From: Clostridia bacterium
GTDB taxonomy: Bacteria; Bacillota; Clostridia; Christensenellales; Borkfalkiaceae
Direction: 5' to 3'
Length of the DNA stretch: 64,000 nucleotides
Assembly (NCBI GenBank): GCA_017468085.1
Contig: JAFUJR010000037.1
Span: 1-64,000, forward strand
The notes under the pieces: generated by a model
The model's input: only the letters and a program-made list of their open reading frames with translations
The model's database searches: none
Told to the model about the DNA's origin: nothing
Translations under genes and position numbers: made by a program
Part shown: positions 1-64,000 of the stretch, one piece after another
Position numbering within the stretch: the stretch's first letter is position 1
Layout of the letters: every line of letters starts with the position of its first letter

Positions 1-589
1 CCTGTCCGACGGACCCTGCCGCCGAAGACAGCGTTTCCGTATACACGGCTTGAATCGAGTCGATGACGACGAAGCGGCTTTCGCCCAGCGCCCCCTCAAT
101 GTCTTCTAAACACGTTTCGTTTAAAAGGAGCAGATTATCCGAATTCAACCCCAACCGCTCGCAACGCATTTTCACCTGCGAACAGCTTTCCTCTGCGGAA
201 ACGTAGAGGGTGGGGGAGGCTTGCGTTTTTGCAAGGTGTGCGGAAACCTGCGTTAAAAGGGTGGATTTGCCGATGCCGGGGTCGCCGCCGAGCAGCACTA
301 ACGAGCCCGGTACGATACCGCCGCCGAGTACGGTGTCGAATTCGGAAATCCCGCTTTTGATACGCTGAAATTTTTCATACCCGACCTTAGACAAGGGCAG
401 GGCACGCGTTTTCATCACGGACATGCCCCCTCGTAATTCGTTTTTTTGCGGTTCTGCGACGCGTACGATTTCTTCCTGCATCGTGTTAAAATTTCCGCAA
501 TCGGGGCATTTGCCCAGCCATTTCGGCGCGGCAAATCCGCAGTTAGAACAGACGAATTGAGTTGTGGGGTTTTTGGTTTTAGGGGGCAT
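1..589 (-). CDS. radA: RadA DNA repair/recombination ATPase, N-terminal part
   Basis: RadA is a RecA-like ATPase and branch-migration helicase that helps process recombination intermediates in the cytoplasm. The reading frame starts at the ATG at 589 behind a good ribosome site (AAGGAG) and stays open to the window edge, so only about 196 residues are visible. It has the family's N-terminal zinc finger (C14-x2-C17 and C28-x2-C31, CPDCG), then the Walker A motif GGDPGIGKST and the segment VVIDSIQAVYTETLSSAAGS, which matches the RadA Walker B region. The C-terminal Lon-like domain lies outside the window. Identity is secure. Confidence 0.93.
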   Translation of the reverse strand, partial: MPPKTKNPTTQFVCSNCGFAAPKWLGKCPDCGNFNTMQEEIVRVAEPQKNELRGGMSVMKTRALPLSKVGYEKFQRIKSGISEFDTVLGGGIVPGSLVLLGGDPGIGKSTLLTQVSAHLAKTQASPTLYVSAEESCSQVKMRCERLGLNSDNLLLLNETCLEDIEGALGESRFVVIDSIQAVYTETLSSAAGSVGQ

Positions 590-675
590 AAAAACAGCTC
601 CTTTTTCATTTTTCGTTATTGATAAGTTCTATGTAATCTTTTCCGTGTCGCATTCAGCACTTCGCATTCAGCGTT

Positions 676-1893
676 TTATTGACGCGCCGCCAATAAGACG
701 TACGCGCTTACGGTAATACCCTTACCTTCGCCGACGTAGCCCAATCCCTCGTTCGTGCCTGCCGAAATGCCTACGCAATTTTCGCCCACGCCCAAAGCAA
801 CCGCCAACGCCTTTTTCATTTCGTCAATATACTTGGCAAGGCGGGGTCTTTCCGCTTGTATCGCCACGGAAATATTCTGCGCGCGATAGCCTTGCTCGCC
901 AACCAGCGCAACCACCTGCGAAAGCATTTTTATCGAGCTTGCGCCCTTCCATTTTTCATCCGTATCGGGGAAGTAGTGTCCAATGTCTTTCAAGCCCGCC
1001 GCCGAAAGGAGAGCGTCCATCACGGCGTGCGCCAAAACGTCGCCGTCGCTGTGCGCGATAAGTCCGCTTGCGGAGGGAATTTTTACGCCTGCCAACACGA
1101 TATAATTTTGCGGTTTGCCAAACGCGTGCGTGTCAATGCCGAACCCGCACCTCGCCGCACCGTTTACGTTGCGAAGTCGTGCAAAATCCGCTTTGTAGGT
1201 GAGCTTGATATTTTCTTCCGCGCCCTCGCAAAGGTGGGGGAATTTCACAAAATCGTTATACACGGACGAATCGTCGGTGTATTGCGCGGCTGTGCGCGTT
1301 TGAACGGTTTGTTGGCGTTCGTTTCCGTCTTTATCCGTATAAGAAACGTTGTAAAGTTTGCCTTTTTTAACCGCTTTTTCGTACGCGCCTAAAATTTCCT
1401 GCGTGTAAAAGCCCTGCGGCGTTTGAATACGGACGAGTAAATTTCTGTCGGGTACGCGGATAAGCTCGCCCGTCGTCCCTTTTACGCCCATCGTATCCAC
1501 GCATGGGATAGCGCAAATTCCACTCCCGAAAGCCAAAACGGATTGTACGCAGCCCTCGATGACCTTACGCGAAACGAAGGGGCGGGCGCCGTCGTGGATA
1601 AGTACGATTTCGCTTTCCACAGCTTGTAAGGCGTTGTATACGGAGGCGGTGCGCGTGTCGCCGCCTTGGATAAATTTCACGTTGTCAAAACCCGAAAGCG
1701 CGGCTTGCATTTCCTTTAAATCATCGGGAGAATAGGTAACGATAATTTCGTCTATACCGTCAAAATAAAAGGCTTGTACCGTCCGCTCTAAAACGGAAAT
1801 CCCGTCCGCGCGGATAAGCAATTTATTTTTCTCAAAGCCCGCGCGCAAGCCCTTACCCGCCGCGCAAATGACGGCGCAAACGCTCTTTCTCAT
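676..1893 (-). CDS. ispDF: Bifunctional IspD-IspF isoprenoid (MEP pathway) enzyme
   Basis: This 405-residue fusion joins two MEP-pathway enzymes. Residues about 1-235 are IspD (CTP + methylerythritol phosphate to CDP-ME), seen in AAGKGLRAG near the start and LIHDGARPFVS. Residues about 248-405 are IspF (CDP-ME phosphate to cyclic diphosphate), seen in the metal site GFGIDTHAF and in HSDGDVLAHAVMDALLSAAG followed by GHYFPDTD. Fusions of this kind are known in several bacteria, often with IspE acting between the two steps; no ispE is seen here. The start codon overlaps the stop of rqcP by four bases (ATGA), so the two are translationally coupled. Confidence 0.95.
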   Translation of the reverse strand: MRKSVCAVICAAGKGLRAGFEKNKLLIRADGISVLERTVQAFYFDGIDEIIVTYSPDDLKEMQAALSGFDNVKFIQGGDTRTASVYNALQAVESEIVLIHDGARPFVSRKVIEGCVQSVLAFGSGICAIPCVDTMGVKGTTGELIRVPDRNLLVRIQTPQGFYTQEILGAYEKAVKKGKLYNVSYTDKDGNERQQTVQTRTAAQYTDDSSVYNDFVKFPHLCEGAEENIKLTYKADFARLRNVNGAARCGFGIDTHAFGKPQNYIVLAGVKIPSASGLIAHSDGDVLAHAVMDALLSAAGLKDIGHYFPDTDEKWKGASSIKMLSQVVALVGEQGYRAQNISVAIQAERPRLAKYIDEMKKALAVALGVGENCVGISAGTNEGLGYVGEGKGITVSAYVLLAARQ

Positions 1894-2132
1894 ACCATTA
1901 CCTCGTAAAGAGAAGCAGCCTCTTCCTTTTTCACCGTTTCCTTGATATTTAAAATGCGGAATTTTAAAACGCCCGTCGCATACAAAATTTCAACGACGTC
2001 GCCGATTTTAATTTTCGTGGAGGGCTTCGCGGGCTTTCCGTTGACCACCACTTTTTCTTCCGTGCACGCCTCTTGCGCTACGGTGCGTCGCTTTAAGATG
2101 CGCGAAACCTTCAAAAATTTGTCGATTCGCAT
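1890..2132 (-). CDS. rqcP: S4-domain RNA-binding protein RqcP
   Basis: An 80-residue S4-domain protein that closely follows Bacillus RqcP (formerly YabO): MRIDKFLKVSRILKRRT at the start, KPAKPSTKIKIGD in the S4 fold and a KKEEAASLYEV end. RqcP works with RqcH on stalled 50S subunits in ribosome quality control, helping to add alanine tails. It starts behind AAAGGAG with seven bases of spacing and is the first gene of a minus-strand unit with ispDF, divergent from rpoB. The functional assignment follows family knowledge; the fold is clear from sequence. Confidence 0.88.
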   Translation of the reverse strand: MRIDKFLKVSRILKRRTVAQEACTEEKVVVNGKPAKPSTKIKIGDVVEILYATGVLKFRILNIKETVKKEEAASLYEVMV

Positions 2133-2485
2133 AAAAAATCTCCTTTCCGTGGATAACTTTTAAAAAAAATTTTATAGATAGAACAAAAAATGCTTGACAA
2201 GAATTTTTTCGTTAGATATAATTAGATAATGTATCATTATGCTTAGAATGGTGTAATGCCGCTCCAAAACGGAAAAATTGAGGGAAAATTCCGAAAAATT
2301 CGCCCTAAAAAGGGGGTAAAAAGAGGGAACGTTCCTTTCAATATATAATATTATACCGCAAACGGGCGCAAAAGTAAAGCATAAGACGCAATAAATTTCA
2401 AACCAAGACAAAATTTCGATTTTTATCGATGAAAAGATATACTCGGTAGATCGCCTAAAAAAATTTTTAAGGAGCAATTTTAACT
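2133..2485. other. Divergent rqcP / rpoB intergenic region and rpoB leader
   Basis: This 353-base gap holds the rpoB promoter and then about 257 bases of untranslated leader. I see no rplJ or rplL gene and no convincing terminator in the leader. A 10-bp palindrome GGAACGTTCC lies at 2326-2335, and there is a purine-rich stretch with several GGG runs. Why the leader is so long is not clear from sequence. Confidence 0.6.
2194..2222 (+). promoter_or_regulatory. Sigma-A promoter of rpoB
   Basis: TTGACA (2194-2199), a 17-base spacer and TATAAT (2217-2222) form a perfect consensus promoter. Transcription would begin near 2229, which gives rpoBC their own strong promoter. Confidence 0.85.
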
Positions 2486-5400
2486 GTGGATTTACCTATT
2501 TCAAAGTACGGCAAAACCGAAAGAAGAAAATTCGGTTCGATCAACGAAGTAATCGACATTCCCGATCTCGTTGAAATCCAGAAGGACAGCTACAATACCT
2601 TCATTGAAGAGGGTATTAGCGAGGTGTTTGAGGATTTTTCTCCCATCACCGACTACTCTGACCGTTTCGAACTCTATTTCTTGGAGCACAGATTTGGCGA
2701 TAAACCCAAGTACGACGAAAAAGAATGTCGTACCCGCGACGCAAACTACGAGTTGCCTTTGCGCGTTAAGGTGCGCCTCGTTAACAAAGTAACGGGTCAG
2801 CTCATCGACCAAGAAGTCTTTATGGGCAACATTCCCTTGATGACGGAAAACGGTTCGTTCATCATCAACGGCGCAGAGCGCGTTATCGTTTCTCAGCTCG
2901 TTCGTTCCCCCGGCGTATACAATGCGTCGAGCAAGGATAAAACGGGTAAAGAAATGTTCAAAACGACGGTTATGCCCAACCGCGGCGCATGGCTCGAACT
3001 CGAACAAGACGCGCAAGACGCGTTGTACGTCCGTGTAGACAGAAAGAAAAAGCTGCCTGTTACGGCGCTTTTGCGCGCGCTCGGCTACGGCTCTAACCGT
3101 TCCATCGACGACCTCTTTGCGGGCGATAAGATGATTGCGACTACGATCACGAAAGACACCGCGAAATCCGAATCGGACGGCTTGTACGAGCTTTACCGCC
3201 GTCTTCGTCCCGGCGAAGCGCCCACCGAAGAATCGGTAAGAGCGCACCTTTTCAATTTGTTCTTTGAAAGCCGCCGTTACGACATTGCAAAGGTCGGCAG
3301 ATATAAGTACAATAAAAAGCTTTGCCTTTCCTTCCGTTTGGAGGGCTGCCGCGTAGCGGACAACGTAATCAACCCCGAAACGGGCGAAGTTATCGCAGAG
3401 GCAGGCGAAAAAATTTCCGAAATTAAGGCAAAGGAAATCCAAAACTGCGGTATCGGCGAACTCTTCGTGCTTGTAGACGATCCCGAAGACGGCGAAATCC
3501 GCCACAAGATGATTTCCAACAACACCGTTGACTTTACGGCGATTTCCGACGTGCCCGTTCAGGCGCGCGCAAAGGACTTCGGTTTGTTGCCTACCGTTCA
3601 CTATCCCACCTTCCGTTTCTCCCAGCTCATTGCAAAGGAATGTGCAGAGCTCACGGTAGAAGAAGTTGCGGAAAAGTACACCGACGACATCAACGAGCTT
3701 TTTAAGGCAATCGAAAAGGCGGAAGAACCCGACGAAAAGCCCGAAGAAAAGAAGAATAGAGAAAAGAGAAGAGAAAACCGTCGCAAATTCGTTGCGGCTT
3801 GTCAAGTATTCCATGCAGTATTGGCGAGCGAGCATCCCGTTCCCACCAAGGAACAGAGGAAAGAAATGCGTCCTTTGATCGACAAGCTCTGCCATAAACA
3901 CGTTACGGTAGACGATATCGTTGCGTCCATTTCCTCCAACCTCGATTTGAGATACGGCATCGGCACGACGGACAACATCGACCACCTCGGCAACCGCCGC
4001 GTTCGTTCGGTAGGGGAATTACTCCAAAACAACCTCCGTATCGGTATCGCGCGTTTGGAAAGACTTATCAAGGAAAGAATGGGTACGCAAGACCCGATGG
4101 AAATCACTCCCTCGGCGCTTATCAATATTCGTCCCGTTTCCGCAGTCATTCGCGAATTCTTCGGTTCGTCCCAGCTCTCGCAGTTCATGGACCAAACCAA
4201 CCCCATCGCAGAACTTACCCACAAGCGTAAGCTCTCCGCGCTCGGCCCCGGCGGTTTGAACCGTGATCGCGCAACCTTCGACGTTCGTGATATTCACCAC
4301 ACGCACTATGGTCGTATGTGTCCTATCGAAACGCCCGAAGGTCAAAACATCGGTCTTATCACCTCGCTTGCAACCTTTGCAAGAGTAAACGAATACGGCT
4401 TTATTATGAGCCCTTATCGCAGAGTGGACAAGGCGACGGGCATCGTTACCACGCAGGTAGATTACCTCACCGCAGACGAAGAAGATAAATATATCGTCGC
4501 ACAGGCAAACGAACCCCTCGACGAAGAAAGCAAGTTCATCAACGAACGCGTAGGCTGCCGCCATCAAAACGACATCACGGAAATGCCTCGCGAAAAGATG
4601 GACTATATGGACGTATCGCCCAAGCAGCTCGTTTCCGTTGCTGCGGCGCTGATTCCTTTCCTTGAAAACGACGATACCAACCGTGCCCTCATGGGCTCGA
4701 ACATGCAACGTCAGGCAGTTCCTCTTTTGAAGACGGAATCCGCTATCGTCGCAACGGGTATCGAAAGCTCCATCGCGCAATATTCGGGCGTTATCGTAAC
4801 CGCAAGAGAAGCGGGCGTCGTCGTATCTTGCGCGTCCAACATGATCAAAATCCGTGAAGAAGACGGTACGATTGCGGAATATCCCTTGAAGAAATTCGAG
4901 CGTTCCAACGCAGGTACCTGTTTGAACCAGCGTCCCATCGTTTCCACGGGCGACAGAGTATTCAAAGGCGAAATCATCGCAGACGGTCCTTCGACCAACA
5001 ACGGTGAGCTTGCGCTCGGTAAAAATATCCTCGTCGGCTACATGGAATGGGAAGGCTATAACTACGAAGACGCTATCTTGCTTTCCGAAAAATTGGTGCA
5101 AGACGACGTGTTCACCTCTATCCACATCGAAAAGCACGAAATCGAAGCGAGAGACACCAAGCTCGGTCCTGAAGAAATCACGCGCGATATTCCCAACGTT
5201 GGCGACGACGCGCTCAAGGATTTGGACGAAGACGGTATCATTCGTATCGGTGCGGAAGTGCAGAGCGGCGATATTCTCGTCGGTAAGGTTTCCCCGAAGG
5301 GCGAAGCAGAACCTACCCCCGAGGAAAGATTGCTCCGCGCAATTTTCGGTGAAAAATCCAGAGAAGTGCGCGATACCTCTTTGAAAGTACCGCACGGCGA

Positions 5401-6520
5401 AGGCGGCGTTGTCGTTGACGTTAAGGTATTCACGAGAGAGAATAAGGACGAACTCGACCCCGGCGTCAATAAGCTCGTTCGCGTATATATCGCGCAAAAA
5501 CGTAAAATCCAAGTCGGCGACAAGATGGCAGGCCGCCACGGTAACAAAGGCGTTATCTCCCGCGTGCTTTCGCAGGCGGATATGCCCTTCCTTGCAGACG
5601 GTACGCCTCTTCAAATCTTGCTCAACCCCCTTGGCGTTCCTTCGCGTATGAACATCGGTCAGGTACTTGAAGTGCATCTTGGCTACGTATGTAAACAGCT
5701 CGGTTGGAAGATTGCGACGCCCGTATTCGACGGCGCAACCGAAAAAGACCTTGAAGTTATGTTCCGCGAAAACAACCTCTTGAACCCCGACGGCAAAGTA
5801 GACGGTAAGTTCCAAGTGTTCGACGGCAGAACGGGCGAACCCTTCGAAAACCGCGTAACCATCGGCGTTCAGTATATGATCAAACTTATCCACCTCGTAG
5901 ACGATAAGATCCACGCGCGTGCAATCGGTCCTTACTCCCTCGTTACGCAACAACCCCTCGGCGGTAAAGCGCAGTTCGGCGGTCAGCGTTTCGGTGAAAT
6001 GGAAGTTTGGGCGCTTGAAGCATACGGCGCGGCGCACATCTTGCAGGAAATCCTCACCGTTAAGTCGGACGACGTTGTGGGCCGTGTAAAGACCTACGAA
6101 TCCATCGTCCGCGGTGAAAATATCTCCGAGCCCGGCATCCCCGAAGCGTTCAAGGTATTGCTTAAAGAATTACAGTCCTTGGCTTTGGACGTAAAGGTGC
6201 TTACGGAATCGGGCGACGAACTCGTGATCCGCGAAGTAGAGGAAGAAGAGAACGAACGCGACAACGTGGCAAGCCGCAGAGAAGCGTTTAAAGACGAAGA
6301 CCTTGAAGAAATCGACTTCAACGTGGACGACGATGAAGACTTCGACGACGAAGACGACGACGTTAAGTCCATCTTTGACGAAGACGGCGACGACGAGGAC
6401 GGCTTCAATATCGCGGAATCCGACGACGAAGATTTTGACGACGACGAGGACGATGATTCGTTCGACTTCAGCAAGCTCTTTGAAGCAGTGGAAGATTTGG
6501 GCGACGAGGACGACGAATAA
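2486..6520 (+). CDS. rpoB: RNA polymerase beta subunit with acidic C-terminal tail
   Basis: The catalytic beta subunit of RNA polymerase, 1344 residues. The usual blocks are present, including the fork-loop and rifampicin region around [14 protein letters not shown], the [17 protein letters not shown] block and the C-terminal [19 protein letters not shown]. The start is GTG at 2486 behind AAGGAG with about 11 bases of spacing; the next residues [15 protein letters not shown] fit the family start. From about residue 1252 to the end there is an extension in which about 52 of 93 residues are Asp or Glu, ending in a short hydrophobic stretch ([14 protein letters not shown]). rpoC follows after 12 bases. 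The tail resembles the acidic tail of the separate delta subunit (RpoE) in composition only. Confidence 0.98.
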
Positions 6521-6532
6521 GGAGAGAAGAAT

Positions 6533-9500
6533 ATGTACGAATTAAACGATTTCAATTCCATTCAAATCAGCATTGCATCTCCCGAAAAAATCAGAGAATG
6601 GTCTTACGGCGAAGTAACCAAGCCCGAAACCATCAACTACCGTACCCAAAAGCCCGAAAAAGACGGTCTTTTCTGCGAAAAGATCTTCGGGCCGATGAAG
6701 GATTGGGAATGCTGTTGCGGTAAATACAAAAGAGTAAAATATAAGGGGCACGTCTGCGAAAAGTGCGGCGTTGAAATTACGCGCGCTAAGGTAAGACGTG
6801 AAAGAATGGGGCATATCGAGCTTGCAGCTCCCGTTTCCCATATCTGGTATTTCAAGGGCGTTCCCTCCAAAATCGGTTTGCTCTTGAATATGGGTCCCAA
6901 ACAGCTTGAGCAGGTCATCTATTTTGCGCACTACGTCGTGCTTGACCCCGGTCAGGTAAGCGAGCTTAGCTACAAAGAAGTCATCACCGAAAAGCAACTC
7001 CGTGAAATTGAAGAACGCTACGGCGATTCTTCCGTAACCGGCTTGAAGGTCGGTATGGGCGCGGAGGCGATTCGCGAGCTTTTGATGGCAGTAAACCTCG
7101 AGCAAGAGAGCGAAGGATGCAAAAAGGCGCTTGCGGATTCCCAAAACAATCCCAAGGGCCCCGGTCAAAAGGCGCTTAAAGCAATTAAGCGTTTGGAAGT
7201 TATCGAATCGTTCAGAAAGAGCGGCAACCGCCCCGAATGGATGATTTTGACGGTGCTTCCCGTTATCCCTCCCGAAATCAGACCTATGGTACAGCTTGAC
7301 GGCGGCAGATTTGCTACCTCCGACTTGAACGATTTGTACCGCCGCGTTATCAACCGTAACAACCGTTTAAAGAGAATGATGGAAATCGGCGCGCCCGATA
7401 TGATCATCAAGAACGAAAAGCGTATGTTGCAAGAAGCGGTTGACGCGCTCATCGACAACGGACGTCGCGGTAAGGCGCTTTCCGGCCCTTCCAACCGTGA
7501 TTTGAAGTCCTTGTCCGCAATGCTTCGCGGTAAGCAAGGCCGTTTCCGTCAAAACTTGCTCGGTAAACGTGTTGACTACTCCGGACGTTCGGTTATCGTC
7601 GTAGGCCCCGAGTTGAAAATTTATCAATGCGGTTTGCCTAAGGAAATGGCTATCGAGCTCTTCAAGCCTTTCATTATGAAGCGTTTGATCGAAAGCGGTC
7701 AATGCCATAACATCAAAACGGCAAAGCGCGCGGTTGAAAAGGCAAAGGATATGGTTTGGAACGTCCTCGAGGACGTCATTAAAGACCACCCCGTTCTTTT
7801 GAACCGTGCTCCCACGCTGCACCGTCTGTCTATTCAGGCGTTCGAGCCCGTTCTCATCGAGGGCAGAGCAATTAAAATCTCTCCCCTCGTCTGCGGACCT
7901 TTCAACGCCGACTTCGACGGCGACCAAATGGCTGTGCACCTTCCTTTGAGCGTAGAAGCGCAAGCGGAAGCTCGTTTCTTGATGCTTTCTGCAAACAATA
8001 TCTTGAAACTTGCTGACGGTAAGTCCGTCATGTCGCCTACGCAAGATATGATCATCGGCGCGTACTGCTTGACCATCAAGCGCCGCGAAGAGGGGAAAAC
8101 CTACGACGAACAGGGCAGACCTGACGAAAACGGCGAAGTATATATTCCTCCCGTATACGCGTCCGAAAACGAAGCGATCCTTGCTTATCAAAACAAAATC
8201 GCGCACGAGCAAGATGAAATGTATCTTAAGAGGGTGGTCGAACTTCCCGAGGGCAAGTTTGAAGATTTGCCTTTCGACGAATACGGCTATTACAGATGCG
8301 TTGCAGAAAACAAACCCGGCGAAACGCCCGTTAAGTATGCGGAAGTTCACCGCAATCCCAAGACGGGCAAGTTGGAAGTTTCGGGCGTTATCAAGACGAC
8401 CATCGGCAGACTTATCTACAACGACGGTTTGCCTCAGGACCTTGGCTTTGTCAAGAGAGATACCCCCGAAGCATACCTTCGTTTGGAACTTGACGCCGAA
8501 TTCATCGGCAACGCGCGCGCAATCGGCAAAAAGCACCTTTCGCGCATCGTAGAGGCTTCGTTCAGAACGGGCAAAGCGCCCAGAGCTTCCTACGTCCTCG
8601 ACGCAATGAAGGAAAGAGGTTATAAATACTCTACGCTTGCCGCGCTTACCACCTCCGTATTCGATATGAAGATTCCCGAAGAAAAGGAAGAAATTATCGA
8701 AACGGCAGAAAAAGAAGTTTCCAAAATTGCAAAGAAATACGCACGCGGTTTGCTCAACGAAGACGAACGTTACAGCGCAGTTATCGCGCAGTGGGACGCG
8801 GCAACCGATCAAGTGGCGGCGCTCCTTAAAAGACAGGGCGAAGAAGACAAGTTCAATCCTATTTGGATGATGGCTGATTCCGGTGCCCGCGGTTCCATCG
8901 ACCAGATTAAACAGCTTGCAGGTATGCGTGGTCTAATGGTTAACCCTCAAGGTAAAAAGATCGAAGTTCCTGTAAAATCCTGTTTCCGTAACGGTCTTTC
9001 CGTTCTCGAATACTTTATTTCCTCCCACGGTGGCCGTAAAGGTTTGACCGACACGGCGTTAAAGACGGCTGACTCCGGTTACCTTACCCGTCGTCTTGTA
9101 GACGTCTCGCACGAAATTATCGTTCGTGAAGACGACTGCTGCGCAGGCAGAAAACCCCAAGGTCAGGTCGTAAAAGCAATTTACGATACCGTCGGCAAAG
9201 AAATTGAAAGCCTGAAATCGAGAATTTTGGGTAGATTTGCGGCAGAGGACGTTATTCACCCCGAAACGGGCGAAGTTATCGTTGCCACCAACCAATTCAT
9301 CGACGAAAAGGAAGCGGCGGCGATTGTAGAAGCAGGCTTTGATGCAATTTCTATCAGAAGCATCTTCAGCTGTTCGTCCAGATACGGCGTCTGCGCGAAG
9401 TGCTACGGTAAGAATATGGCAACCACCCTTCCCGTACAGGTCGGCGAAGCAGTCGGTACGATTGCGGCGCAGTCCATCGGTGAACCCGGTACTCAGCTTA

Positions 9501-10327
9501 CCATGCGTACCTTCCATACGGGCGGTATCGCGGCGACGGGCGACATCACGCAAGGTCTTCCCCGTGTTGAAGAATTGTTCGAAGTTAGAAAGCCGAAAGG
9601 TTGCGCTACCATCTGCGAAGTGGAAGGTATCGTAAACATCGACGATTCCGACGGTTCTAAGCACATCAAGATTTGCGACGAAGCTACGGGCGAAGCGAAG
9701 AAGGAATACACCCTTCCTTTCAACGCGGAAATCAAGGTTAAGAACGGTGAAAAGGTTGCGCCCGGCGTACTCCTTAACGCAGGTAGCGTATACCCTCAAG
9801 ACATCTTGCACGTGCAAGGCGTGAAGGGCGTTCAGGACTACATCCTCGAACAGGTACAGTCCGTTTACCGCTCGCAAGGCGTTGAAATCAACGACAAACA
9901 CGTTGAAATCATCGTTCGTCAGATGCTTAAAAAGGTACGCGTAGAAAACGCAGGCGACACCAACTTGCTCCCCGGCGAACTCGTGGATATGGTTACTTTC
10001 CAAGACGAAAGCGCAAAGGCGATGGCAAACGGCGGCAGACCCGCGCTTGCTAAGCGTGTGCTCCTCGGTATCACCAAGGCGGCGCTCGCAACCGACAGCT
10101 TCTTGTCTGCGGCGTCCTTCCAAGAAACGTCTAAGGTTCTCACCGAAGCGGCTATCCGCACCAAGAGAGATTACCTTGTCGGCTTGAAAGAAAACGTTAT
10201 CATCGGTAAACTTATTCCCGCAGGTACGGGTACAAAAGCGTATAAAAACGTTACCCCTCAGTACATCGGCAGTTATGCGGCAGCTCCCGTAGAGGAAGAG
10301 GCTGAAATGGTCGAAAGTGCAGAATAA
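6533..10327 (+). CDS. rpoC: RNA polymerase beta-prime subunit
   Basis: The beta-prime subunit, 1264 residues, a usual bacillotal length. It shows the N-terminal zinc finger ([13 protein letters not shown] then CEKC), the catalytic magnesium loop [14 protein letters not shown] and the second zinc site ([11 protein letters not shown]). The start ATG follows GGAGAG and is 12 bases after rpoB, so the two form one operon. A strong terminator follows the stop codon directly. No insertions or breaks were seen. Confidence 0.98.
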
Positions 10328-10339
10328 TCCTTAAAAACG

Positions 10340-10373
10340 AAGCGCCTTTCGGGTTTTCCGAAAGGCGCTTTTG
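10340..10373 (+). terminator. Intrinsic terminator of rpoBC
   Basis: A 13-bp perfect stem (AAGCGCCTTTCGG with CCGAAAGGCGCTT) with a five-base loop and a short T run ends the rpoBC transcript. Confidence 0.92.
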
Positions 10374-10384
10374 CATAAAATGAA

Positions 10385-10440
10385 GCACCCATGTACGCGT
10401 TGAATTAAAAATCAAGTACCCATGTACGCGTTGAAAATAA
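10385..10440 (+). repeat. Two direct copies of the dispersed GTACGCGTTGAA repeat
   Basis: Two tandem copies read CACCCATGTACGCGTTGAA (first, from 10386) and TACCCATGTACGCGTTGAA (second, from 10417), 31 bases apart and joined by TTAAAAATCAAG. They lie between the rpoC terminator and the gtrA promoter and overlap no gene. Confidence 0.8.
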
Positions 10441-10467
10441 ACGCTTGCATATTTTTCTCGTTTTTCA

Positions 10468-10496
10468 TTGACATTCTTATTTTAGAGTAGTATAAT
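10468..10496 (+). promoter_or_regulatory. Sigma-A promoter of the gtrA-like gene
   Basis: TTGACA (10468-10473), 17 bases, TATAAT (10491-10496). The predicted transcript start near 10503 rules out the in-frame ATG or TTG codons upstream of it as gene starts. Confidence 0.85.
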
Positions 10497-10513
10497 GGTT
10501 GCAGGTGAAAGCT

Positions 10514-11011
10514 ATGGAAGAACAAATGAAAGACGAAAAAATAAAACAGACGAAAAAGGAGCTCTTTTGGGAAGTGTTCCGTTTTTTGCTTGTCGGCGGT
10601 TTGGCGACGGTGGCGGACTATCTCGTAGCGACGCTTTTTTATGCCGTATTGCTTTCGCCTCAGCGCATCGGTCAAACGTGGGCGCTTATCATTTCCACGG
10701 CGCTCGGATTTGGCGTAGGGCTTGTCATCAATTGGTTTTTGTCCTTGATTTTCGTGTTTAAGGCAATTCGCGACAAAAAGCAAGCTTCGTCCAAAAAATC
10801 TTTTCTCATTTATTTAATTATTTGCGTAATCGGTTTAGCGATTTCCATTTTGGGTATGCAGCTCGTTAAAATCATCCCCGCCTTTCCCTTGTTTGGCGTA
10901 GCGGAATTTTTAGGCTCGCCGTGGAAATGGTGGCTAATGAAAGCCGTTATGACGCTCATAGTTCTCGTGTGGAATTATATCGGGCGTAAGCTATTCGTAT
11001 TTAAATCTTAG
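10514..11011 (+). CDS. GtrA-like four-helix membrane protein
   Basis: A 165-residue inner-membrane protein of the GtrA family. Four hydrophobic helices are visible: FRFLLVGGLATVADYLVATL (the typical GtrA first helix), ALIISTALGFGVGLVINWFL, the SFLIYLIICVIGLAIS region and the last helix before NYIGRKLFVF. Family members often take part in moving lipid-linked sugars for cell-surface polysaccharide, but no glycosyltransferase is adjacent here, so the substrate is unknown. I chose the ATG at 10514 (MEEQMK) because it follows AGGTG and lies just downstream of the predicted transcript start. Confidence 0.85.
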   Translation: MEEQMKDEKIKQTKKELFWEVFRFLLVGGLATVADYLVATLFYAVLLSPQRIGQTWALIISTALGFGVGLVINWFLSLIFVFKAIRDKKQASSKKSFLIYLIICVIGLAISILGMQLVKIIPAFPLFGVAEFLGSPWKWWLMKAVMTLIVLVWNYIGRKLFVFKS

Positions 11012-11020
11012 CTTATCTTG

Positions 11021-11047
11021 CCTCCCTTTGATGAGGGAGGTGTTTTT
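11021..11047 (+). terminator. Intrinsic terminator of the gtrA-like gene
   Basis: CCTCCCT and GAGGGAGG pair around a short loop, followed by TGTTTTTT. Confidence 0.88.
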
Positions 11048-11195
11048 TGTTTGCAAACAACGGGGGCGCAAAACGCGTCAGAAACGCTCGCTTGCACAAG
11101 TATAACGTCCCTATATTGGGAACGTGCGCTAAGTAGTAAGATTAGGTCAAGGATTATCCTTGAAAAAATTTTTTTAAGAAATTTTCAAAAAGGTA
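11048..11195. other. Gene-free stretch with two hairpins
   Basis: No gene is seen. An interrupted inverted repeat (ACGTCCC/GGGAACGT, near 11105-11125) is followed by a palindromic stem TCAAGGATTATCCTTGA (11147-11163) and a run of seven T, which would work as a second terminator. Whether a small transcript ends there is open. Confidence 0.45.
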
Positions 11196-11224
11196 TTGAA
11201 AAATGCAAAAAAGTGTAGTATAAT
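11196..11224 (+). promoter_or_regulatory. Sigma-A promoter of a candidate small RNA
   Basis: TTGAAA (11196-11201), 17 bases, TATAAT (11219-11224). The next promoter, for pflA, lies after a terminator, so this promoter seems to serve a separate short transcript. Confidence 0.75.
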
Positions 11225-11230
11225 GTATAC

Positions 11231-11342
11231 ATAGGTAAGGGGACGAGTTTTCCCGTCTATCAATTTTGTGTGGACTATTAGATGTGTTAAACTCCTTTTT
11301 TGATGTGGAAAAGGCCGTGGCATTGCGCCGCGGTCTTTTTCC
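11231..11342 (+). ncRNA. Candidate small RNA of about 110 bases upstream of pflA
   Basis: The segment runs from a consensus promoter to a terminator-like hairpin (stem from GGAAAAGGCCG to CGGTCTTTTTCC, 11307-11342) and has no plausible reading frame with a ribosome site. Near its 5' end ATA-GACG and CGTC-TAT can pair (11231-11260). It does not match ZTP (pfl), SAM, TPP or small SRP RNA patterns that I could recognise. It could be a small RNA or an attenuated leader. Confidence 0.45.
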
Positions 11343-11401
11343 TTGTTTTGAACGGAATTTTTTTTCAAAAAACAACAGCGGAAAAGCCATCCAAAAACGC
11401 C

Positions 11402-11437
11402 AATCTTTCCCACTTCATAGAAGTGGGGAAAAAGATT
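11402..11437. other. Strong inverted repeat before the pflA promoter
   Basis: AATCTTT-CCCACTTC and GAAGTGGG-GAAAAAGATT pair around ATA. There is no T run on the plus strand, so it is not a clean terminator; it lies just before the pflA promoter and could be a regulator site or a barrier to read-through. Confidence 0.5.
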
Positions 11438-11457
11438 AAAAAAAATTTCGTAAAGGC

Positions 11458-11487
11458 TTGACAAAACGATGTTCGTTATAGTATAAT
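11458..11487 (+). promoter_or_regulatory. Sigma-A promoter of pflA
   Basis: TTGACA (11458-11463), 18 bases, TATAAT (11482-11487). The leader of about 78 bases contains a small AAGGG/CCCTT hairpin. Confidence 0.8.
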
Positions 11488-11571
11488 GGAAATCGCGGAA
11501 ATAAGGGTGGGTTCTGCCCTTTATCCAAAATCGCCCTAAACGGCGGTTTTTCAGCAAAAAAGGGAGGCAAA

Positions 11572-12294
11572 ATGACGGGACGCATTCATTCTTTCGAGTC
11601 TTTCGGCACAGTTGACGGGCCGGGTATCCGTTACGTCATCTTTTTTCAAGGCTGTCCTTTGCGCTGTCAATATTGCCACAACCCGGATACGTGGGCAAAC
11701 GTCGGCAAAGAATATACGGCGGAGCAAATCGTTGTGCAAGCGCTCCGTTATAAAAACTATTTTGGCGATAAGGGCGGCGTAACCGCAACCGGCGGCGAGC
11801 CTCTCGTCCAAATCGATTTCTTGACCGAGCTGTTTACGCAGTTTAAGGCAAAAGGGATTCACACCTGCGTCGATACGTCGGGTATCACCTTTAACGCAAA
11901 TTCTGCGCAGAGCGTGGACAAGCATAAAAAATTATTGGAAGTAACCGACCTTGTTCTGCTCGATATCAAGCACATCGACGACGAAGCCTGTAAAAAGCTG
12001 ACGGGGCATAGCAACGCAAACACCCTCGCCTTTGCTAAGTTTTTAAGCGATATGGGCAAGCCGACGTGGATTCGTCAAGTGCTTGTTCCCGGTATCACCG
12101 ACGGGGCGGAAACGCTGCGACAGACCCGCGCGTTTATCGACGGCTTGCAATCGGTAGAAAAGGTGGAGGTTTTGCCCTACCACACGATGGGCGAAGTCAA
12201 GTACGAAAAACTGGGCTTGGAGTATCCCTTGAAAGGCTTAGCCGCGCCTACGAAAGAAAGGGTGGCGCAAGCCAAGCGTATCTTAACGGAGTAA
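11572..12294 (+). CDS. pflA: Pyruvate formate-lyase activating enzyme
   Basis: A 240-residue radical-SAM enzyme that uses a 4Fe-4S cluster and S-adenosylmethionine to place the glycyl radical on PFL. It shows the cluster motif CPLRCQYC (C-x3-C-x2-C), the preceding SFGTVDGPGIRYVIFFQGC block typical of PFL activases and the TGGEPL motif. It starts behind GGGAGG. The thioredoxin-like gene follows after three bases and pflB after that, so substrate and activator lie together. Here the radical glycine is on a separate small protein, so this activase may have to act on that protein or on a two-protein complex. Confidence 0.95.
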   Translation: MTGRIHSFESFGTVDGPGIRYVIFFQGCPLRCQYCHNPDTWANVGKEYTAEQIVVQALRYKNYFGDKGGVTATGGEPLVQIDFLTELFTQFKAKGIHTCVDTSGITFNANSAQSVDKHKKLLEVTDLVLLDIKHIDDEACKKLTGHSNANTLAFAKFLSDMGKPTWIRQVLVPGITDGAETLRQTRAFIDGLQSVEKVEVLPYHTMGEVKYEKLGLEYPLKGLAAPTKERVAQAKRILTE

Positions 12295-12297
12295 AAT

Positions 12298-12618
12298 ATG
12301 ATTAACGAAAAGAATTACAAAGAGCATTTGCAAGGGCTTTGCTGCGTTGAAATCAGCGGCGAATCCTGCGCAAACTGCCTTACGCTTATGCCTATTTTAA
12401 AAGAGCTTATCGACGCGCGCGACGATATTCGTTTGGTGCACGTCGAGGCGGACTATTCTACCCTGCCCCTTATGGAAGCATGGGAAGTGGAAAAAGTACC
12501 CACCATTTTGCTTGTAGAGGACGGCGAAATTTTTGCCCGTTGCACGGGTTATCAGCCCGAAGAAATCCTCGAAATTTGGTTGGACGCGAAGATAGAAGCG
12601 CAAAAAGCGAAAAAATAA
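12298..12618 (+). CDS. Thioredoxin-like protein with CANC active site
   Basis: A 106-residue protein with a thioredoxin fold. The redox motif is SCANC (CxxC with Ala-Asn inside) near residue 23, and the cis-proline region appears as VEKVPTILLVEDGEIFARCTGY. There is no signal peptide, so it acts in the cytoplasm. It begins three bases after pflA and precedes pflB. A dithiol partner could reduce the activase cluster or the PFL cysteines, but that is inferred from position only. The family is clear; the partner is not known. Confidence 0.82.
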   Translation: MINEKNYKEHLQGLCCVEISGESCANCLTLMPILKELIDARDDIRLVHVEADYSTLPLMEAWEVEKVPTILLVEDGEIFARCTGYQPEEILEIWLDAKIEAQKAKK

Positions 12619-12642
12619 ATACGAAAACAACGGCAAGTAATT

Positions 12643-12661
12643 TTTTAAACTCTGTTTAAAA
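12643..12661. promoter_or_regulatory. 19-bp perfect palindrome upstream of pflB
   Basis: TTTTAAAC-TCT-GTTTAAAA lies 13 bases before a possible -35 element of pflB. Its symmetry and place suggest an operator for a dimeric regulator. I do not recognise the family. Confidence 0.5.
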
Positions 12662-12674
12662 GGTGAAAACCGCG

Positions 12675-12704
12675 TTGATAAATAATAGAACAAAAAATTA
12701 TTAT
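12675..12704 (+). promoter_or_regulatory. Possible pflB promoter
   Basis: TTGATA (12675-12680), 18 bases, TATTAT (12699-12704), just upstream of the ribosome site TAGGAG. It is weaker than the pflA promoter and would allow pflB to be made independently of pflA. Confidence 0.5.
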
Positions 12705-12717
12705 AGGAGTTATTGAT

Positions 12718-14751
12718 ATGATGCAATACAAAGGTTGGGAAGGATTTGTTCCCGGTAAATGGTGCAACGACGAAGTAGACGTACGCGATTTCATTCAGCG
12801 CAACTACACGCCGTATGAAGGCGACGCTACGTTCCTTGCTCCCGCAACGGAGGCAACGAAGAAACTTTGGGAAATCGTATGCGATCTGTCCAAAAAAGAA
12901 CGCGACGCGGGCGGCGTACTCAACGCGGATACGAAAATCGTTTCCACGCTTACCTCGCACGGCGCAGGTTATCTTGATAAAGATTTAGAAAAAATTGTCG
13001 GTTTGCAAACGGACGAACCTTTCAAGCGTTCCTTGCAACCCTTCGGCGGTCTTCGTATTTCCGAAAGCGCGCTTAACCTCTACGGTTACGAGCTTGACCC
13101 CGAAGTTAAAGATATTTTCACCAAATACCGTAAAACGCACAACGAAGGCGTATTCGACGCATATACCCCCGAAATGCGTGCGGCTCGTTCCGCGCACATC
13201 TTGACCGGTTTGCCCGACGGTTACGGCAGAGGCCGTATCGTTGGCGACTACCGTCGCGTAGCGCTTTACGGCGTTGACTATCTTATCAAAAAGAAAGAAG
13301 AAGATAAGCTCGCTATGAGCGGCGCTATGACCCCCGAAAAGGTACGTGATCGTGAAGAAGTTTCCGAACAGATCAAAGCCCTTAAGGGTCTTAAGGAAAT
13401 GGCGGCTTCTTACGGCTGCGATATTTCCAAGCCCGCTGAAACGGCGCAACAAGCGATCCAAGCGTTGTACTTTGGCTACCTTGGCGCAGTTAAGGACCAG
13501 AACGGCGCGGCTATGTCCATCGGTAGAAACAGCACCTTCCTCGATATCTATATCGAACGCGACCTTCAAAAGGGTATCATCACCGAAGAACAGGCGCAGG
13601 AATTGATGGATCACTTCATCATGAAGCTTCGTATCGTGAAATTCATGAGAACGAAGGAATACAACGAGCTCTTCTCGGGCGACCCTACGTGGGTAACCGA
13701 AGTTATCGGTGGTATGGGCGTAGACGGCAGATCCTTGGTAACCAAGAACTCCTTCCGCGTTCTTCACACCCTCGACAATCTCGGCCCTGCACCCGAGCCT
13801 AACCTCACCGTGCTTTGGTCTAAGAGATTGCCCATCGCATTCAAGAGATACTGTGCTGAAATTTCCATTCGTACCTCTTCCATTCAGTACGAAAGCGACG
13901 ATTTGATGCGTCCTGAAATGGGCGACGACTACTGTATCGCTTGCTGCGTAAGCTGTATGAAGGTCGGTAAGGATATGCAGTTCTTCGGCGCAAGAGCAAA
14001 CCTTGCTAAGTGCTTGCTTTACGCAATCAACGGCGGTAAGGACGAGCTTATGAAAGACAAAAAGACGGGCAAACCCATGCAGGTTTCCCCCGAATTTATG
14101 CCTATCACGAGCGACGACGCGCTTGACTTTGAAGAGGTTCGCGCGAAGTTCGAAAACATGATGACTTGGCTTGCTGAACTCTACGTTAACACCCTTAACG
14201 TAATCCACTATATGCACGACAAATATTGCTACGAAGCAATCGAAATGGCATTGCACGACACGAAAGTTCGCCGCTTCTTTGCGACGGGTATCGCAGGTCT
14301 TTCCTGCGCGGCTGACTCCTTGTCTGCAATCAAGTACGCGAAGGTTTACCCCATCCGTAACGAAGACGGCATCGTAGTGGATTTCCGTATCGAAGGCGAC
14401 TTCCCTAAATACGGCAACAACGACGACAGAGCAGACGAGCTTGCAGTATGGCTTTTGAAGACGTTTATGAGCAAGGTTAAGAGCCACTATACCTACCGTG
14501 AAAGCGTTCCTACGACGTCCATCTTGACGATCACGTCCAACGTCGTATACGGTAAGAAGACGGGTAACACTCCCGACGGCAGAAGAGGAGGTACTCCTCT
14601 CGCTCCCGGCGCGAACCCGATGCACGGCAGAGACAGCAACGGCGCGTTGGCGTCCTTGGAATCTGTTGCAAAATTGCCTTACGAATATTCTCGTGACGGT
14701 ATTTCCAACACCTTCTCCATCATGCCCGCATCGCTTGGTAAAGAAGACTAA
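12718..14751 (+). CDS. pflB: Pyruvate formate-lyase catalytic part, lacking the glycyl-radical domain
   Basis: This 677-residue protein is the PFL barrel that splits pyruvate with CoA into acetyl-CoA and formate. The active-site cysteine pair is at residues 409-410 in [20 protein letters not shown], followed by FGARANLAK. Normal PFL has about 750 residues and ends in the glycyl-radical domain with RVSGYAV. Here the protein stops at [11 protein letters not shown], exactly where the linker to that domain begins in other PFLs; the missing part is a separate gene 93 bases downstream with its own ribosome site. The stop is a clean TAA, and no frameshift would rejoin the parts. Start at ATG 12718 behind TAGGAG; an ATG also follows at 12721. 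Confidence 0.95.
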
Positions 14752-14764
14752 TTTTTAAAGCATA

Positions 14765-14821
14765 CGGCTATTTCGGCGCGTTTCGGCAAAGGAACTCGCC
14801 GTAAGCCGCTCGGAATATAAT
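14765..14821 (+). promoter_or_regulatory. Hairpin and -10-like element between the two PFL genes
   Basis: Two nested helices can form: CGGCT/AGCCG (14765-14769 with 14804-14808) and CGGCG/CGCCG (14774-14778 with 14797-14801). A TATAAT follows at 14816-14821 without a good -35. The site could set the ratio of the two PFL proteins through RNA processing or a weak internal promoter. Confidence 0.4.
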
Positions 14822-14844
14822 AAAAAAGAAAAGGAGATAATATT

Positions 14845-15078
14845 ATGTCGCAAAGAGTAGATAACTTAGTTGCTATGTTGGACGGCTACGTTGGCGACGG
14901 TGGACATCACCTCAACGTAAACGTATTTGACCGCGAAACCCTTTTGGATGCGCAGGCACACCCTGAAAAGTATCCTCAGCTCACCATTCGCGTTTCCGGT
15001 TACGCTGTAAACTTCATCAAACTCACGAAGGAACAGCAGGACGACGTTATTTCCAGAACCATTCACGAATCCATGTAA
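14845..15078 (+). CDS. Stand-alone glycyl-radical domain of pyruvate formate-lyase
   Basis: A 77-residue protein that equals the C-terminal domain of [33 protein letters not shown], then the radical loop RVSGYAVNF with the radical glycine at residue 52, and SRTIHESM at the end. It has its own strong ribosome site (AAGGAGATAATATT). E. coli GrcA (YfiD) is a known spare radical domain that rescues oxygen-broken PFL, but there PflB keeps its own domain and GrcA is longer (127 residues). Here no other copy is seen, so the protein is probably an obligate subunit. A terminator follows. Confidence 0.93.
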
Positions 15079-15114
15079 TTTGGACTCGTCAATCTTTGGA
15101 AGTATAATGTAACC

Positions 15115-15151
15115 AAAACTGCCGTCGCGTATAAACGACGGCAGTTTTTTA
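15115..15151 (+). terminator. Intrinsic terminator of the PFL operon
   Basis: AAAACTGCCGTCG pairs with CGACGGCAGTTTT and is followed by more T. Confidence 0.92.
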
Positions 15152-15174
15152 AAAAATAAAAAGTTAAATTTTCT

Positions 15175-16380
15175 ATGAAAAACACCATTAAAAAACTGCT
15201 TACCCTTTTTATCGCCGCGGCGTTTGTTCTTTCGGGCGCGGGTTGCGATTTAAACGGTTTTATCAATTCCCTGCAAAGCGATATCGAAAGCGCCATTCAG
15301 TCGGGTTTAGAGCAGGAAACGGGTGCGGACGGCGATAGCTCCGCAACCGACGGCGATAGCTCGGATACTTCGGGGGTCGGCGATATCGTTACGGACGGGT
15401 TGAGCATTCACTTTTTACAGCTTGGCAATCAGTATACGGGCGACTGCACGTTGATTGACGTAGGGGATACCGAAGTGCTCATTGACGCGGGCTCGCGTAA
15501 AAATTCGGCGGCGACGATTAAAAATTACGTCGATAAGTATTGCGAGGACGGCGTGTTGGAGTACGTAATTGCCACCCATGCCGATCAAGACCATATCGCG
15601 GCGTTTGTGGGGAATAGCGGATCGCCCTTACGCACGGGTATTTTATATCAGTATCAGGTTGGTACGCTGATTCAGTTTAACAAAACGAACAAAACCGAGC
15701 TTACGGACAAGGGCAACCAAACGGTTTACGGCGAGTATTTAAGCGCGGTGGAATACGTCAAAGGGAAAGGCACGGCGGTGTATACGGCGCTTGAATGTTG
15801 GAACAACGAAAACGGCGCAAGCCGCAGCTATACGCTCGGCGACGGCGTAACCATGCAGATTTTGTATCAGAAATTTTACGAAGAAAGCACGAGCGACGAA
15901 AACGATTATTCCGTTTGTATGCTGTTAAAGCAGGGCGAAAATAATTATCTTTTCACGGGCGATTTGGAAAAGAAAGGGGAAGCGTCCCTTGTCGAGAAAA
16001 ACGACTTGCCCAAGTGTAAGCTTTATAAGGGCGGACACCACGGCAGTCCCACTTCCAGCACGGACGCGTTGCTTTCGGTTATAAAACCTGAGATTGTTTG
16101 CGTTTGCTGTTGCGCAGGGAGCGCGGAGTATACAAGTACGAAAGAAAATCAGTTCCCGTCCCAAGCGTTTATCGACAGAATTTCGTTATATACGGACAAA
16201 GTGTACGTTACAACGATGATTTCAGAGGACGGCAAGAGCGGTATACCCATGAACGGCGACGTTGTCGTTTCCTGCCCCGACGGAAAAAATATCACGGTGG
16301 AAGGCACAAACAATAGCGTTGTTTTAAAGGATACGGAGTGGTTTAAGGCAAACCGTACAACGCCTACCGATTGGCAATAA
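15175..16380 (+). CDS. Lipoprotein with ComEC-like metallo-beta-lactamase fold
   Basis: A 401-residue exported protein. A hydrophobic signal ends in a lipobox (LSGAGC), so the mature protein should be lipid-anchored outside the membrane. After an acidic Ser/Asp linker (DGDSSATDGDSSDTSG) comes a metallo-beta-lactamase fold like the C-terminal domain of ComEC: GDCTLIDVGDTEVLIDAG, the metal motif THADQDHIAAF, LFTGDLEKKGE and KGGHHGSP. ComEC-type domains are nucleases or phosphoesterases; the substrate of this free lipoprotein is unknown. No clear ribosome site precedes ATG 15175. Confidence 0.82.
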   Translation: MKNTIKKLLTLFIAAAFVLSGAGCDLNGFINSLQSDIESAIQSGLEQETGADGDSSATDGDSSDTSGVGDIVTDGLSIHFLQLGNQYTGDCTLIDVGDTEVLIDAGSRKNSAATIKNYVDKYCEDGVLEYVIATHADQDHIAAFVGNSGSPLRTGILYQYQVGTLIQFNKTNKTELTDKGNQTVYGEYLSAVEYVKGKGTAVYTALECWNNENGASRSYTLGDGVTMQILYQKFYEESTSDENDYSVCMLLKQGENNYLFTGDLEKKGEASLVEKNDLPKCKLYKGGHHGSPTSSTDALLSVIKPEIVCVCCCAGSAEYTSTKENQFPSQAFIDRISLYTDKVYVTTMISEDGKSGIPMNGDVVVSCPDGKNITVEGTNNSVVLKDTEWFKANRTTPTDWQ

Positions 16381-16508
16381 AAACGGAGAATCTGCGGTAC
16401 AATATTTGGTTGCGCTGTGGCTACTTGCGGTTACGTACGTATTAGTACGCTCCTTTAAGTTGTCCTCACGCTCCTTCTCTTGCTTGCATTTTGCTCCGTT
16501 TTTACGGA
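16381..16508. repeat. Intergenic repeat element, family 2, copy A
   Basis: This element starts at the base after the stop codon of the lipoprotein gene. It begins AAAACGGAG and ends CTCCGTTTTT, so it has short inverted ends. Its middle (TTACGTACGTATTAGTACGC) closely matches the middle of the copy at 36627-36766, and both end in a related CTTGCTYGCAT block. It looks like a small non-coding mobile or REP-like element of about 128 bases. Confidence 0.65.
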
Positions 16509-16550
16509 TTTTATAGGGACGATATCAAACTCTAAAAAAGGACGAAGATT

Positions 16551-17246
16551 ATGCAATTTTCACGCACCGAACTCTTGCTCGGGCAAGAGGGAATGGAAAA
16601 ACTGAAAAACGCGCGCGTCGCGGTGTTCGGCGTGGGCGGCGTGGGCGGCTACGTGGTCGAGGCTTTGGCGCGTAGCGGCGTGGGCGCGCTCGACCTTATC
16701 GATAAGGATAGGGTCAGTCTGTCCAATATCAACCGCCAAATCATCGCCCTGCACTCCACGGTGGGGGAATTAAAAACGGAGGTCGCGGCAGAGCGTGCAA
16801 GGGATATCAACCCCCAAATCCGCGTGATCACGCATAACCTTTTTTACTTGCCCGAAACGGCGGCGCAGTTCGACTTTACAAAGTACGATTATATCGTTGA
16901 CGCCATCGATACGGTCAGCGGTAAAATTGCGCTTGTCGAGCAAGCGAACACGGCAGGCACACCGATTATTTCTTCTATGGGTGCAGGGAATAAGCTGAAC
17001 GCCACGGCGTTTAAGGTTGCGGATATTTCCAAAACCAACGTTTGTCCCTTGGCAAGAGTAATGCGTAGAGAGCTTAAAAAGAGGGGGATAAATCACTTAA
17101 AGGTGGTGTATTCCGAAGAAGAACCCCTGCCTGCAAAAACGGTAGATGAGGAAACGGGCAAGCCTATCCCCGCAAGTATTGCGTTCGTTCCGTCGGTAGT
17201 CGGCTTGATTATCGCCGGCGAAGTGATTAAAGATTTGGCAAGATAA
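16551..17246 (+). CDS. tcdA: tRNA threonylcarbamoyladenosine dehydratase TcdA
   Basis: A 231-residue E1-like (ThiF/HesA superfamily) enzyme that cyclises t6A at position 37 of tRNAs with ATP. The start MQFSRTELLLGQEGMEKL is typical of the family, followed by the nucleotide loop VAVFGVGGVGGYVVEALARSG, the DKDRVSLSNINRQ block and the cysteine region KTNVCPLARVMRREL. It is monocistronic, between a repeat element and a shared terminator. Confidence 0.92.
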   Translation: MQFSRTELLLGQEGMEKLKNARVAVFGVGGVGGYVVEALARSGVGALDLIDKDRVSLSNINRQIIALHSTVGELKTEVAAERARDINPQIRVITHNLFYLPETAAQFDFTKYDYIVDAIDTVSGKIALVEQANTAGTPIISSMGAGNKLNATAFKVADISKTNVCPLARVMRRELKKRGINHLKVVYSEEEPLPAKTVDEETGKPIPASIAFVPSVVGLIIAGEVIKDLAR

Positions 17247-17248
17247 AA

Positions 17249-17281
17249 GAAAACACCGTTGCTGTTGCAACGGTGTTTTTA
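17249..17281. terminator. Bidirectional terminator between tcdA and the lipoprotein gene
   Basis: AAAACACCGTTGC pairs with GCAACGGTGTTTT. It has A and T runs on both sides, so it can serve tcdA and the converging minus-strand gene. Confidence 0.9.
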
Positions 17282-17284
17282 AAA

Positions 17285-17980
17285 TTAAAGTTGATAATAG
17301 ACACTTTTAAAGTTTGAGGTTTCAACAGAGAATAAATATGTGCTTGTTGTGTATTCCGAATAGACAATATAAAAGCTTATCGTTCCGGATTTTTTAAGCG
17401 CATTGATAACTGCGGACTTATCGGAAGAGTCAAGATATATGCGGCTATCGCCTGCATACATTGTGCCATTCAAGTAGTGTTTTTTCTTTTCTGTATCAAG
17501 CATAGTAATTGAATATTCATCATAACTATATGAACATTTTACAAGATTTTTAGAATATTCCCACAGCATAAATGCGACCTCGGTTGAAGTGATTTGTAGT
17601 GCCGCAATAAGACTAGAATTTGTAGTTGCGCTATTGCTAAAAGTGCCATTAACCATAGTAGCTATGTATTTTTTTCCTGTTGCTTGTCCAAACTCATCTT
17701 CAAACTCTCCTAATTCCCACGCACCGAACGATTCTTTACATCTTGTACAAGTCCCACTATCGGTTGTGTGTCCTAATGCGGATATGGTTTCAGTTTCAAC
17801 TTTTCCACAAACAGTACATGTGCGAGTTTTTTCTCCCGCTGTTGTACAAGTGGCTTTTTTGGTCGTTTCCCAACTACCATAGGAGCAAATTGCGTGCGAT
17901 GTGTTTGAAATAGTATTATTGCATGCAACACAAGCAAACAATAGGATAATAGCTGTCAATAGAGATATTATTTTTCTCAT
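17285..17980 (-). CDS. Small lipoprotein with a cysteine-rich surface repeat
   Basis: A 231-residue predicted lipoprotein (signal ending in LLFACVAC). After it lies one Cys-rich unit (C-x-GSW...KATCTTAG...CTVCGKV...ALGHT) of a kind seen in clostridial surface proteins, then a second CTRCKESFGAWEL piece and an all-beta-looking tail. I chose the ATG at 17980 over the one at 17990 because the upstream ATG is part of the ribosome site (GGAGG, 17983-17989). It is divergent from an XRE regulator, and its promoter is covered by palindromic sites. The gene is AT-rich relative to its host-type neighbours. Function unknown. Confidence 0.75.
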   Translation of the reverse strand: MRKIISLLTAIILLFACVACNNTISNTSHAICSYGSWETTKKATCTTAGEKTRTCTVCGKVETETISALGHTTDSGTCTRCKESFGAWELGEFEDEFGQATGKKYIATMVNGTFSNSATTNSSLIAALQITSTEVAFMLWEYSKNLVKCSYSYDEYSITMLDTEKKKHYLNGTMYAGDSRIYLDSSDKSAVINALKKSGTISFYIVYSEYTTSTYLFSVETSNFKSVYYQL

Positions 17981-18019
17981 AAAATCCTCCATATTTTTTG
18001 ACTAATACCTACAAAAAAC

Positions 18020-18212
18020 ACGACTATTTGTCGTTTTTCTATATTATATACGACAAATAGTCGTATGTCAAGCAATTTACGACAAAAAGTCGTAACATTT
18101 TGTAGAAAAAATGGAGGCGACATAACGACAATGTGTCGTGCAATATGTGCGAGTATATCAAATGAAAACGACAATGTGTCGTAACCGTACCTAAAATACG
18201 ACAGATTGTAGT
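18020..18212. promoter_or_regulatory. Array of six ACGAC-N5-GTCGT operators
   Basis: Fifteen-base palindromes of the form ACGAC-N5-GTCGT start at 18020, 18050, 18079, 18125 and 18168, with a weaker copy (ACGACAGATTGTAGT) at 18198. Start-to-start distances are 30, 29, 46, 43 and 30 bases, near three or four DNA turns. Site 2 lies inside the spacer of the lipoprotein promoter and sites 1 and 3 flank it; sites 4-6 lie before the divergent XRE gene. The natural binder is the XRE protein encoded at 18224, but this is inferred. Confidence 0.88.
18043..18071 (-). promoter_or_regulatory. Sigma-A promoter of the lipoprotein gene
   Basis: On the minus strand TTGACA (18066-18071) and TATAAT (18043-18048) are separated by exactly 17 bases, and those 17 bases contain operator 2. 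Binding there would block RNA polymerase directly. Confidence 0.88.
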
Positions 18213-18223
18213 AAACTGTTGGT

Positions 18224-18574
18224 ATGAATAAGATAGGGAAAACAATTAGAGATTTACGTAGAGAAATGGATTGCACGCAAGATACGCTTGCGGATATTCT
18301 TGGCGTAACGCAAGACAGTATTTCGCTTTGGGAAAATGATAAGCGTATTCCCGATACGCAATACGTTGTTGCTATGGCAAATTTCTTTGACGTAACGACG
18401 GATTTTCTTTTGGGGATATCCGACGATTGCACGGGTGTAAAATTTGGACACGAGGGTAAAGTGCACGCGTGGCTTACGCCCGAAGAAGATAAGTTGCTTA
18501 CTGAATATAGAGAAGCAAAAACCGAAACAAGAAGACAACAGTTAGGTATAATCGTAGTGGATAATAACGATTAA
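18224..18574 (+). CDS. XRE-family regulator, likely repressor of the operator array
   Basis: A 116-residue DNA-binding protein. Residues 4-62 form a standard HTH_3 domain (IGKTIRDLRREMDCTQDTLA, GVTQDSISLWENDKRIPD, FFDVTTDFLLGIS). The rest is a short, partly helical tail (TPEEDKLLTEYREAKTET). No good ribosome site precedes the ATG, and a weak -10 (TAAAAT, 18192-18197) would give a very short leader. It lies next to six operators shared with the divergent lipoprotein gene, an arrangement typical of an autoregulated repressor and its target. Confidence 0.85.
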   Translation: MNKIGKTIRDLRREMDCTQDTLADILGVTQDSISLWENDKRIPDTQYVVAMANFFDVTTDFLLGISDDCTGVKFGHEGKVHAWLTPEEDKLLTEYREAKTETRRQQLGIIVVDNND

Positions 18575-18576
18575 CA

Positions 18577-18606
18577 CCCCACCCAGGTACGAGTTGAATA
18601 TAAAAA
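18577..18606 (+). repeat. Dispersed repeat copy (CCACCCAGGTACGAGTTGAA)
   Basis: It follows the XRE gene and runs directly into a terminator hairpin. It shares TACGAGTTGAATATAAAAAT with the copies at 20533 and 21655. Confidence 0.75.
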
Positions 18607-18643
18607 TCCCTGCCATTGCACAAGCAACGGCAGGGATTTTTTA
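18603..18643. terminator. Bidirectional terminator between two XRE genes
   Basis: AAAATCCCTGCC and GGCAGGGATTTT pair, extended inside by TTGC/GCAA. It can end both the plus-strand XRE gene and the converging minus-strand one. Confidence 0.9.
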
Positions 18644-18653
18644 TGGCGTTGTA

Positions 18654-18956
18654 TTATACTTCGTACAAATGAATAATCGCTTCTTTTTGTTTCTCGGAAA
18701 GGGAAGAGAAAAAATCTAAAAGTTTTTTATCATTTGCATATTGTTCCATATTATGGTAAAAAAATTCTTCCACAGAAACGTTGCAAACCGCCAAAATATC
18801 CAAAAGAGTGCTTAAACTTGGCTCAAAACTGGCTGTGTTTTCCAGTTGGCTGATATATGCGGGATTTTTTCCAATAATCAAACTTAATTCTCTGGCGCTT
18901 AAATTTGCGTTCGCTCTTATTAGACTGATTCGCTCGATAATTTCTTTAATGGTCAT
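18654..18956 (-). CDS. XRE-family regulator with C-terminal helical tail
   Basis: A 100-residue protein with an HTH_3 domain at residues about 7-66 (IRANANLSARELSLIIGKNP, AYISQLENTASFEPS, LLDILAVCNVSVEEFF). The tail (KKLLDFFSSLSEKQKEAIIH) is of the type that often mediates dimerisation in small XRE regulators. It is divergent from a small zinc-ribbon membrane protein, with direct GTGTCAAAT repeats in the shared region. A TATAAT lies at 18991-18996 (minus strand) with a poor -35. Confidence 0.83.
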   Translation of the reverse strand: MTIKEIIERISLIRANANLSARELSLIIGKNPAYISQLENTASFEPSLSTLLDILAVCNVSVEEFFYHNMEQYANDKKLLDFFSSLSEKQKEAIIHLYEV

Positions 18957-19020
18957 TAGGCTCTTTTCTCCCCACCTTACTCTCTATAAAATTATACACC
19001 CAACGTGTTTAAAAAACGCT

Positions 19021-19073
19021 ATTTGACACTTAATAAATGTATTTGACACATAGTAAAATATTATGTGTTAAAT
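19021..19073. promoter_or_regulatory. TTTGACAC repeats in the divergent XRE region
   Basis: ATTTGACACT (19021-19030) and ATTTGACACA (19041-19050) are direct repeats 20 bases apart, and the second forms an imperfect inverted repeat with TTATGTGTTAAAT (19060-19072). They lie between the minus-strand XRE gene and the plus-strand promoter at 19104, so they are probable binding sites of that XRE protein. Confidence 0.6.
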
Positions 19074-19103
19074 AATAATCTTGCAAAAAACGACAAATTT
19101 TGC

Positions 19104-19132
19104 TTGACTTATTATTTTTCACATAATATAAT
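19104..19132 (+). promoter_or_regulatory. Sigma-A promoter of the small zinc-ribbon membrane gene
   Basis: TTGACT (19104-19109), 17 bases, TATAAT (19127-19132). Confidence 0.78.
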
Positions 19133-19207
19133 ATTAGTATAAAATTGCAAGGTTAAGCGTCCATTTGCAATTTTAAAAATTATTAAATAAAAATGGAGAG
19201 TAAAGTT

Positions 19208-19510
19208 ATGGGAATTATCATTGCTATTGTAGTAATCGTTGCGGCTGTGGGTTGTTTTATGATATATCGTTTTATCATGAATAGAAATAAAAATTGTCCT
19301 GCTTGTAAGCAAAAATATGATTCAAGCTGCATCGTTGACGCGAAGGTTGTTCGTACGGTAAAGGCGGCGATGGGCAAGGATTACAGCGACGTAAACGTTA
19401 CGTTGCACTGTAAGAAGTGTGGTAAAGAGCATAAAACGCAAGTAACCTTACAAGGTAATATTGGCGATAGATATCTTGATGAAGAATTAAAGAAGCATTT
19501 CGACAAATAA
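19208..19510 (+). CDS. Small membrane-anchored zinc-ribbon protein
   Basis: A 100-residue protein of unknown function. It starts with one membrane helix (MGIIIAIVVIVAAVGCFMIY) and continues with two cysteine pairs (CPAC and CKKC, about 40 residues apart) that could bind zinc. I chose ATG 19208 because GGAG lies eight to ten bases upstream; an earlier in-frame ATG at 19193 would be inside that ribosome site. The membrane protein at 19530 follows after 19 bases, probably in one operon. Confidence 0.7.
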   Translation: MGIIIAIVVIVAAVGCFMIYRFIMNRNKNCPACKQKYDSSCIVDAKVVRTVKAAMGKDYSDVNVTLHCKKCGKEHKTQVTLQGNIGDRYLDEELKKHFDK

Positions 19511-19529
19511 CGAGGGAAATGCCTTAGAG

Positions 19530-20435
19530 ATGGACGAAAAATTTGGAAATAATAAAGTAAGTAACCAAAATAAGATAAGCAGTTCAATTGCCAGCAAAAA
19601 CTTCAAGGCTGACGTCAAAGTTGAAAAAATTTTTACCAAAGGTCATTATTTATGGGCATTGGCGGCTTTTCTTGTTTACACCCTTTTATCCATTCTTATT
19701 CGTAAAGAATTTAATTTGGAAAGTGCGTACGACGTATCCGTAGAAAAAAATCCTATTTTAGGGGTAGGCGTTACTCTGCTCCTGAATTATGGGGTGATCC
19801 CGTTGTTGTTAATGGCGTATTTTTATCGAAAAAACAACGGAAAGCACAACGTTTTTTTGGTGATAGCCTATATTTTGATTTTAATTGGATGCTTTTTGGA
19901 TGGGATATTACCGTACATAAAAACGGATACGCTTAAAGGAGAAAATTGGATAAACGCATTGGTATATCCTACGGTTTATCTCGTTGGACATAGACTCGTT
20001 TCTTTGTTAGCTTATGCTATATTAAAGAAGAAGGAAGGAGAGTCGGATTATCGGATTTATTTTGCTTTCGTATTATTAGCGCCCTTTACCGCAGGGGTGT
20101 TGTTAATAGGCGCTATCGGTTATTTGTTTATTACTGGGCAGTATAAGGGCAATAGCAGTAATAACGGTCAACAGGGTCAACAATCTGCGTTTTTGTATAG
20201 TTTGGAAGTAAAACAACAGGTGCGTCGCGAACTGACGCAAAATAGCGGCGGTTGTAACGTTGCCATCTATTACGAGGACGGCTGGAAATTGGTCGATTAT
20301 TGGGATCACGGATGTAAGTTGGAAGAAATTTTTGGACCGGATAGAGGGTGTACGTATCTCAAAACCCCGGAAGGAAAAATTTATATACTAACAACAAACC
20401 GCCCCGATAAAGAGAAGATTTATTTTTTCAGATAA
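19530..20435 (+). CDS. Multi-pass membrane protein with soluble C-terminal domain
   Basis: A 301-residue protein that I do not recognise. A charged N-terminal stretch is followed by about five hydrophobic segments between residues 40 and 210 (for example WALAAFLVYTLLSILI, NVFLVIAYILILIGCFLDGI, FVLLAPFTAGVLLIGAIGYL), then a Gly/Gln linker and a C-terminal domain with three cysteines (GGCNVAIYY, HGCKLEEIF, GCTYLKTPEG). The start is ATG 19530, 19 bases after the zinc-ribbon gene, with a GAGGGAAATG ribosome-site region upstream. No function is proposed. Confidence 0.7.
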   Translation: MDEKFGNNKVSNQNKISSSIASKNFKADVKVEKIFTKGHYLWALAAFLVYTLLSILIRKEFNLESAYDVSVEKNPILGVGVTLLLNYGVIPLLLMAYFYRKNNGKHNVFLVIAYILILIGCFLDGILPYIKTDTLKGENWINALVYPTVYLVGHRLVSLLAYAILKKKEGESDYRIYFAFVLLAPFTAGVLLIGAIGYLFITGQYKGNSSNNGQQGQQSAFLYSLEVKQQVRRELTQNSGGCNVAIYYEDGWKLVDYWDHGCKLEEIFGPDRGCTYLKTPEGKIYILTTNRPDKEKIYFFR

Positions 20436-20532
20436 AGAGCCTCCGTTTTCGTTAGTTGGAAAAAAGAAAGACGGAGTTGAAAAAGTAACGTTATAGGCAT
20501 ACTTTTGGCGGAGAGTAACGATTAAAATATCC

Positions 20533-20562
20533 CCCCACCATGTACGAGTTGAATATAAAAAT
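20533..20562 (+). repeat. Dispersed repeat copy, start of a 44-base exact duplicate
   Basis: CCCCACCATGTACGAGTTGA and the following ATATAAAAATGAACCCCG run are identical over 44 bases to 21655-21698. Both copies follow a gene and form the first half of a terminator. Confidence 0.85.
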
Positions 20563-20596
20563 GAACCCCGTTGGCATGTCGCCAACGGGGGTGTTT
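20563..20596. terminator. Terminator between the membrane gene and the third XRE gene
   Basis: CCCCGTTGGC pairs with GCCAACGGGG (20566-20575 with 20581-20590), then GTGTTT. It may serve both converging genes. Confidence 0.82.
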
Positions 20597-20602
20597 ACGC
20601 TA

Positions 20603-20809
20603 TTATATATCCGATAATCCAAGCAAATAATCGGCGCTGACCTCCAAAACTTGCGCCAATGCTTTAACGTAGGAGGCTTTGGGTTCGTTGATATTGTTTT
20701 CCCAAATAGAAACCATACCCGACGATACGCCTACAAGCCTCGCTAATTGCGGTTGCGTCAATTTTTTTTCTAATCGCAACGTTTTAATTGTTTCGCCTAA
20801 ATTCTTCAT
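20603..20809 (-). CDS. Small XRE-family regulator
   Basis: A 68-residue protein that consists only of an HTH_3 domain (LGETIKTLRLEKKLTQPQLA, LVGVSSGMVSIWENNINEP, VLEVSADYLLGLS). It is divergent from an unknown 245-residue gene whose promoter spacer holds an exact palindrome, so it is most likely that gene's repressor. Cro/CI-like proteins of this size are common in accessory and phage regions. Confidence 0.85.
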   Translation of the reverse strand: MKNLGETIKTLRLEKKLTQPQLARLVGVSSGMVSIWENNINEPKASYVKALAQVLEVSADYLLGLSDI

Positions 20810-20821
20810 GCACTTATTTTA

Positions 20822-20864
20822 TCAGAAAACTAAGAAATATGCTTGACATCTTAGAAAACTAAGA
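20822..20864. promoter_or_regulatory. Two AGAAAACTAAGA operator sites
   Basis: A full palindrome TCTTAGAAAACTAAGA (20849-20864) and a near copy TCAGAAAACTAAGA (20822-20835), 27 bases apart. The full site fills the spacer of the promoter at 20843-20871. It is the likely target of the divergent XRE protein. Confidence 0.8.
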
Positions 20865-20871
20865 TTATAAT
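20843..20871 (+). promoter_or_regulatory. Sigma-A promoter of the 245-residue gene
   Basis: TTGACA (20843-20848), 17 bases, TATAAT (20866-20871); the spacer is an operator. Confidence 0.88.
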
Positions 20872-20914
20872 ATAAGTAATATATTACCAAAACATAAAAA
20901 ATAGGAGAAAAGGT

Positions 20915-21652
20915 ATGATTAGCGAACAAGAATTAAAAAAGCGCGCGTTGGAAAAATTAAAAGAAGCGTTAGAGGACAAGTGCAAAGTGTGCAGAAAGGC
21001 TGCAAAAAAGAATAAACTTATAGCCAAACAATGGAAAGTGGCAACAGAAGACGATATTGAAATTGTTTATATGCCCAGATTGCAAAAGGTTTCTAAATTT
21101 TCTTGTCGTGTTGACCGTTATTACAAAATGAGGGTAGAAGGAAAAGAATTTAAAAACAGTCCTGTTGAAATAGATAATATTAGTATAGGTTATCCAATAA
21201 AATTGTATAACGTGGTTTCTGACGATATAACGGAAATGATGAAAGATTTATTTCAATATAAATTTTATAATCGCTCAAAAAATGAGACCAAAGACGTTTT
21301 TGTTACGTATAACGGTCATTGGGATACGTTGCAGTTTCTTGATTTACAAAAAGAGATGATGCCTCTGTTTGAGAAAAAATATCAAAGAGAAAACGAAACG
21401 AAACTCTTTAATTCCCCCGAATATATGACGAGAATTACGTTCACGGATATTGCTTTTACACAGTGCGAAGATTTGGAATACGGCACAATGGCGGCGATAT
21501 TTTTGAGAATAAAGGATAAAAAGGGGAAACCGTTAAAAATGTATATTGGTAAATACATATATGAGGATAATTCTTTACAAGATTTTACTACGCTAAATAT
21601 TGAGTTTCCTTGGATTTATGACGAACAAGGAAATGAGGTGAAAATTAAATAA
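20915..21652 (+). CDS. Unknown cytoplasmic protein under XRE control
   Basis: A 245-residue, lysine-rich, soluble-looking protein that I do not recognise. It has no signal peptide or membrane helix. One cysteine pair (CKVCRKA, residues about 23-26) lies near the start; the rest alternates acidic and aromatic stretches (VTYNGHWDTLQFLDLQKEM, YMTRITFTDIAFTQCED). It starts behind AGGAG with good spacing and is the only gene of its transcript. Its AT-rich sequence and tight operator control suggest an acquired gene, whose product may be costly or harmful when overmade. Confidence 0.7.
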   Translation: MISEQELKKRALEKLKEALEDKCKVCRKAAKKNKLIAKQWKVATEDDIEIVYMPRLQKVSKFSCRVDRYYKMRVEGKEFKNSPVEIDNISIGYPIKLYNVVSDDITEMMKDLFQYKFYNRSKNETKDVFVTYNGHWDTLQFLDLQKEMMPLFEKKYQRENETKLFNSPEYMTRITFTDIAFTQCEDLEYGTMAAIFLRIKDKKGKPLKMYIGKYIYEDNSLQDFTTLNIEFPWIYDEQGNEVKIK

Positions 21653-21654
21653 TC

Positions 21655-21684
21655 CCCCACCATGTACGAGTTGAATATAAAAAT
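21655..21684 (+). repeat. Dispersed repeat copy, duplicate of 20533
   Basis: Identical to the copy at 20533 over 44 bases (21655-21698). It lies directly after the 245-residue gene and again leads into a terminator. Confidence 0.85.
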
Positions 21685-21685
21685 G

Positions 21686-21716
21686 AACCCCGTTGGCAGT
21701 ATGCCACGGGGTTTTA
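21686..21716. terminator. Terminator between the accessory island and metA
   Basis: AACCCCG-TTGGC pairs with GCCA-CGGGGTT around AGTAT, followed by TT. It probably serves both converging genes. Confidence 0.82.
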
Positions 21717-21726
21717 GCTTGTCCGC

Positions 21727-22653
21727 TTACTTTACCTTTTTAACCTTCTTAATATCGTAAGGGGTGCTTTGATATACGAAATAGTTCAGCCAATTTGAGA
21801 ATAAGAGGTGCGCATGCCCACGCCAAGATACAAGCGGAGGCATATTCGGATCGTTATTCGGGAAATAATTTTCGGGGATAGAAATGGGTTTGCCCTGCGA
21901 TAAATCGCGGAAATATTCGTTTTTCAAGGTGTCGGGGTCGTATTCGGAATGTCCCGTGATGAAAATTTGTCTGCCGCCCTTGGTGGAAACCGCATACACG
22001 CCCGTTCTATCCGACGAAGCCAAAATACGCAATTCCTTCACCTTTTCGATATCCCCACGAAGCACCGTTGTGTGTCTTGATTGCGGCACCATAAACATAT
22101 CGTCAAAACCACGGAATAAAATAGATTGCTTATATTCCACGATATGCGGGAACACGCCAAACAACTTTTCACGGACTTCCTGTTTTTGGATGCCGTAATG
22201 ATAATAAAGCCCCGCCTGTGCGCCCCAACAGATGTGCAAGGTACTGTGCACGTGCGTTTTGCTCCATTCCATAATCTCGCAAAGTTCGTCCCAATACTCC
22301 ACTTCCTCAAAGGGCATATGCTCCACGGGCGCGCCCGTGATAATCATACCGTCGAAGTTTTGCGATTTTACGTCGTCGAAGGTTTTATAAAAAGCGAGCA
22401 AATGCTCCTGCGCCACGTTTTTGGATTGATGCGACTTCATATGCACCAGTTCCATTTCTACCTGCAAAGGCGAGTTGCCGAGAAGGCGCGCAAACTGCGT
22501 TTCCGTTTCAATTTTCTTCGGCATTAAATTGACGATAAGAATGCGGAGTGGGCGAATATCCTGCGTGATGGCGCGATTTTCCGTCATCACGAAAATATTT
22601 TCACTCTCCAGCGTTTTTACCGCAGGTAAATTGTCGGGAATTTTAATGGGCAT
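21727..22653 (-). CDS. metA: Homoserine O-acetyltransferase (MetA type)
   Basis: A 308-residue MetA/MetAS-family enzyme for the first committed step from homoserine to methionine. The catalytic cysteine is C142 ([14 protein letters not shown]), with the His-x-Glu pair near 236-238 (FITGHSEYD). In this family residue 111 sets the acyl donor: Glu favours acetyl-CoA and Gly favours succinyl-CoA. Here it is Glu (GAPVEHM), so the product should be O-acetylhomoserine, the substrate of the metY product encoded just upstream on the same strand. The ribosome site is weak (GGTAG). Confidence 0.93.
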
Positions 22654-22690
22654 ATGCTCTACCTTTTTTCTCGTGTTTTTAATAAATCAA

Positions 22691-22710
22691 GCCACCATGT
22701 ACGCAATGAA
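22691..22710 (+). repeat. Dispersed repeat copy between metY and metA
   Basis: GCCACCATGTACGCAATGAA, preceded by AAATCAA as in the second copy near rpoC. It lies in the 83-base gap between metY and metA, on the strand opposite to the genes. Confidence 0.65.
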
Positions 22711-22736
22711 ACGGAATAATCTGCAAAAACGTAAAA

Positions 22737-24023
22737 TTAGATGGCGTCAAGCGCCTGCTGAATATCTTCAATCAGGTCTTCGTAATTTTCTAAGCCGCAG
22801 GAAAGACGAATCAAATCGCCGGGCACGCCTGCCGCGATCAGTTCCTCTTCGTTCATTTGACGGTGGGTTGCGTTTGCAGGGTGCAAACAACAGCTCCGCG
22901 CGTCCGCTACGTGCGTTTCAATGGCAATCAGCTTCAAACCTTTCATCAGTTTTTCCGCCGCAGCTCTGCCGCCTTTCACGCCAAAGCTTACCACGCCGCA
23001 AGTGCCTTTCGGCATATATTTTTTCGCCAAACCGTAATATTTGTTGCCGGGCAAATCGGGATAATTCACCCACGAAATTTTTTCGTTCGATTGCAAGAAC
23101 TCCGCCACTTTCAAGCCGTTCAAACAATGTCTTTCCATGCGTACGTGCAAGCTTTCTAAGCCGAGGTTGATATAAAACGCGCTCTGCGGCGATTGCGTGC
23201 AACCAAAGTCGCGCATAAGCTGCGCCGTTGCTTTGGTGATAAACGCGCCTTCTTTTCCGAATTTTTCCGCGTAGGTGATGCCGTGATAGCTATCGTCGGG
23301 GGTACACAGACCGGGAAATTTGTCCGCGTGCGCAAGCCAATCAAACTTGCCGCTGTCCACGATGCAGCCGCCAACGGAAACGCCGTGTCCGTCGATATAC
23401 TTGGTGGTGGAATGGGTTACGATATCCGCGCCAAACTCAAACGGACGGCAGTTTATAGGCGTTGCAAAGGTATTATCGATAATCAGCGGAACGCCGTGCG
23501 CGTGCGCCGCCTTTGCAAACGTTTCGATGTCCAAAACGGTCAATGCGGGATTGGCAATCGTTTCGCCAAACACCGCCTTGGTGTTGGGACGGAACGCCGC
23601 GTTCAGTTCCTCTTCCGTGCAATCGGGGGAGAGGAAGGTAAACTCCACGCCCATCTTCTTCATTGTAACGGCAAACAAATTATACGTGCCGCCGTAAATC
23701 GCCGAGGAGGAAATCACGTGGTCGCCGCTCGTTGCAATATTGAACACGGAAAAGAAATTCGCCGCTTGTCCTGAGGACGTCAACATCGCCGCGCTGCCAC
23801 CTTCAAGTGCGCAAATTTTTGCCGCAACCATGTCGCAGGTCGGGTTTTGCAGGCGGGAATAGAAATACCCGCTCGCCTCTAAGTCGAACAGCTTGCCCAT
23901 ATCCTCGCTCGTTGCATACTTAAACGTCGTGCTTTGAATGATGGGAATTTGACGGGGTTCGCCGTTGCCGGGCGTATAGCCGCCCTGTACGCATACCGTT
24001 TCAATACGTGCTTTTTTACTCAT
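22737..24023 (-). CDS. metY: O-acetylhomoserine sulfhydrylase MetY
   Basis: A 428-residue PLP enzyme of the Cys/Met metabolism family that makes homocysteine from O-acetylhomoserine and sulfide. Typical blocks are ETVCVQGGYTPGNGEPRQIP at the start, NPTCD, SSGQAANFF and the PLP lysine in THSTTKYIDGHG. Its length is normal for MetY and longer than cystathionine synthases. It starts behind AAGGAG and lies upstream of metA in one minus-strand unit; together the two make homocysteine directly from homoserine. No SAM riboswitch fits in the short leader of about 75 bases. Confidence 0.95.
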   Translation of the reverse strand: MSKKARIETVCVQGGYTPGNGEPRQIPIIQSTTFKYATSEDMGKLFDLEASGYFYSRLQNPTCDMVAAKICALEGGSAAMLTSSGQAANFFSVFNIATSGDHVISSSAIYGGTYNLFAVTMKKMGVEFTFLSPDCTEEELNAAFRPNTKAVFGETIANPALTVLDIETFAKAAHAHGVPLIIDNTFATPINCRPFEFGADIVTHSTTKYIDGHGVSVGGCIVDSGKFDWLAHADKFPGLCTPDDSYHGITYAEKFGKEGAFITKATAQLMRDFGCTQSPQSAFYINLGLESLHVRMERHCLNGLKVAEFLQSNEKISWVNYPDLPGNKYYGLAKKYMPKGTCGVVSFGVKGGRAAAEKLMKGLKLIAIETHVADARSCCLHPANATHRQMNEEELIAAGVPGDLIRLSCGLENYEDLIEDIQQALDAI

Positions 24024-24102
24024 AATATCTCCTTGACCGCCGCAACAAAGAATGTTCCTCTCGCGCGCGACCTTAAAAAATGTCTGTACAAATATCTTTT
24101 AT

Positions 24103-24131
24103 AGTATAGCACGCCTCGTTCATGCTGTCAA
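24103..24131 (-). promoter_or_regulatory. Sigma-A promoter of metY-metA
   Basis: On the minus strand TTGACA (24126-24131), 17 bases, TATACT (24103-24108). Confidence 0.82.
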
Positions 24132-24195
24132 GCTATTTTACACTTTTTGTTCAGTCGAGCGGATAAAAAACGCAAGAAAGAGAGAGAATAACAAT

Positions 24196-26394
24196 ATGAA
24201 AATTCAACGGAAGCTCTGTCTTGCTCTTATCTTAAATACGCTTATTTTTACGACGATCCTCACCGCTCCCGCTTGCTCGGGCTGTGGACAGAACGTCGAT
24301 CACGCCGTGTTGGAGGACGTAGTCCGCCGCGAAGATTTTACGTCCGTTTACCAAAAAATCGGCGCGAACGTTACCCTCGACGACGTAGAGGAAAAAGAGG
24401 ACGGCAGAGCCTACCTCGTCCACGACGGCACGGAATACGAGCTCGGCATGGATTTTTTATCGATGGCGATGGTTTATAACGTAACGCCCACGGCAAAATT
24501 CCCCACGCCTACCGCCGCCTATAACGAGTGGTGGCGGTTATTTATGCAACGCTGGAATTTTCTCGTGCCCGAAGTTCCGCTCTATTCCAACCAATATTAC
24601 GACGTCTACAACGCAAAGATTGCGCAGTTAAAAACCAATCCGTATTGGAGCGTTACGGACGCCATTGTCGGCGCAACGCTGACGGGCGGAAATTCCGTCA
24701 TTTTAGGCAGTCATACCGAGCTTTCGGGCGCGTTTAGAAACGCCTCGTTCGGCAAGTCGTCGCCGGGCTCTGCCGACCTCGCCATTCAAAATCTAACGAG
24801 CGGTTATTCCACCGTCATCACGGACATGGGTGGCTCTTATGCATGGGCGGATGACAAAATTCTCCGCGTTCACACAGACGAGCTCAACCCCGACGGGACG
24901 CGCACCTTCACTTTAAAAATTGCCGATGACCTCGCCTTTTCGGACGGCTCGCCTATCCGCGCGGAAAACTATCTCGTCGCTACCCTCGTGGGTAGTAGTA
25001 AGCCCATGCGCGAAGCGGGCGGCGGGGAAGCGGCGGGCGTTACTTTGCAAGGGTATGAGGCGTTCAACGCCTACGAGGGGGAGGGCGAACCCGTCCCCTT
25101 TTCGGGCGTTCGGCTGCTTGACGACTACACCTTCTCCGTTACGGTCAAAGAGGAGTACGCCAACTATTATTACGCGATTGCCTATGGTGCGTTTACGCCC
25201 CTTCCCATGCCGCTTTACGCCGCAAGCTACAAAATTAAAGACGACGGGCAGGGCGCGTATTTGGAACAAGATTTTTATAAAAAGACGGAAAAGGGGGGCG
25301 TATCCTCGTACGCAATGGCAGACGTCATCAAACGCAACGTTGCCAATTACGCCGCAACGGATTTCCCCTATTCGGGCCCGTATATCGTCGAAAATTACGA
25401 CCCTGCCATTCGCGTGGCAACCTTAAAACGCAATCCGCTCTACAAGGGCGACCACCGCGGTACGCCGTCGATTGAGCGCATTTCTTACGTGAAAATTATT
25501 GCAGAAACGCAATTCGACCAACTAAAAAAAGGACAGGTGGACGTCTTGGCGGGCGTAACGGGCGGAGAGGAAACCCGCGCCGCGCTCGCGCTCGTGGACG
25601 GCGTAAACTTCAAGGAAAGCCACTACGATAGGGCGGGCTACGGTAAGCTTGCGTTCCGTTCGGATTTCGGGCCTACGCAATTTGCCGAGGTGCGCCGCGC
25701 CGTTATGCATACGATTGATAGGGACGAATTTGCGCAGACCTTCACGGGCGGGTACGGCACGGTAGTCCACGCGCCCTACCACGCGGGCTCGGAGGCGTAT
25801 CTCGCCACCAAGGATACCTTAAAACTCAACCGCTATTCTTACAGTACGGAACGCGCCAAAGAGGAGCTCCGCGCGGGCGGTTGGGTGTATAATGAAAAGG
25901 GGGAAGCGTACGACGAGGCAAAGGGCGGCGTGCGGTATAAGCGCTTGCAAGGCTATGAAAAAAGTTATGAAAATCTCACTTTTGCCGCCACGGACAACCG
26001 ATATAGGACGAAAAAAATCGACGGCGAATATTATATGCCCCTCGTCATCAATTGGATGGGCACGCAACCCAACCTCGTTACCGACCAGCTTATCACCGCT
26101 TGGCAAAACAATCCCAACGCAAGTGCGAAGATCGGCGCGTATATCACCTATTCTTCGGGAGATATGAACACGGCGCTCTACGGCGAATATAGCCAAATGC
26201 CCGCCTACGGTTTTACGCGCGCGAAATACGGAGCGGTCAATTTTGCCACGGGTTTTACGGGCGCAACGTACGACCAGTCTTTTTCGTGGACGATTGACCC
26301 GAATAAATATGATAATTACAGCGTGAACTATCTTCGCGACGAAGCGGATTTTTACGCCAATTACAATAAAACGGACGGGGCAGGTATGCGTTGA
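24196..26394 (+). CDS. Peptide ABC transporter substrate-binding lipoprotein (OppA type)
   Basis: A 732-residue member of the SBP_bac_5 family, the extracellular receptor of the importer encoded downstream. The N-terminus (MKIQRKLCLALILNTLIFTT) is an export signal followed by candidate lipobox cysteines in TAPACSGCG. Family features include LKIADDLAFSDGSPIRAENY and FPYSGPYIVENYDPAIRVA. It is longer than usual OppA (about 550) because of an N-terminal stretch before the family domain. I chose ATG 24196 because upstream codons would place about 48 non-signal residues before the signal. The stop overlaps the start of oppB. Confidence 0.88.
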   Translation: MKIQRKLCLALILNTLIFTTILTAPACSGCGQNVDHAVLEDVVRREDFTSVYQKIGANVTLDDVEEKEDGRAYLVHDGTEYELGMDFLSMAMVYNVTPTAKFPTPTAAYNEWWRLFMQRWNFLVPEVPLYSNQYYDVYNAKIAQLKTNPYWSVTDAIVGATLTGGNSVILGSHTELSGAFRNASFGKSSPGSADLAIQNLTSGYSTVITDMGGSYAWADDKILRVHTDELNPDGTRTFTLKIADDLAFSDGSPIRAENYLVATLVGSSKPMREAGGGEAAGVTLQGYEAFNAYEGEGEPVPFSGVRLLDDYTFSVTVKEEYANYYYAIAYGAFTPLPMPLYAASYKIKDDGQGAYLEQDFYKKTEKGGVSSYAMADVIKRNVANYAATDFPYSGPYIVENYDPAIRVATLKRNPLYKGDHRGTPSIERISYVKIIAETQFDQLKKGQVDVLAGVTGGEETRAALALVDGVNFKESHYDRAGYGKLAFRSDFGPTQFAEVRRAVMHTIDRDEFAQTFTGGYGTVVHAPYHAGSEAYLATKDTLKLNRYSYSTERAKEELRAGGWVYNEKGEAYDEAKGGVRYKRLQGYEKSYENLTFAATDNRYRTKKIDGEYYMPLVINWMGTQPNLVTDQLITAWQNNPNASAKIGAYITYSSGDMNTALYGEYSQMPAYGFTRAKYGAVNFATGFTGATYDQSFSWTIDPNKYDNYSVNYLRDEADFYANYNKTDGAGMR

Positions 26395-26398
26395 ATAT
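26377..26398 (+). repeat. Dispersed repeat copy at the oppA-oppB junction
   Basis: GGGGCAGGTATGCGTTGAAT lies across the end of oppA and the start of oppB. The GGGGCAGG part may act as the ribosome site of oppB, and the TTGA within the repeat is the TTG start / TGA stop overlap. Confidence 0.75.
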
Positions 26399-27413
26399 GG
26401 GGAAATATCTTTTACGTCGCTTGATATACCTGCTTGCCGTGCTCCTCGTTTTGTCATTCCTCGTCTTTGCGGTTTACAATATGTTGCCCGTCGATAAGGC
26501 GGCGGATATGGCAATGCAAGAGATTGCCGCAAACAAGAATTTGATTTATGCGGAGCGTTATTTATATTGGCAGAGAAGGCTTGGGCTTGACGGCAACATT
26601 TTTACGCGATATCTGCGTTGGATGGGGCTTGCACCCTTTTACAGCGGCGCTTTTCAAGGCTTATTGCAAGGCAATTTGGGCAACTCCGTCGCTTACGGAA
26701 AGCCCGTCGCAGAGGTGGTGAAAGAGCCGCTGCGCAACACCGTCCTTTTAAATTTATGCACCACAGCCGCCGCGCTTAGCATCACCGTTCCGCTCGGCAT
26801 TTTTTGTGCGGAAAAGCGGGGGAGCAAGCGTGATTTCGCCGTGCAAGTAGGGACGATTGTGGGATACAGCCTACCCGTTTTCATCATTTCAATATTGTTC
26901 ATTTGGCTTTTTGCCGTGAAGCTGGGGATTTTTCCCGTGTCGGGCATGAGCTCCGTCGGCAAGGATTATACGGGCTTTCGCGCGGTGTTGGATAAGCTCT
27001 ATCATTTTGCCCTGCCGCTTATCGTAATGACCTTTTGTTCGCTTGGCGGAATGACGAGGTACGTCCGCGCGTCCATGCTCGACGCCCTCTCGCTCGATTG
27101 TATACGGACGGCGCGGGCAAAGGGCTTGCCCCTCAAAAAAATCGTTCGTTCTCACGCGTGGCGCAACGCGCTTATCCCTATCGTCGCGCTTGTCGTCGGA
27201 TGGTTGCTCGGCATATTTTCGGGCTCGATCATGATAGAAAATATATTCGGACTTAACGGAATCGGCAAGGTGTATTTCGACGCCCTCACCGCCAACGACA
27301 ACGAAATCGTTTTGGCGATGCAGATGTTCTATATTTTACTTGCGCTCGTGGGGAATCTCGTCGTGGATTTGGTTTACGGACTTGTCGACCCGCGTATTCG
27401 CGTTCATCAATAA
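26391..27413 (+). CDS. oppB: Peptide ABC transporter permease (OppB type)
   Basis: A 340-residue inner-membrane permease. It shows the usual OppB start (YLLRRLIYLLAVLLVLSFLV), the LPVDKA-like loop after helix 1 and the EAA-type cytoplasmic loop (RTARAKGLPLKKIVRSHAWR) that docks on the ATPases. About six membrane helices are visible. The first possible start is TTG 26391, coupled to oppA by a four-base overlap; ATG 26397 is an alternative two codons later. It forms the channel with the next gene's product. Confidence 0.92.
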   Translation: MNMGKYLLRRLIYLLAVLLVLSFLVFAVYNMLPVDKAADMAMQEIAANKNLIYAERYLYWQRRLGLDGNIFTRYLRWMGLAPFYSGAFQGLLQGNLGNSVAYGKPVAEVVKEPLRNTVLLNLCTTAAALSITVPLGIFCAEKRGSKRDFAVQVGTIVGYSLPVFIISILFIWLFAVKLGIFPVSGMSSVGKDYTGFRAVLDKLYHFALPLIVMTFCSLGGMTRYVRASMLDALSLDCIRTARAKGLPLKKIVRSHAWRNALIPIVALVVGWLLGIFSGSIMIENIFGLNGIGKVYFDALTANDNEIVLAMQMFYILLALVGNLVVDLVYGLVDPRIRVHQ

Positions 27414-27427
27414 AAGGGGGTATCCAC

Positions 27428-29341
27428 GTGCAAAAAAATTGGCTAAAACGAGTGTTTGGACGTACCGTGTCCGCATTGAAACGGATTTGGCGGTGGATAA
27501 AGCGCGCCGTTTTCGGCTGCGGGAAGGAACTGCTTTCCCTCGATAAAGAGAGCTTAGAAACCCCATCAAGAAGGCTTCGAGCGGTATTTTTTTCCAAAAA
27601 GGGGGCGGTTGTTGCGCTCGTAACCCTCGCCGCGCTCGTTCTGTTTACCTTCATCGCGCCGTTGTTCGTTCGCCTCGACGTTAATTACACCGACCCGTTG
27701 CAGCAAAACCTCGCGCCAGGCTATTCCTTACGCGCCGTACCGCGTAAATTAAAAAAAAGCGTGGCGTTTATCGACGGATTTTCGGGCTTTACCCTCGGCG
27801 TGGATAAAAACGGAAAACTTTACGTTTGGGGGGAAACGAAAGACCGACTTACCAAAACCAACCTTAAAAAAATCCCCGACGCCGTCCAAAAAGAGGGGGT
27901 TGCCTTTGCCGCGGCGGGCAAAGACCATATCCTCGCCATCACCAAAACGGGAAAAATTATCGGTTGGGGGGATGACAGCCGCGGACAATTCGGCACGCAA
28001 ACTATCCTCAACGCTCTACCTATGCCAAGCGAGCTTGTCGGCGGCGTGAACCCCGACGAGGTGGCGTGCCTTTCGTGCGGTTATCAGGCAAGCGCGCTCG
28101 TTTTAAAAAGCGGAAGAGCCTACGTCTGGGGAAACGTCAACGCCGTCAAAAATCTTGCTGATTTCCAAAACGCGGAGGGTATAGAAAAAATCGTTTTTAC
28201 GGGATCTGCGGCGGTTGCCCTCACGAAAGAGGGGAAAATCAGTACGGGAAAAGAGGATATCTTCCATGCCGCCGTCAGTTCTCAAAACGGCAGACAAAAC
28301 AGCTTTAACTCGTACATGGTAGGCAGAAAAGCTCTCGAAATCGCCACGGATAATAAATGCGTCGCCCTCGTTTGCGACGGGGGAGAGCTCGTCGTTGCGG
28401 GCGCGTTTGAAAACGGAGAGGATATCCTGCCAACCTTAAAAGAGGGAGAAAGATTGGTGAAACTCGACGGCGGTACGCGCCATTTCGTCGGCATTACGGA
28501 CGAGGGCAGAGCGTATGCTTGGGGACATAACGCCTACGGTCAATGCACGCTTAAAAATGGGAAGTGTGCAAGCGTGTTTGCAGGCGCTATGCAAACGTAC
28601 ACCCTAAATACCGCGGGAAACCTGCAAGAAAGCGCGGGTCTGAAGGGATATTTATTCGGCACGGACGGCAGAGGTCGCGACGTGTTCGCGCGGATTATCC
28701 ACGGCGGAAAAATGACCCTCACCATCGGCGGGGTCGCCGTCGTCGTTTCGTCCGCTATCGCCATACTTGTCGGGTGTATAGCGGGCTATTTCGGCGGCGC
28801 GGTGGATACCCTTTTGATGCGCGTAACGGAAATATTTTCGTCCATGCCCTTCTTACCCTTTGCCATGCTTCTTTCCCAAATCATCAAAAATTATAATATC
28901 GGCGAAACGGCGCGTATCTTCATTATCATGCTCATTTTGGGCGCGCTTTCGTGGACGGGCTTGGCGCGTATGATCCGCGGTCAAGTGCTTGCCGAGCGGG
29001 AAAAAGAGTTTGTGCTTGCCGCGCGCGCGATGGGAATTTCGGAGGGAAAAATCGCCTTTCGCCACGTCCTGCCCAACGTCCTTTCCGTCATTCTCGTGAG
29101 TATGACGTTGGATTTTGCAAGCTGTTTGCTCACGGAAAGCTCTCTTTCCTACCTCGGCTTCGGCGTCCAACCTCCCCGTCCGACGTGGGGGAATATGCTC
29201 TCGGGCAGCAACAACAGCACGGTCATACAAAATTATTGGTGGCAATGGCTTTTTCCCGCCCTATTTTTGTCCCTCGCCGTCATTTGTATCAACGTCATCG
29301 GCGACGCCTTGCGCGATTGCTTTGACGCCAAACGCGAATAA
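27428..29341 (+). CDS. oppC: OppC-type permease with an inserted RCC1-like propeller
   Basis: A 637-residue protein, about twice the length of normal OppC (near 300). Residues 58-80 are the first membrane helix. The conserved OppC sequence then continues as DPLQQNLAPG (about 89-98), is interrupted by about 300 residues, and resumes with GYLFGTDGRGRDVFARIIHG (from about 410) and five more helices with the EAA loop (LAARAMGISEGKIAFRHVLP). The insert (112-405) has repeated RCC1-type units such as NGKLYVWGE, TGKIIGWGDDSRGQFG, SGRAYVWGN and EGRAYAWGHNAYGQC, with HILAI/ASALVL/HFVGI strands. It sits in the extracellular loop, so a beta-propeller would face the binding protein. GTG start behind GGGGG. 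Confidence 0.92.
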   Translation: MQKNWLKRVFGRTVSALKRIWRWIKRAVFGCGKELLSLDKESLETPSRRLRAVFFSKKGAVVALVTLAALVLFTFIAPLFVRLDVNYTDPLQQNLAPGYSLRAVPRKLKKSVAFIDGFSGFTLGVDKNGKLYVWGETKDRLTKTNLKKIPDAVQKEGVAFAAAGKDHILAITKTGKIIGWGDDSRGQFGTQTILNALPMPSELVGGVNPDEVACLSCGYQASALVLKSGRAYVWGNVNAVKNLADFQNAEGIEKIVFTGSAAVALTKEGKISTGKEDIFHAAVSSQNGRQNSFNSYMVGRKALEIATDNKCVALVCDGGELVVAGAFENGEDILPTLKEGERLVKLDGGTRHFVGITDEGRAYAWGHNAYGQCTLKNGKCASVFAGAMQTYTLNTAGNLQESAGLKGYLFGTDGRGRDVFARIIHGGKMTLTIGGVAVVVSSAIAILVGCIAGYFGGAVDTLLMRVTEIFSSMPFLPFAMLLSQIIKNYNIGETARIFIIMLILGALSWTGLARMIRGQVLAEREKEFVLAARAMGISEGKIAFRHVLPNVLSVILVSMTLDFASCLLTESSLSYLGFGVQPPRPTWGNMLSGSNNSTVIQNYWWQWLFPALFLSLAVICINVIGDALRDCFDAKRE

Positions 29342-29369
29342 ATTATTTGAAACAAATTGGGGGGAACTT

Positions 29370-30407
29370 ATGCCTTTATTGCAAGTCAACCAACTGCATA
29401 CCTGCTTCAAAACGCGGAGGGGGACCATCCGCGCCGTCAACGACGTAACCTTTTCTCTCGAAAGGGCAAAAACGCTTGCGCTCGTGGGGGAAAGCGGCTC
29501 GGGAAAAAGCGTTTCGGCAATGAGCGTCCTCCGTCTGCTCGACGAAAACGGCTATATCGAAAAGGGGGAAATTTTGTTTGAAGACGGGGAAAAAATCACC
29601 GACCTCACCAAGCTTAACGAAAAGCAGATGAACGCCGTCCGCGGCGACAGAATCTCCGTTATTTTTCAAGAACCGATGACCGCCCTCAACCCCGTTTTTA
29701 CCATTGGCAGACAGGTAGGCGAACCCTACCAAATCCACCGCGGAATGTCCAAAAAAGAGGCGTGGCAAGCAGGAGTAAAAATGCTGGAAAAGGTACGCAT
29801 ACCCAACCCCGAACGGGTTGCCAAACAATACGCGCATCAGCTTTCGGGCGGTATGCGCCAACGGGTGGTGATCGCTATGGCGCTTGCTTGTAAGCCGGAC
29901 GTTCTGATCGCGGACGAACCGACGACGGCGCTCGACGTTACGATACAGGCGCAGATTTTACAGCTCATGCGCGAATTGCAACGGGAAAATCAAACGGCAA
30001 TTTTGTTTATCACGCACGACTTAGGCGTAGTCAACGAAATGGCGGACGACGTCGCCGTAATGTACTGCGGACAAATCGTTGAACGCGTACCTGCCCCCGT
30101 CCTTTTTTCAAATTCTGCCTATTCCCACCCGTACACGGAGGGGTTGATGAACTCTGCCCCCAGCGCGCAAAATCCCCAAAAACGGTTGGAAACGATAGCG
30201 GGCAACGTGCCGCACCCTCTCGATTTGCCCAAGGGCTGTAAATTTTCACCCCGCTGCAAATACTGTACCAAGCGTTGCCAAGAGGAAGAGCCGTCTCTCG
30301 CCCAAGTCCCCGACGGAGAAAATCATTTTATCCGCTGTTTTTATCCCAAAAAGGAGGAAAGAAAAAGTGCCGAGCACGCAAACCTTGCTCTCCATAAAAT
30401 CCCTTAA
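29370..30407 (+). CDS. oppD: Peptide ABC transporter ATPase (OppD type)
   Basis: A 345-residue ATP-binding subunit. It has Walker A GESGSGKS, the Q-loop [10 protein letters not shown], the signature LSGGMRQRV and Walker [12 protein letters not shown]. The C-terminal oligopeptide domain contains four cysteines ([14 protein letters not shown] region) of the type that holds a 4Fe-4S cluster in known OppD proteins. Earlier in-frame codons lie inside oppC; I chose ATG 29370 because GGGGGGA lies just upstream and MPLLQVNQL is a normal OppD start. The stop overlaps oppF by 41 bases. Confidence 0.95.
30082..30098 (-). repeat. Dispersed repeat core inside oppD, inverted
   Basis: The reverse complement reads GGGGGCAGGTACGCGTT, 17 exact bases of the repeat consensus. 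In oppD it encodes ERVPAP. It is the clearest copy on the strand opposite to the others. Confidence 0.65.
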
Positions 30408-31431
30408 AAAGCATTTTCCGCTCCCTAAAAAATCCTTGTTTAGCCGCCATCGCCCTTACCTTCGCGCCGTCGAGGAAGTCAGTCTGGATATAAAGAAGGG
30501 GGAAACCTTCGGGCTCGTCGGGGAAAGCGGCTGCGGAAAATCTACCTTTGGCAGGACGATTTTGCAACTATATAAACCCACCTCGGGGAGCGTCGTCTAC
30601 CACGGCAGAGAGGGGGAAGAAATTGATATTACCGCGTTGAAAGGCAAGGATTTGCGCGCTCTGCGCCGAGAATTGCAAATTATTTTTCAGGACCCCTATT
30701 CCTCCCTCAATCCGCGTATGACGGTGGGGCAGATCATCGAGGAGGGGGTTGCCGCGCATAAATTTTACAAAAAGGGCTCGCCGCAAATGCAGGCTTACCT
30801 TGCGGAAATCATGCAAAAATGCGGTTTGCAACCGTATATGCTCAATCGCTATCCTCACCAATTTTCGGGCGGTCAGCGCCAACGCGTTTGCATTGCGCGC
30901 GCCCTCGCGGTCAAGCCGAAATTCGTCGTCTGCGACGAGTGCGTTTCCGCCCTCGATCTGTCCGTTCAGTCGCAGATTTTAAACCTATTAAACGATTTAA
31001 AGGAAAAGGAGGGGCTCACCTACCTTTTCATCTCGCACGATTTGTCCGTCGTCCGCTATATTTCTCAGCGCTTGGCGGTGATGTATCTTGGTAAAATTGT
31101 CGAAATGGGGGAAGCGGAAGAAGTATTTTCCCGTCCTCTTCACCCCTACACCGTCGCGCTTATCAGCGCAATTCCCTCTATGGAAACGGAAAAGGGGGAA
31201 CAACCGCCGCAAAAAATTCTGCTTTCGGGCAATATGCCAAGCGCGGCAAATCCGCCGACGGGCTGTCCTTTCCACACCCGCTGTTTTATGGCGCAAGAAT
31301 GCTGTCAACGCGTACCTGTACCCCTCAAAGAGGTAGAACCGGGCCGTTTTGTCGCTTGCCATTTCGCCGAAATCTCTACCGAGGAAAAACGCAAAATCGC
31401 CCTGAAAAACGGAAACGTAAAAACGGAATGA
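30367..31431 (+). CDS. oppF: Peptide ABC transporter ATPase (OppF type)
   Basis: A 354-residue ATP-binding subunit that pairs with OppD. Visible are Walker [10 protein letters not shown], the Q-loop [15 protein letters not shown], the signature FSGGQRQRV and Walker [12 protein letters not shown], where the usual DEP is DEC. The C-terminal cysteine region ([15 protein letters not shown]) is present. It starts at GTG 30367 behind GGAGG inside the end of oppD, so translation is coupled. It closes the oppABCDF operon, and a terminator follows. Confidence 0.95.
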
Positions 31432-31444
31432 TTTGTCCCACGCA

Positions 31445-31480
31445 AGCGCCGCGGAAAGCCGCGGCGCTCCTTTCTGCTTT
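31445..31480 (+). terminator. Intrinsic terminator of the opp operon
   Basis: AGCGCCGCGG and CCGCGGCGCT pair around AAAG; the T run after it is broken by C and G. Confidence 0.75.
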
Positions 31481-31561
31481 TCCAAAGGAAAAGAAAAGTG
31501 AAAAAATCGCGTAAAAACTTTGAAAATTTATTAAAAAAGTGCGCGCATACGCTAAGTTGTG

Positions 31562-31591
31562 TTGACAAACGCTTGAAAAAAGTATTATAAT
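31562..31591 (+). promoter_or_regulatory. Sigma-A promoter of the CNNM/CorC gene
   Basis: TTGACA (31562-31567), 18 bases, TATAAT (31586-31591). Confidence 0.82.
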
Positions 31592-31677
31592 GATAAATGT
31601 GAGAATATGCGCAAAAGCTCGGCGCGCCTATTCCGCAAAAAATTTTTTTACATATCGGAGGATATTCAACAACTACT

Positions 31678-33000
31678 ATGGACCCAAGTCTATCCCTGCT
31701 GGCGACTAGCGTCGACACAACGAAAGTTACGTGGCTCACCGTCGCCATCATCGTATTGGTACTTCTTTCCGGCTTCTTTTCAAGCACGGAAACCGCGTTT
31801 TCCTGCGCGAACAAAATCAAGCTGAAATCGCTTGTTACTACGGGTAAAAAGAATGCGAAAGCCGTATTCAAATTTGCGGATTCGCACTACGATAAGCTCG
31901 TTACTTCGATTCTCGTGGGGAATAACATCGTAAACCTGTCCGCGTCTGCGCTCGGTGCAAATCTGTTTGTGGAGCTCTTGATGGGCAACGCTTATTCCGA
32001 CGTTATTTCTACGGCGGTTATGACGGTTGCCGTGCTGTTATGCGGCGAAATCACGCCCAAATATATTGCCAGCGTGTATCCCGAAAAAATGTGTTTCTTC
32101 GTTTACCCGTTGATGCAACTTTTTTATTGGTTGCTCTGGCCGATTTGCAAAATTTTCGACGGCTACAAGTTTGTTTTGAGTAAGATTTTTAAGCTGAAAA
32201 AGGACGAAACGGTTACCGACGAAGAACTCATGACCCTCGTGGACGAAGCGGAAGAGAGCGGCACGCTCAAAGAGGAAGAATCCGAACTTCTCCGTTCCGC
32301 GCTTGAATTTGACGATTTGAAGGTGGAGGACATTCTCGTGCCTCGCGTAGACGTATTTGCCGTCGCGGAGGATTCTACGATGGACGAGATCCGCGCCGTG
32401 TTTGAAAATTGCGGATATTCCCGTTTGCCCGTATATAAAGATACTATCGATAACGTAATCGGTTTGGTGCACGAGCGCGACTTTTTCCTTGCCTACCTTC
32501 GTGGCGAAAAGAATATTTCTCACGTCGTACAGGACGTCGTATTTACGTCCGAATACACCCGCATTTCCACGCTGTTAAAACAGCTCCAAAAACAGAAGAT
32601 CCACATGGCGGCGGTCTCCGACGAATACGGCGGCTTGGTGGGTATCGTTACCTTGGAGGATATCTTGGAAGAGCTCGTCGGCGAAATTTGGGACGAACAC
32701 GACGAGGAGGAGGTGCTTTTCGGCAAGATAGCCGAAGGCGAATTCTGGGTGGACGGCAAGTGCGAATTAGAGCCTTTCTTTGAATTGTACGAAAAAGAGG
32801 TGGATTACGAGCAATTTGAGTCCAATACCGTCGGCGGCTGGGTTACCGAGCAATTCGGTATCATACCCTCCATCGGCGAGGTCTTTCGCTTTGAAGATTT
32901 GGAGATCCGTATCGTAAAAGCAAGCAAACAAAAAGTCCTTAAAGTCCGCACCCGCATCGTCGGCGAAAAGGAAGACGAGGACGAAAAAGAGGATAAATAA
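31678..33000 (+). CDS. CNNM/CorC-family membrane protein (HlyC/CorC)
   Basis: A 440-residue protein with the CNNM (DUF21) membrane domain (about residues 20-200, including [20 protein letters not shown]), two CBS domains ([13 protein letters not shown]... and the block around [20 protein letters not shown]) and a C-terminal CorC_HlyC domain. The family takes part in magnesium and other divalent cation balance; the substrate is not shown by sequence. The ribosome site GGAGG is about 16 bases before the ATG, which is long, so the start is slightly uncertain. The last residues are Glu/Asp/Lys-rich. Confidence 0.9.
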
Positions 33001-33036
33001 TCTAAATCATTAAAAAATCATAAACGAGGTGTAATT

Positions 33037-34050
33037 ATGGTTACGATTTTAGTAACGGGTGGTTGCGGTTATATTGGTTCGCACACGGTCTTAGAACTTT
33101 TAAACAAAAATTACGACGTCGTCGTGGTGGACAATTTCAGCAATTCCAACCCCGAAAGTTTGCGCCGCGTCCAAAAAATCACGGGCAAAGAGGTAACTTT
33201 CTACGAGGCGGACATTCGCGACGCGAAGGCGATGGACGAAATTTTCTCTGCGCATAACTTCGATGCCGTTATCCACTTTGCGGCGTTCAAGGCGGTTGGC
33301 GAAAGCTGTAAATTGCCTTTGAAATATTACGAAAATAACATCAGCGGCACGGTATCTTTGTTGCAGATTATGGAAAAACATAACGTGAAGAAAATCATCT
33401 TCTCCTCGTCCGCAACCGTTTACGGCGACCCCGAACGTCTGCCCTTAGACGAAACCTGCCGCCTTTCCACCACCAACCCCTACGGCAGTACCAAGCTGAT
33501 GATGGAAATGATCATGCAGGATCTGTACAAAGCGGATAAGGCTTGGAATATCATTCTGCTCCGTTATTTCAATCCCGTCGGCGCGCACGAAAGCGGCTTG
33601 ATCGGCGAAGACCCGAAGGGTATTCCCAACAACTTAATGCCTTTCGTTGCGCAGGTTGCAAGCGGTAAGCTCGCTTGTATCAACGTATTCGGCAACGATT
33701 ACGACACCCCTGACGGCACGGGCGTACGCGATTACATTCACGTAGTCGATTTGGCGCTTGGTCATATCGCGGCAATCGAGGCTTGCAACGAGAGCGGCGT
33801 GCATATCTACAACCTCGGCACGGGCAGAGGGTACAGCGTTTTGGAAATGATTCACGCCTTCGAAAAGGCTTGCGGAAAGACCCTGCCCTACAAAATCGGT
33901 CCTCGCCGCGACGGCGATATCGCTTCCTGCTACGCCGCGCCCGATAAAGCGAAAAACGAGCTGGGCTGGGAGGCAAAATTCGGCATTGAGGAAATGTGCG
34001 CTTCGCAATGGAAATGGCAGAGCGGCAATCCCAACGGCTACGAAAACTGA
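33037..34050 (+). CDS. galE: UDP-glucose 4-epimerase GalE
   Basis: A 337-residue short-chain dehydrogenase that interconverts UDP-glucose and UDP-galactose. It begins with the NAD loop [12 protein letters not shown] and has the [17 protein letters not shown] block and the catalytic YGSTK motif ([11 protein letters not shown]), with length normal for GalE. Start ATG 33037 behind GAGGTG. It follows the CNNM gene by 36 bases, and the zinc-peptidase gene follows after 13 bases, so the three may be one operon. Confidence 0.94.
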
Positions 34051-34063
34051 TCCGTCGTCAACG

Positions 34064-34726
34064 ATGATCAAACCTGACGAAATTATCCGTTCCAACCGCA
34101 AAACCTTGTCGCTGTCAATCGATTTTTTCGGAAGATTAATCGTCCGCGCGCCGAGGCGGTACAGTGAGGAACGGATTTTTGCTTTCATACGCGAAAAAGA
34201 AACTTGGATATTGCGCAAAAAAGCGCAAATGCAGGGGGCAGGTATGCGTTTACCGCCCGAAAATTTGGACGGCTATACCCTGCTTTTGCTCGGCAAAGAT
34301 TGCCGTATTTCTTTGACGGACGAGAAATTCGTACGGTACGATACGCAAAATCACCGTCTGTATTTGCCTCAAGCGAATGCAAAAACGCGGCTGGTGAAAT
34401 GGCTGAAAGAAAACGCAAAAAGAATTTTGACGGGCGTTACCCAAACCAAGGCGCAGGAAATGGGGGTAAGTTTTAAAAGCGTTACCGTTACCTCCGCAAA
34501 AACGAGATGGGGGAGCTGTTCGGCGGAGAATGCCGTTCGTTATAGCTTCCGCTTACTTTACGCCCCCAAAGAGGTGATAGAGTACGTGGTCGTGCACGAG
34601 CTTTCGCACGTCCGCCACAAAAATCACTCTCCCCGTTTTTGGGCGGAGGTGGCAACCTATTGCCCCGCTTGGAAAACGCATAGGGATTGGCTGAAACGGC
34701 ACGGCATTTTAATGGAAATTTTTTAA
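34064..34726 (+). CDS. YgjP-like metal-dependent hydrolase (DUF45 / M48-type)
   Basis: A 220-residue cytoplasmic protein with the zinc-peptidase motif VVHELSHVRHKNHSPRFW (HExxH plus a downstream His), a conserved block TRWGSCSAENAVRYSFRLLY and an N-terminal beta domain. This matches the YgjP/DUF45 family (SprT-like fold), whose biological substrates are poorly known. I chose ATG 34064 because codons upstream lie inside galE. One copy of the dispersed repeat is within the coding sequence at 34234. Confidence 0.85.
   Translation: MIKPDEIIRSNRKTLSLSIDFFGRLIVRAPRRYSEERIFAFIREKETWILRKKAQMQGAGMRLPPENLDGYTLLLLGKDCRISLTDEKFVRYDTQNHRLYLPQANAKTRLVKWLKENAKRILTGVTQTKAQEMGVSFKSVTVTSAKTRWGSCSAENAVRYSFRLLYAPKEVIEYVVVHELSHVRHKNHSPRFWAEVATYCPAWKTHRDWLKRHGILMEIF
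34234..34250 (+). repeat. Dispersed repeat core inside the YgjP-like gene
   Basis: GGGGGCAGGTATGCGTT, 17 bases, in frame with the gene (encoding GAGMR). Confidence 0.6.
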
Positions 34727-34964
34727 AAAGGCGTATATGCGTCGCAATACGGCATAAGTCGCTACGCATAAAAGCACGTTTTCACGCCTTAGCGGTATTC
34801 GCCCTGTCGAACCGAGCGAAGTCGAGCATATCTCAAAAAAATTCCGGCAATAATTCACCCTTTCGCACGCGGCATTCCGCATTAAAAAAGGCTACGCCTT
34901 CCGTTTAATCGGTTGTAAATTGCGTTATAAATAATTAAGAAGAAAAACAAACGAAAAGGAAACT
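34727..34964. repeat. Intergenic region with repeat family 2, copy C
   Basis: This 238-base gap begins directly after the YgjP-like stop codon with GCGTATATGCGTCGCAATAC (34731-34750), related to the start of the copies at 36627 and 52914. The rest contains a CGCGGCATTCCGCATT fragment and no gene. An AAAAGGAAACT site before 34965 serves sufC. Confidence 0.6.
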
Positions 34965-35684
34965 ATGTTAGAACTTAAAAACGTAAGCTATGCCGTTGAG
35001 AATGAAAACGGCGCGAAGCAAATCCTCAAAAATATAAATCTCGCCTTGGACGAGCGTTTCGTTGCGTTCACGGGCCCCAACGGCGGCGGCAAATCCACCC
35101 TCGCCAAAGTTATCGCGGGTATTTATCAACCTACGGAGGGTAGAATTTACTTCGACGGCGAGGACATCACCGACCTTTCGATCACCGAGCGCGCGCAAAG
35201 GGGTATTTCTTACGCCTTCCAGCAACCCGTCCGCTTCAAGGGTATCACCGTCCGCGATCTTATCAACATCGCGGCGGGCAAGCCCATCAAAATTTCGGAG
35301 GCTTGCGCATATTTATCCGAGGTGGGTATGTGCGCGAGGGATTATATCGACAGAGAAGTAAACGCTTCCCTTTCGGGCGGCGAGTTAAAGCGTATCGAAA
35401 TCGCAACGATTTTGGCGCGCGGCACAAAGCTCTCCGTATTCGACGAGCCCGAGGCGGGTATCGACCTTTGGAGCTTTGGCAGTCTTATCAAAGTCTTTGA
35501 AAAAATGCACGAAAAAACGCAGGGCAGTATTCTTATAATCTCCCACCAAGAACGCATTTTAAATATCGCGGACAAAATCGTCGTCATTGCCGACGGACAA
35601 ATCCAAAACCAAGGCAAAAAAGAGGAAATTTTACCTCGTCTTTTGCGCAGTGAAACCTGCAAAACTTTGACGGACAAACTTTAA
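34965..35684 (+). CDS. sufC: SufC-like Fe-S assembly ATPase (minimal SUF / SMS type)
   Basis: A 239-residue ABC-type ATPase: Walker A FTGPNGGGKST, signature SLSGGELKR, Walker B LSVFDEPEAGID. SufC drives Fe-S cluster assembly on a SufB-type scaffold. The only partner gene is the SufB-like one 16 bases downstream. No sufS, sufU or sufD follows, which fits the two-gene minimal system called SMS (SmsC-SmsB) known from archaea and anaerobic bacteria. Confidence 0.88.
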   Translation: MLELKNVSYAVENENGAKQILKNINLALDERFVAFTGPNGGGKSTLAKVIAGIYQPTEGRIYFDGEDITDLSITERAQRGISYAFQQPVRFKGITVRDLINIAAGKPIKISEACAYLSEVGMCARDYIDREVNASLSGGELKRIEIATILARGTKLSVFDEPEAGIDLWSFGSLIKVFEKMHEKTQGSILIISHQERILNIADKIVVIADGQIQNQGKKEEILPRLLRSETCKTLTDKL

Positions 35685-35699
35685 AAGGAGGGGGCAGGT

Positions 35700-36626
35700 A
35701 TGGATTCAATTCAAAAAGACTTACTTTTACAGATAGCAGATCTGCACGGCGTACCCGAGGGTGCGTACAACCTCCGCGCCAACGGTGAAACGCAGGGCAG
35801 AAGCAGTACGGCAAACGTCGATATCCTCACCAAAACGGACGGTAAATCGGGTATTGATATCATCATTAAACCGGGTACGAAAAAGGAAAGCGTGCATATT
35901 CCCGTCATCATCAGCAAGGCGGGATTGCAAGAGGTCGTTTACAACGATTTTTATATCGGGGACGAAGCGGACGTCGTTATCGTTGCGGGCTGTGGCATAC
36001 ACAACCACGGCGGCGACGGCGCAACCTCTCGACACGACGGCGAACACACCTTCTACGTCGGTAAAAACGCGCGTGTGAAATACGTGGAAAAGCATTACGG
36101 CGACGGCGACGGAAACGGCAAAAACGTGATGAACCCCACGACGGTGGTACACCTTGCCGAAGGCGCTTATATGGAAATGGAAACCACGCAAATCAAGGGC
36201 GTAGACTCCACCAAACGCCTCACCAAAGCGACGATGGCGGCGGGCGCAAACTTTATCGTCAAGGAAAAATTGTACACCCACGGACAGCAGACCGCCGATA
36301 CCGATTTCGTGATTGATATGAACGGAGAGGGCTGTCGCGCCGACGTCGTTTCCCGTTCGGTTGCGGCGGAAAATTCCCGCCAAAATTTTGTTTCGACGAT
36401 GAACGGAAACGCGGCTTGCCACGGTCATACTGAGTGCGACGCTATCATTATGGACAACGCCTCCGTTACAGCCGCGCCTTGTTTGACGGCGAACAACGTC
36501 GACGCAGAGCTTATCCACGAAGCGGCAATCGGTAAAATTGCAGGCGAACAGCTTATCAAGCTGATGACCTTAGGGATGACGGAGCAGGAGGCGGAGGAGC
36601 AAATTATTAAAGGCTTCCTTCATTAA
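35700..36626 (+). CDS. SufB/D-like Fe-S scaffold protein (SmsB type)
   Basis: A 308-residue protein with the SufBD beta-helix core: DVVIVAGCGIHNHGGDGATS, HDGEHTFYVGKNARVKYVEKHYG, and the C-terminal half with DAIIMDNASVTAAPCLTANN and DAELIHEAAIGKIAGEQLIKL. It is shorter than SufB (about 470) and like SmsB, which forms a scaffold with the ATPase encoded just before it. Candidate cluster ligands are the cysteines in AGCGIH, ACHGHTECDA and APCLT. The start ATG 35700 overlaps a partial copy of the dispersed repeat (GGGGGCAGGTATG), whose G-rich half may serve as ribosome site. Confidence 0.85.
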   Translation: MDSIQKDLLLQIADLHGVPEGAYNLRANGETQGRSSTANVDILTKTDGKSGIDIIIKPGTKKESVHIPVIISKAGLQEVVYNDFYIGDEADVVIVAGCGIHNHGGDGATSRHDGEHTFYVGKNARVKYVEKHYGDGDGNGKNVMNPTTVVHLAEGAYMEMETTQIKGVDSTKRLTKATMAAGANFIVKEKLYTHGQQTADTDFVIDMNGEGCRADVVSRSVAAENSRQNFVSTMNGNAACHGHTECDAIIMDNASVTAAPCLTANNVDAELIHEAAIGKIAGEQLIKLMTLGMTEQEAEEQIIKGFLH

Positions 36627-36766
36627 AACGACGTATATACGTCGCAATACTTTGTCAGGCTTACGTTTTGCCTCGCTTACGTACTACTTGTACGCTCCCG
36701 TCGGCAAAGCCGCGCCTTTCGCGTCTTGCTCGCATCTCCGCCGTTTTACCAGCTTCGACGGGCGAG
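36627..36766. repeat. Intergenic repeat element, family 2, copy B
   Basis: It begins directly after the SufB-like stop codon with AAAACGACGTATATACGTCG, then CAATACTTTGT; the middle TTACGTACTACTTGTACGCT matches copy A at 16381-16508. It contains CTTGCTCGCAT and CCGTTTTACC at the end. Confidence 0.65.
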
Positions 36767-36858
36767 CAAAATCTACAACCCTTCGCCGTTTTATCGGCTT
36801 CGACGGGTGGGCGCGAATCTGCAACCCTTCCCCGCTTTACCCGTTGTAACGGCGAGCG
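36739..36858. repeat. Two and a half tandem 45-46-base units
   Basis: Units run 36739-36783, 36784-36829 and a decayed third to about 36858. They share CGCCGTTTTA, GCTTCGACGG and CAACCCTT. They occupy the gap before the M18 gene together with family 2 copy B; I see no gene here. Confidence 0.7.
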
Positions 36859-36925
36859 TATAAATTCAAGCCGTAATACGGCGCAAATTTCAACAAACGA
36901 AAAAAATCAAAGGAGAATATAAAAA

Positions 36926-38302
36926 ATGAGTCAATTATCCTACAAGAGAACCAACGTGTACGAGGTAGCAGACGAAAAGCTCATGAAAGAGATTTTCGAC
37001 TATGCCGAGGGTTATAAGACCTTCCTCGACGAAGGCAAAACCGAACGCGAAGCATGCGCGTACGCAGTAGAAGCGGCAAAAAAAGCAGGCTATAAGCCTT
37101 TTGAGTTTGGCATGAAGCTCAAAGCGGGCGACAAGGTTTACTACAACAACCGCGGCAAAAATCTTTACCTTCTCAAAATCGGTACGGCTGACGTGGCGAA
37201 AGACGGCGTGCGTATCATCGCGTCCCACATCGACAGCCCCAGATTGGACTTGAAGCAAGTGCCCATCTACGAATCGGAGGGTATCGCGTTTGGCAAAACG
37301 CACTACTACGGCGGCGTTCGTAAATATCAATGGACGGCTATCCCTCTCGCCTTGCACGGCGTAGTTGCCCTTAAAGACGGTTCCGTTCTCAACGTAAAGG
37401 TGGGCGAGGACGAAAACGATCCCATCTTCTACGTAAGCGACTTGCTCCCGCACTTGGCGGCGAAACAGAACGTGCGTCCCCTTGGCGAAGCAATCGGCGG
37501 CGAAGACCTTAACATTTGGTTTGGCAACGTCCCTTACACGGCGGCAGAGGACGACAAGGACAAGACGGTCAAAGAGAATCTTCTTCGTATCCTCAACGAA
37601 AAATACGGCATGGACGAAGCGGATTTCCTCTCCGCAGAGCTTTCCCTCGTGCCTGCGTTTAAGGCAAAGGACGTCGGCTTTGACCGTGGTCTTATCGGCG
37701 CTTACGGCCACGACGACAGAGTTTGCTCCTACCCTGCATACACCGCGCTTTTCGACGAACCCTCCAACGAACATACCGTTATGGTCATTTTGGCGGACAA
37801 GGAAGAAATCGGCAGCGAGGGTACGACGGGCTTGCAATGCGCGTTGTTTGCCGACTTGATTGACGAAATCGCAACCTCTTTCGGCGTAAGCTCCGCGGCG
37901 ATCCGCGCGAAGTCCATGTGCCTTTCCGCGGACGTTAACGCAGGCTTCGACCCCAACTTCCCCGACGTTTGCGAAAAACATAACTCCGCGTATATCTCCC
38001 ACGGCGCAGGCGTAACCAAATTCACGGGTTCGAGAGGTAAGAGCGGTTCTAACGACGCAGACGCAGAATTCATCGGCTACCTCCGCAAGCTGTTCGACGA
38101 CAACGGCGTGATTTGGCAGACGGGCGAGCTTGGCAAAGTGGACCAAGGCGGCGGCGGTACGGTTGCAAAGTACATCGCAAACATGAACGTCAGCACCATC
38201 GACATCGGCGTGCCCGTAATTTCCATGCACGCGCCTTACGAAGTCGTTTCCAAGGCGGACTTGTACGAAAATTATCTTGCTTTCCGCGCGTTCATTAAAT
38301 AA
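36926..38302 (+). CDS. M18 family aminopeptidase (first copy)
   Basis: A 458-residue cytoplasmic zinc aminopeptidase of family M18, which removes N-terminal, often acidic, residues from peptides. Metal and catalytic motifs are IIASHIDSPRLDL, GHDDRVCSY, LADKEEIGSEGTTG and SMHAPYEVVSKADLY. Length is typical of the longer M18 branch (ApeA type). It starts behind AAAGGAG and ends at a strong terminator. A second, more distant M18 gene converges on it. The imported peptides of the opp system could be substrates, but that is an inference. Confidence 0.93.
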   Translation: MSQLSYKRTNVYEVADEKLMKEIFDYAEGYKTFLDEGKTEREACAYAVEAAKKAGYKPFEFGMKLKAGDKVYYNNRGKNLYLLKIGTADVAKDGVRIIASHIDSPRLDLKQVPIYESEGIAFGKTHYYGGVRKYQWTAIPLALHGVVALKDGSVLNVKVGEDENDPIFYVSDLLPHLAAKQNVRPLGEAIGGEDLNIWFGNVPYTAAEDDKDKTVKENLLRILNEKYGMDEADFLSAELSLVPAFKAKDVGFDRGLIGAYGHDDRVCSYPAYTALFDEPSNEHTVMVILADKEEIGSEGTTGLQCALFADLIDEIATSFGVSSAAIRAKSMCLSADVNAGFDPNFPDVCEKHNSAYISHGAGVTKFTGSRGKSGSNDADAEFIGYLRKLFDDNGVIWQTGELGKVDQGGGGTVAKYIANMNVSTIDIGVPVISMHAPYEVVSKADLYENYLAFRAFIK

Positions 38303-38321
38303 GATTTTTATAGTAAACGGA

Positions 38322-38353
38322 AAAAGCGTTCCGCACGAAGCGGAACGCTTTTC
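38322..38353 (+). terminator. Intrinsic terminator after the first M18 gene
   Basis: AAAAGCGTTCCG pairs with CGGAACGCTTTT around seven bases. Confidence 0.88.
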
Positions 38354-38438
38354 ATGTATTTTAGCCGTAATTAAGGCATTTTGCACGCAGTATTTTTGTC
38401 ATACAGACCAAGCGAAGTGCGCGGCGCATATTTAAAAA

Positions 38439-39722
38439 TTATTCTACGTACACGTTTTCGTCGTTAAATTTCAACGTCGTCGCAAAGAACGCCGACAGAC
38501 CCTTCGTCATAACCTCGTAATCGGCAATCGCAATACTTTCACACGCGGAATGCATCGCAAGCTGCGCAATACCAACGTCCGCGCCCGGCATACTTACGTG
38601 CCGCGTTACCAACGCGCCGAGCGTACTGCCGCTTCTTGCGTCCGAACGGTTGAAAAAACTTTGATGAGGCACGTCCGCGTTTTCAAAAACCGTCTTTAAC
38701 ACAGCGGACGAAAGGGCGTCCGTTACGTACGCCTTACCCGCATGCGATTTAATGACGATCCCGCCGCCAAGTTTGGGCGCGTTCGTCGGATCGGCTTTTT
38801 CGGGATGGTTGGGATGTGCGGCGTGCGCGTTATCCGCCGAAAGGAGGAAAGAACCGGCAATCGCCTTATAAAATTCGTTGTCGTCAAAACGGAGGGCATA
38901 CGCTATGCGGCGGAGGGTCGTTTCCAAAAAGTCCCCGTCCGCGCCCTGCGGCGAAAGACTGCCGATCTCTTCGTTGTCCATCACGGCAAGCGTGCAGATA
39001 CCGCTCGTTTCCGTTGCGGAAAGCAAAGCCTGCAAGCCGGCAAAAGTGCAAGCCAAATTGTCGATGCGCGGCGCGGCTAAAAACTCGTTATTTACCCCAA
39101 ACCGATAGGGCATGTCTGCGTTGACGAGGAATAAATCGTAAGAAAGCGCCTTTTCGCCAACCACCTTTTTTATCACGTCCTCGGCGGTAAACTGCTCGTT
39201 CAACAACGCGCAGAGGGGCTGTAAATCTACCTGCGCATTGACGGCAAATTTTTCGTTTACCTCACGGTTTTGATGTACGGCAACGGAGGGAATTTGCACG
39301 TTGAAAGGGGAAACCACGGTTTCCGCGTGCAGGCTTCTGCCGCCCCCGCGGACGACCCGCCCCGCAATTTTCAGCGGACGGTCAAAGAAGGAATACCAAA
39401 TCCCGCCGCCGTATTTTTCCACGTTTAGCGTCGCGCAATCACCCGCCTTTTTCACGACGGGATTTTCCTTTAATTTAAGCGCAGGCGAATCGGTATGCGT
39501 CGCAACGATTTTGTAGGCAAATTCGTCCAACGCGCCGACGGTAAACGCAATCAGGCTGCTACCGCCCCGCATAACGAAATATTTCCCGCCCTCGCCAAGC
39601 GACCAATCACGGTTTTCAAAAAGCTGAACGAACCCGTTTTCTTCCAATGCCTGTTTTACGTTTTCACAGGCGTGGTAAGCGGTGTAAGACTGTTCTAAAA
39701 AGTTTATCAAATTTTCAGGCAT
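38439..39722 (-). CDS. M18 family aminopeptidase (second copy)
   Basis: A 427-residue M18 aminopeptidase of the shorter DAP/PepC-like branch. Motifs are VATHTDSPALKLKENP, RIDNLACTFAG, VMDNEEIGSLSPQGA and SMPGADVGIAQLAMHSACES near the end. It differs clearly from the M18 protein encoded at 36926 (only the motifs align), so it is a paralogue or separate acquisition rather than a recent duplicate. ATG 39722 follows GAGG. It has its own promoter and is divergent from the MarR gene. Confidence 0.93.
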   Translation of the reverse strand: MPENLINFLEQSYTAYHACENVKQALEENGFVQLFENRDWSLGEGGKYFVMRGGSSLIAFTVGALDEFAYKIVATHTDSPALKLKENPVVKKAGDCATLNVEKYGGGIWYSFFDRPLKIAGRVVRGGGRSLHAETVVSPFNVQIPSVAVHQNREVNEKFAVNAQVDLQPLCALLNEQFTAEDVIKKVVGEKALSYDLFLVNADMPYRFGVNNEFLAAPRIDNLACTFAGLQALLSATETSGICTLAVMDNEEIGSLSPQGADGDFLETTLRRIAYALRFDDNEFYKAIAGSFLLSADNAHAAHPNHPEKADPTNAPKLGGGIVIKSHAGKAYVTDALSSAVLKTVFENADVPHQSFFNRSDARSGSTLGALVTRHVSMPGADVGIAQLAMHSACESIAIADYEVMTKGLSAFFATTLKFNDENVYVE

Positions 39723-39754
39723 AGACGAACCTCACTCACAAATTTTCACTCATT

Positions 39755-39783
39755 ATTGTATCATCTTTCCCTTTATTTGACAA
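39755..39783 (-). promoter_or_regulatory. Sigma-A promoter of the second M18 gene
   Basis: On the minus strand TTGTCA (39778-39783), 17 bases, TACAAT (39755-39760). Confidence 0.78.
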
Positions 39784-39944
39784 GTCTTTCCACAAAAAAA
39801 ACGATATTTTCACCGTCTACAACTAAAAAAAGTTAAATAAATTAGAAAAAATTTGCATGCTTGTCAAATTTTTTAACAAAAATTTAATATACTTTTCACA
39901 ATCTAATGTTATAATATAAACAAAATCAGTATATGAGGTAAAAT

Positions 39945-40427
39945 ATGGAAACGAAAAAGAGTGTAAAAAAACTTAGCGCGGACGAAAAACATTTGCAAAT
40001 GCTTTACGAGTTGAGCAAAAGAAGGGAGGTTCTTACAATTGGAACGAAAAACAACCACTTTAAAGACACAGAGCTCCGTCTTCTCGCCGAAATCGTGCAA
40101 GCAAACAACAAGGGCGAACGTTTGATTTCCACACAGCTTGCCGACAGACTTGGTATTACGCGCTCCGCTATTTCCCAAATCGTCAACCGCTTGGAAGAAA
40201 ACGGGATCGTAAACCGCGTTCCCGACGCCGTCGACAGAAAAATCGCGTACATAGAGCTCACAGACGAAACCTTCGCGCTCTATAAAAAGGATTGGGCTTA
40301 CTGCCAGAAATTCTTCGGCAAACTCATCAAAAAATTTGGGAGAGATAGATTTTATGAAATGTGCGCTTTGACCAACGAGTTTATCGATTTGGTACAAGAA
40401 GAGAAAACCGCGCTTTCTAAAAAATAA
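39945..40427 (+). CDS. MarR-family transcription regulator
   Basis: A 160-residue winged-helix protein. The recognition region is ISTQLADRLGITRSAISQIV followed by the wing NGIVNRVPDAVDRKIAYIEL, as in MarR proteins, with helical dimer parts at both ends. It starts behind AGGT, and a TATAAT lies near 39910. It is divergent from the second M18 gene and separated by a terminator from the small DUF378 gene, so its target may be itself or the M18 gene. The ligand is unknown. Confidence 0.88.
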   Translation: METKKSVKKLSADEKHLQMLYELSKRREVLTIGTKNNHFKDTELRLLAEIVQANNKGERLISTQLADRLGITRSAISQIVNRLEENGIVNRVPDAVDRKIAYIELTDETFALYKKDWAYCQKFFGKLIKKFGRDRFYEMCALTNEFIDLVQEEKTALSKK

Positions 40428-40445
40428 GAATATACAAAACGGAGA

Positions 40446-40472
40446 AAAACAGTCGCTATGCGGCTGTTTTTT
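40446..40472 (+). terminator. Intrinsic terminator of the marR-like gene
   Basis: ACAGTCGC and GCGGCTGT pair around TAT and are followed by a T run. Confidence 0.85.
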
Positions 40473-40522
40473 GTATAAAAGCGGAATATTCGCGCATAAT
40501 GGGAGTAGGAGGAACGAATTTT

Positions 40523-40750
40523 ATGCGTATTGTAAACATTATTGCTTATATTTTGGTGATTGTCGGCGCGGTAAATTGGGGTTTGTTCGGCTTGTTCGAT
40601 TTCAACCTCGTATCCACGATTTTTTCGGGCGCGCGTGCCGTCGGTTCGATTATCGTTTACACCATTATCGCAATCGCGGCGCTTTGGCTCATTCTTTCGC
40701 CCTTCATCACGGGCGGCGTGCTTTTGTTTAGAAAGAAGCGCGCAGATTGA
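40523..40750 (+). CDS. Small DUF378 membrane protein
   Basis: A 75-residue protein with two membrane helices and the DUF378 signature: IAYILVIVGAVNWGLFGLFDFNLV and SIIVYTIIAIAALWLI, ending in a basic tail. Members of the family are common and of unknown function. I chose ATG 40523 because AGGAGG lies nine or more bases upstream; earlier codons are inside that ribosome site. Confidence 0.85.
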   Translation: MRIVNIIAYILVIVGAVNWGLFGLFDFNLVSTIFSGARAVGSIIVYTIIAIAALWLILSPFITGGVLLFRKKRAD

Positions 40751-40775
40751 TCCGCATTATAAGCAACGAAAAAAT

Positions 40776-40812
40776 AAAAACGCGTACTTGCGTAGGCAAG
40801 CGCGCGTTTTTT
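40776..40812. terminator. Terminator between the DUF378 gene and the YegP-domain gene
   Basis: AAAACGCG pairs with CGCGTTTT, with an inner CTTGC/GCAAG stem. T runs on both strands suggest it serves both converging genes. Confidence 0.85.
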
Positions 40813-40831
40813 ATTTGGCTAAATTGCATTT

Positions 40832-42223
40832 TTAGTTTTTCTTTATCTTTTCACTCGTCAACACGGGCGAACTAAACGCAAACCGCTTCACCGATTCTAC
40901 GGCGTTTTGGCAACGTTTTCTCGTCTGATAATGCTCCCCAAGGCACAAAAGCTGCCCGTTTCCGTTCAAAAGTTTGTAAATATAATCGCCGCGTTTGGTC
41001 AATACGATACGGAAATTCCCCGCCGAGATATTTTTCTTGTGCGTTTCAATGCCGTTCACCGCGCCGATATAAGAGGAATATTCCTCACTCGAAAGCAACT
41101 TTTCTCCGTTGTTTGCAAGCAAATCGAAATAATACACCGTTTCTCCGTCCGCGTCCGTATTGCCGGAAATAATCCATTTTCCCATACAACCGTCGGGTAA
41201 CGCCGCGACGGGCGTATCTTCTTCGGGAGGCAATTTGATGAATAACTCTCTCGTGTTTTCGTCCAAAACAGCCGTTTCCGCAAACCGTTTTGCAGATTCA
41301 AGCGCCTTTTCGCAACGCGCTTTGCTCGGATAATTTTCGCCCGTGCAAAGCAAGGTGTTTTTGCCGTTCAAAAGTTTGAAGATATAATGTCCTTTTTTCG
41401 AGAGGGTGATACGGAAATTGCCCGCCAAAATATTCTTTTTATGCGTTTCAATGCCGCGTACCGCACCTGCGTAGGAGGTGTATTCTTCACTCGAAAGCAG
41501 CTTCTCGCCGTTGGAGGCGTGCAACTCGAAGAAGTACAGATCTTCATTTTTATTCTCGTCGTTTTCCTCGTCGGTAACGACGTGGAAAATCACCCATTTT
41601 CCCGTGTATTTCTTTTGCTTAGCTTCTCCGTTTTTGGGCTCTGCCACAACCGAACGCTCCGCGGGTTCCGCCTCTGCTTGCACAGCCGAATTTTTCAATT
41701 CGACGGGGGCAGGTGCGGGTTGAATAGGCGTTTCGCTTATCTTTTCTTCCGTTTTAGTCGTCGCTTCCACGACGGGCGCAGGCTCTGCAACGGGTACGCT
41801 TTCCGTGGGTTGCGTTTCCGCAACGGGCGCTGTTTCTTCCACGACGGGCGCAGGCTCTGCAACGAGCGCGCTTTCCGTGGGTTGCGTAGCTTCCGTAGTA
41901 GGCTGAGCGGGTTCTTCCTGAATGGGAGCGGATTCCGCTACGGGCGCGGGCGTTTCTGCCGCTTGTTCCGCTTCTTTTGCTTCTGCTTCTGCCTTCGCTT
42001 TTGCTTCTTCTTCCGCTTTTAATCTTGCTTGCTCCGCTTCCCAAGCCGCCTTTTTCTTCTTTCGATGGGCGGCTACGCAGGGGATCGCAATCGCCAACCC
42101 GATCAGGGCAAGGCAAAGCGCGGCGGCAATCACCGCCAAGGCGGGGTTTTCCACGCAATAATCCCAACATACGCGGACAGCCTTTTGTATAAAAGAAGTT
42201 ACGCTCAACAAATTATACAGCAC
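40832..42223 (-). CDS. Membrane-anchored protein with two YegP (DUF1508) domains
   Basis: A 463-residue protein. Residues about 20-60 hold a membrane helix (NPALAVIAAALCLALIGLAI), followed by a highly charged Ala/Glu/Lys helix, then a long low-complexity Pro/Ala/Glu/Thr linker (EPAPVVEETAPVAETQPTES type). Two DUF1508 domains follow, each with FELHASNGEKLLSSEEYTSY or a close variant, GIETHKKNI and GNFRI. The tandem domains are clearly duplicated. The start is the GTG at 42223, directly behind AAGGAGAG; the GTG at 42241 lies upstream of that site. DUF1508 is poorly understood. Confidence 0.85.
   Translation of the reverse strand: MLYNLLSVTSFIQKAVRVCWDYCVENPALAVIAAALCLALIGLAIAIPCVAAHRKKKKAAWEAEQARLKAEEEAKAKAEAEAKEAEQAAETPAPVAESAPIQEEPAQPTTEATQPTESALVAEPAPVVEETAPVAETQPTESVPVAEPAPVVEATTKTEEKISETPIQPAPAPVELKNSAVQAEAEPAERSVVAEPKNGEAKQKKYTGKWVIFHVVTDEENDENKNEDLYFFELHASNGEKLLSSEEYTSYAGAVRGIETHKKNILAGNFRITLSKKGHYIFKLLNGKNTLLCTGENYPSKARCEKALESAKRFAETAVLDENTRELFIKLPPEEDTPVAALPDGCMGKWIISGNTDADGETVYYFDLLANNGEKLLSSEEYSSYIGAVNGIETHKKNISAGNFRIVLTKRGDYIYKLLNGNGQLLCLGEHYQTRKRCQNAVESVKRFAFSSPVLTSEKIKKN
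41705..41726 (+). repeat. Dispersed repeat variant in the YegP-domain gene
   Basis: GGGGGCAGGTGCGGGTTGAA, on the strand opposite to the gene, where it encodes part of the Pro/Ala linker. Two bases differ from the core. Confidence 0.5.
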
Positions 42224-42350
42224 AATTCTCTCCTTTTTCACGCGCTGTGGCGCAACGCCACTTTAAACGCAAGTTACGTGTATATTTTAATACAAAAAGC
42301 CGAAAAAGTCAAGTTAAAGCAAAAAAAATTCCCCCACTTTTCTAAAAAAA

Positions 42351-42379
42351 TTGACAATGCGTGTAAAATCGTTTACAAT
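42351..42379 (+). promoter_or_regulatory. Sigma-A promoter of the flavoprotein pair
   Basis: TTGACA (42351-42356), 17 bases, TACAAT (42374-42379). Confidence 0.82.
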
Positions 42380-42400
42380 AGTAACGTAGGAGGTAAGGAA

Positions 42401-43624
42401 ATGTCTAAAATTGCAATTATCGGCGGCGGCGCAGCGGGCTTGATGCTTGCCGCAAACTTATGCTTAGATCGCGTAGACCACGAAATCGTCGTTTTTGAAC
42501 GCGGCGAACGGGTGGGACGCAAACTTTCCGCTACGGGCAACGGACAAGGGAATATCACTAACCTCCACGTGAAAGACGGGGGATATTTTTCCTCCGAGCC
42601 TGCCGCCGCGGCGCGTGCAAAAGAGATAGTTCGCGCCTATGACAATACCAAACTCCAAGCCTTTTTCGAAAAACTGGGAATTATTCTAACGGCAGACGAT
42701 AGGGGCAGAGTATATCCTGCTAGCCGACAAGCCTCCTCCCTCACCGACGGATTGCGTTATTATATCCAGCACAAAGGGATAAAAACGTGTACGGGCAGTC
42801 TTGTTACGGGCATAGAAAAGAGGAACGAAGGTTTTTCTATCCGTTACAAAAAGGACGGCGATTCGAATGACTGTTACGACTACGCCGATATCGTCGTATT
42901 ATGCACGGGAGGCAACGCGGCAAAGAATTTCGGCACGGACGGCTCGGGTTATCCTTTGGCAAAGTCGTTCGGACACACCGTTACTCCGTTGCAGCCCTCC
43001 CTCGTCCAACTCAAAACGAACGCCGACCACATTAAAACGCTGAAAGGTATACGCGTAAACGACGGCGTTTTGACGGCGCGTACGCCCCGCGGCGAACACG
43101 CGTTGCAGGGGGATATTATCTTCACCGACTACGGCGTTTCGGGGGACGCGGTTTTCCGTATGTCCGCGTTTATCGTCGACCAAATTCCAAGCGGTAAGGT
43201 GGAGCTTTGTATCGACTTTTTGCGGAGCACGGACGAAAAAACGGTGCTTTCCCTTTTAAAAGCCAAGCAAAACACCTATCCGAACATGGAGAAAACGGAG
43301 TTGCTGTTCGGCGTTGTCAACAATCAAATCGGCAGGGCGGTTATGCGCCGCGCGGGAGGAGATTTGACGAAGGCGGCAAGTCTTGTAAAGCGTTTTACCC
43401 TGACGGTTACGGGTAGCTTGGGCTTTGATTACGCGCAGGTTACCAAAGGGGGGATACCTCTTTCCGAAACGGACGAAGATCTGCAAAGCCGCTTGGCGGA
43501 AGGCTTGTATTTTACGGGCGAAATTCTGGACGTAGACGGGGAATGCGGCGGCTATAATTTGCAGTGGGCGTTTTCGTCCGCTTGCACCGTCGCGGCGGCG
43601 ATTGACAAAAAATATACAAAATAA
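42401..43624 (+). CDS. HI0933-like NAD(P)/FAD-dependent oxidoreductase
   Basis: A 407-residue flavoprotein of the HI0933/BaiN-type family. The FAD loop is IIGGGAAGLMLAANLC, followed by GERVGRKLSATGNGQGNITN and, near the end, VTKGGIPLSE and GEILDVDGECGGYNLQWAFSSA. Physiological substrates are mostly unknown; one relative (BaiN) acts on bile-acid intermediates, but this alone is no evidence for that here. I chose ATG 42401, as AGGAGG lies just upstream; codons further up are in the divergent gene's region. The second flavoprotein gene follows after 11 bases. Confidence 0.9.
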   Translation: MSKIAIIGGGAAGLMLAANLCLDRVDHEIVVFERGERVGRKLSATGNGQGNITNLHVKDGGYFSSEPAAAARAKEIVRAYDNTKLQAFFEKLGIILTADDRGRVYPASRQASSLTDGLRYYIQHKGIKTCTGSLVTGIEKRNEGFSIRYKKDGDSNDCYDYADIVVLCTGGNAAKNFGTDGSGYPLAKSFGHTVTPLQPSLVQLKTNADHIKTLKGIRVNDGVLTARTPRGEHALQGDIIFTDYGVSGDAVFRMSAFIVDQIPSGKVELCIDFLRSTDEKTVLSLLKAKQNTYPNMEKTELLFGVVNNQIGRAVMRRAGGDLTKAASLVKRFTLTVTGSLGFDYAQVTKGGIPLSETDEDLQSRLAEGLYFTGEILDVDGECGGYNLQWAFSSACTVAAAIDKKYTK

Positions 43625-43625
43625 C

Positions 43626-43644
43626 GGGGGCAGGTATGCGTTTA
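43626..43644 (+). repeat. Dispersed repeat copy at the start of the second flavoprotein gene
   Basis: GGGGGCAGGTATGCGTTTA; the ATG within it is the gene's start codon and the G-rich part its ribosome site. Confidence 0.65.
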
Positions 43645-45216
43645 CTCACCATTTCCGACGTAAAATTACCCGTCGGCACAAACGAAAAACAGCTCCTTGC
43701 CATCGCGCGGAAAAAACTTGGCGCGCAACCCGTGCATTTCGTTATTAAGAAAAAATCTTTGGACGCGCGCGATAAAAACAATATCCGCTATATCTATACG
43801 ATAGAATGCGCCGACGCGCCCCAACCCAAAACGGAAACGGCTTACGCTCAACTCCCCAAGGCGAAACAGCCCGGGGAAAGGGTGCTTATCGTGGGCGGCG
43901 GCCCTGCGGGCTTGTTCTGCGCCATTCGCTTGATTGACCGCGGTATCCAACCTATCCTTATCGAACGGGGCGGCAGCGTAGAGGAGCGCGAGGCGAAAAT
44001 CAACGCCTTTTTCACCGCCAAGCTATTGGATACGCAGACGAATATCCAATTCGGTGAGGGAGGTGCGGGCACGTTTTCGGACGGAAAGCTCAACACCCAA
44101 ACGCACAGCCCTTTGAACAAAGAGGTACTTAGCGTCTTCGTCCGCTTTGGCGCGCCAGAGGAAATATTGTATTTATCTAAGCCGCATATCGGCAGCGATA
44201 ACTTAAAAAAGGTCGTCAAAAACATGCGCGAATATATCTTAGCGCAGGGCGGCGAGGTGCATTTTAACACCCGTTTGGAGGATATCGTCGTCCAAGACGG
44301 AAAACTCACGCACGCCGTCGTTCGTAAACTCAACGCATACATGGGTGGGGGTAATCCCGAAAAAATACCCGTTTCCGCGCTCATTCTTGCCATTGGGCAT
44401 AGCGCAAGGGATACTTTTGAAAAATTGCTTAGCAAAGGGGTGACAATGCACGCCAAAAACTTTGCAGTCGGCGTGCGTATCGAGCATTTGCAAAGCAAAA
44501 TCGGCATGGCGCAGTACGGAAAGGCGTACACCCGGCTTCCCCCTGCGGATTACAAGCTCGTTTCCCACGCAAAGGACAGGGCGGCGTTCACCTTTTGTAT
44601 GTGTCCGGGCGGGTACGTCATGCCCTCGGCAAGCGAGGAGGGCGGCGTTGTTACCAACGGTATGAGCAATTACGCGCGCGACGGTGAAAACGCCAACAGC
44701 GCCCTTATCGTGCAGGTTACGCAAGCGGATTTCGGCACGGACGCGCCCCTTGGCGGCGTGGAATTTCAGCGCAAATTAGAGCGTGCGGCTTACCGTGCGG
44801 GCGGCGAAACGTACGCCGCGCCCACCCAACTTGTCGGCGATTTTATGCAGAACAGAACGAGTACCCGTTTCGGCGAAGTGCAACCCACCTATGCGGCGGG
44901 TACGGCGTTTGCCAACCTCCGCGAAGTCCTTCCGCAGGCGGTTACCGAAACTCTGCAATTTGCGTTGACGGATATGGATAAAAAGCTCCGCGGCTTTGCG
45001 GCAAGCGAGGCAATTTTGACGGCGGTGGAAAGCCGAACCAGTTCCCCCGTCCGTATCGAGCGAGACGAAACCTTGCAATCGGTCAGTATAAAAGGCTTGT
45101 ATCCCTGCGGCGAGGGAGCGGGTTATGCGGGCGGTATCACGTCCTCTGCGGCAGACGGACTTCGCGTTGCCGAGGCGATATTTGCCCGCTTCAGTGAAAG
45201 CGGCGATAATAATTAA
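43636..45216 (+). CDS. FAD-dependent dehydrogenase (COG2509 type)
   Basis: A 526-residue protein with an N-terminal domain of about 85 residues typical of COG2509 proteins and then an FAD-binding fold (VLIVGGGPAGLFCAIRLIDRG). Further blocks are FGEGGAGTFSDGKLNTQTHS, FTFCMCPGGYVMPSASEEGG and a C-terminal GAGYAGGITSSAADG. The family is widespread and not biochemically defined. It is cotranscribed with the HI0933-like gene. Its start codon lies inside a copy of the dispersed repeat. Confidence 0.9.
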   Translation: MRLLTISDVKLPVGTNEKQLLAIARKKLGAQPVHFVIKKKSLDARDKNNIRYIYTIECADAPQPKTETAYAQLPKAKQPGERVLIVGGGPAGLFCAIRLIDRGIQPILIERGGSVEEREAKINAFFTAKLLDTQTNIQFGEGGAGTFSDGKLNTQTHSPLNKEVLSVFVRFGAPEEILYLSKPHIGSDNLKKVVKNMREYILAQGGEVHFNTRLEDIVVQDGKLTHAVVRKLNAYMGGGNPEKIPVSALILAIGHSARDTFEKLLSKGVTMHAKNFAVGVRIEHLQSKIGMAQYGKAYTRLPPADYKLVSHAKDRAAFTFCMCPGGYVMPSASEEGGVVTNGMSNYARDGENANSALIVQVTQADFGTDAPLGGVEFQRKLERAAYRAGGETYAAPTQLVGDFMQNRTSTRFGEVQPTYAAGTAFANLREVLPQAVTETLQFALTDMDKKLRGFAASEAILTAVESRTSSPVRIERDETLQSVSIKGLYPCGEGAGYAGGITSSAADGLRVAEAIFARFSESGDNN

Positions 45217-45240
45217 CATTTTTTGTTAGTAATTATAATA

Positions 45241-45294
45241 TTCACAAAACTATCACATAGTTTTCACAATATTATCACAAACTAAAATTAAAAT
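45241..45294 (+). promoter_or_regulatory. Four TCACA boxes with 11-base period before a -10 element
   Basis: TCACA begins at 45242, 45253, 45264 and 45275, exactly 11 bases apart; as hexamers they read TTCACA, ATCACA, TTCACA, ATCACA with five-base gaps. A TAAAAT follows at 45289-45294. The layout (four hexamers on one face of DNA, ending about eight bases before a -10) is that of activator sites of PhoB/OmpR-type regulators; Bacillus PhoP boxes are TT[ACT]ACA-like with about five-base gaps. Confidence 0.6.
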
Positions 45295-45300
45295 TAAAGG

Positions 45301-45490
45301 TGCGAAAGAAGAAAAAAGCTTTTGTGTAAGGGAGATAACCGCTCGTATTTGGGCGGCAATGGAAGGGCGGAAAAGTTTTTCCAATTGCAATAAGGTTATC
45401 GCTACAATTTAATCCAACTATACTAACTTTTTTCATATTCTCTCACTAAATGGTATGCGGCACGCGTGTTTACGCGTGCCGCATATCATT
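45301..45490 (+). ncRNA. Candidate structured RNA with a three-way junction
   Basis: The gap between two converging genes contains a foldable segment. GATAACC (45334-45340) pairs perfectly with GGTTATC (45394-45400) and encloses GCTC/GGGC (45341-45354) and CAATGGAA/TTCCAATTG (45357-45387, one bulge). A strong hairpin ATGCGGCACGCGTG/CACGCGTGCCGCAT-like follows at about 45454-45486 without a T run. No ribosome-site-linked ORF of note is present. It does not match a riboswitch class known to me. Confidence 0.42.
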
Positions 45491-45513
45491 TATACCGTTA
45501 TCGTTTAACGTTA

Positions 45514-47127
45514 TCAGTTGCTTTTTCTCGTGATGGAGCAAAGCTTGATTTTTTTGTTCGTTTCTTCTTCGACGGGCGCGGGTCGAGCGTCAACGTATCT
45601 ATGTGTGATCACGGCAACGCGCGTCGTTTGCCCCGCGGGGGTAGCCGCTTCGCATACCCTTTCCGCGTCGTTTTCCGTCGTGGAAACGGATTGCTCGCAC
45701 GTTGTATCCCTTTCGTTTTCCGTACACGCGCCGCAGCTTTCCGTCGGGCGTTCTACGTGCGTATCGCACACCGCCGCCGTTTCTTGCGTTTGGCTTGCGG
45801 CGTTAGGCGCGCAAACCGCCTTGATCGCTTTATAATAAATTTCGCTCATGCGTTCAATCTGCTTAAAGGTTACGTATTCGTTGGCTTGGTGAATGGTTGC
45901 CTCGTCGCCCATCATTTCAGGACCGAATGCGCAACCGCACTTCAAAGCTCTTGCATACGTACCGCCGCCGATGGCGATGGGCTTTGCGTTCTCGCCCGTT
46001 ACTTCGTTGTATACGGCGGTCAACGTAGAAATCAACTTGCCGTTCGGGTCGTTGTAAAGGGGAGCTTGGTAGTTTTCGACGACGTATTCCAACCCGAAGC
46101 TATCCAATTTTTCCTTTACCGTTTCCAAGGGGAGGGTGGCGGGGAACCGAATGTCCGTCGTGATTTTCAAAACGCCGTTTTTAAATTCCGCTACGTCGGG
46201 CGACATGGTCAGCTTGCCCGTTTCGTCTACGAGCGTCTTTAAACCCGTTACGTCGTCGAATAAGCATTCGTAAACGCGCTGAATATCCTCGTTGTTTTTG
46301 GATAAGAAAAGGAGCAACGCCTGCAAAGCGTTCGCGCCCATCTGCGGCGTAGAACCGTGCGCCGACTTGCCTTCCGCGCGTAAAATATTCGTCGTATTGT
46401 CGTAGGAAAGGCGAGTGCCTGCCACGGGATTTTCATACCCAACCAAGCCTTCGGCTGCCTTTCTCGTCAAAATCGCGGCGGCGCTGTCGCACACCATATT
46501 CACCCTTTCGCCTGCGTTCAACGCGGACATGGGCGCCTCGTTTATAGGGCAAAGTACGGAAAAATGCAAAATGCCCTTCTCTGCGTAGATGACGGGGAAA
46601 TCTGCGTCGGGCGTAAAACCTTCTTCGGGCATTTGCGCGACCTCGTTGTAATGCTCGATGCATTTCCAACCCGCTTCTTCGTTGCAACCGACGATCAACT
46701 TGATTTTTCTCGACGGGGTAATACCCTCGTCCTTCAAAGCCTTTAAGGCGTACAGGCAAACGACGGCGGGCGTCTTGTCGTCCATCGCGCCTCTGCCCCA
46801 AATTTTTCTGCCGCCTACGCCACCGTCGGATACGTCGTCGTTGATAACGCCGCCGAAGGGGGGATATTTCCAACCGCTTCCCGCGGGGACGACGTCCAAA
46901 TGCGCCAAAATAGCAAATTCCTTGCCCTCGCCAAAAACGACTTCGCCAACGTAGTTGTCATAATTGCGGGTTTCAAATCCCATCTCCGAGGCGAGGTTTA
47001 AAAAGAATTGCAGACAATCAGCCGCTTCTTTCCCAAACGGGCAATCTGCAACCGCCTCTTTCAAAGAGGAATCAAACTTTAAAATTTCCACGGTGGAAGC
47101 AACGATATCGTTGAAATATTTTTCCAT
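45514..47127 (-). CDS. M20 dipeptidase (PepV/Sapep type) with odd Cys-rich tail
   Basis: A 537-residue zinc dipeptidase. Metal and catalytic motifs are FAILAHLDVVPAGSGW, GRGAMDDKTPAVVCL, VGCNEEAGWKC and the C-terminal half with AIGGGTYARAL. PepV-like proteins have about 465 residues; here about 90 further residues follow, rich in Thr, Glu and Cys (seven cysteines, for example CDTHVE, CGACTENE, CEQSVS), with no known domain. I chose ATG 47127 because GGAGAT lies just upstream; earlier in-frame codons would add a non-conserved stretch. It would cleave dipeptides, such as those produced from opp substrates. Confidence 0.88.
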   Translation of the reverse strand: MEKYFNDIVASTVEILKFDSSLKEAVADCPFGKEAADCLQFFLNLASEMGFETRNYDNYVGEVVFGEGKEFAILAHLDVVPAGSGWKYPPFGGVINDDVSDGGVGGRKIWGRGAMDDKTPAVVCLYALKALKDEGITPSRKIKLIVGCNEEAGWKCIEHYNEVAQMPEEGFTPDADFPVIYAEKGILHFSVLCPINEAPMSALNAGERVNMVCDSAAAILTRKAAEGLVGYENPVAGTRLSYDNTTNILRAEGKSAHGSTPQMGANALQALLLFLSKNNEDIQRVYECLFDDVTGLKTLVDETGKLTMSPDVAEFKNGVLKITTDIRFPATLPLETVKEKLDSFGLEYVVENYQAPLYNDPNGKLISTLTAVYNEVTGENAKPIAIGGGTYARALKCGCAFGPEMMGDEATIHQANEYVTFKQIERMSEIYYKAIKAVCAPNAASQTQETAAVCDTHVERPTESCGACTENERDTTCEQSVSTTENDAERVCEAATPAGQTTRVAVITHRYVDARPAPVEEETNKKIKLCSITRKSN

Positions 47128-47194
47128 ACCAATCTCCATACGCATAAATTCCGTCGCCTTGGGCAAACGCCCCAAAAGCATGGTTACACTATAT

Positions 47195-47223
47195 ATTATA
47201 CACATTTTTTCGGCTTAGGTAAA
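47195..47223 (-). promoter_or_regulatory. Promoter of the dipeptidase gene
   Basis: On the minus strand TTTACC (47218-47223), 17 bases, TATAAT (47195-47200). Confidence 0.65.
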
Positions 47224-47272
47224 CAAAATAAGGGGGTATGTGTAAAAAAATAATTTTTTAACAAGCTCCGCT

Positions 47273-47301
47273 TTGACATTTTTACAAAAGTATGCTACAA
47301 T
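47273..47301 (+). promoter_or_regulatory. Sigma-A promoter of radC and the two-component genes
   Basis: TTGACA (47273-47278), 17 bases, TACAAT (47296-47301). Confidence 0.82.
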
Positions 47302-47373
47302 TATCAAGACAGTATTTTATAATTAACGGAATGCCCTTACGGGTGCGCCTACCGCGTTAAAGGATGAAGGATT

Positions 47374-48144
47374 ATGAAGGAACAGCAAAACACGGAAAAA
47401 GCGAAAAAGCCCTCCCACGCAGGTCATCGCGCCCGTATATTTGAAAAAGCGAAAAACGAGCGTCTTTGCGACAGCGAACTTTTGGAGCTCTTGCTTTTTT
47501 ACGCCGTTCCCCGCCGCGACACCCGCGACGTGGCGCACGATTTGCTTTCCGCCTACGGCTCTCTGCGCAACGTGCTCCAAGCCGGCCCTACCGCGCTTGC
47601 GAGAGTAAAAGGGGTGGGAGAAAACGTAACGGCTTTCTTTTCTGCATTGAACGAACTTTTCCTCCGTTGCCGCGAGGACGCGCCAAAGCCTACGCCCTTG
47701 ATGGTCAAAACGAAATACGACGAATTTTGGAAGTACCTCGACGGCATTTACGCAACCGTAGATTACGAGGTCGTAGACGCGTATTTCCTCGATTCCGAAT
47801 CCCGTATCTACAGCAGTTGCCGTTTGGCGAAGGGGGATAATTGCAGTGTGCAATTCCATCCGCCCGCACTCTCTAAAATTCTTGTTGAAACGCCGCCCGC
47901 TGGGCTTGTGATCGTCCACAACCACCCGCAAAGCACGGCGGAACCGTCGGTTGCGGATAAGGAAATGACGGAGAAATGCCAAGTGCTTTGCAGCTTGCAC
48001 AACGTAATGTTCTGCGACCACGTTATTTACGCGAAGGGGCATAGATACAGCTATTACGATTCGGGCAATTTGCAATCGATAAGCAAACGTTATTCCATCG
48101 AGAATATCGTCGGCGGAGGTGGGAAAACGCATGGCGAAGAATAA
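47374..48144 (+). CDS. radC: RadC-family JAB-domain protein
   Basis: A 256-residue protein with an N-terminal UPF0758 domain (LCDSELLELLLFYAVPRRDTRD, helix-hairpin-helix near VKGVGENV) and a C-terminal JAB metalloprotease-like fold with the motif VIVHNHPQSTAEPSVADKEM and DHVIYAKG. Despite its name, a repair role of RadC is not well supported in most species. It starts behind AAGGATGAAGG. Its end overlaps the histidine-kinase gene, so the two are coupled, which is unusual company for radC. Confidence 0.9.
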   Translation: MKEQQNTEKAKKPSHAGHRARIFEKAKNERLCDSELLELLLFYAVPRRDTRDVAHDLLSAYGSLRNVLQAGPTALARVKGVGENVTAFFSALNELFLRCREDAPKPTPLMVKTKYDEFWKYLDGIYATVDYEVVDAYFLDSESRIYSSCRLAKGDNCSVQFHPPALSKILVETPPAGLVIVHNHPQSTAEPSVADKEMTEKCQVLCSLHNVMFCDHVIYAKGHRYSYYDSGNLQSISKRYSIENIVGGGGKTHGEE

Positions 48145-49450
48145 GCAAGAACCAACCAAAACGGACGACGCTACCTCAAAACGGGTAGAGCGGCGGGAAG
48201 AAAATCCCATTCGCAACTATTTCGTTCGTTTGTTCGGTAAAATCAATTTCAAAAACGAGGCGCAATTCCTCTATTTTGGGAAGTGGCTGGTTTTTCTTGC
48301 CCTACTGGCTGTAGAAATCTTGATGATTTTACAACACGTGGGCGATTTTAAGGGGGAAAAGGGCTGGATAAACGCAGTCGTTTTGATATCCCTCGTCGTG
48401 ATATTGGCGGCGTCGGAGGCGATACAACTCTTTGCCGTACGAGGCAAAGCAAAGTTCGTCTTTTATGCCATTGACACCGTCGCAGCGTGCGGCTGTCTGT
48501 TCTTTGCCTACGGTGTTTATCCCTTGGTTTTGTATATCCTCGTCTTGACGCAGTTTTATATCGGCGCGGAAAAATTCCGCTTTTCCGGTATCGTGTTTGG
48601 CGTGAGTATGCCCCTGTATGCCGTCATTTACGGTATGCGCGGCGATTTTACAAAAATCGGCAACGGATTTTTGGAAGTGCTTTGGTACGGACTTGGCTCG
48701 GTGATCGCCATCACCTTCCATTTCCTTGCCGTCCAAATCGCATTGGCGTTCTACCGTCAATACCTCAAACTCGATAAAGCGGTGCGCGACCTTAACGAAA
48801 GTCAGCAAAAGCTGCAAAAAGCCTACGAGGCGGTTGCCGAGGTTACGGCGTTGGAAGAAAGACAGCGTATCGCCAAAGAAATTCACGACACGGCGGGGCA
48901 TTCTATCACCACCGTCATTATGCAGACGGAGGCGGCAAAGCGCATCGTCGACAGCAACCCCGACGAAGCGAAAAACAAGCTCGTCGCGGCAAATTTACAA
49001 GCCAAACACGCCTTGGAAGAGCTTCGCGACAGCGTGCATTTGTTATCGGGCAGAACGGAAAATCAAACCCTGCGATCCGCCCTGCAAAATATCGTCAACG
49101 AATCGACGGACGGCACGGGCATCGTCATTCGCTCGTCCATTCAAGACGTCTGTGTTTCCGCGGCGAAATTCCGCTTTCTTTGCAACAGCTTAAAGGAGGG
49201 GATATCCAACGGACTGCGCCACGGCGGCGCGACGGCGTTTTGGTTTGAACTCTCCGTAGGCGAAGAAATTTCCTTCCTGCTTTCGGATAACGGCAGGGGC
49301 ATGTACGAGGTGAACCTCAAAAAAGGCTTTGGCTTGACGACGATGCAAGACCGTGCAAAAGCGTTGGGCGGCGGCGTAGAATTTAAAACGGAGGAGGGCG
49401 AGGGCTTTGAAATTCGCCTTACTTTACCCTTAGATAAGGAGGAAGATTGA
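48131..49450 (+). CDS. Membrane sensor histidine kinase (NarL/DesK-type partner)
   Basis: A 439-residue sensor kinase. A basic N-terminal segment is followed by about six membrane helices (residues about 45-215), a coiled coil (LDKAVRDLNESQQKLQKAYE), the HisKA_3 phosphoacceptor region RIAKEIHDTAGHSITTVIMQ and a C-terminal ATPase domain with LSDNGRGMYE and GFGLTTMQDRAKALGG. It has no extracellular sensor domain, so the signal is probably sensed in the membrane. I chose ATG 48131 behind GGAGG over GTG 48119. It overlaps the end of radC by 14 bases and the response regulator by 4. Confidence 0.93.
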   Translation: MAKNKQEPTKTDDATSKRVERREENPIRNYFVRLFGKINFKNEAQFLYFGKWLVFLALLAVEILMILQHVGDFKGEKGWINAVVLISLVVILAASEAIQLFAVRGKAKFVFYAIDTVAACGCLFFAYGVYPLVLYILVLTQFYIGAEKFRFSGIVFGVSMPLYAVIYGMRGDFTKIGNGFLEVLWYGLGSVIAITFHFLAVQIALAFYRQYLKLDKAVRDLNESQQKLQKAYEAVAEVTALEERQRIAKEIHDTAGHSITTVIMQTEAAKRIVDSNPDEAKNKLVAANLQAKHALEELRDSVHLLSGRTENQTLRSALQNIVNESTDGTGIVIRSSIQDVCVSAAKFRFLCNSLKEGISNGLRHGGATAFWFELSVGEEISFLLSDNGRGMYEVNLKKGFGLTTMQDRAKALGGGVEFKTEEGEGFEIRLTLPLDKEED

Positions 49451-50100
49451 GTGTGGAAAAAATTAAGGTGTTGGTCGTGGACGACCAAGCGGAGCTTGCG
49501 GAAGAAATTGCTCAAATTTTAAAAACGGACGAGGGATTAGAGGTCGTCGGTACGGCGGCGGACGGCTTTGACGCGCTCGAAAAAACGGCGTTGAAACACC
49601 CCGACGTCGTCTTGCTCGATATCCGCATGCCGAACATGAACGGCGTAGTCGCCACACAGCGTATCAAGGCGGACTATCCGCAGGTCAAGGTGCTCATTTT
49701 GACGACCTTTGACGACAGCGATTATATCCTCAACGCCATCAACAACGGCGCGAGCGGTTATCTTTTGAAAGATATCGGCGGCGACGCGCTGATCGACGCG
49801 GTGAAAAACGCCCACGCAGGCGACACCATTCTGCCCGCTAAAATTGCCCGCAGAATAGCGGACGCGGCAAAGCACGTGGCGGCGGATAGAGAAATCCGTT
49901 TAATGCGCGCTTTCAATTTGTCCGAGCGTGAAATAGAAATTGCCTTGATGATGTACGAGGGCTTTACCAACCGTCAAATTTCCGCCGCGCTCAAACTTTC
50001 CGAGGGCACGACGAGGAATTACGTTTCCGCCATTTACATTAAGACCAAATGCGAAAACCGCGCCCAAGCTATCGCGGCGATCAAAGACGCGTTACATTAA
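49447..50100 (+). CDS. NarL/LuxR-type response regulator
   Basis: A 217-residue regulator: receiver domain with the phosphorylated Asp in VVLLDIRMPNMNG and a LuxR-type HTH (LSEREIEIALMMYEGFTNRQ and so on). It is the cognate partner of the upstream kinase. The start is ambiguous: TTG 49447 gives a TTGA overlap with the kinase stop, four bases after GGAGG; GTG 49453 would lie ten bases after it. Targets are unknown; the adjacent radC and the HAD gene are candidates only by position. Confidence 0.93.
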   Translation: MSVEKIKVLVVDDQAELAEEIAQILKTDEGLEVVGTAADGFDALEKTALKHPDVVLLDIRMPNMNGVVATQRIKADYPQVKVLILTTFDDSDYILNAINNGASGYLLKDIGGDALIDAVKNAHAGDTILPAKIARRIADAAKHVAADREIRLMRAFNLSEREIEIALMMYEGFTNRQISAALKLSEGTTRNYVSAIYIKTKCENRAQAIAAIKDALH

Positions 50101-50118
50101 ACGCGGAGCGTGCATAAA

Positions 50119-50772
50119 ATGTATAAGACGGTCATTTTTGATTTAGACGGAACACTTTTAGATACCTTAGCGGATTTACACGCGTCCGTAAACGCCGCCC
50201 TTGCCGCCTACGGTTTGCCCAGCCGCAGCGTGGAGGAGGTGCGCGCCTTTGTCGGGAACGGAATCGCCAAACTTATCGAGCGGGCGATAGGGGATAAGAA
50301 CTGTCCCGACTTCGAGGGAGTGCTTTCAGCGTTTAAAGAACATTACGGCGCGCATTGCAAGGACAAAACCAAACCCTACGGCGGTATTTTAGAGTTGCTG
50401 AAAAAATTGCAGGCGGCGGGCGTGAAAACGGCAGTCGTTTCCAATAAAGCCGATTTTGCCGTAAAGTTGCTGGCGGAGGAATATTTTTCGGGCTTGCTTC
50501 TATACGCAGTGGGCGAAAACGAGGCGGCGGGCGTGCGTAAAAAGCCTGCGCCCGATTCTCTCTTTGCCGTAATGGAAAAATTGAACGCGAAAAAGGAGGA
50601 CGCCGTGTACGTCGGGGATTCCGAAGTGGATATTCAAACGGCGCAAAATGCGGGCGTGGCTTGTATCAGCGTTACTTGGGGCTTTAAAGACAGAAAGTTT
50701 TTGCTTACCCACGGTGCAAAAGTTTTAATCGATACCCCCGACGCGATTTTAAAATATTGCAAGATTATTTAA
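50119..50772 (+). CDS. HAD-family phosphatase (phosphoglycolate phosphatase type)
   Basis: A 217-residue HAD hydrolase with motif I FDLDGTLLDTLAD, motif II VVSNKAD, and the motif III/IV region RKKPAPDSLF and VYVGDSEVDIQTAQNAG. It belongs to the Gph/PGP group, although HAD phosphatases are hard to assign to one substrate. I chose ATG 50119 because the GCGGAG ribosome site would be too close to GTG 50110. It follows the response regulator by 18 bases and probably ends that operon. Confidence 0.87.
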   Translation: MYKTVIFDLDGTLLDTLADLHASVNAALAAYGLPSRSVEEVRAFVGNGIAKLIERAIGDKNCPDFEGVLSAFKEHYGAHCKDKTKPYGGILELLKKLQAAGVKTAVVSNKADFAVKLLAEEYFSGLLLYAVGENEAAGVRKKPAPDSLFAVMEKLNAKKEDAVYVGDSEVDIQTAQNAGVACISVTWGFKDRKFLLTHGAKVLIDTPDAILKYCKII

Positions 50773-50780
50773 AAAAGGAA

Positions 50781-50806
50781 GGGGCAGGTACGCGTTGAAT
50801 ATAAAA
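50781..50806 (+). repeat. Dispersed repeat copy after the HAD gene
   Basis: GGGGCAGGTACGCGTTGAAT followed by ATAAAA; it combines the G-rich left half with the AT-rich right half of the other copies and is the best full-length example. Confidence 0.85.
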
Positions 50807-51062
50807 TAGGTAATTGGGGTAAGCGCAAACCATATTACAAGCAAAAAGAGAGGACGAATCGGTTTTATAGCCGAAACGTCCTCTCTTTTATTGGTATAAA
50901 GCGAGTGATATTTCCCTTACGGGAAGTGCGCTTGCAAAGCAAAGCCTTGCAGTTCTATTCTATTCGTCCTTAACTTGCGAGGCAATAAAACTCGCCGAAG
51001 GCGAATAGAGTTGCGTGATACTCCGTTAAGAGTATCACGCTGATTTCAACGCTCTTTTGGGA
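50807..51062. other. Gap between the HAD gene and mgtE
   Basis: It holds the terminator at 50844-50890, an AACTCGCCGAAGGCGAATAGAGTT inverted repeat (near 50990) and an inverted repeat CGTGATACTC/GAGTATCACG (51014-51039) that could end mgtE on the minus strand although no T run follows. No gene is seen. Confidence 0.6.
50844..50890 (+). terminator. Intrinsic terminator after the HAD gene
   Basis: AAAAGAGAGGACG pairs with CGTCCTCTCTTTT, with an inner TCGG/CCGA stem. Confidence 0.9.
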
Positions 51063-52730
51063 TTATAAGCCTAAAATTGCGACGGATAAACCGCAGAATA
51101 AGATGACCGAAACAGCGTCGACAATCGTCGTGATAAACGGATTTGCAACGACGGCGGGGTCAAGTCTGCAAAGTTTTGCCAAGAGGGGTAAGAGTGCGCC
51201 CACCAATTTCGCTACGATCACCGTGCAGAAAAGGGCGAGGGAAACGACGGCGCAAACGTCCCAAGTGTAGCCTTCCATTTGCAACAGCATTCCGTCTAAA
51301 AATCTGAGTTTTAAGAAGCACGCCGCCGCCAAGGTCAAACCAAGTAAAATCGCCGTGCGGAATTCCTTCCAAAGCACCTTCCACACGTCGCGGATTTCCA
51401 CTTCGCCAAGGGAGAGGGCGCGGATGACGGTAACGGACGCCTGTGAGCCAGAATTACCGCCCGTACCCATGATCATGGGTACGCAAGCGACGAGGCAAGC
51501 CACCAAAATCTGTTCGAAATGGTTTAAGATAAGCCCCGTAAACGTCGAGCCGAGCATCAAGATCAACAGCCACAAAACGCGCGTTTTCCAAAGAGTGAAC
51601 ACCCCCGTTTTTAAGTAGGGTCTATCCGTCGGCGTGATAGCCGCCATTTTGGCGATATCCTCGGTGTTTTCTTCTTGCAGGACGTCGATAGCGTCGTCGA
51701 TGGTAACGATACCGACAAGCCGCATTTCTCTATCTACGATAGGCAGAGCCAAAAAGCCGTAATCGGAAATCTTGTTTGCGACCTCTTCCTTATCGTCCTC
51801 GGTGTAGGCGTAAATGACGTTTTCTTCCATGATGTCGGAAACGAGCGCCGTCTTTTGCGCCAACATCAAATCCTTTGCCGTTACAAGGCCGAGGATTTTG
51901 TTTTTCTCGTCTACGACGTAGCAGGTATAGATGGTTTCCTTGTCGATGGCGGTGCGGCGAATACGCTCAAACGCGTCGTCTACCGTCATGGTGGGGCGCA
52001 GGGAAACGAATTCTATCGTCATAATACTGCCCGCGCTATCCTTGGGGTATTTCAAAATTTGGTTGATGTATGCACGGGTTTCGGCGTCGCTTTGCGCCAA
52101 GACGCGCTTGACCACGCTTGCCGGCATTTCTTCGATGAGGTCAACCGTATCGTCCAAAAACAGTTCGTCAAGGACGTCCTTCAATTCTCTGTCGTTTAAT
52201 TTATGGATGAGTTTTTGCTGTACGTCGCTATCCATTTCGACAAAGGTTTCCGCCGCCAGATCCTTAGGGAGTATGCGGAACAAAATCAGCAAATCGGCGT
52301 CTTTTTCCGTCCCCTCGAAAACCTCGGCAAGGTCGATGGCGTTCATATCGGCGAGCAGGGGCTTTAATACGGCGTAGTTGCGTTCTTCAAGCAGCTTTAA
52401 AATGTCGTCTACTTCGGCGATACGTCTGACGATTTCCTGCGGCATATCTTCGATGATTTCTACGGTGTCGTCGACGGAAATCTCGTCCATCACCTTTTCC
52501 AGCTCTTCGTCGCGAAGCCCGCCGATAATTTTTTCTTGTAGGTCGCTGTCTAAAAGCAAAAGCGCGTCGGCAAGCTGTTCGCTGTCGAGCGCATGACAAA
52601 AAGGAAGAAGATAGGCTTCTTCTACCTCGTTGATGAGCGCGGCAAGCCGTTCGTTTTCATACTTTTCTACGAACTCTGCCGCGGCTTGATAATTTTGAGC
52701 TTCTAAAAGCTCTGATAATTCCTTTTGCAT
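51063..52730 (-). CDS. mgtE: MgtE magnesium channel with duplicated N-domain
   Basis: A 555-residue magnesium channel, about 100 longer than usual MgtE (near 450). The MgtE_N superhelix is present twice: residues 61-107 (DSDLQEKIIGGLRDEELEKV start) and 167-213 (DSDVQQKLIHKLNDRELKDV start) align almost residue by residue, each with a DDTVEIIEDMP-like motif. Two CBS domains follow (about 240-360), then five membrane helices with the ion-path motif PMIMGTGGNSGSQAS. Cytoplasmic domains of MgtE close the pore at high magnesium. ATG 52730 has the ribosome site GAGG. A small leader ORF lies 60 bases upstream on the same strand. Confidence 0.94.
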   Translation of the reverse strand: MQKELSELLEAQNYQAAAEFVEKYENERLAALINEVEEAYLLPFCHALDSEQLADALLLLDSDLQEKIIGGLRDEELEKVMDEISVDDTVEIIEDMPQEIVRRIAEVDDILKLLEERNYAVLKPLLADMNAIDLAEVFEGTEKDADLLILFRILPKDLAAETFVEMDSDVQQKLIHKLNDRELKDVLDELFLDDTVDLIEEMPASVVKRVLAQSDAETRAYINQILKYPKDSAGSIMTIEFVSLRPTMTVDDAFERIRRTAIDKETIYTCYVVDEKNKILGLVTAKDLMLAQKTALVSDIMEENVIYAYTEDDKEEVANKISDYGFLALPIVDREMRLVGIVTIDDAIDVLQEENTEDIAKMAAITPTDRPYLKTGVFTLWKTRVLWLLILMLGSTFTGLILNHFEQILVACLVACVPMIMGTGGNSGSQASVTVIRALSLGEVEIRDVWKVLWKEFRTAILLGLTLAAACFLKLRFLDGMLLQMEGYTWDVCAVVSLALFCTVIVAKLVGALLPLLAKLCRLDPAVVANPFITTIVDAVSVILFCGLSVAILGL

Positions 52731-52790
52731 AATACTCTACCTCTTAGTTTTTTTGACTGAAACTGCGGGTAGCGTATCCTCGTGGAGCAA

Positions 52791-52874
52791 TTACCGTTTA
52801 CGTCGTAAGAAGAAACGGCGCAAAGACGGCGCGTTGCTTAGCGGGTCTACGCTTGGGTGATAGTCTGCTGTCAT
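52791..52874 (-). CDS. 27-residue leader peptide upstream of mgtE
   Basis: A short ORF on the mgtE strand starts with ATG at 52874 behind a strong AAAGGAGG (spacing 13) and ends with TAA at 52793-52791, 60 bases before mgtE. The peptide has an N-terminal half with Asp and Pro (D4, P7, D10, P11, P16) and a very basic end LRRFFLRRKR. Leader peptides with acidic/Pro codons and a basic end are known for Mg transporter genes in enterobacteria (MgtL before mgtA), where ribosome instability at low Mg turns on transcription. The stop codon CGG-TAA can pair with a downstream TACC. The role is inferred. Confidence 0.62.
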   Translation of the reverse strand: MTADYHPSVDPLSNAPSLRRFFLRRKR

Positions 52875-53126
52875 AATAAAAACCGTTCCTCCTTTTATTT
52901 TTTTTTTTAGAAATACGTATATACTTCGCAATACTTCGTTGTCGCTCCGCGCCCCTTGCTCACGTACGGCAAGGCTGAGCCTTGACCCAGTTTTACCGCT
53001 TGCCGCCCGTTCTTTTACGGGGCGAGCGGGCGGTATGGGCGGTTGGTTTCAAACAAGTTTTATGTGGCTGAGGTTTGACCCAGTTTTACCGCGCTTTTTT
53101 CGCCCTATAATTATTATAAGCAAAAA
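52875..53126. repeat. Leader upstream region with family 2 copy D and direct repeats
   Basis: Family 2 start ACGTATATACTTCGCAATAC lies at about 52915-52934. Two 26-base direct repeats (GGCTGAG..TTGACCCAG and TTTTACCG) lie at 52973-52998 and 53066-53091 with two differences. A GC-rich inverted repeat (CCGCCCG/CGGGCGG, about 53003-53032) is between them. No clear mgtE promoter was found, and no gene. Confidence 0.6.
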
Positions 53127-55556
53127 TCAGTTTTGCGTTTCGTCGTTCTTGCGCTTTTTCAAAATCAATATATCGACGAGGATGCAAATGACCGCCGTAC
53201 CCAAAATGAGGTAAACAAGGCGGAAAATACTGTCGTTGTTCGAGGTGAGGCTACCATAGGTGAGCTGCTCGGGAATGGGCGTCGTTGCGCTGAAATCGGT
53301 TACGTACGCCTTGGGGATAAAGCCCGTTTGGCGCACGCCGTTTTCGTCCACGTAAGCGACGTGGTAATAGGGGTGGTCGAGCTTATCGATTTCGCCGAGC
53401 AAGGTGATTTGCATATCCGCATTCAACCTCGACGCGGTGAGCAGGGAATTTAAATAAGGGAACTTATAAAGGAAAACCGCGTTAGTGAGATAGCCCGTTT
53501 TTTCGCTGTCGTAGTCAGAGCGGTATTCTTCGGCGGGAAGCTCGTTACACTGCGTTTTGAGGACGAGGCAGGTTTGATATTCGTGCGTTTCCTCGTTGAA
53601 AATCGCAAGGGCGTTGTGCTTTTCCGTTTCCCCGATTTTTAAGGCGGTGAAGGGCATTGCTCTGCGTTCAAAGGAAAGGTAAGGGAATTCCGTTGCGCCC
53701 TCTAAGGCGTTAATATCGAAGTAGACGGTCAACGCGTCGGGTTGGGTCTGCACGACGGAGAAAGTCGCGCTCTCTTTGGCGAAAATACTTTCGTCCGCGC
53801 CGTTTACCGCTATCGTTTTTACGGTGGGCAGATTTAAAAGCGCGGTCTGCGCCATATAATTTTCGGCGTACAAAACGTAGGTTTTGTTTTCTTCAATGCC
53901 GAAAGTGAAAGCGGTTACCGTCGTTTGGGCGGAAGCCGTATAAACGAGGGGGTCGTTCAGCCCGTACTGCGTGGGCGTTTCCCCGTCAAGTTTATAAAGT
54001 TTTCCCTCTATCAAAGCGTAGAGGTTGCCCTCGTAATCGACGGAAATTTTCTTTGCGTTTTGGGGCAGATTGCCGTACACCTCCACGCCGTCCTCGTTTT
54101 CGGAAAGAAACTGCGCCTCGGTGTAACGATGGATTTTTGCGCCGCTTGCGACGTACAGATTTCCGTAAGCGTCAGCGGTCAAAAGTGAGGGGATACGGGT
54201 GGCGGCGCGCTTGGTTTCCGCATATTGCCATTCGCCGTTTTCGTCCGTGCCGATAAGGTAGTGCGAGTAATTGTCCAAAGCCAAATAATACTTACCGTAC
54301 ACGCTTGCCGCGCCGACGATATTGCCGATAAAATCGTCAAATTCCGCAAGTTTTTCGCCGTACGTTTCCGATTGCAGACTGTACAAAATCGCTTGGTCTT
54401 GGTTGGCAACGAGTAAAGTGTTGCCGTCGGAAACGAGCCTTTCGGCAATCAATTCGTTTTCGATAGGGGTTTGGAAATTGTCCGTAGCGGTGTCGAGGAC
54501 GGAAATGCGCTTGTTTCCGTTGTCGGCAATGAGCAACAGATTATCTGCAAGGCAGACGTCCGCCGCGTCGTTTATACGGTTAACGGAAGAGGAGCGGTTG
54601 CCGATTTCACGGTCAGTGAAATCGCAGTCGGTTAAGTTGAATTCACGCACCGAATTGCCGTCCACGGCGTATACGGCGCCGTCAAATACGGTGAGGGCGG
54701 AAAATTTGCCGTCCGTTTTGTTGAGCGGCGCGAGGGAATTTTCGTTGATGATGCTTGTCGTCGCAAGCTCGGTCAAATCGTAGGCGTAGAAGGTTGCAGG
54801 GTCGTTCGTGCTCGTGCAACAGAATACGCCGTTTACGATACGGATAGAGGAAAAAGCGGAGAAGTTGTCGAATACGGCGACGGTGGACGACGCGTCTTGG
54901 GCGGATTGCGCTTGTAAATCGATTTTCCGCAAATTATTGCCGGACGTATAGTACAACTCGTTTTCGTATACGGCGATGGTGGGTTTGCCCGAAAGGTCGC
55001 TCTTTAAGGTTTTGGCGTGGGTTACGTCAATATCGTAAGCGAGTAAATCTAACTGCGAAAGCTGAGTGGTGGAGGCTTTCGTGTCCGTGAAATACAGCAT
55101 ATCGCCGTGCAGGTAGAAGGTCGTGCAAGGGAAACTTGTGTTCTTCACCGTCGGGGTAGGCTCGTCCAAGGTATTCGGCGCGAGGATATAAAGATAAGTC
55201 GCGTCGAGGAAATATAAATTTCCCGTTTCGTCAAATTGTAATTTGGTAACGTTGTTTTTTAAGGGGTCGGAGTTTACGTTGTGGACGTATTCGCGATATA
55301 CCCCGTCTGCTTGGTCGTAGACGTAGATGACGTTTCCGTCTGCAATCGCCGTGTAGTCCTCGTTAACGGCAACGTCGGTGGGGGCGTTGAGGTCGAGGTA
55401 CTGCTTGTAGGAATCAGGCAAAAACAGAGAGGCGGCGGGGATAGGCTCGAACGCGTTTGCCGTTAGATTTTTTTGGACAAGCGAAAGCGCCGCGCCCGAA
55501 ATGGAGCACGCTGCCAAAGAAAGTATACAAATCATCGTCGTCTTAAAATTCTTCAT
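53127..55556 (-). CDS. Exported propeller-like protein with SH3-like domain and C-terminal anchor
   Basis: An 809-residue envelope protein. The N-terminus is a signal sequence (TTMICILSLAACSISGAALS). Most of the protein is made of repeated short beta units (for example DAYGNLYVASGAKIHRY, DYEGNLYALIEGKLYKLDGE, NGVFCCTSTNDPATFYAYDL), which look like an NHL- or WD-type beta-propeller. From about 690 an SH3-like domain follows (YLTNAVFLYKFPYLNSLLTA, GFIPKAYVTDFSA), then a membrane helix near the end (FRLVYLILGTAVICILVDIL) and a basic tail. A short related protein is encoded at 56503. Function unknown; likely wall or surface. Confidence 0.75.
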   Translation of the reverse strand: MKNFKTTMICILSLAACSISGAALSLVQKNLTANAFEPIPAASLFLPDSYKQYLDLNAPTDVAVNEDYTAIADGNVIYVYDQADGVYREYVHNVNSDPLKNNVTKLQFDETGNLYFLDATYLYILAPNTLDEPTPTVKNTSFPCTTFYLHGDMLYFTDTKASTTQLSQLDLLAYDIDVTHAKTLKSDLSGKPTIAVYENELYYTSGNNLRKIDLQAQSAQDASSTVAVFDNFSAFSSIRIVNGVFCCTSTNDPATFYAYDLTELATTSIINENSLAPLNKTDGKFSALTVFDGAVYAVDGNSVREFNLTDCDFTDREIGNRSSSVNRINDAADVCLADNLLLIADNGNKRISVLDTATDNFQTPIENELIAERLVSDGNTLLVANQDQAILYSLQSETYGEKLAEFDDFIGNIVGAASVYGKYYLALDNYSHYLIGTDENGEWQYAETKRAATRIPSLLTADAYGNLYVASGAKIHRYTEAQFLSENEDGVEVYGNLPQNAKKISVDYEGNLYALIEGKLYKLDGETPTQYGLNDPLVYTASAQTTVTAFTFGIEENKTYVLYAENYMAQTALLNLPTVKTIAVNGADESIFAKESATFSVVQTQPDALTVYFDINALEGATEFPYLSFERRAMPFTALKIGETEKHNALAIFNEETHEYQTCLVLKTQCNELPAEEYRSDYDSEKTGYLTNAVFLYKFPYLNSLLTASRLNADMQITLLGEIDKLDHPYYHVAYVDENGVRQTGFIPKAYVTDFSATTPIPEQLTYGSLTSNNDSIFRLVYLILGTAVICILVDILILKKRKNDETQN

Positions 55557-55564
55557 ACGGTTTT

Positions 55565-55593
55565 ATTATAACATGCTTTTTGTAAAAAAGCAA
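55565..55593 (-). promoter_or_regulatory. Promoter of the 809-residue gene, probably leaderless
   Basis: On the minus strand TTGCTT (55588-55593), 17 bases, TATAAT (55565-55570). The -10 ends only eight bases before the ATG, so transcription would start at or next to the start codon, and no ribosome site exists. Confidence 0.6.
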
Positions 55594-55659
55594 GGAATGA
55601 AGATAAGTTTTTTTTAATTTCAAAATCCCAAAATAAGAAAGACGAAATACATTGTAAAT

Positions 55660-55714
55660 GCGGAATGCGGAAGGTTGCATGCGGAATGCGGAAGGTTGCA
55701 TGCGGAGTGCGGGA
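55660..55714. repeat. 21-base tandem repeat
   Basis: Unit GCGGAATGCGGAAGGTTGCA plus T occurs at 55660-55680 and 55681-55701, then decays. Similar GCATTC/GAATGC scraps occur near 651-675 and 34870. Confidence 0.8.
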
Positions 55715-55839
55715 TCGTGGAAAATAAGGCTGTTCGTGTTTTTCTTGCAAAAGTGAGGAAAATGAGTTGCTTTTTAGCGAAAATACACTTTAACAGGCAT
55801 ACATTTGGCAAGTTTTACCATTCAAATCACCTGCAAAAA

Positions 55840-55853
55840 CGAACAAATGTTCG
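55840..55853. promoter_or_regulatory. SOS box (LexA operator)
   Basis: CGAACAAATGTTCG matches the Bacillus/Clostridium LexA consensus (CGAAC-N4-GTTCG). It lies about 50 bases before a promoter-like site and 97 bases before a phage-type regulator gene, which could link that gene to DNA damage. Confidence 0.75.
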
Positions 55854-55950
55854 GATTTTAACCAAAAAAGTGGCAGTAGATACTTGATAAAAACAAAATA
55901 AATGGCATAATAGCCCCGTCGCAACTTGGCGGCAAGGAGGTGAAAAGTTT

Positions 55951-56463
55951 TTGGAAAATTACGCGAAAGTAATGTTATACGTTTATCCGTTTTTAAAGAC
56001 GGTGCAAAAGGATTATGAGGGACATATCCGCAACAGGGCGATACTCTCGCACGGCAGCGGCATGACGGCAGAGCGCTTGGCGGAATACATAGCAAGTGAA
56101 ATTATCGTAAAGAGAAGTTTGGAGGGGCTGAAAGAGGATTTGGAAAAGGTTTTCGGGCGGTTGCAAGAGCGGGAAAACCGGCTTTTGTCCTTTCGGTATT
56201 TTGGGAAACGAAAACAACTTCGCGAATTTTTGAAAAACGAAAGCGCGAAGTCGGGTTGGAGCGAACGAAAGTATTTTCGGGAACAGAAACGGTTGGGCGA
56301 AAAGGTGAGCGCGATGATGCGCTCCGTCGGTTTGACCGAGGAACGGTACGAGGCGGAGTTTGCGCACTTGGATATTTTTCGGCGGATTGCCCGCTTCGTA
56401 GCGGAAGGACGGGACGAGAAAGTGTGCTTAGAAGAAGGACGGTTGGCTTGCGCGGCGAAGTGA
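55951..56463 (+). CDS. Phage-type transcription regulator (RinA/ArpU-like, tentative)
   Basis: A 170-residue basic, helical protein. It starts at TTG 55951 behind AAGGAGGTG. The middle holds LQERENRLLSFRYF and, later, GWSERKYFREQKRLGEKVSA, which resemble a sigma-region-4-like or RinA/ArpU late-gene activator HTH. Such regulators often lie just before the terminase genes in Bacillota phages, as here. No close match can be shown by reading; other small DNA-binding families are possible. An SOS box lies in front of it. Confidence 0.45.
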   Translation: MENYAKVMLYVYPFLKTVQKDYEGHIRNRAILSHGSGMTAERLAEYIASEIIVKRSLEGLKEDLEKVFGRLQERENRLLSFRYFGKRKQLREFLKNESAKSGWSERKYFREQKRLGEKVSAMMRSVGLTEERYEAEFAHLDIFRRIARFVAEGRDEKVCLEEGRLACAAK

Positions 56464-56502
56464 GGCGAGATATACAAGCCTTGCGGCGTGATGGGGAGAA
56501 CG

Positions 56503-57222
56503 TTACTCAGGGTCGTGGGTGGATTTTGGTTTTAAAATGAGGGCGGCGAGTAGGGGGACGAGCAGACAAAGAGCAATCAAAATGGCGATTTGCGCCGGGG
56601 TGTTGTTTTTTGCCTTAGGGGTTGCGCTGTCCGTTGACGGCGAGGTGAGGGAGGATAAGTATTCGGCGTATTCCGTATTCTCGTCAAAGTATAGGTCGTC
56701 GGGCTTAGGAATATAGCCGAATTCCCCCTCGCGGAGGACGTAGCAATAGGTGTTCGAGCCGACGTTATAGTCGCCGTAGTAGGCGCAGGTCATAATAATT
56801 TGCGTTAAAAATCCGTCGGACGTTTTGGCGTCGTCGTCGATTTTGTATTCGACGTCGAATATGTAAGTTAAGTAAGGGCGTTTTGGAACGTAGGGTACGA
56901 AGGTGAGCTGTTCCGTTTTGACGTAGCCGACGAGGCGCTGGGTGTGCGTGCCGTCCGTTTGGTATTCCACTCTGCAAAAGGTGGGGGTGTAATCGAGCAA
57001 TCGGACGTAATAGGTGGGCGGAAGCCGAAATAAGCCGTTCTGTGCGTTGGCGGTGGCGTAGAAAAAAACGTCGTCCGTTTGCACGTAGGCGTAATCCCCG
57101 TTTTGCGGGAGGGAAGTTTCCGCTTTTGCCCAAAACACCCCACCCATGTACGAGGTGAAGGACATACAAAGGAATATGAAGATGAGGAGGGGCGAGAGCG
57201 CCTTCGTGAGGATTTTTCGCAT
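56503..57222 (-). CDS. Secreted SH3-like membrane-anchored protein
   Basis: A 239-residue protein with a signal or anchor at the start (ALSPLLIFIFLCMSFTSYMG), an SH3-like beta domain (AYVQTDDVFFYATANAQNGL, YYVRLLDYTPTFCRVEY, GYVKTEQLTFVPYV), a low-complexity linker and a C-terminal membrane helix (PAQIAILIALCLLVPLLAAL). It resembles the last 130 residues of the protein encoded at 53127 in layout. It lies against the direction of the phage genes, between the regulator and the terminase. An inverted copy of the dispersed repeat overlaps its signal region (57141-57160). Function unknown. Confidence 0.72.
   Translation of the reverse strand: MRKILTKALSPLLIFIFLCMSFTSYMGGVFWAKAETSLPQNGDYAYVQTDDVFFYATANAQNGLFRLPPTYYVRLLDYTPTFCRVEYQTDGTHTQRLVGYVKTEQLTFVPYVPKRPYLTYIFDVEYKIDDDAKTSDGFLTQIIMTCAYYGDYNVGSNTYCYVLREGEFGYIPKPDDLYFDENTEYAEYLSSLTSPSTDSATPKAKNNTPAQIAILIALCLLVPLLAALILKPKSTHDPE
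57141..57160 (+). repeat. Dispersed repeat copy inside the signal region of the SH3-like gene
   Basis: CACCCATGTACGAGGTGAAG, on the strand opposite to the gene, where it lies over the codons for MGGVFW. Confidence 0.55.
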
Positions 57223-57367
57223 AAAAGACCTATATCGTCGCCGTTTGTTGCGCGCGGTGCTTGCAAAGTATACTGTAATAGGATAAAACGCACTCGATTT
57301 TCAGACGAGGCTATTTTATAGTATATTAGGGAGAGCGCAGTCGGGTTTTGAGAGTTTTTTAGGGATT

Positions 57368-58804
57368 ATGGAAGAGATTGTAGAAAAGCTGATTAAGATT
57401 GAAAGGGAATTAAAAAACCGTAGGTCGCGCGATCATTTGGCGGCGTACAACGCGGGGGAGAAAAAGCACGAGAAGCAGATTGCCTTTCACAAGTGTTTAA
57501 AACGGAATAGGTGGGTGTTTGGCGGCAATCGGTCAGGAAAGACGGAGTGCGGCGCGGTGGAGTGCGTATACCTTGCAAGAGGGATTCACCCTTACCGTCA
57601 AAATCGGGCGGAGGTGCAAGGGTGGGTGGTTTCCGTTTCGGCACAGGTACAGAGAGACGTCGCGCAAAAGAAGATATTGCATTATTTGCGCAAGGATTGG
57701 ATAGAGGACGTTGTGATGCTGAGCGGGCGGAAGGACTCGCCTGAAAACGGGATCATCGATTTTATCCGCGTCAAAAACGTGTTGGGCGGGGTTTCCGTGA
57801 TCGGATTTAAGAGTTGCGATCAAGGCAGGGAAAAATTCCAAGGGGCGTCCCTCGATTTCGTTTGGTTTGACGAAGAACCGCCGCAGGATATTTATATGGA
57901 ATGCAAGATGCGGCTTTTAGACAGGCGCGGGGAGATGTTTGGGACGATGACGCCGCTCAAGGGCTTGACGTTCGTGTACAAAGATATTTATTTGAACGAG
58001 CGCGCCGACCCCGAGGTTTGGTATGAATTTGTCGAGTGGAGCGACAATCCGTATTTGGATAAGGACGAGGTGGCGGCGCTTGAAGCGAGCTTGGACGAAC
58101 GCACTTTGCAGTCGAGGCGGTACGGGCGGTTTATCTCGGACGGGGCGGGGCTTGTCTATCCCGAATTCGACGAGAACGTACACGTCATCGAGCCCTTTTC
58201 CGTGCCGAAAGAGTGGCAGGATAATATTTCTATCGACCCCGGTTTGAACAATCCGCTTTCGGCGCATTGGTACGCGGTGGATTTTGACGATAACGTTTAC
58301 GTTATGGCAGAGCATTACGAGGCGGGGCGGGATATCGATTATCACGCCGAGCAGATAAAACGCATTTGCCGCGAGCTGGGCTGGCATACGGACGGCAAGG
58401 GGAGGATATGTTCGCTGATCGACAGCGCGGCGAAGCAACGAACCTTGGGCGGGGTAAAGAGCGTGGTGGAGCTCTTTTACGAGCGGGGGATTTTGGTCAA
58501 TCCGAACGTGGAAAAAGATATGTTTTCGGGCATAGCGAGGGTGAAGAGCTATTTGAGCCGAAAAAACGGGTTGCCGAATATTTACATCTTTAAAAACTGC
58601 GTTCGACTGATCAGCGAGTTGAAAGGGTATTATTGGGGGAGCGGGGACTTGCCGAGAAAGACAGCCGACCACGCCTTGGACGAGATGCGGTATTATTTGA
58701 TGTCGAGACCGCAAAAAAGCGCGCCCAAGACTGCGCTCACTTCCATTCAAAAGGATAAGGAAAGGCGGATAAGGGCGTTGAAGAATAAGCGAAGCTTTTT
58801 GTAA
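57368..58804 (+). CDS. Phage terminase large subunit
   Basis: A 478-residue DNA-packaging motor. Walker A is FGGNRSGKTECGAVE, Walker B is FVWFDEEPPQDIYMECKMRL, a coupling TTMTPLKG-type motif follows (GTMTPLKGLTFVY), and the C-terminal RNase H-like nuclease starts at SIDPGLNNPLSAHW. The length and order are normal. It opens a plus-strand phage head module. The ribosome site is weak (AGGG). No integrase or lysogeny gene is in view. Confidence 0.93.
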   Translation: MEEIVEKLIKIERELKNRRSRDHLAAYNAGEKKHEKQIAFHKCLKRNRWVFGGNRSGKTECGAVECVYLARGIHPYRQNRAEVQGWVVSVSAQVQRDVAQKKILHYLRKDWIEDVVMLSGRKDSPENGIIDFIRVKNVLGGVSVIGFKSCDQGREKFQGASLDFVWFDEEPPQDIYMECKMRLLDRRGEMFGTMTPLKGLTFVYKDIYLNERADPEVWYEFVEWSDNPYLDKDEVAALEASLDERTLQSRRYGRFISDGAGLVYPEFDENVHVIEPFSVPKEWQDNISIDPGLNNPLSAHWYAVDFDDNVYVMAEHYEAGRDIDYHAEQIKRICRELGWHTDGKGRICSLIDSAAKQRTLGGVKSVVELFYERGILVNPNVEKDMFSGIARVKSYLSRKNGLPNIYIFKNCVRLISELKGYYWGSGDLPRKTADHALDEMRYYLMSRPQKSAPKTALTSIQKDKERRIRALKNKRSFL

Positions 58805-58903
58805 ATGCGGAGTGTGTTCCGCAAGCGCTGAATGCCGAGCGCGAAATTGTGGATTGCGATGGGAAATGGGAAGATCGAAAAGGTGGATCGTAAGGAGAGA
58901 GAA

Positions 58904-59431
58904 GTGGAAAAGAAGATAGAGGAAACTGTGGAAAATAACGTCGTGGAAGCGGGCGGCACGGGGGAAAGCGAGCCCAAGAAAACGGTGAAAAAAACGACGA
59001 AGAAAAAGGAAGAAAAGATTGGGGACGCGCTGATGAAGGTGGCGCTCGGATATCAAATTGCCGAAGTAACGGAAGAATACGCGGAGGTGAACGGCGAGCT
59101 TAAGCTGACCAAGCGAAAAAAGACGAAGAAGGACGTGCCGCCCGATTTGAAGGCGGTGCAGCTCTTGCTTACCTCGGGGGAGAGCGCCGATTACGGCGGT
59201 TGGACGGACGAGGCGTTGCAGGCGGAAAAGGCGAAACTGCTTGCCGAATTGAAAGAGCAGGCGGCTATCGTTGCGGGGCAAGTCGAGGAGGGAAAAGAGC
59301 AAGCGCAGACGAGCGCGAAGCGTTCCGTGGCGAAAAAAAGCGGCGCGAAGAAAAAGGGGGCTGCGAAGAAAACGGCTGCGAAGAAAACGGCTGTGGCGAA
59401 AAAGTCTGCCGTGAAGAAGTCGGCAAAATAA
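58904..59431 (+). CDS. TerS-like protein with histone H1-like tail
   Basis: A 175-residue protein between terL and portal genes. Its middle (ALMKVALGYQIAEVTEEYAE, GELKLTKRKKTKKDVPPDLK, AVQLLLTS) matches the C-terminal half of phage small terminase subunits, but the N-terminal DNA-binding HTH is missing. The last 40 residues are Lys/Ala/Ser-rich (AKKSGAKKKGAAKKTAAKKT), as in histone H1 and bacterial H1-like proteins, and could replace the HTH as the DNA contact. I chose GTG 58904, directly behind AAGGAG with ideal spacing; upstream in-frame ATGs have none. GC-rich with strong Lys codon bias. Confidence 0.7.
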   Translation: MEKKIEETVENNVVEAGGTGESEPKKTVKKTTKKKEEKIGDALMKVALGYQIAEVTEEYAEVNGELKLTKRKKTKKDVPPDLKAVQLLLTSGESADYGGWTDEALQAEKAKLLAELKEQAAIVAGQVEEGKEQAQTSAKRSVAKKSGAKKKGAAKKTAAKKTAVAKKSAVKKSAK

Positions 59432-59515
59432 GAAATTGCATACACGGTTTGCGGCTTTCTTGAAGGAAGGCGAGGGGTGTAAAACTAAAAAAGTAAAAAG
59501 GAGGAATAAAGATAG

Positions 59516-61396
59516 ATGGAGCAAAAAACGTTTGATAAACAAGCGGAGGAAAGGGCGAAGGAGTTGGAGGCGGAGCGTTTGGCCGCCGAAATTACGGCGG
59601 ACTTTGAAAAACGCAGAGAGGCAAGGCGGAGCATTGAAAACGGTTGGCGTTTGAATATGAATTTTTTCAGCGGAAATCAGTATTGCGACGTGTCCCCGCT
59701 CGGCGGATTGGTAGAGGAGGACAAGCAGTATTATTGGCAGTCTCGCCGCGTATTCAACCACATTGCGCCTGCGGTGGATTCGCGTGTGGCAAAGCTGGAA
59801 AAGTTGAAACCCGTGTTGCGAGTACGCGCTTTTTCGGACGAGGACGGAGATTTGAAGGCGGCGCAGTTGGCGACGGGGATTTTACAGTACGTGCAGGAAC
59901 GTATCGGCTTGGAGGAGAGCTTGTCCAAAGCGACGGCTTGGTCGGAAGTGTGCGGAAGCGTCTTTTATAAAGTGCTTTGGAACGAGGAAGGAGGCAGGCA
60001 GGTAGCCGTTGACGGGGAAAACAGACCCGTTTACGAGGGGGAAGTGCAGGTGTCTATCGTGCCTCCGTTTGAGATTTTTCCTAACCGTTTGGACGCGGAG
60101 GATCTTGACGGCGTGCAGAGCGTTATCCATGCGCAAGCGGTTTCGGCGGGGTATATTTTAGAGAAATTCGGCGTGGCTGTTTCGGGTACGGAGATGACCG
60201 ACTTGTTTGGATACTCGGAGGCGTCGGCGGCAAAATTGCCGAAAAACACTTTGGGTATGCAAGCGGCGAAGTTGGAGGACGGAGTGTTGCTTTTGGAGCG
60301 ATACACCAAGCCGACGGCAGAAAGACCGGACGGCGCTTTGGAAATCGTGGCGGCGGGGAAACTTTTATACGAGGGGCCTTTGCCCTATAAAAACGGCGAG
60401 CGCGGCGAGAGAACCTTTCCGTTTATCAAGCAGGACAGCTTGCGCTTGCCCGGAGCGTTTTTTGCGACGAGCATCGTAGACAGACTTATCCCCGTTCAGC
60501 GCGCTTACAACGCCGTTCGCAACCGCAAACACGAATTTTTGAACAGACTTTCGATGGGCGTTTTGACGGTGGAGGACGGGTCTGTGGATACGGACGAGCT
60601 TGCGGAAGAAGGGTTGCTGCCCGGAAAAGTGCTCGTTTACCGTCAAGGCGGGAAAGCGCCGGAAATGCTGGATTGCGGGAAAGTGCCAAGCGAGTTCAAG
60701 GACGAAGAAGAATGGTTGGAAAAGGAATTTTCCGTGATTGGGGGCGTAAGCGACGTGGCGCAGAGCTCGACGGCGGTGCGCGTAACGTCCGCGACGGGGT
60801 TGCAGTTGCTCATTTCGCAGGACGAATCGCGCTTGGCGGCGTCGGTGGCGTGTATACATAAGGCGATGAAAGGGATCGGCAGGCAGATTTTGCGGTTGTA
60901 CCGCCAATTTGCGGGGAACGCGCGCTTGATGACCCTAACGGGCGAGAATAAAAAAACGCAGGTTTATTATTTCAACGCTTCCAAGCTGGACGTGAGCGAC
61001 ATTCGTTTTGAATCGCAGGACGTAACGACGCCTGAGGAGAAAAAAGCGACCCTTTTGAAGCTGTACGAGGCGGGGCTTTTGACGGATAAGGACGGCAATT
61101 TGACGCAGGAAAATAAACAGCGTATTTTGGACGCGTTTGGGTTTGGCGGTTATGAGAATGCGAGGGATATATCCTCTTTGCATATTGCAAAGGCGGGAGA
61201 AGAAAATTTGACCTTAAAAACGGAGGCGACAGAGGTGGATTTCTACGACGACCACGAGCTGCATATCACCGAGCATATCCGTTTCCTTTTGTCGGCAGAA
61301 TTTAAACGTGCTGCGGACGGGGGCGAGATGAAGAAGAGGTTCGAGGCGCATATTGAGGCGCATAAGGCGAAGCGGGGGACGGAGGCGAGAAAGTAA
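59516..61396 (+). CDS. Phage portal protein
   Basis: A 626-residue protein that forms the DNA-entry ring of the capsid. Portal-type blocks are visible in RRSIENGWRLNMNFFSGNQY, SRRVFNHIAPAVDSRVAKLE and FEIFPNRLDAEDLDGVQSVI; the second half (DRLIPVQRAYNAVRNRKHEF, GGVSDVAQSSTAVRVTSATG) is typical of P22-like/DUF-type portals. ATG 59516 follows GGAGG with 11 bases. A 7-base tandem (AGTGAAA units) after the stop at 61397-61425 is non-coding. Confidence 0.88.
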   Translation: MEQKTFDKQAEERAKELEAERLAAEITADFEKRREARRSIENGWRLNMNFFSGNQYCDVSPLGGLVEEDKQYYWQSRRVFNHIAPAVDSRVAKLEKLKPVLRVRAFSDEDGDLKAAQLATGILQYVQERIGLEESLSKATAWSEVCGSVFYKVLWNEEGGRQVAVDGENRPVYEGEVQVSIVPPFEIFPNRLDAEDLDGVQSVIHAQAVSAGYILEKFGVAVSGTEMTDLFGYSEASAAKLPKNTLGMQAAKLEDGVLLLERYTKPTAERPDGALEIVAAGKLLYEGPLPYKNGERGERTFPFIKQDSLRLPGAFFATSIVDRLIPVQRAYNAVRNRKHEFLNRLSMGVLTVEDGSVDTDELAEEGLLPGKVLVYRQGGKAPEMLDCGKVPSEFKDEEEWLEKEFSVIGGVSDVAQSSTAVRVTSATGLQLLISQDESRLAASVACIHKAMKGIGRQILRLYRQFAGNARLMTLTGENKKTQVYYFNASKLDVSDIRFESQDVTTPEEKKATLLKLYEAGLLTDKDGNLTQENKQRILDAFGFGGYENARDISSLHIAKAGEENLTLKTEATEVDFYDDHELHITEHIRFLLSAEFKRAADGGEMKKRFEAHIEAHKAKRGTEARK

Positions 61397-61425
61397 AAGT
61401 GAAAAGTGAAAAGTGAAGAGTGAAT
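61397..61425 (+). repeat. Short GTGAAAA tandem after the portal gene
   Basis: AGTGAAAAGTGAAAAGTGAA then GAGTGAATAAA: about four seven-base units. Confidence 0.75.
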
Positions 61426-61452
61426 AAATTTTTAACGGAGGAAAGGAGATAG

Positions 61453-62316
61453 ATGGAAAAGAAAGAGGATAACGTTTACGAAGAAACGACTAAAGCGGAG
61501 GCAATCGCAACGGCGAGCGGCGCGGTGGCGCAAGAGAGTGAAAACGCCTCGGCGGTTTTGGGGAAGTTTAAGGACGTAAACGCCCTTGCGAGGGCTTACG
61601 GGGCGTTGGAGGCGGAATTTACAAGACGTAGCCAACGCTTGAAAGAGTTGGAAAGGTTGGCGGATAATTTGCAGGGCGACGGCGCGGCGGCGGTTGGGGC
61701 GGAAAAGCTCCGTAAACACGCTAAGGCGAGAAGGGAGGAGGCGAGAGCGTTTGACGATTTTCTTGCCTTGGTTGGTAAAGCGCATACCGACGACCTTGAC
61801 GGACGCGGCGAACCCGCAGACACGGACGACGAAGGGAAAACCGTAGAGGACTCGGTTGCCGCAGGGAGTACTGCGGCGCTCCAAACGCAGGAGCTCTGCC
61901 TTGAAAATGGGGCAAAGGAAGGGGGCGTGTACGCGTTGAAGGAGGAAAACACCCTTGCGGTGAAGCCTGACGGCGAGGGGAATGCGGCGGAATATGACGT
62001 AGAGCCTGCGCGTAGCGAAGCTCCGTTTTTGAAAGAGAACGGGGACGTGCACGAGGAAGGAGTTAAGGGGGAAAAGGCGTTTCCTGCCGTCGCGGAACAC
62101 GGAAATACGGCGTTTTCGTCGGAGGAGCTTTACCGACAGGCGAGCCGTAACGAGGGTGTGAGATTAAAGATTATTGGGGAATATCTCGCCTCGATTGGAA
62201 AAACGGGCGCGCCGTTGACGGCGAACGGCGCGGGGACGCCCGTTACGCCGCCCTTAAAAGCAAAAAATATCGGGGACGCGGGCGTGATGGCGTTGCAATA
62301 TTTTAAGCAGCCGTAA
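61453..62316 (+). CDS. Phage scaffold-like protein
   Basis: A 287-residue, very acidic protein between portal and capsid, the place of the scaffolding protein. It has a conserved-looking block GKFKDVNALARAYGALEAEF and a coiled-coil continuation (RRSQRLKELERLADNLQG) typical of such proteins, a long low-complexity centre and a C-terminal segment ending GVMALQYFKQP that may contact the capsid. ATG 61453 follows AAAGGAG. A dispersed-repeat core lies in frame at 61921. Confidence 0.75.
   Translation: MEKKEDNVYEETTKAEAIATASGAVAQESENASAVLGKFKDVNALARAYGALEAEFTRRSQRLKELERLADNLQGDGAAAVGAEKLRKHAKARREEARAFDDFLALVGKAHTDDLDGRGEPADTDDEGKTVEDSVAAGSTAALQTQELCLENGAKEGGVYALKEENTLAVKPDGEGNAAEYDVEPARSEAPFLKENGDVHEEGVKGEKAFPAVAEHGNTAFSSEELYRQASRNEGVRLKIIGEYLASIGKTGAPLTANGAGTPVTPPLKAKNIGDAGVMALQYFKQP
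61921..61942 (+). repeat. Dispersed repeat core inside the scaffold-like gene
   Basis: GGGGGCGTGTACGCGTTGAA, followed by GG; here it encodes GVYALKE. Confidence 0.65.
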
Positions 62317-62384
62317 AAAATGCGGGCTGTCGCGACGGTCCGTTGCGGCGAAGCCCTTAAAAAATCAAGTAAGGAGAATTATAT

Positions 62385-63533
62385 ATGGTAACATTGAGTA
62401 GCGCAGATAGCGCATTGAAGAGCTTTTATTTGGACGCGATGACGGAGTCTTTGAATTTGAAGATAAACCCTTTCTTAGCGAAAATCGAACGTACCAGCAA
62501 TTACGTTACGGGTAAGGAAGTGTGCAAGACGGTACGCGTGGGTATTAACGGCGGCATCGGCGCGGGCGAGGAAACGGGGGATTTGCCCGTCGCGAGAGAT
62601 CCTAAATATATCCAAATGCGAACGGGACTTAAAAATTTATACGGCACGATTGAAATTTCGGATAAAGCCATTCGCGCGTCCGCAAATAACGAAGGCGCGT
62701 TTGTCAACCTTGTCAACGAAGAAATGCAGTCTCTTATCAAGAGCGCGTCCTTCAATTTTGGCAGAATGCTTTACGGCACGGGTTACGGCTCCCTTAGCTG
62801 CGTTGACGACGTTGAAGGCTATTGGGTTTACGTGGACAACGTTCAGAATTTTGCAATCGGTATGTACGTAGACGTGGTAGACGGCGATGCCGAGTGGGTA
62901 AATATGAGAGTTATCGAGGTGGATTACCCCAATAAGCGTATTCGTATCGAGGGGAAGATATTTGACGAAAATATCATGGGGTTGGAAATTGCGCTTCACG
63001 GTTCGTCGCAAAGTGAGATTACCGGCTTGGGCGCGATTTTCGGCTCGGAACCTCTTTACGGCTTAACCAGAGACGAGATGGGAATGAAACCCTATCTTGA
63101 CCAGGATTTCGGGAATTTTAGCGAAGAAGCGTTGGAGCAGGCTATCGACAACATCGAGGCGACTTCGGGGGACCGTGTAAACTTTATCATCTGTTCTTGG
63201 GGGGTACGCCGTGCGATCAGGGAATATTACAAAGTGCATAGTATTCCCGTCAAGACCATCCAAATCGAAGGCGGTTTTACGGCGATTGAGGTGTTGGGTA
63301 TTCCCGTTGTCGTGGATAAATTCTGCCCCGCGAATACGATGTATTTGCTCAACACCGATTACTTCAAACTTTGCCAGCTTTGCGATTGGCAGTGGTTGGA
63401 AGCGGAGGACGGCAAAATTTTAAAGCAAGTACCCGGCAAGCCCGTGTACACGGCTACGCTTGTAAAATACGCAGAGTTGCTTTGCGAAAAGCCCTCGGCG
63501 CAGGGTATGCTGACGGGGGTTAGCGAACTTTAA
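62385..63533 (+). CDS. Phage major capsid protein
   Basis: A 382-residue protein that fits an HK97-fold major capsid protein by position, size and look: an N-terminal arm (SADSALKSFYLDAMTESLNL), a variable body and a C-terminal domain with FIICSWGVRRAIREYYKVHS and KVDKFC-like strand (GIPVVVDKFCPANTMYLLNT). There is no obvious cleaved N-terminal delta domain, as expected when a separate scaffold is present. ATG 62385 follows TAAGGAG. A strong terminator follows, unusual inside a head operon. Confidence 0.85.
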   Translation: MVTLSSADSALKSFYLDAMTESLNLKINPFLAKIERTSNYVTGKEVCKTVRVGINGGIGAGEETGDLPVARDPKYIQMRTGLKNLYGTIEISDKAIRASANNEGAFVNLVNEEMQSLIKSASFNFGRMLYGTGYGSLSCVDDVEGYWVYVDNVQNFAIGMYVDVVDGDAEWVNMRVIEVDYPNKRIRIEGKIFDENIMGLEIALHGSSQSEITGLGAIFGSEPLYGLTRDEMGMKPYLDQDFGNFSEEALEQAIDNIEATSGDRVNFIICSWGVRRAIREYYKVHSIPVKTIQIEGGFTAIEVLGIPVVVDKFCPANTMYLLNTDYFKLCQLCDWQWLEAEDGKILKQVPGKPVYTATLVKYAELLCEKPSAQGMLTGVSEL

Positions 63534-63572
63534 GCCGTTACGTAAAGAAATTGGCGTAAAATAGCCGTTTGG

Positions 63573-63614
63573 AGCACCCGTGTACGCGTTGAACGTAATT
63601 TCACGGGTGCTTTT
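63573..63614 (+). terminator. Terminator after the capsid gene with the dispersed repeat in its loop
   Basis: AGCACCCGTG (63573-63582) pairs with CACGGGTGCT (63602-63611), followed by TTTT. The loop is the repeat core TACGCGTTGAACG, so repeat and terminator are one unit here. Confidence 0.85.
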
Positions 63615-63655
63615 AAAAGGTTTTTACGGGTCGGATACCCGAAAAAGGAGGAGAA

Positions 63656-64000
63656 ATGAAAGTTAAAGAGGTCGTTTTGGCGGCGGCGAAGCTGTTGGAG
63701 ATCGACGAAGAGGTAAGCGCGTACGTAAACGAGGGAGCAGGGCGAGGGAAAGAAGATGCAGAGAAGCTGGTTTCTTGCTTTAATTTAATAGAGAACGATT
63801 TGGCGCTTAATTACGTGTCCCTGTTTGAAAAGACGCTTTTTTCCGTTGAGGACGGGAAGATTTTTTACGAGAATTTTCCGCAAAATCCCCTGCGCGTGAT
63901 TTCGGTAACGGACAAGAAAGGGGAGCGATTGCCCTTTCAGTTATTTCCCACGGAAATTCACGTCGATACGGGGGAGCAAGAGGTTTGGGTGAACTACGCT
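63656..64000 (+). CDS. Phage head-tail connector-like protein, partial
   Basis: The gene starts at ATG 63656 behind GGAGGAG and is open to the window edge, with 115 residues visible. It begins with a helical segment (KVKEVVLAAAKLLEIDEEVS) and continues with a domain containing LIENDLALNYVSLFEKTLFS and FYENFPQNPLRVISVTDKKG. Position directly after the capsid gene and the two-part layout suggest a head-tail connector or neck protein. I do not recognise the family from sequence. Confidence 0.6.
   Translation, partial: MKVKEVVLAAAKLLEIDEEVSAYVNEGAGRGKEDAEKLVSCFNLIENDLALNYVSLFEKTLFSVEDGKIFYENFPQNPLRVISVTDKKGERLPFQLFPTEIHVDTGEQEVWVNYA

Follow-up and report, generated by a model that had tools for sequence, protein, structure and literature searches.

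A conserved short leader ORF before mgtE in Clostridia: a candidate ribosome-based attenuator of a magnesium channel

A short ORF lies directly upstream of mgtE

The window, by which we mean the whole 64,000-nucleotide stretch of DNA analysed here, belongs to a genome bin of 2.06 Mb that is 82% complete; among named contigs, the nearest are from metagenome-assembled Clostridia, often with titles that give the gut of roe deer, sheep, goat or water deer as the source. Its minus strand carries, at 51063..52730, a gene for a protein of 555 residues that matches the TIGR00400 mgtE equivalog with 453 bits (cut-off 233) and contains the Pfam domains MgtE_N, CBS and MgtE. Both assignments agree with the mgtE that the original prediction had placed here; the gene is not mgtA, which encodes a P-type ATPase. 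The bin holds a second MgtE protein (G000:C23:40385-42049) identical to the one encoded at 51066-52730, and the two leader regions differ by one base; this second copy probably reflects a duplicated contig or a mixture of strains.

Directly 5' of mgtE and on the same strand is a predicted ORF of 27 codons, MTADYHPSVDPLSNAPSLRRFFLRRKR (52791..52874), conserved in relatives. Its ATG lies at 52874 and its TAA stop ends at 52791, leaving 60 nt to the mgtE ATG at 52730. The ribosome site of this leader, AAGGAGG (52888..52894, minus strand), is strong, yet sits 13 nt 5' of the ATG. The ORF, its Shine–Dalgarno sequence (SD), the spacing and the strand are all as originally described from the sequence. 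Acidic and proline residues are found at D4, P7, D10 and P11. Further upstream, an ORF of 809 amino acids (53127-55556, minus strand) has no Pfam or NCBIfam match at E≤0.001, and an 18-base repeat, ttgacccagttttaccgc, occurs at 52982-52999 and 53076-53093, between that ORF and the leader.

The window was searched with covariance models, including that of the M-box, the ykoK leader RNA (RF00380) that can control mgtE-type genes. No Rfam family reached threshold, and the M-box gave no match at E≤10 in 52600-53150, so that an M-box or other known RNA was rejected here and its absence, noted earlier by eye, is borne out. No intrinsic terminator was found in 52600-53200.

The leader is conserved within the genus

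After removal of duplicates, 39 mgtE upstream regions were available from the window's genus (g1). An ORF with a ribosome site was called in 37 of them, the two mgtE genes with none being those at L012 and L037. Dinucleotide shuffles of the same genus produced an ORF with an SD in 10% of cases, in a group that, like the g1 group of the promoter counts below, still included two loci of another family that the 39-locus count excludes: L050, from genome G606 of that family, and L046, whose leader is nearly identical and which did not turn up when the genus was searched. A search of 57 genomes with the core pattern gave 20 matches, all 20 directly 5' of mgtE and two of them being both copies in the window's genome; the reversed pattern gave none. 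The conserved leader ORF is not a product of chance.

Genus leaders are 22 to 35 codons long, their stops lie 47-139 nt from mgtE in all 37 cases, and length changes in the middle of the ORF preserve the frame. Asp occupies codon 2 or 3 in 29 of the 39 upstreams. DYH occurs within the first seven residues of 25 of the 37 leaders, and the full motif of the window, DYHPSVDPLS, in nine; other leaders begin MDNLSSNGVIPL, MDSLSSISVPL, MDDRSRGDDKPGL and similar. The tails diverge: the nearest relative ends SLSPFFLGLKR where the window has LRRFFLRRKR, and other tails vary too. The original prediction had likened the layout to that of enterobacterial MgtL, with Asp/Pro codons in the first half and an Arg-rich end. 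Asp and Pro codons do occur in the window's leader, and many relatives begin MD-x-[DE]-P-L-P; a conserved Arg-rich tail had to be rejected. In this genome the sequence that encodes it is the strand predicted to pair with the leader's own ribosome site.

Leaders of different sequence precede mgtE across the class and phylum samples

We extended the comparison to 228 mgtE upstream regions, chosen manually among the matches listed (at class level usually one or two from each family) and hence not random samples. An ORF was called in 165 of them, some of these calls being doubtful, and none in the remaining 63. Asp stands at codon 2 or 3 in 98 of the 228, in otherwise different sequences. Beside the genus, these come from other families of the order (19/40), the class (31/60), Tissierellia and other named contigs (8/10) and the phylum (10/20); the genera g7, g9 and g12 contribute one in 38, and g5, g6, g10 and g18 none in 21. 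In dinucleotide shuffles of the sets other than the phylum sample the feature appeared in 0.5–1.6%.

Two Asp-type starts are common, MD[SP][EGD]PLP (hereafter the PLP type) and MD[AS]GSS (the GSS type). Class sequences begin MDSGPLP, MDPVPLP, MDPEPLS or MDAGSSSG, named contigs MDSEPLP or MDSGPLP, the phylum sample VDPLPRRLTS or MDPSPLPSS, and other families of the order MDAGSSxG, MDVHLCDGDDIGRSS and others. Tissierella creatinophila DSM 6911 (L060), which is in culture, carries a related leader that begins MILEPVPKP. The MD[SP][EGD]PLP and MD-x-[DE]-P-L-P starts are what we take to be close to the letters of enterobacterial MgtL. A third kind is found in the sister genus g9, in one g12 genome and in two genomes of family f3, where leaders begin [V/M]KGRSS or near it. 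Of 33 such g9-type leaders, 32 start with KGRS or KVRS, and neither Asp nor Pro occurs there.

A 30-letter pattern of the MD-x-x-P-L start had 14 matches in 293 class genomes, and every one adjoined a listed mgtE (reversed control, 0); since part of these sequences had gone into making the pattern, it is the absence of matches elsewhere that counts. The g9-type pattern matched 12 times in 347 order genomes, nine times beside mgtE and three times elsewhere, with nine matches for the reversed control. A 15-base GSS-type pattern was discarded as too short (27 matches in 98 genomes, at least two beside mgtE; reversed control, 11). Judged by these comparisons, the leader is not confined to this genome and occurs through the class and the phylum sample.

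An M-box was present in 22 of 120 scanned loci. In the window's family it was found in six of six scanned loci of g6, one of three of g5 and the single locus of g18; g1 and g9 mostly carry the leader. Eight of the 22 loci (L056, L058, L193, L198, L202, L235, L245 and L249) have both, with an Asp2 leader stacked between the M-box and mgtE. M-box and leader substitute for or accompany each other before mgtE. Other RNA elements were seen near this gene. Two leaderless mgtE genes of g9 (L085 and L086) have an FMN riboswitch some 900 nt upstream, and at L248 an Rfam T-box match lies within the 701-base stretch containing an MDDGP leader and mgtE, but on the other strand.

The start of the peptide appears to be under selection

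Single-base codon differences were counted between leaders of the same type, and these pairs are not independent counts because of shared ancestry: 434 synonymous against 206 non-synonymous for PLP-type codons 2-7 (synonymous share 0.68), 259 against 159 for GSS-type codons 2-6 (0.62), 325 against 62 for g9-type codons 2-5 (0.84), 82 against 41 for codons 2-4 of 23 DYH-type g1 leaders (0.67), and 16 against 29 for codons 2-8 of the VHLCD leaders (0.36), where the bias is weak. At equal rates the expected shares are, in the same order, 0.25, 0.22, 0.25, 0.18 and 0.19, and with a transition weight of 4 they are 0.31, 0.27, 0.29, 0.25 and 0.28. All four TCN codons are used at Ser3 of the PLP type and all four codons at Pro7, as are all four for Ala3 and for Gly4 of the GSS type. 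Comparison of the codons thus indicates selection on the peptide start in four leader types (PLP, GSS, g9 and g1). Conservation in relatives and a synonymous bias, whose absence would have refuted the earlier proposal, were both found, so that the proposal is not refuted on this count.

Three covarying helices would connect the leader with the mgtE ribosome site

Since variable lengths made a consensus fold of whole alignments weak, RNA pairing was assessed by comparing the duplex energy of native segment pairs with that of segments taken from different genomes, in 2000 permutations. Three helices emerged. In H1, the leader SD and spacer (52882..52894, minus strand) pair with a segment inside the ORF tail (52807..52819, minus strand); z was -10.8 in 35 g1 sequences and -5.3 in 31 of g9, with 0/2000 permutations in both. 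In H2, the ORF core AGCGTA (52848..52853, minus strand, with further pairs drawn beyond) pairs with TACGCT (52771..52776, minus strand, with further pairs up to 52790) of a segment complementary to the mgtE SD, the anti-SD (z -6.7 in 35 g1 and -10.5 in 31 g9 sequences; 0/2000 in both). In H3, the anti-SD GATACGCTACCC and the bases following it (52760..52778, minus strand) pair with 52731..52750 (minus strand), which contains the mgtE SD AAGAGG (52745-52740); here z was -3.0 in g1 (2/2000) and -4.9 in g9 (0/2000). H2 and H3 are mutually exclusive because both use the one anti-SD.

Examples of the pairings in g1 are AACGG/CCGTT, AACGATC/GATCGTT and AACAATC/GATTGTT. The 19 GSS-type sequences gave -8.9 for H1, -4.6 for H2 and -5.4 for H3, all at 0/2000; the pre:tail value of this type is only -1.0 by itself because its H1 arm sits in the last 36 nt ('end'). 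Among 27 PLP-type sequences H1 was recovered (z -7.8, 0/2000), and the core pairing of H2 was not found (core:tail +1.1, core:end +0.2). Values for the tail/end and end/mgtE-SD segments of these two types, which partly overlap, are left out. As for pairs outside the proposed helices, pre:post, core:sd2, pre:sd2, tail:sd2 and mid:sd2 ranged from -1.4 to +2.0. Lower values for core:tail (-4.0 and -4.3) and for pre:mid in g1 (-7.9) come from segments that share sequence with each other or with the H1 arm, and those for mid:post and tail:post in g9 (-5.4 and -6.1) from what is there the inner part of H2, the g1 value being +1.1. Taken by comparison among genomes, covariation supports all three helices, with H2 and H3 as alternatives to each other, in g1, g9 and the GSS type.

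In the window, the minimum-energy fold consists of H1 and H3, whose duplex energies (-18.2 and -16.2) are similar to that of H2 (-17.2). The window's fold as a whole is no more stable than that of shuffled sequences (z -0.64).

Ribosome-masked folding and promoter-like sequences

We modelled a ribosome on the leader by blocking its footprint in equilibrium folding, and read out the mean unpaired probability of the mgtE SD. For the g9 type this was 0.37 unmasked, 0.44 with the ribosome at codon 1 and 0.30-0.31 at codons 7-9. PLP-type leaders went from 0.36 unmasked to 0.50-0.52 at codons 1-5; their value of 0.91 at the stop codon is trivial because the footprint then covers the SD. The GSS type gave 0.31 both unmasked and at codon 1, falling to 0.24 at codons 5-15, and shifts in g1 were small (0.27 unmasked, 0.31 at codon 1, 0.25 mid-leader). 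With the window's own sequence, exposure of the mgtE SD was unchanged, at 0.41 for every position. The direction of these shifts, in a model that ignores kinetics and pseudoknots, agrees weakly with a scheme in which an early halt or drop-off switches mgtE on and elongation switches it off.

Promoter-like -35/-10 sequences (at least 10 of 12 positions, within 110 nt before the leader) precede 25 of 33 g9-type and 18 of 22 order-level leaders, against 0.6% and 2.3% of shuffled sequences. By the same criterion they are uncommon in the g1 group (4/38; shuffled 1.1%) and in the class group (7/39; shuffled 3.8%). No promoter of the g9 kind is present in the window.

A proposed attenuator and its alternatives

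We favour, with moderate confidence, a translational attenuator in which the progress of a ribosome on the leader sets translation of mgtE, low magnesium being the likely signal. Ribosomes would translate the leader ORF. H1 and H3 would make up the OFF fold, in which the leader's tail covers the leader ribosome site and the anti-SD covers that of mgtE; in the ON fold, H2 would tie the anti-SD to the ORF core and so release the mgtE SD. As long as a ribosome is moving along the core, H2 would be blocked and mgtE off, while one held or lost in the first codons would allow H1 to open and H2 to form. Low magnesium, by weakening ribosomes on first codons that contain Asp and Pro, may provide the signal. 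The ON logic of an early halt is carried over by analogy from MgtL and mgtQ (below), and a magnesium response of the leader is likely. We infer leader translation, the ON and OFF assignments, drop-off and magnesium sensing from these comparisons, and translation of the leader probably sets the amount of channel made. The output is probably initiation of mgtE translation, rather than Rho as for MgtL, because that is where the helices point. Several of the results above weigh against the model: g9-type starts with neither Asp nor Pro, the core pairing missing from the PLP type, the unchanged SD exposure and ordinary fold stability of the window's own sequence, its lack of a g9-like promoter and the rarity of such promoters in the g1 and class groups, the slight synonymous bias of the VHLCD leaders, and the mgtE upstreams with no leader ORF.

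The same attenuator might answer a cue other than magnesium, such as slow decoding of rare codons (CGA, AGT, CTA) or translation capacity, mgtE then following ribosome content. We consider this unlikely, although codon use lends it some weight. In codons 2-16 of the leaders at 136 loci, the window included, Arg is encoded by CGA in 79 of 150 cases against 63 of 1307 (4.8%) in mgtE, counts that are not independent, the loci sharing ancestry; after Gly or Asp in the leader head, CGA accounts for 58 of 70 Arg codons, and CTA (43/130) and AGT (159/322) are also enriched in the head and not in the tails. The KGRSS leaders, with no acidic or proline start, fit such a cue and speak against acidic/Pro drop-off as a universal sensor. 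Set against this are the identity of the downstream gene, a magnesium channel; the M-box, a magnesium sensor, in the same place in relatives; and MD-x-[DE]-P-L-P starts that presumably resemble MgtL.

More doubtful still is direct binding of an ion by the RNA itself, in the manner of a riboswitch, with the ORF being secondary. The covariation of three helices fits such an RNA, as does a core that in g1 is strongly conserved at the nucleotide level, but it would account poorly for the synonymous bias, the in-frame length changes, the conserved start codon and SD, or an Asp at codon 2 or 3 that recurs in upstreams of otherwise different sequence, and no Rfam family matches. A constitutive leader that senses nothing and serves only to couple or enhance translation of mgtE is the least probable reading: many PLP-type leaders stop at the mgtE SD, as in simple translational coupling, and lack a detectable H2, but exclusive H2 and H3 pairings are preserved by covariation in the g1, g9 and GSS types, and in g1 the leader stop is set apart from mgtE by the 47-139 nt given above.

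Beyond the attenuator itself, a wider scenario could well be right but is, in our judgement, a little more probably wrong. Ribosome-based magnesium sensing of mgtE would be old and widespread in Bacillota, acting through many fast-diverging leaders whose starts converged on a near-MgtL MD-x-[DE]-P-L-P; it would alternate or be stacked with the M-box, and some genera would have switched to a nascent-chain or rare-codon cue (KGRSS with CGA).

Relation to known systems

In ermC-type translational attenuators, a ribosome that stops within the leader exposes the SD of the main gene; the helix geometry proposed here would be compatible with this arrangement, and the masked-footprint folding is weakly supportive.

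In enterobacteria, MgtL is reported to be a peptide on whose EPDP motif ribosomes drop off at low magnesium, with efficient translation being repressive (PMC11282234, PMC11552253), and there is a stem A that hides the uORF SD of mgtA and corA at high magnesium (PMC11552253). The mgtL of mgtA in Escherichia and Salmonella (PMC11282234, PMC11552253) shares with our leader a short ORF before a magnesium transporter gene, alternative folds and a uORF SD hidden by a stem; its acidic/Pro start (EPDP) has counterparts in the Asp-type leaders and none in the g9 type. It differs in that mgtA encodes a P-type ATPase, in Rho-dependent transcription termination and in belonging to another phylum, whereas the site hidden here would be the mgtE SD. 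For mgtQ, in the Salmonella mgtC-mgtB spacer, Asp2 and Glu5 and a switch between 1:2 plus 3:4 and 2:3 pairings that releases the mgtB ribosome site are reported (PMC8092293). A short ORF with Asp2 and the 1:2 plus 3:4 versus 2:3 logic are shared (PMC8092293); mgtQ, however, has eight codons, lies inside an operon and serves another transporter family, and in our leaders the ON pairing would be made by the ORF core and not by the H1 tail strand. The corL uORF of corA likewise is reported to lower a magnesium transporter when translated (PMC11552253), but is Rho-dependent, precedes a CorA channel and has fewer acidic and proline residues.

The M-box controls mgtE-type genes and precedes mgtE in relatives of the window, but unlike the leader it is an RNA aptamer; it is absent from the window and stacked with the leader in the eight loci above. 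A mycobacterial M-box is reported to control a uORF (PMC12810186). The mgtE motif of Thioalkalivibrio, too, is a folded RNA, in which a stem has the SD and start codon of mgtE at its base; it is a riboswitch candidate confined to that genus, and the available text mentions no leader ORF (PMC11109978). That of a survey that includes Clostridium novyi makes no mention of magnesium (PMC6429828). In the literature searched, with subscription journals mostly outside its coverage, there was no report of an mgtE leader peptide in Clostridia; the Thioalkalivibrio motif and the mycobacterial M-box came nearest.

If the attenuator proposed here operates as outlined, it would explain how mgtE may be controlled in Clostridia whose mgtE has no M-box, and at the stacked loci a single gene would be preceded by a tandem of magnesium sensors of two kinds. 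The leaders would also offer many natural variants of a ribosome-sensing peptide for comparison. A ribosome translating a short peptide would then be a general bacterial gauge of magnesium, reached independently in two phyla and in front of unrelated transporter families.
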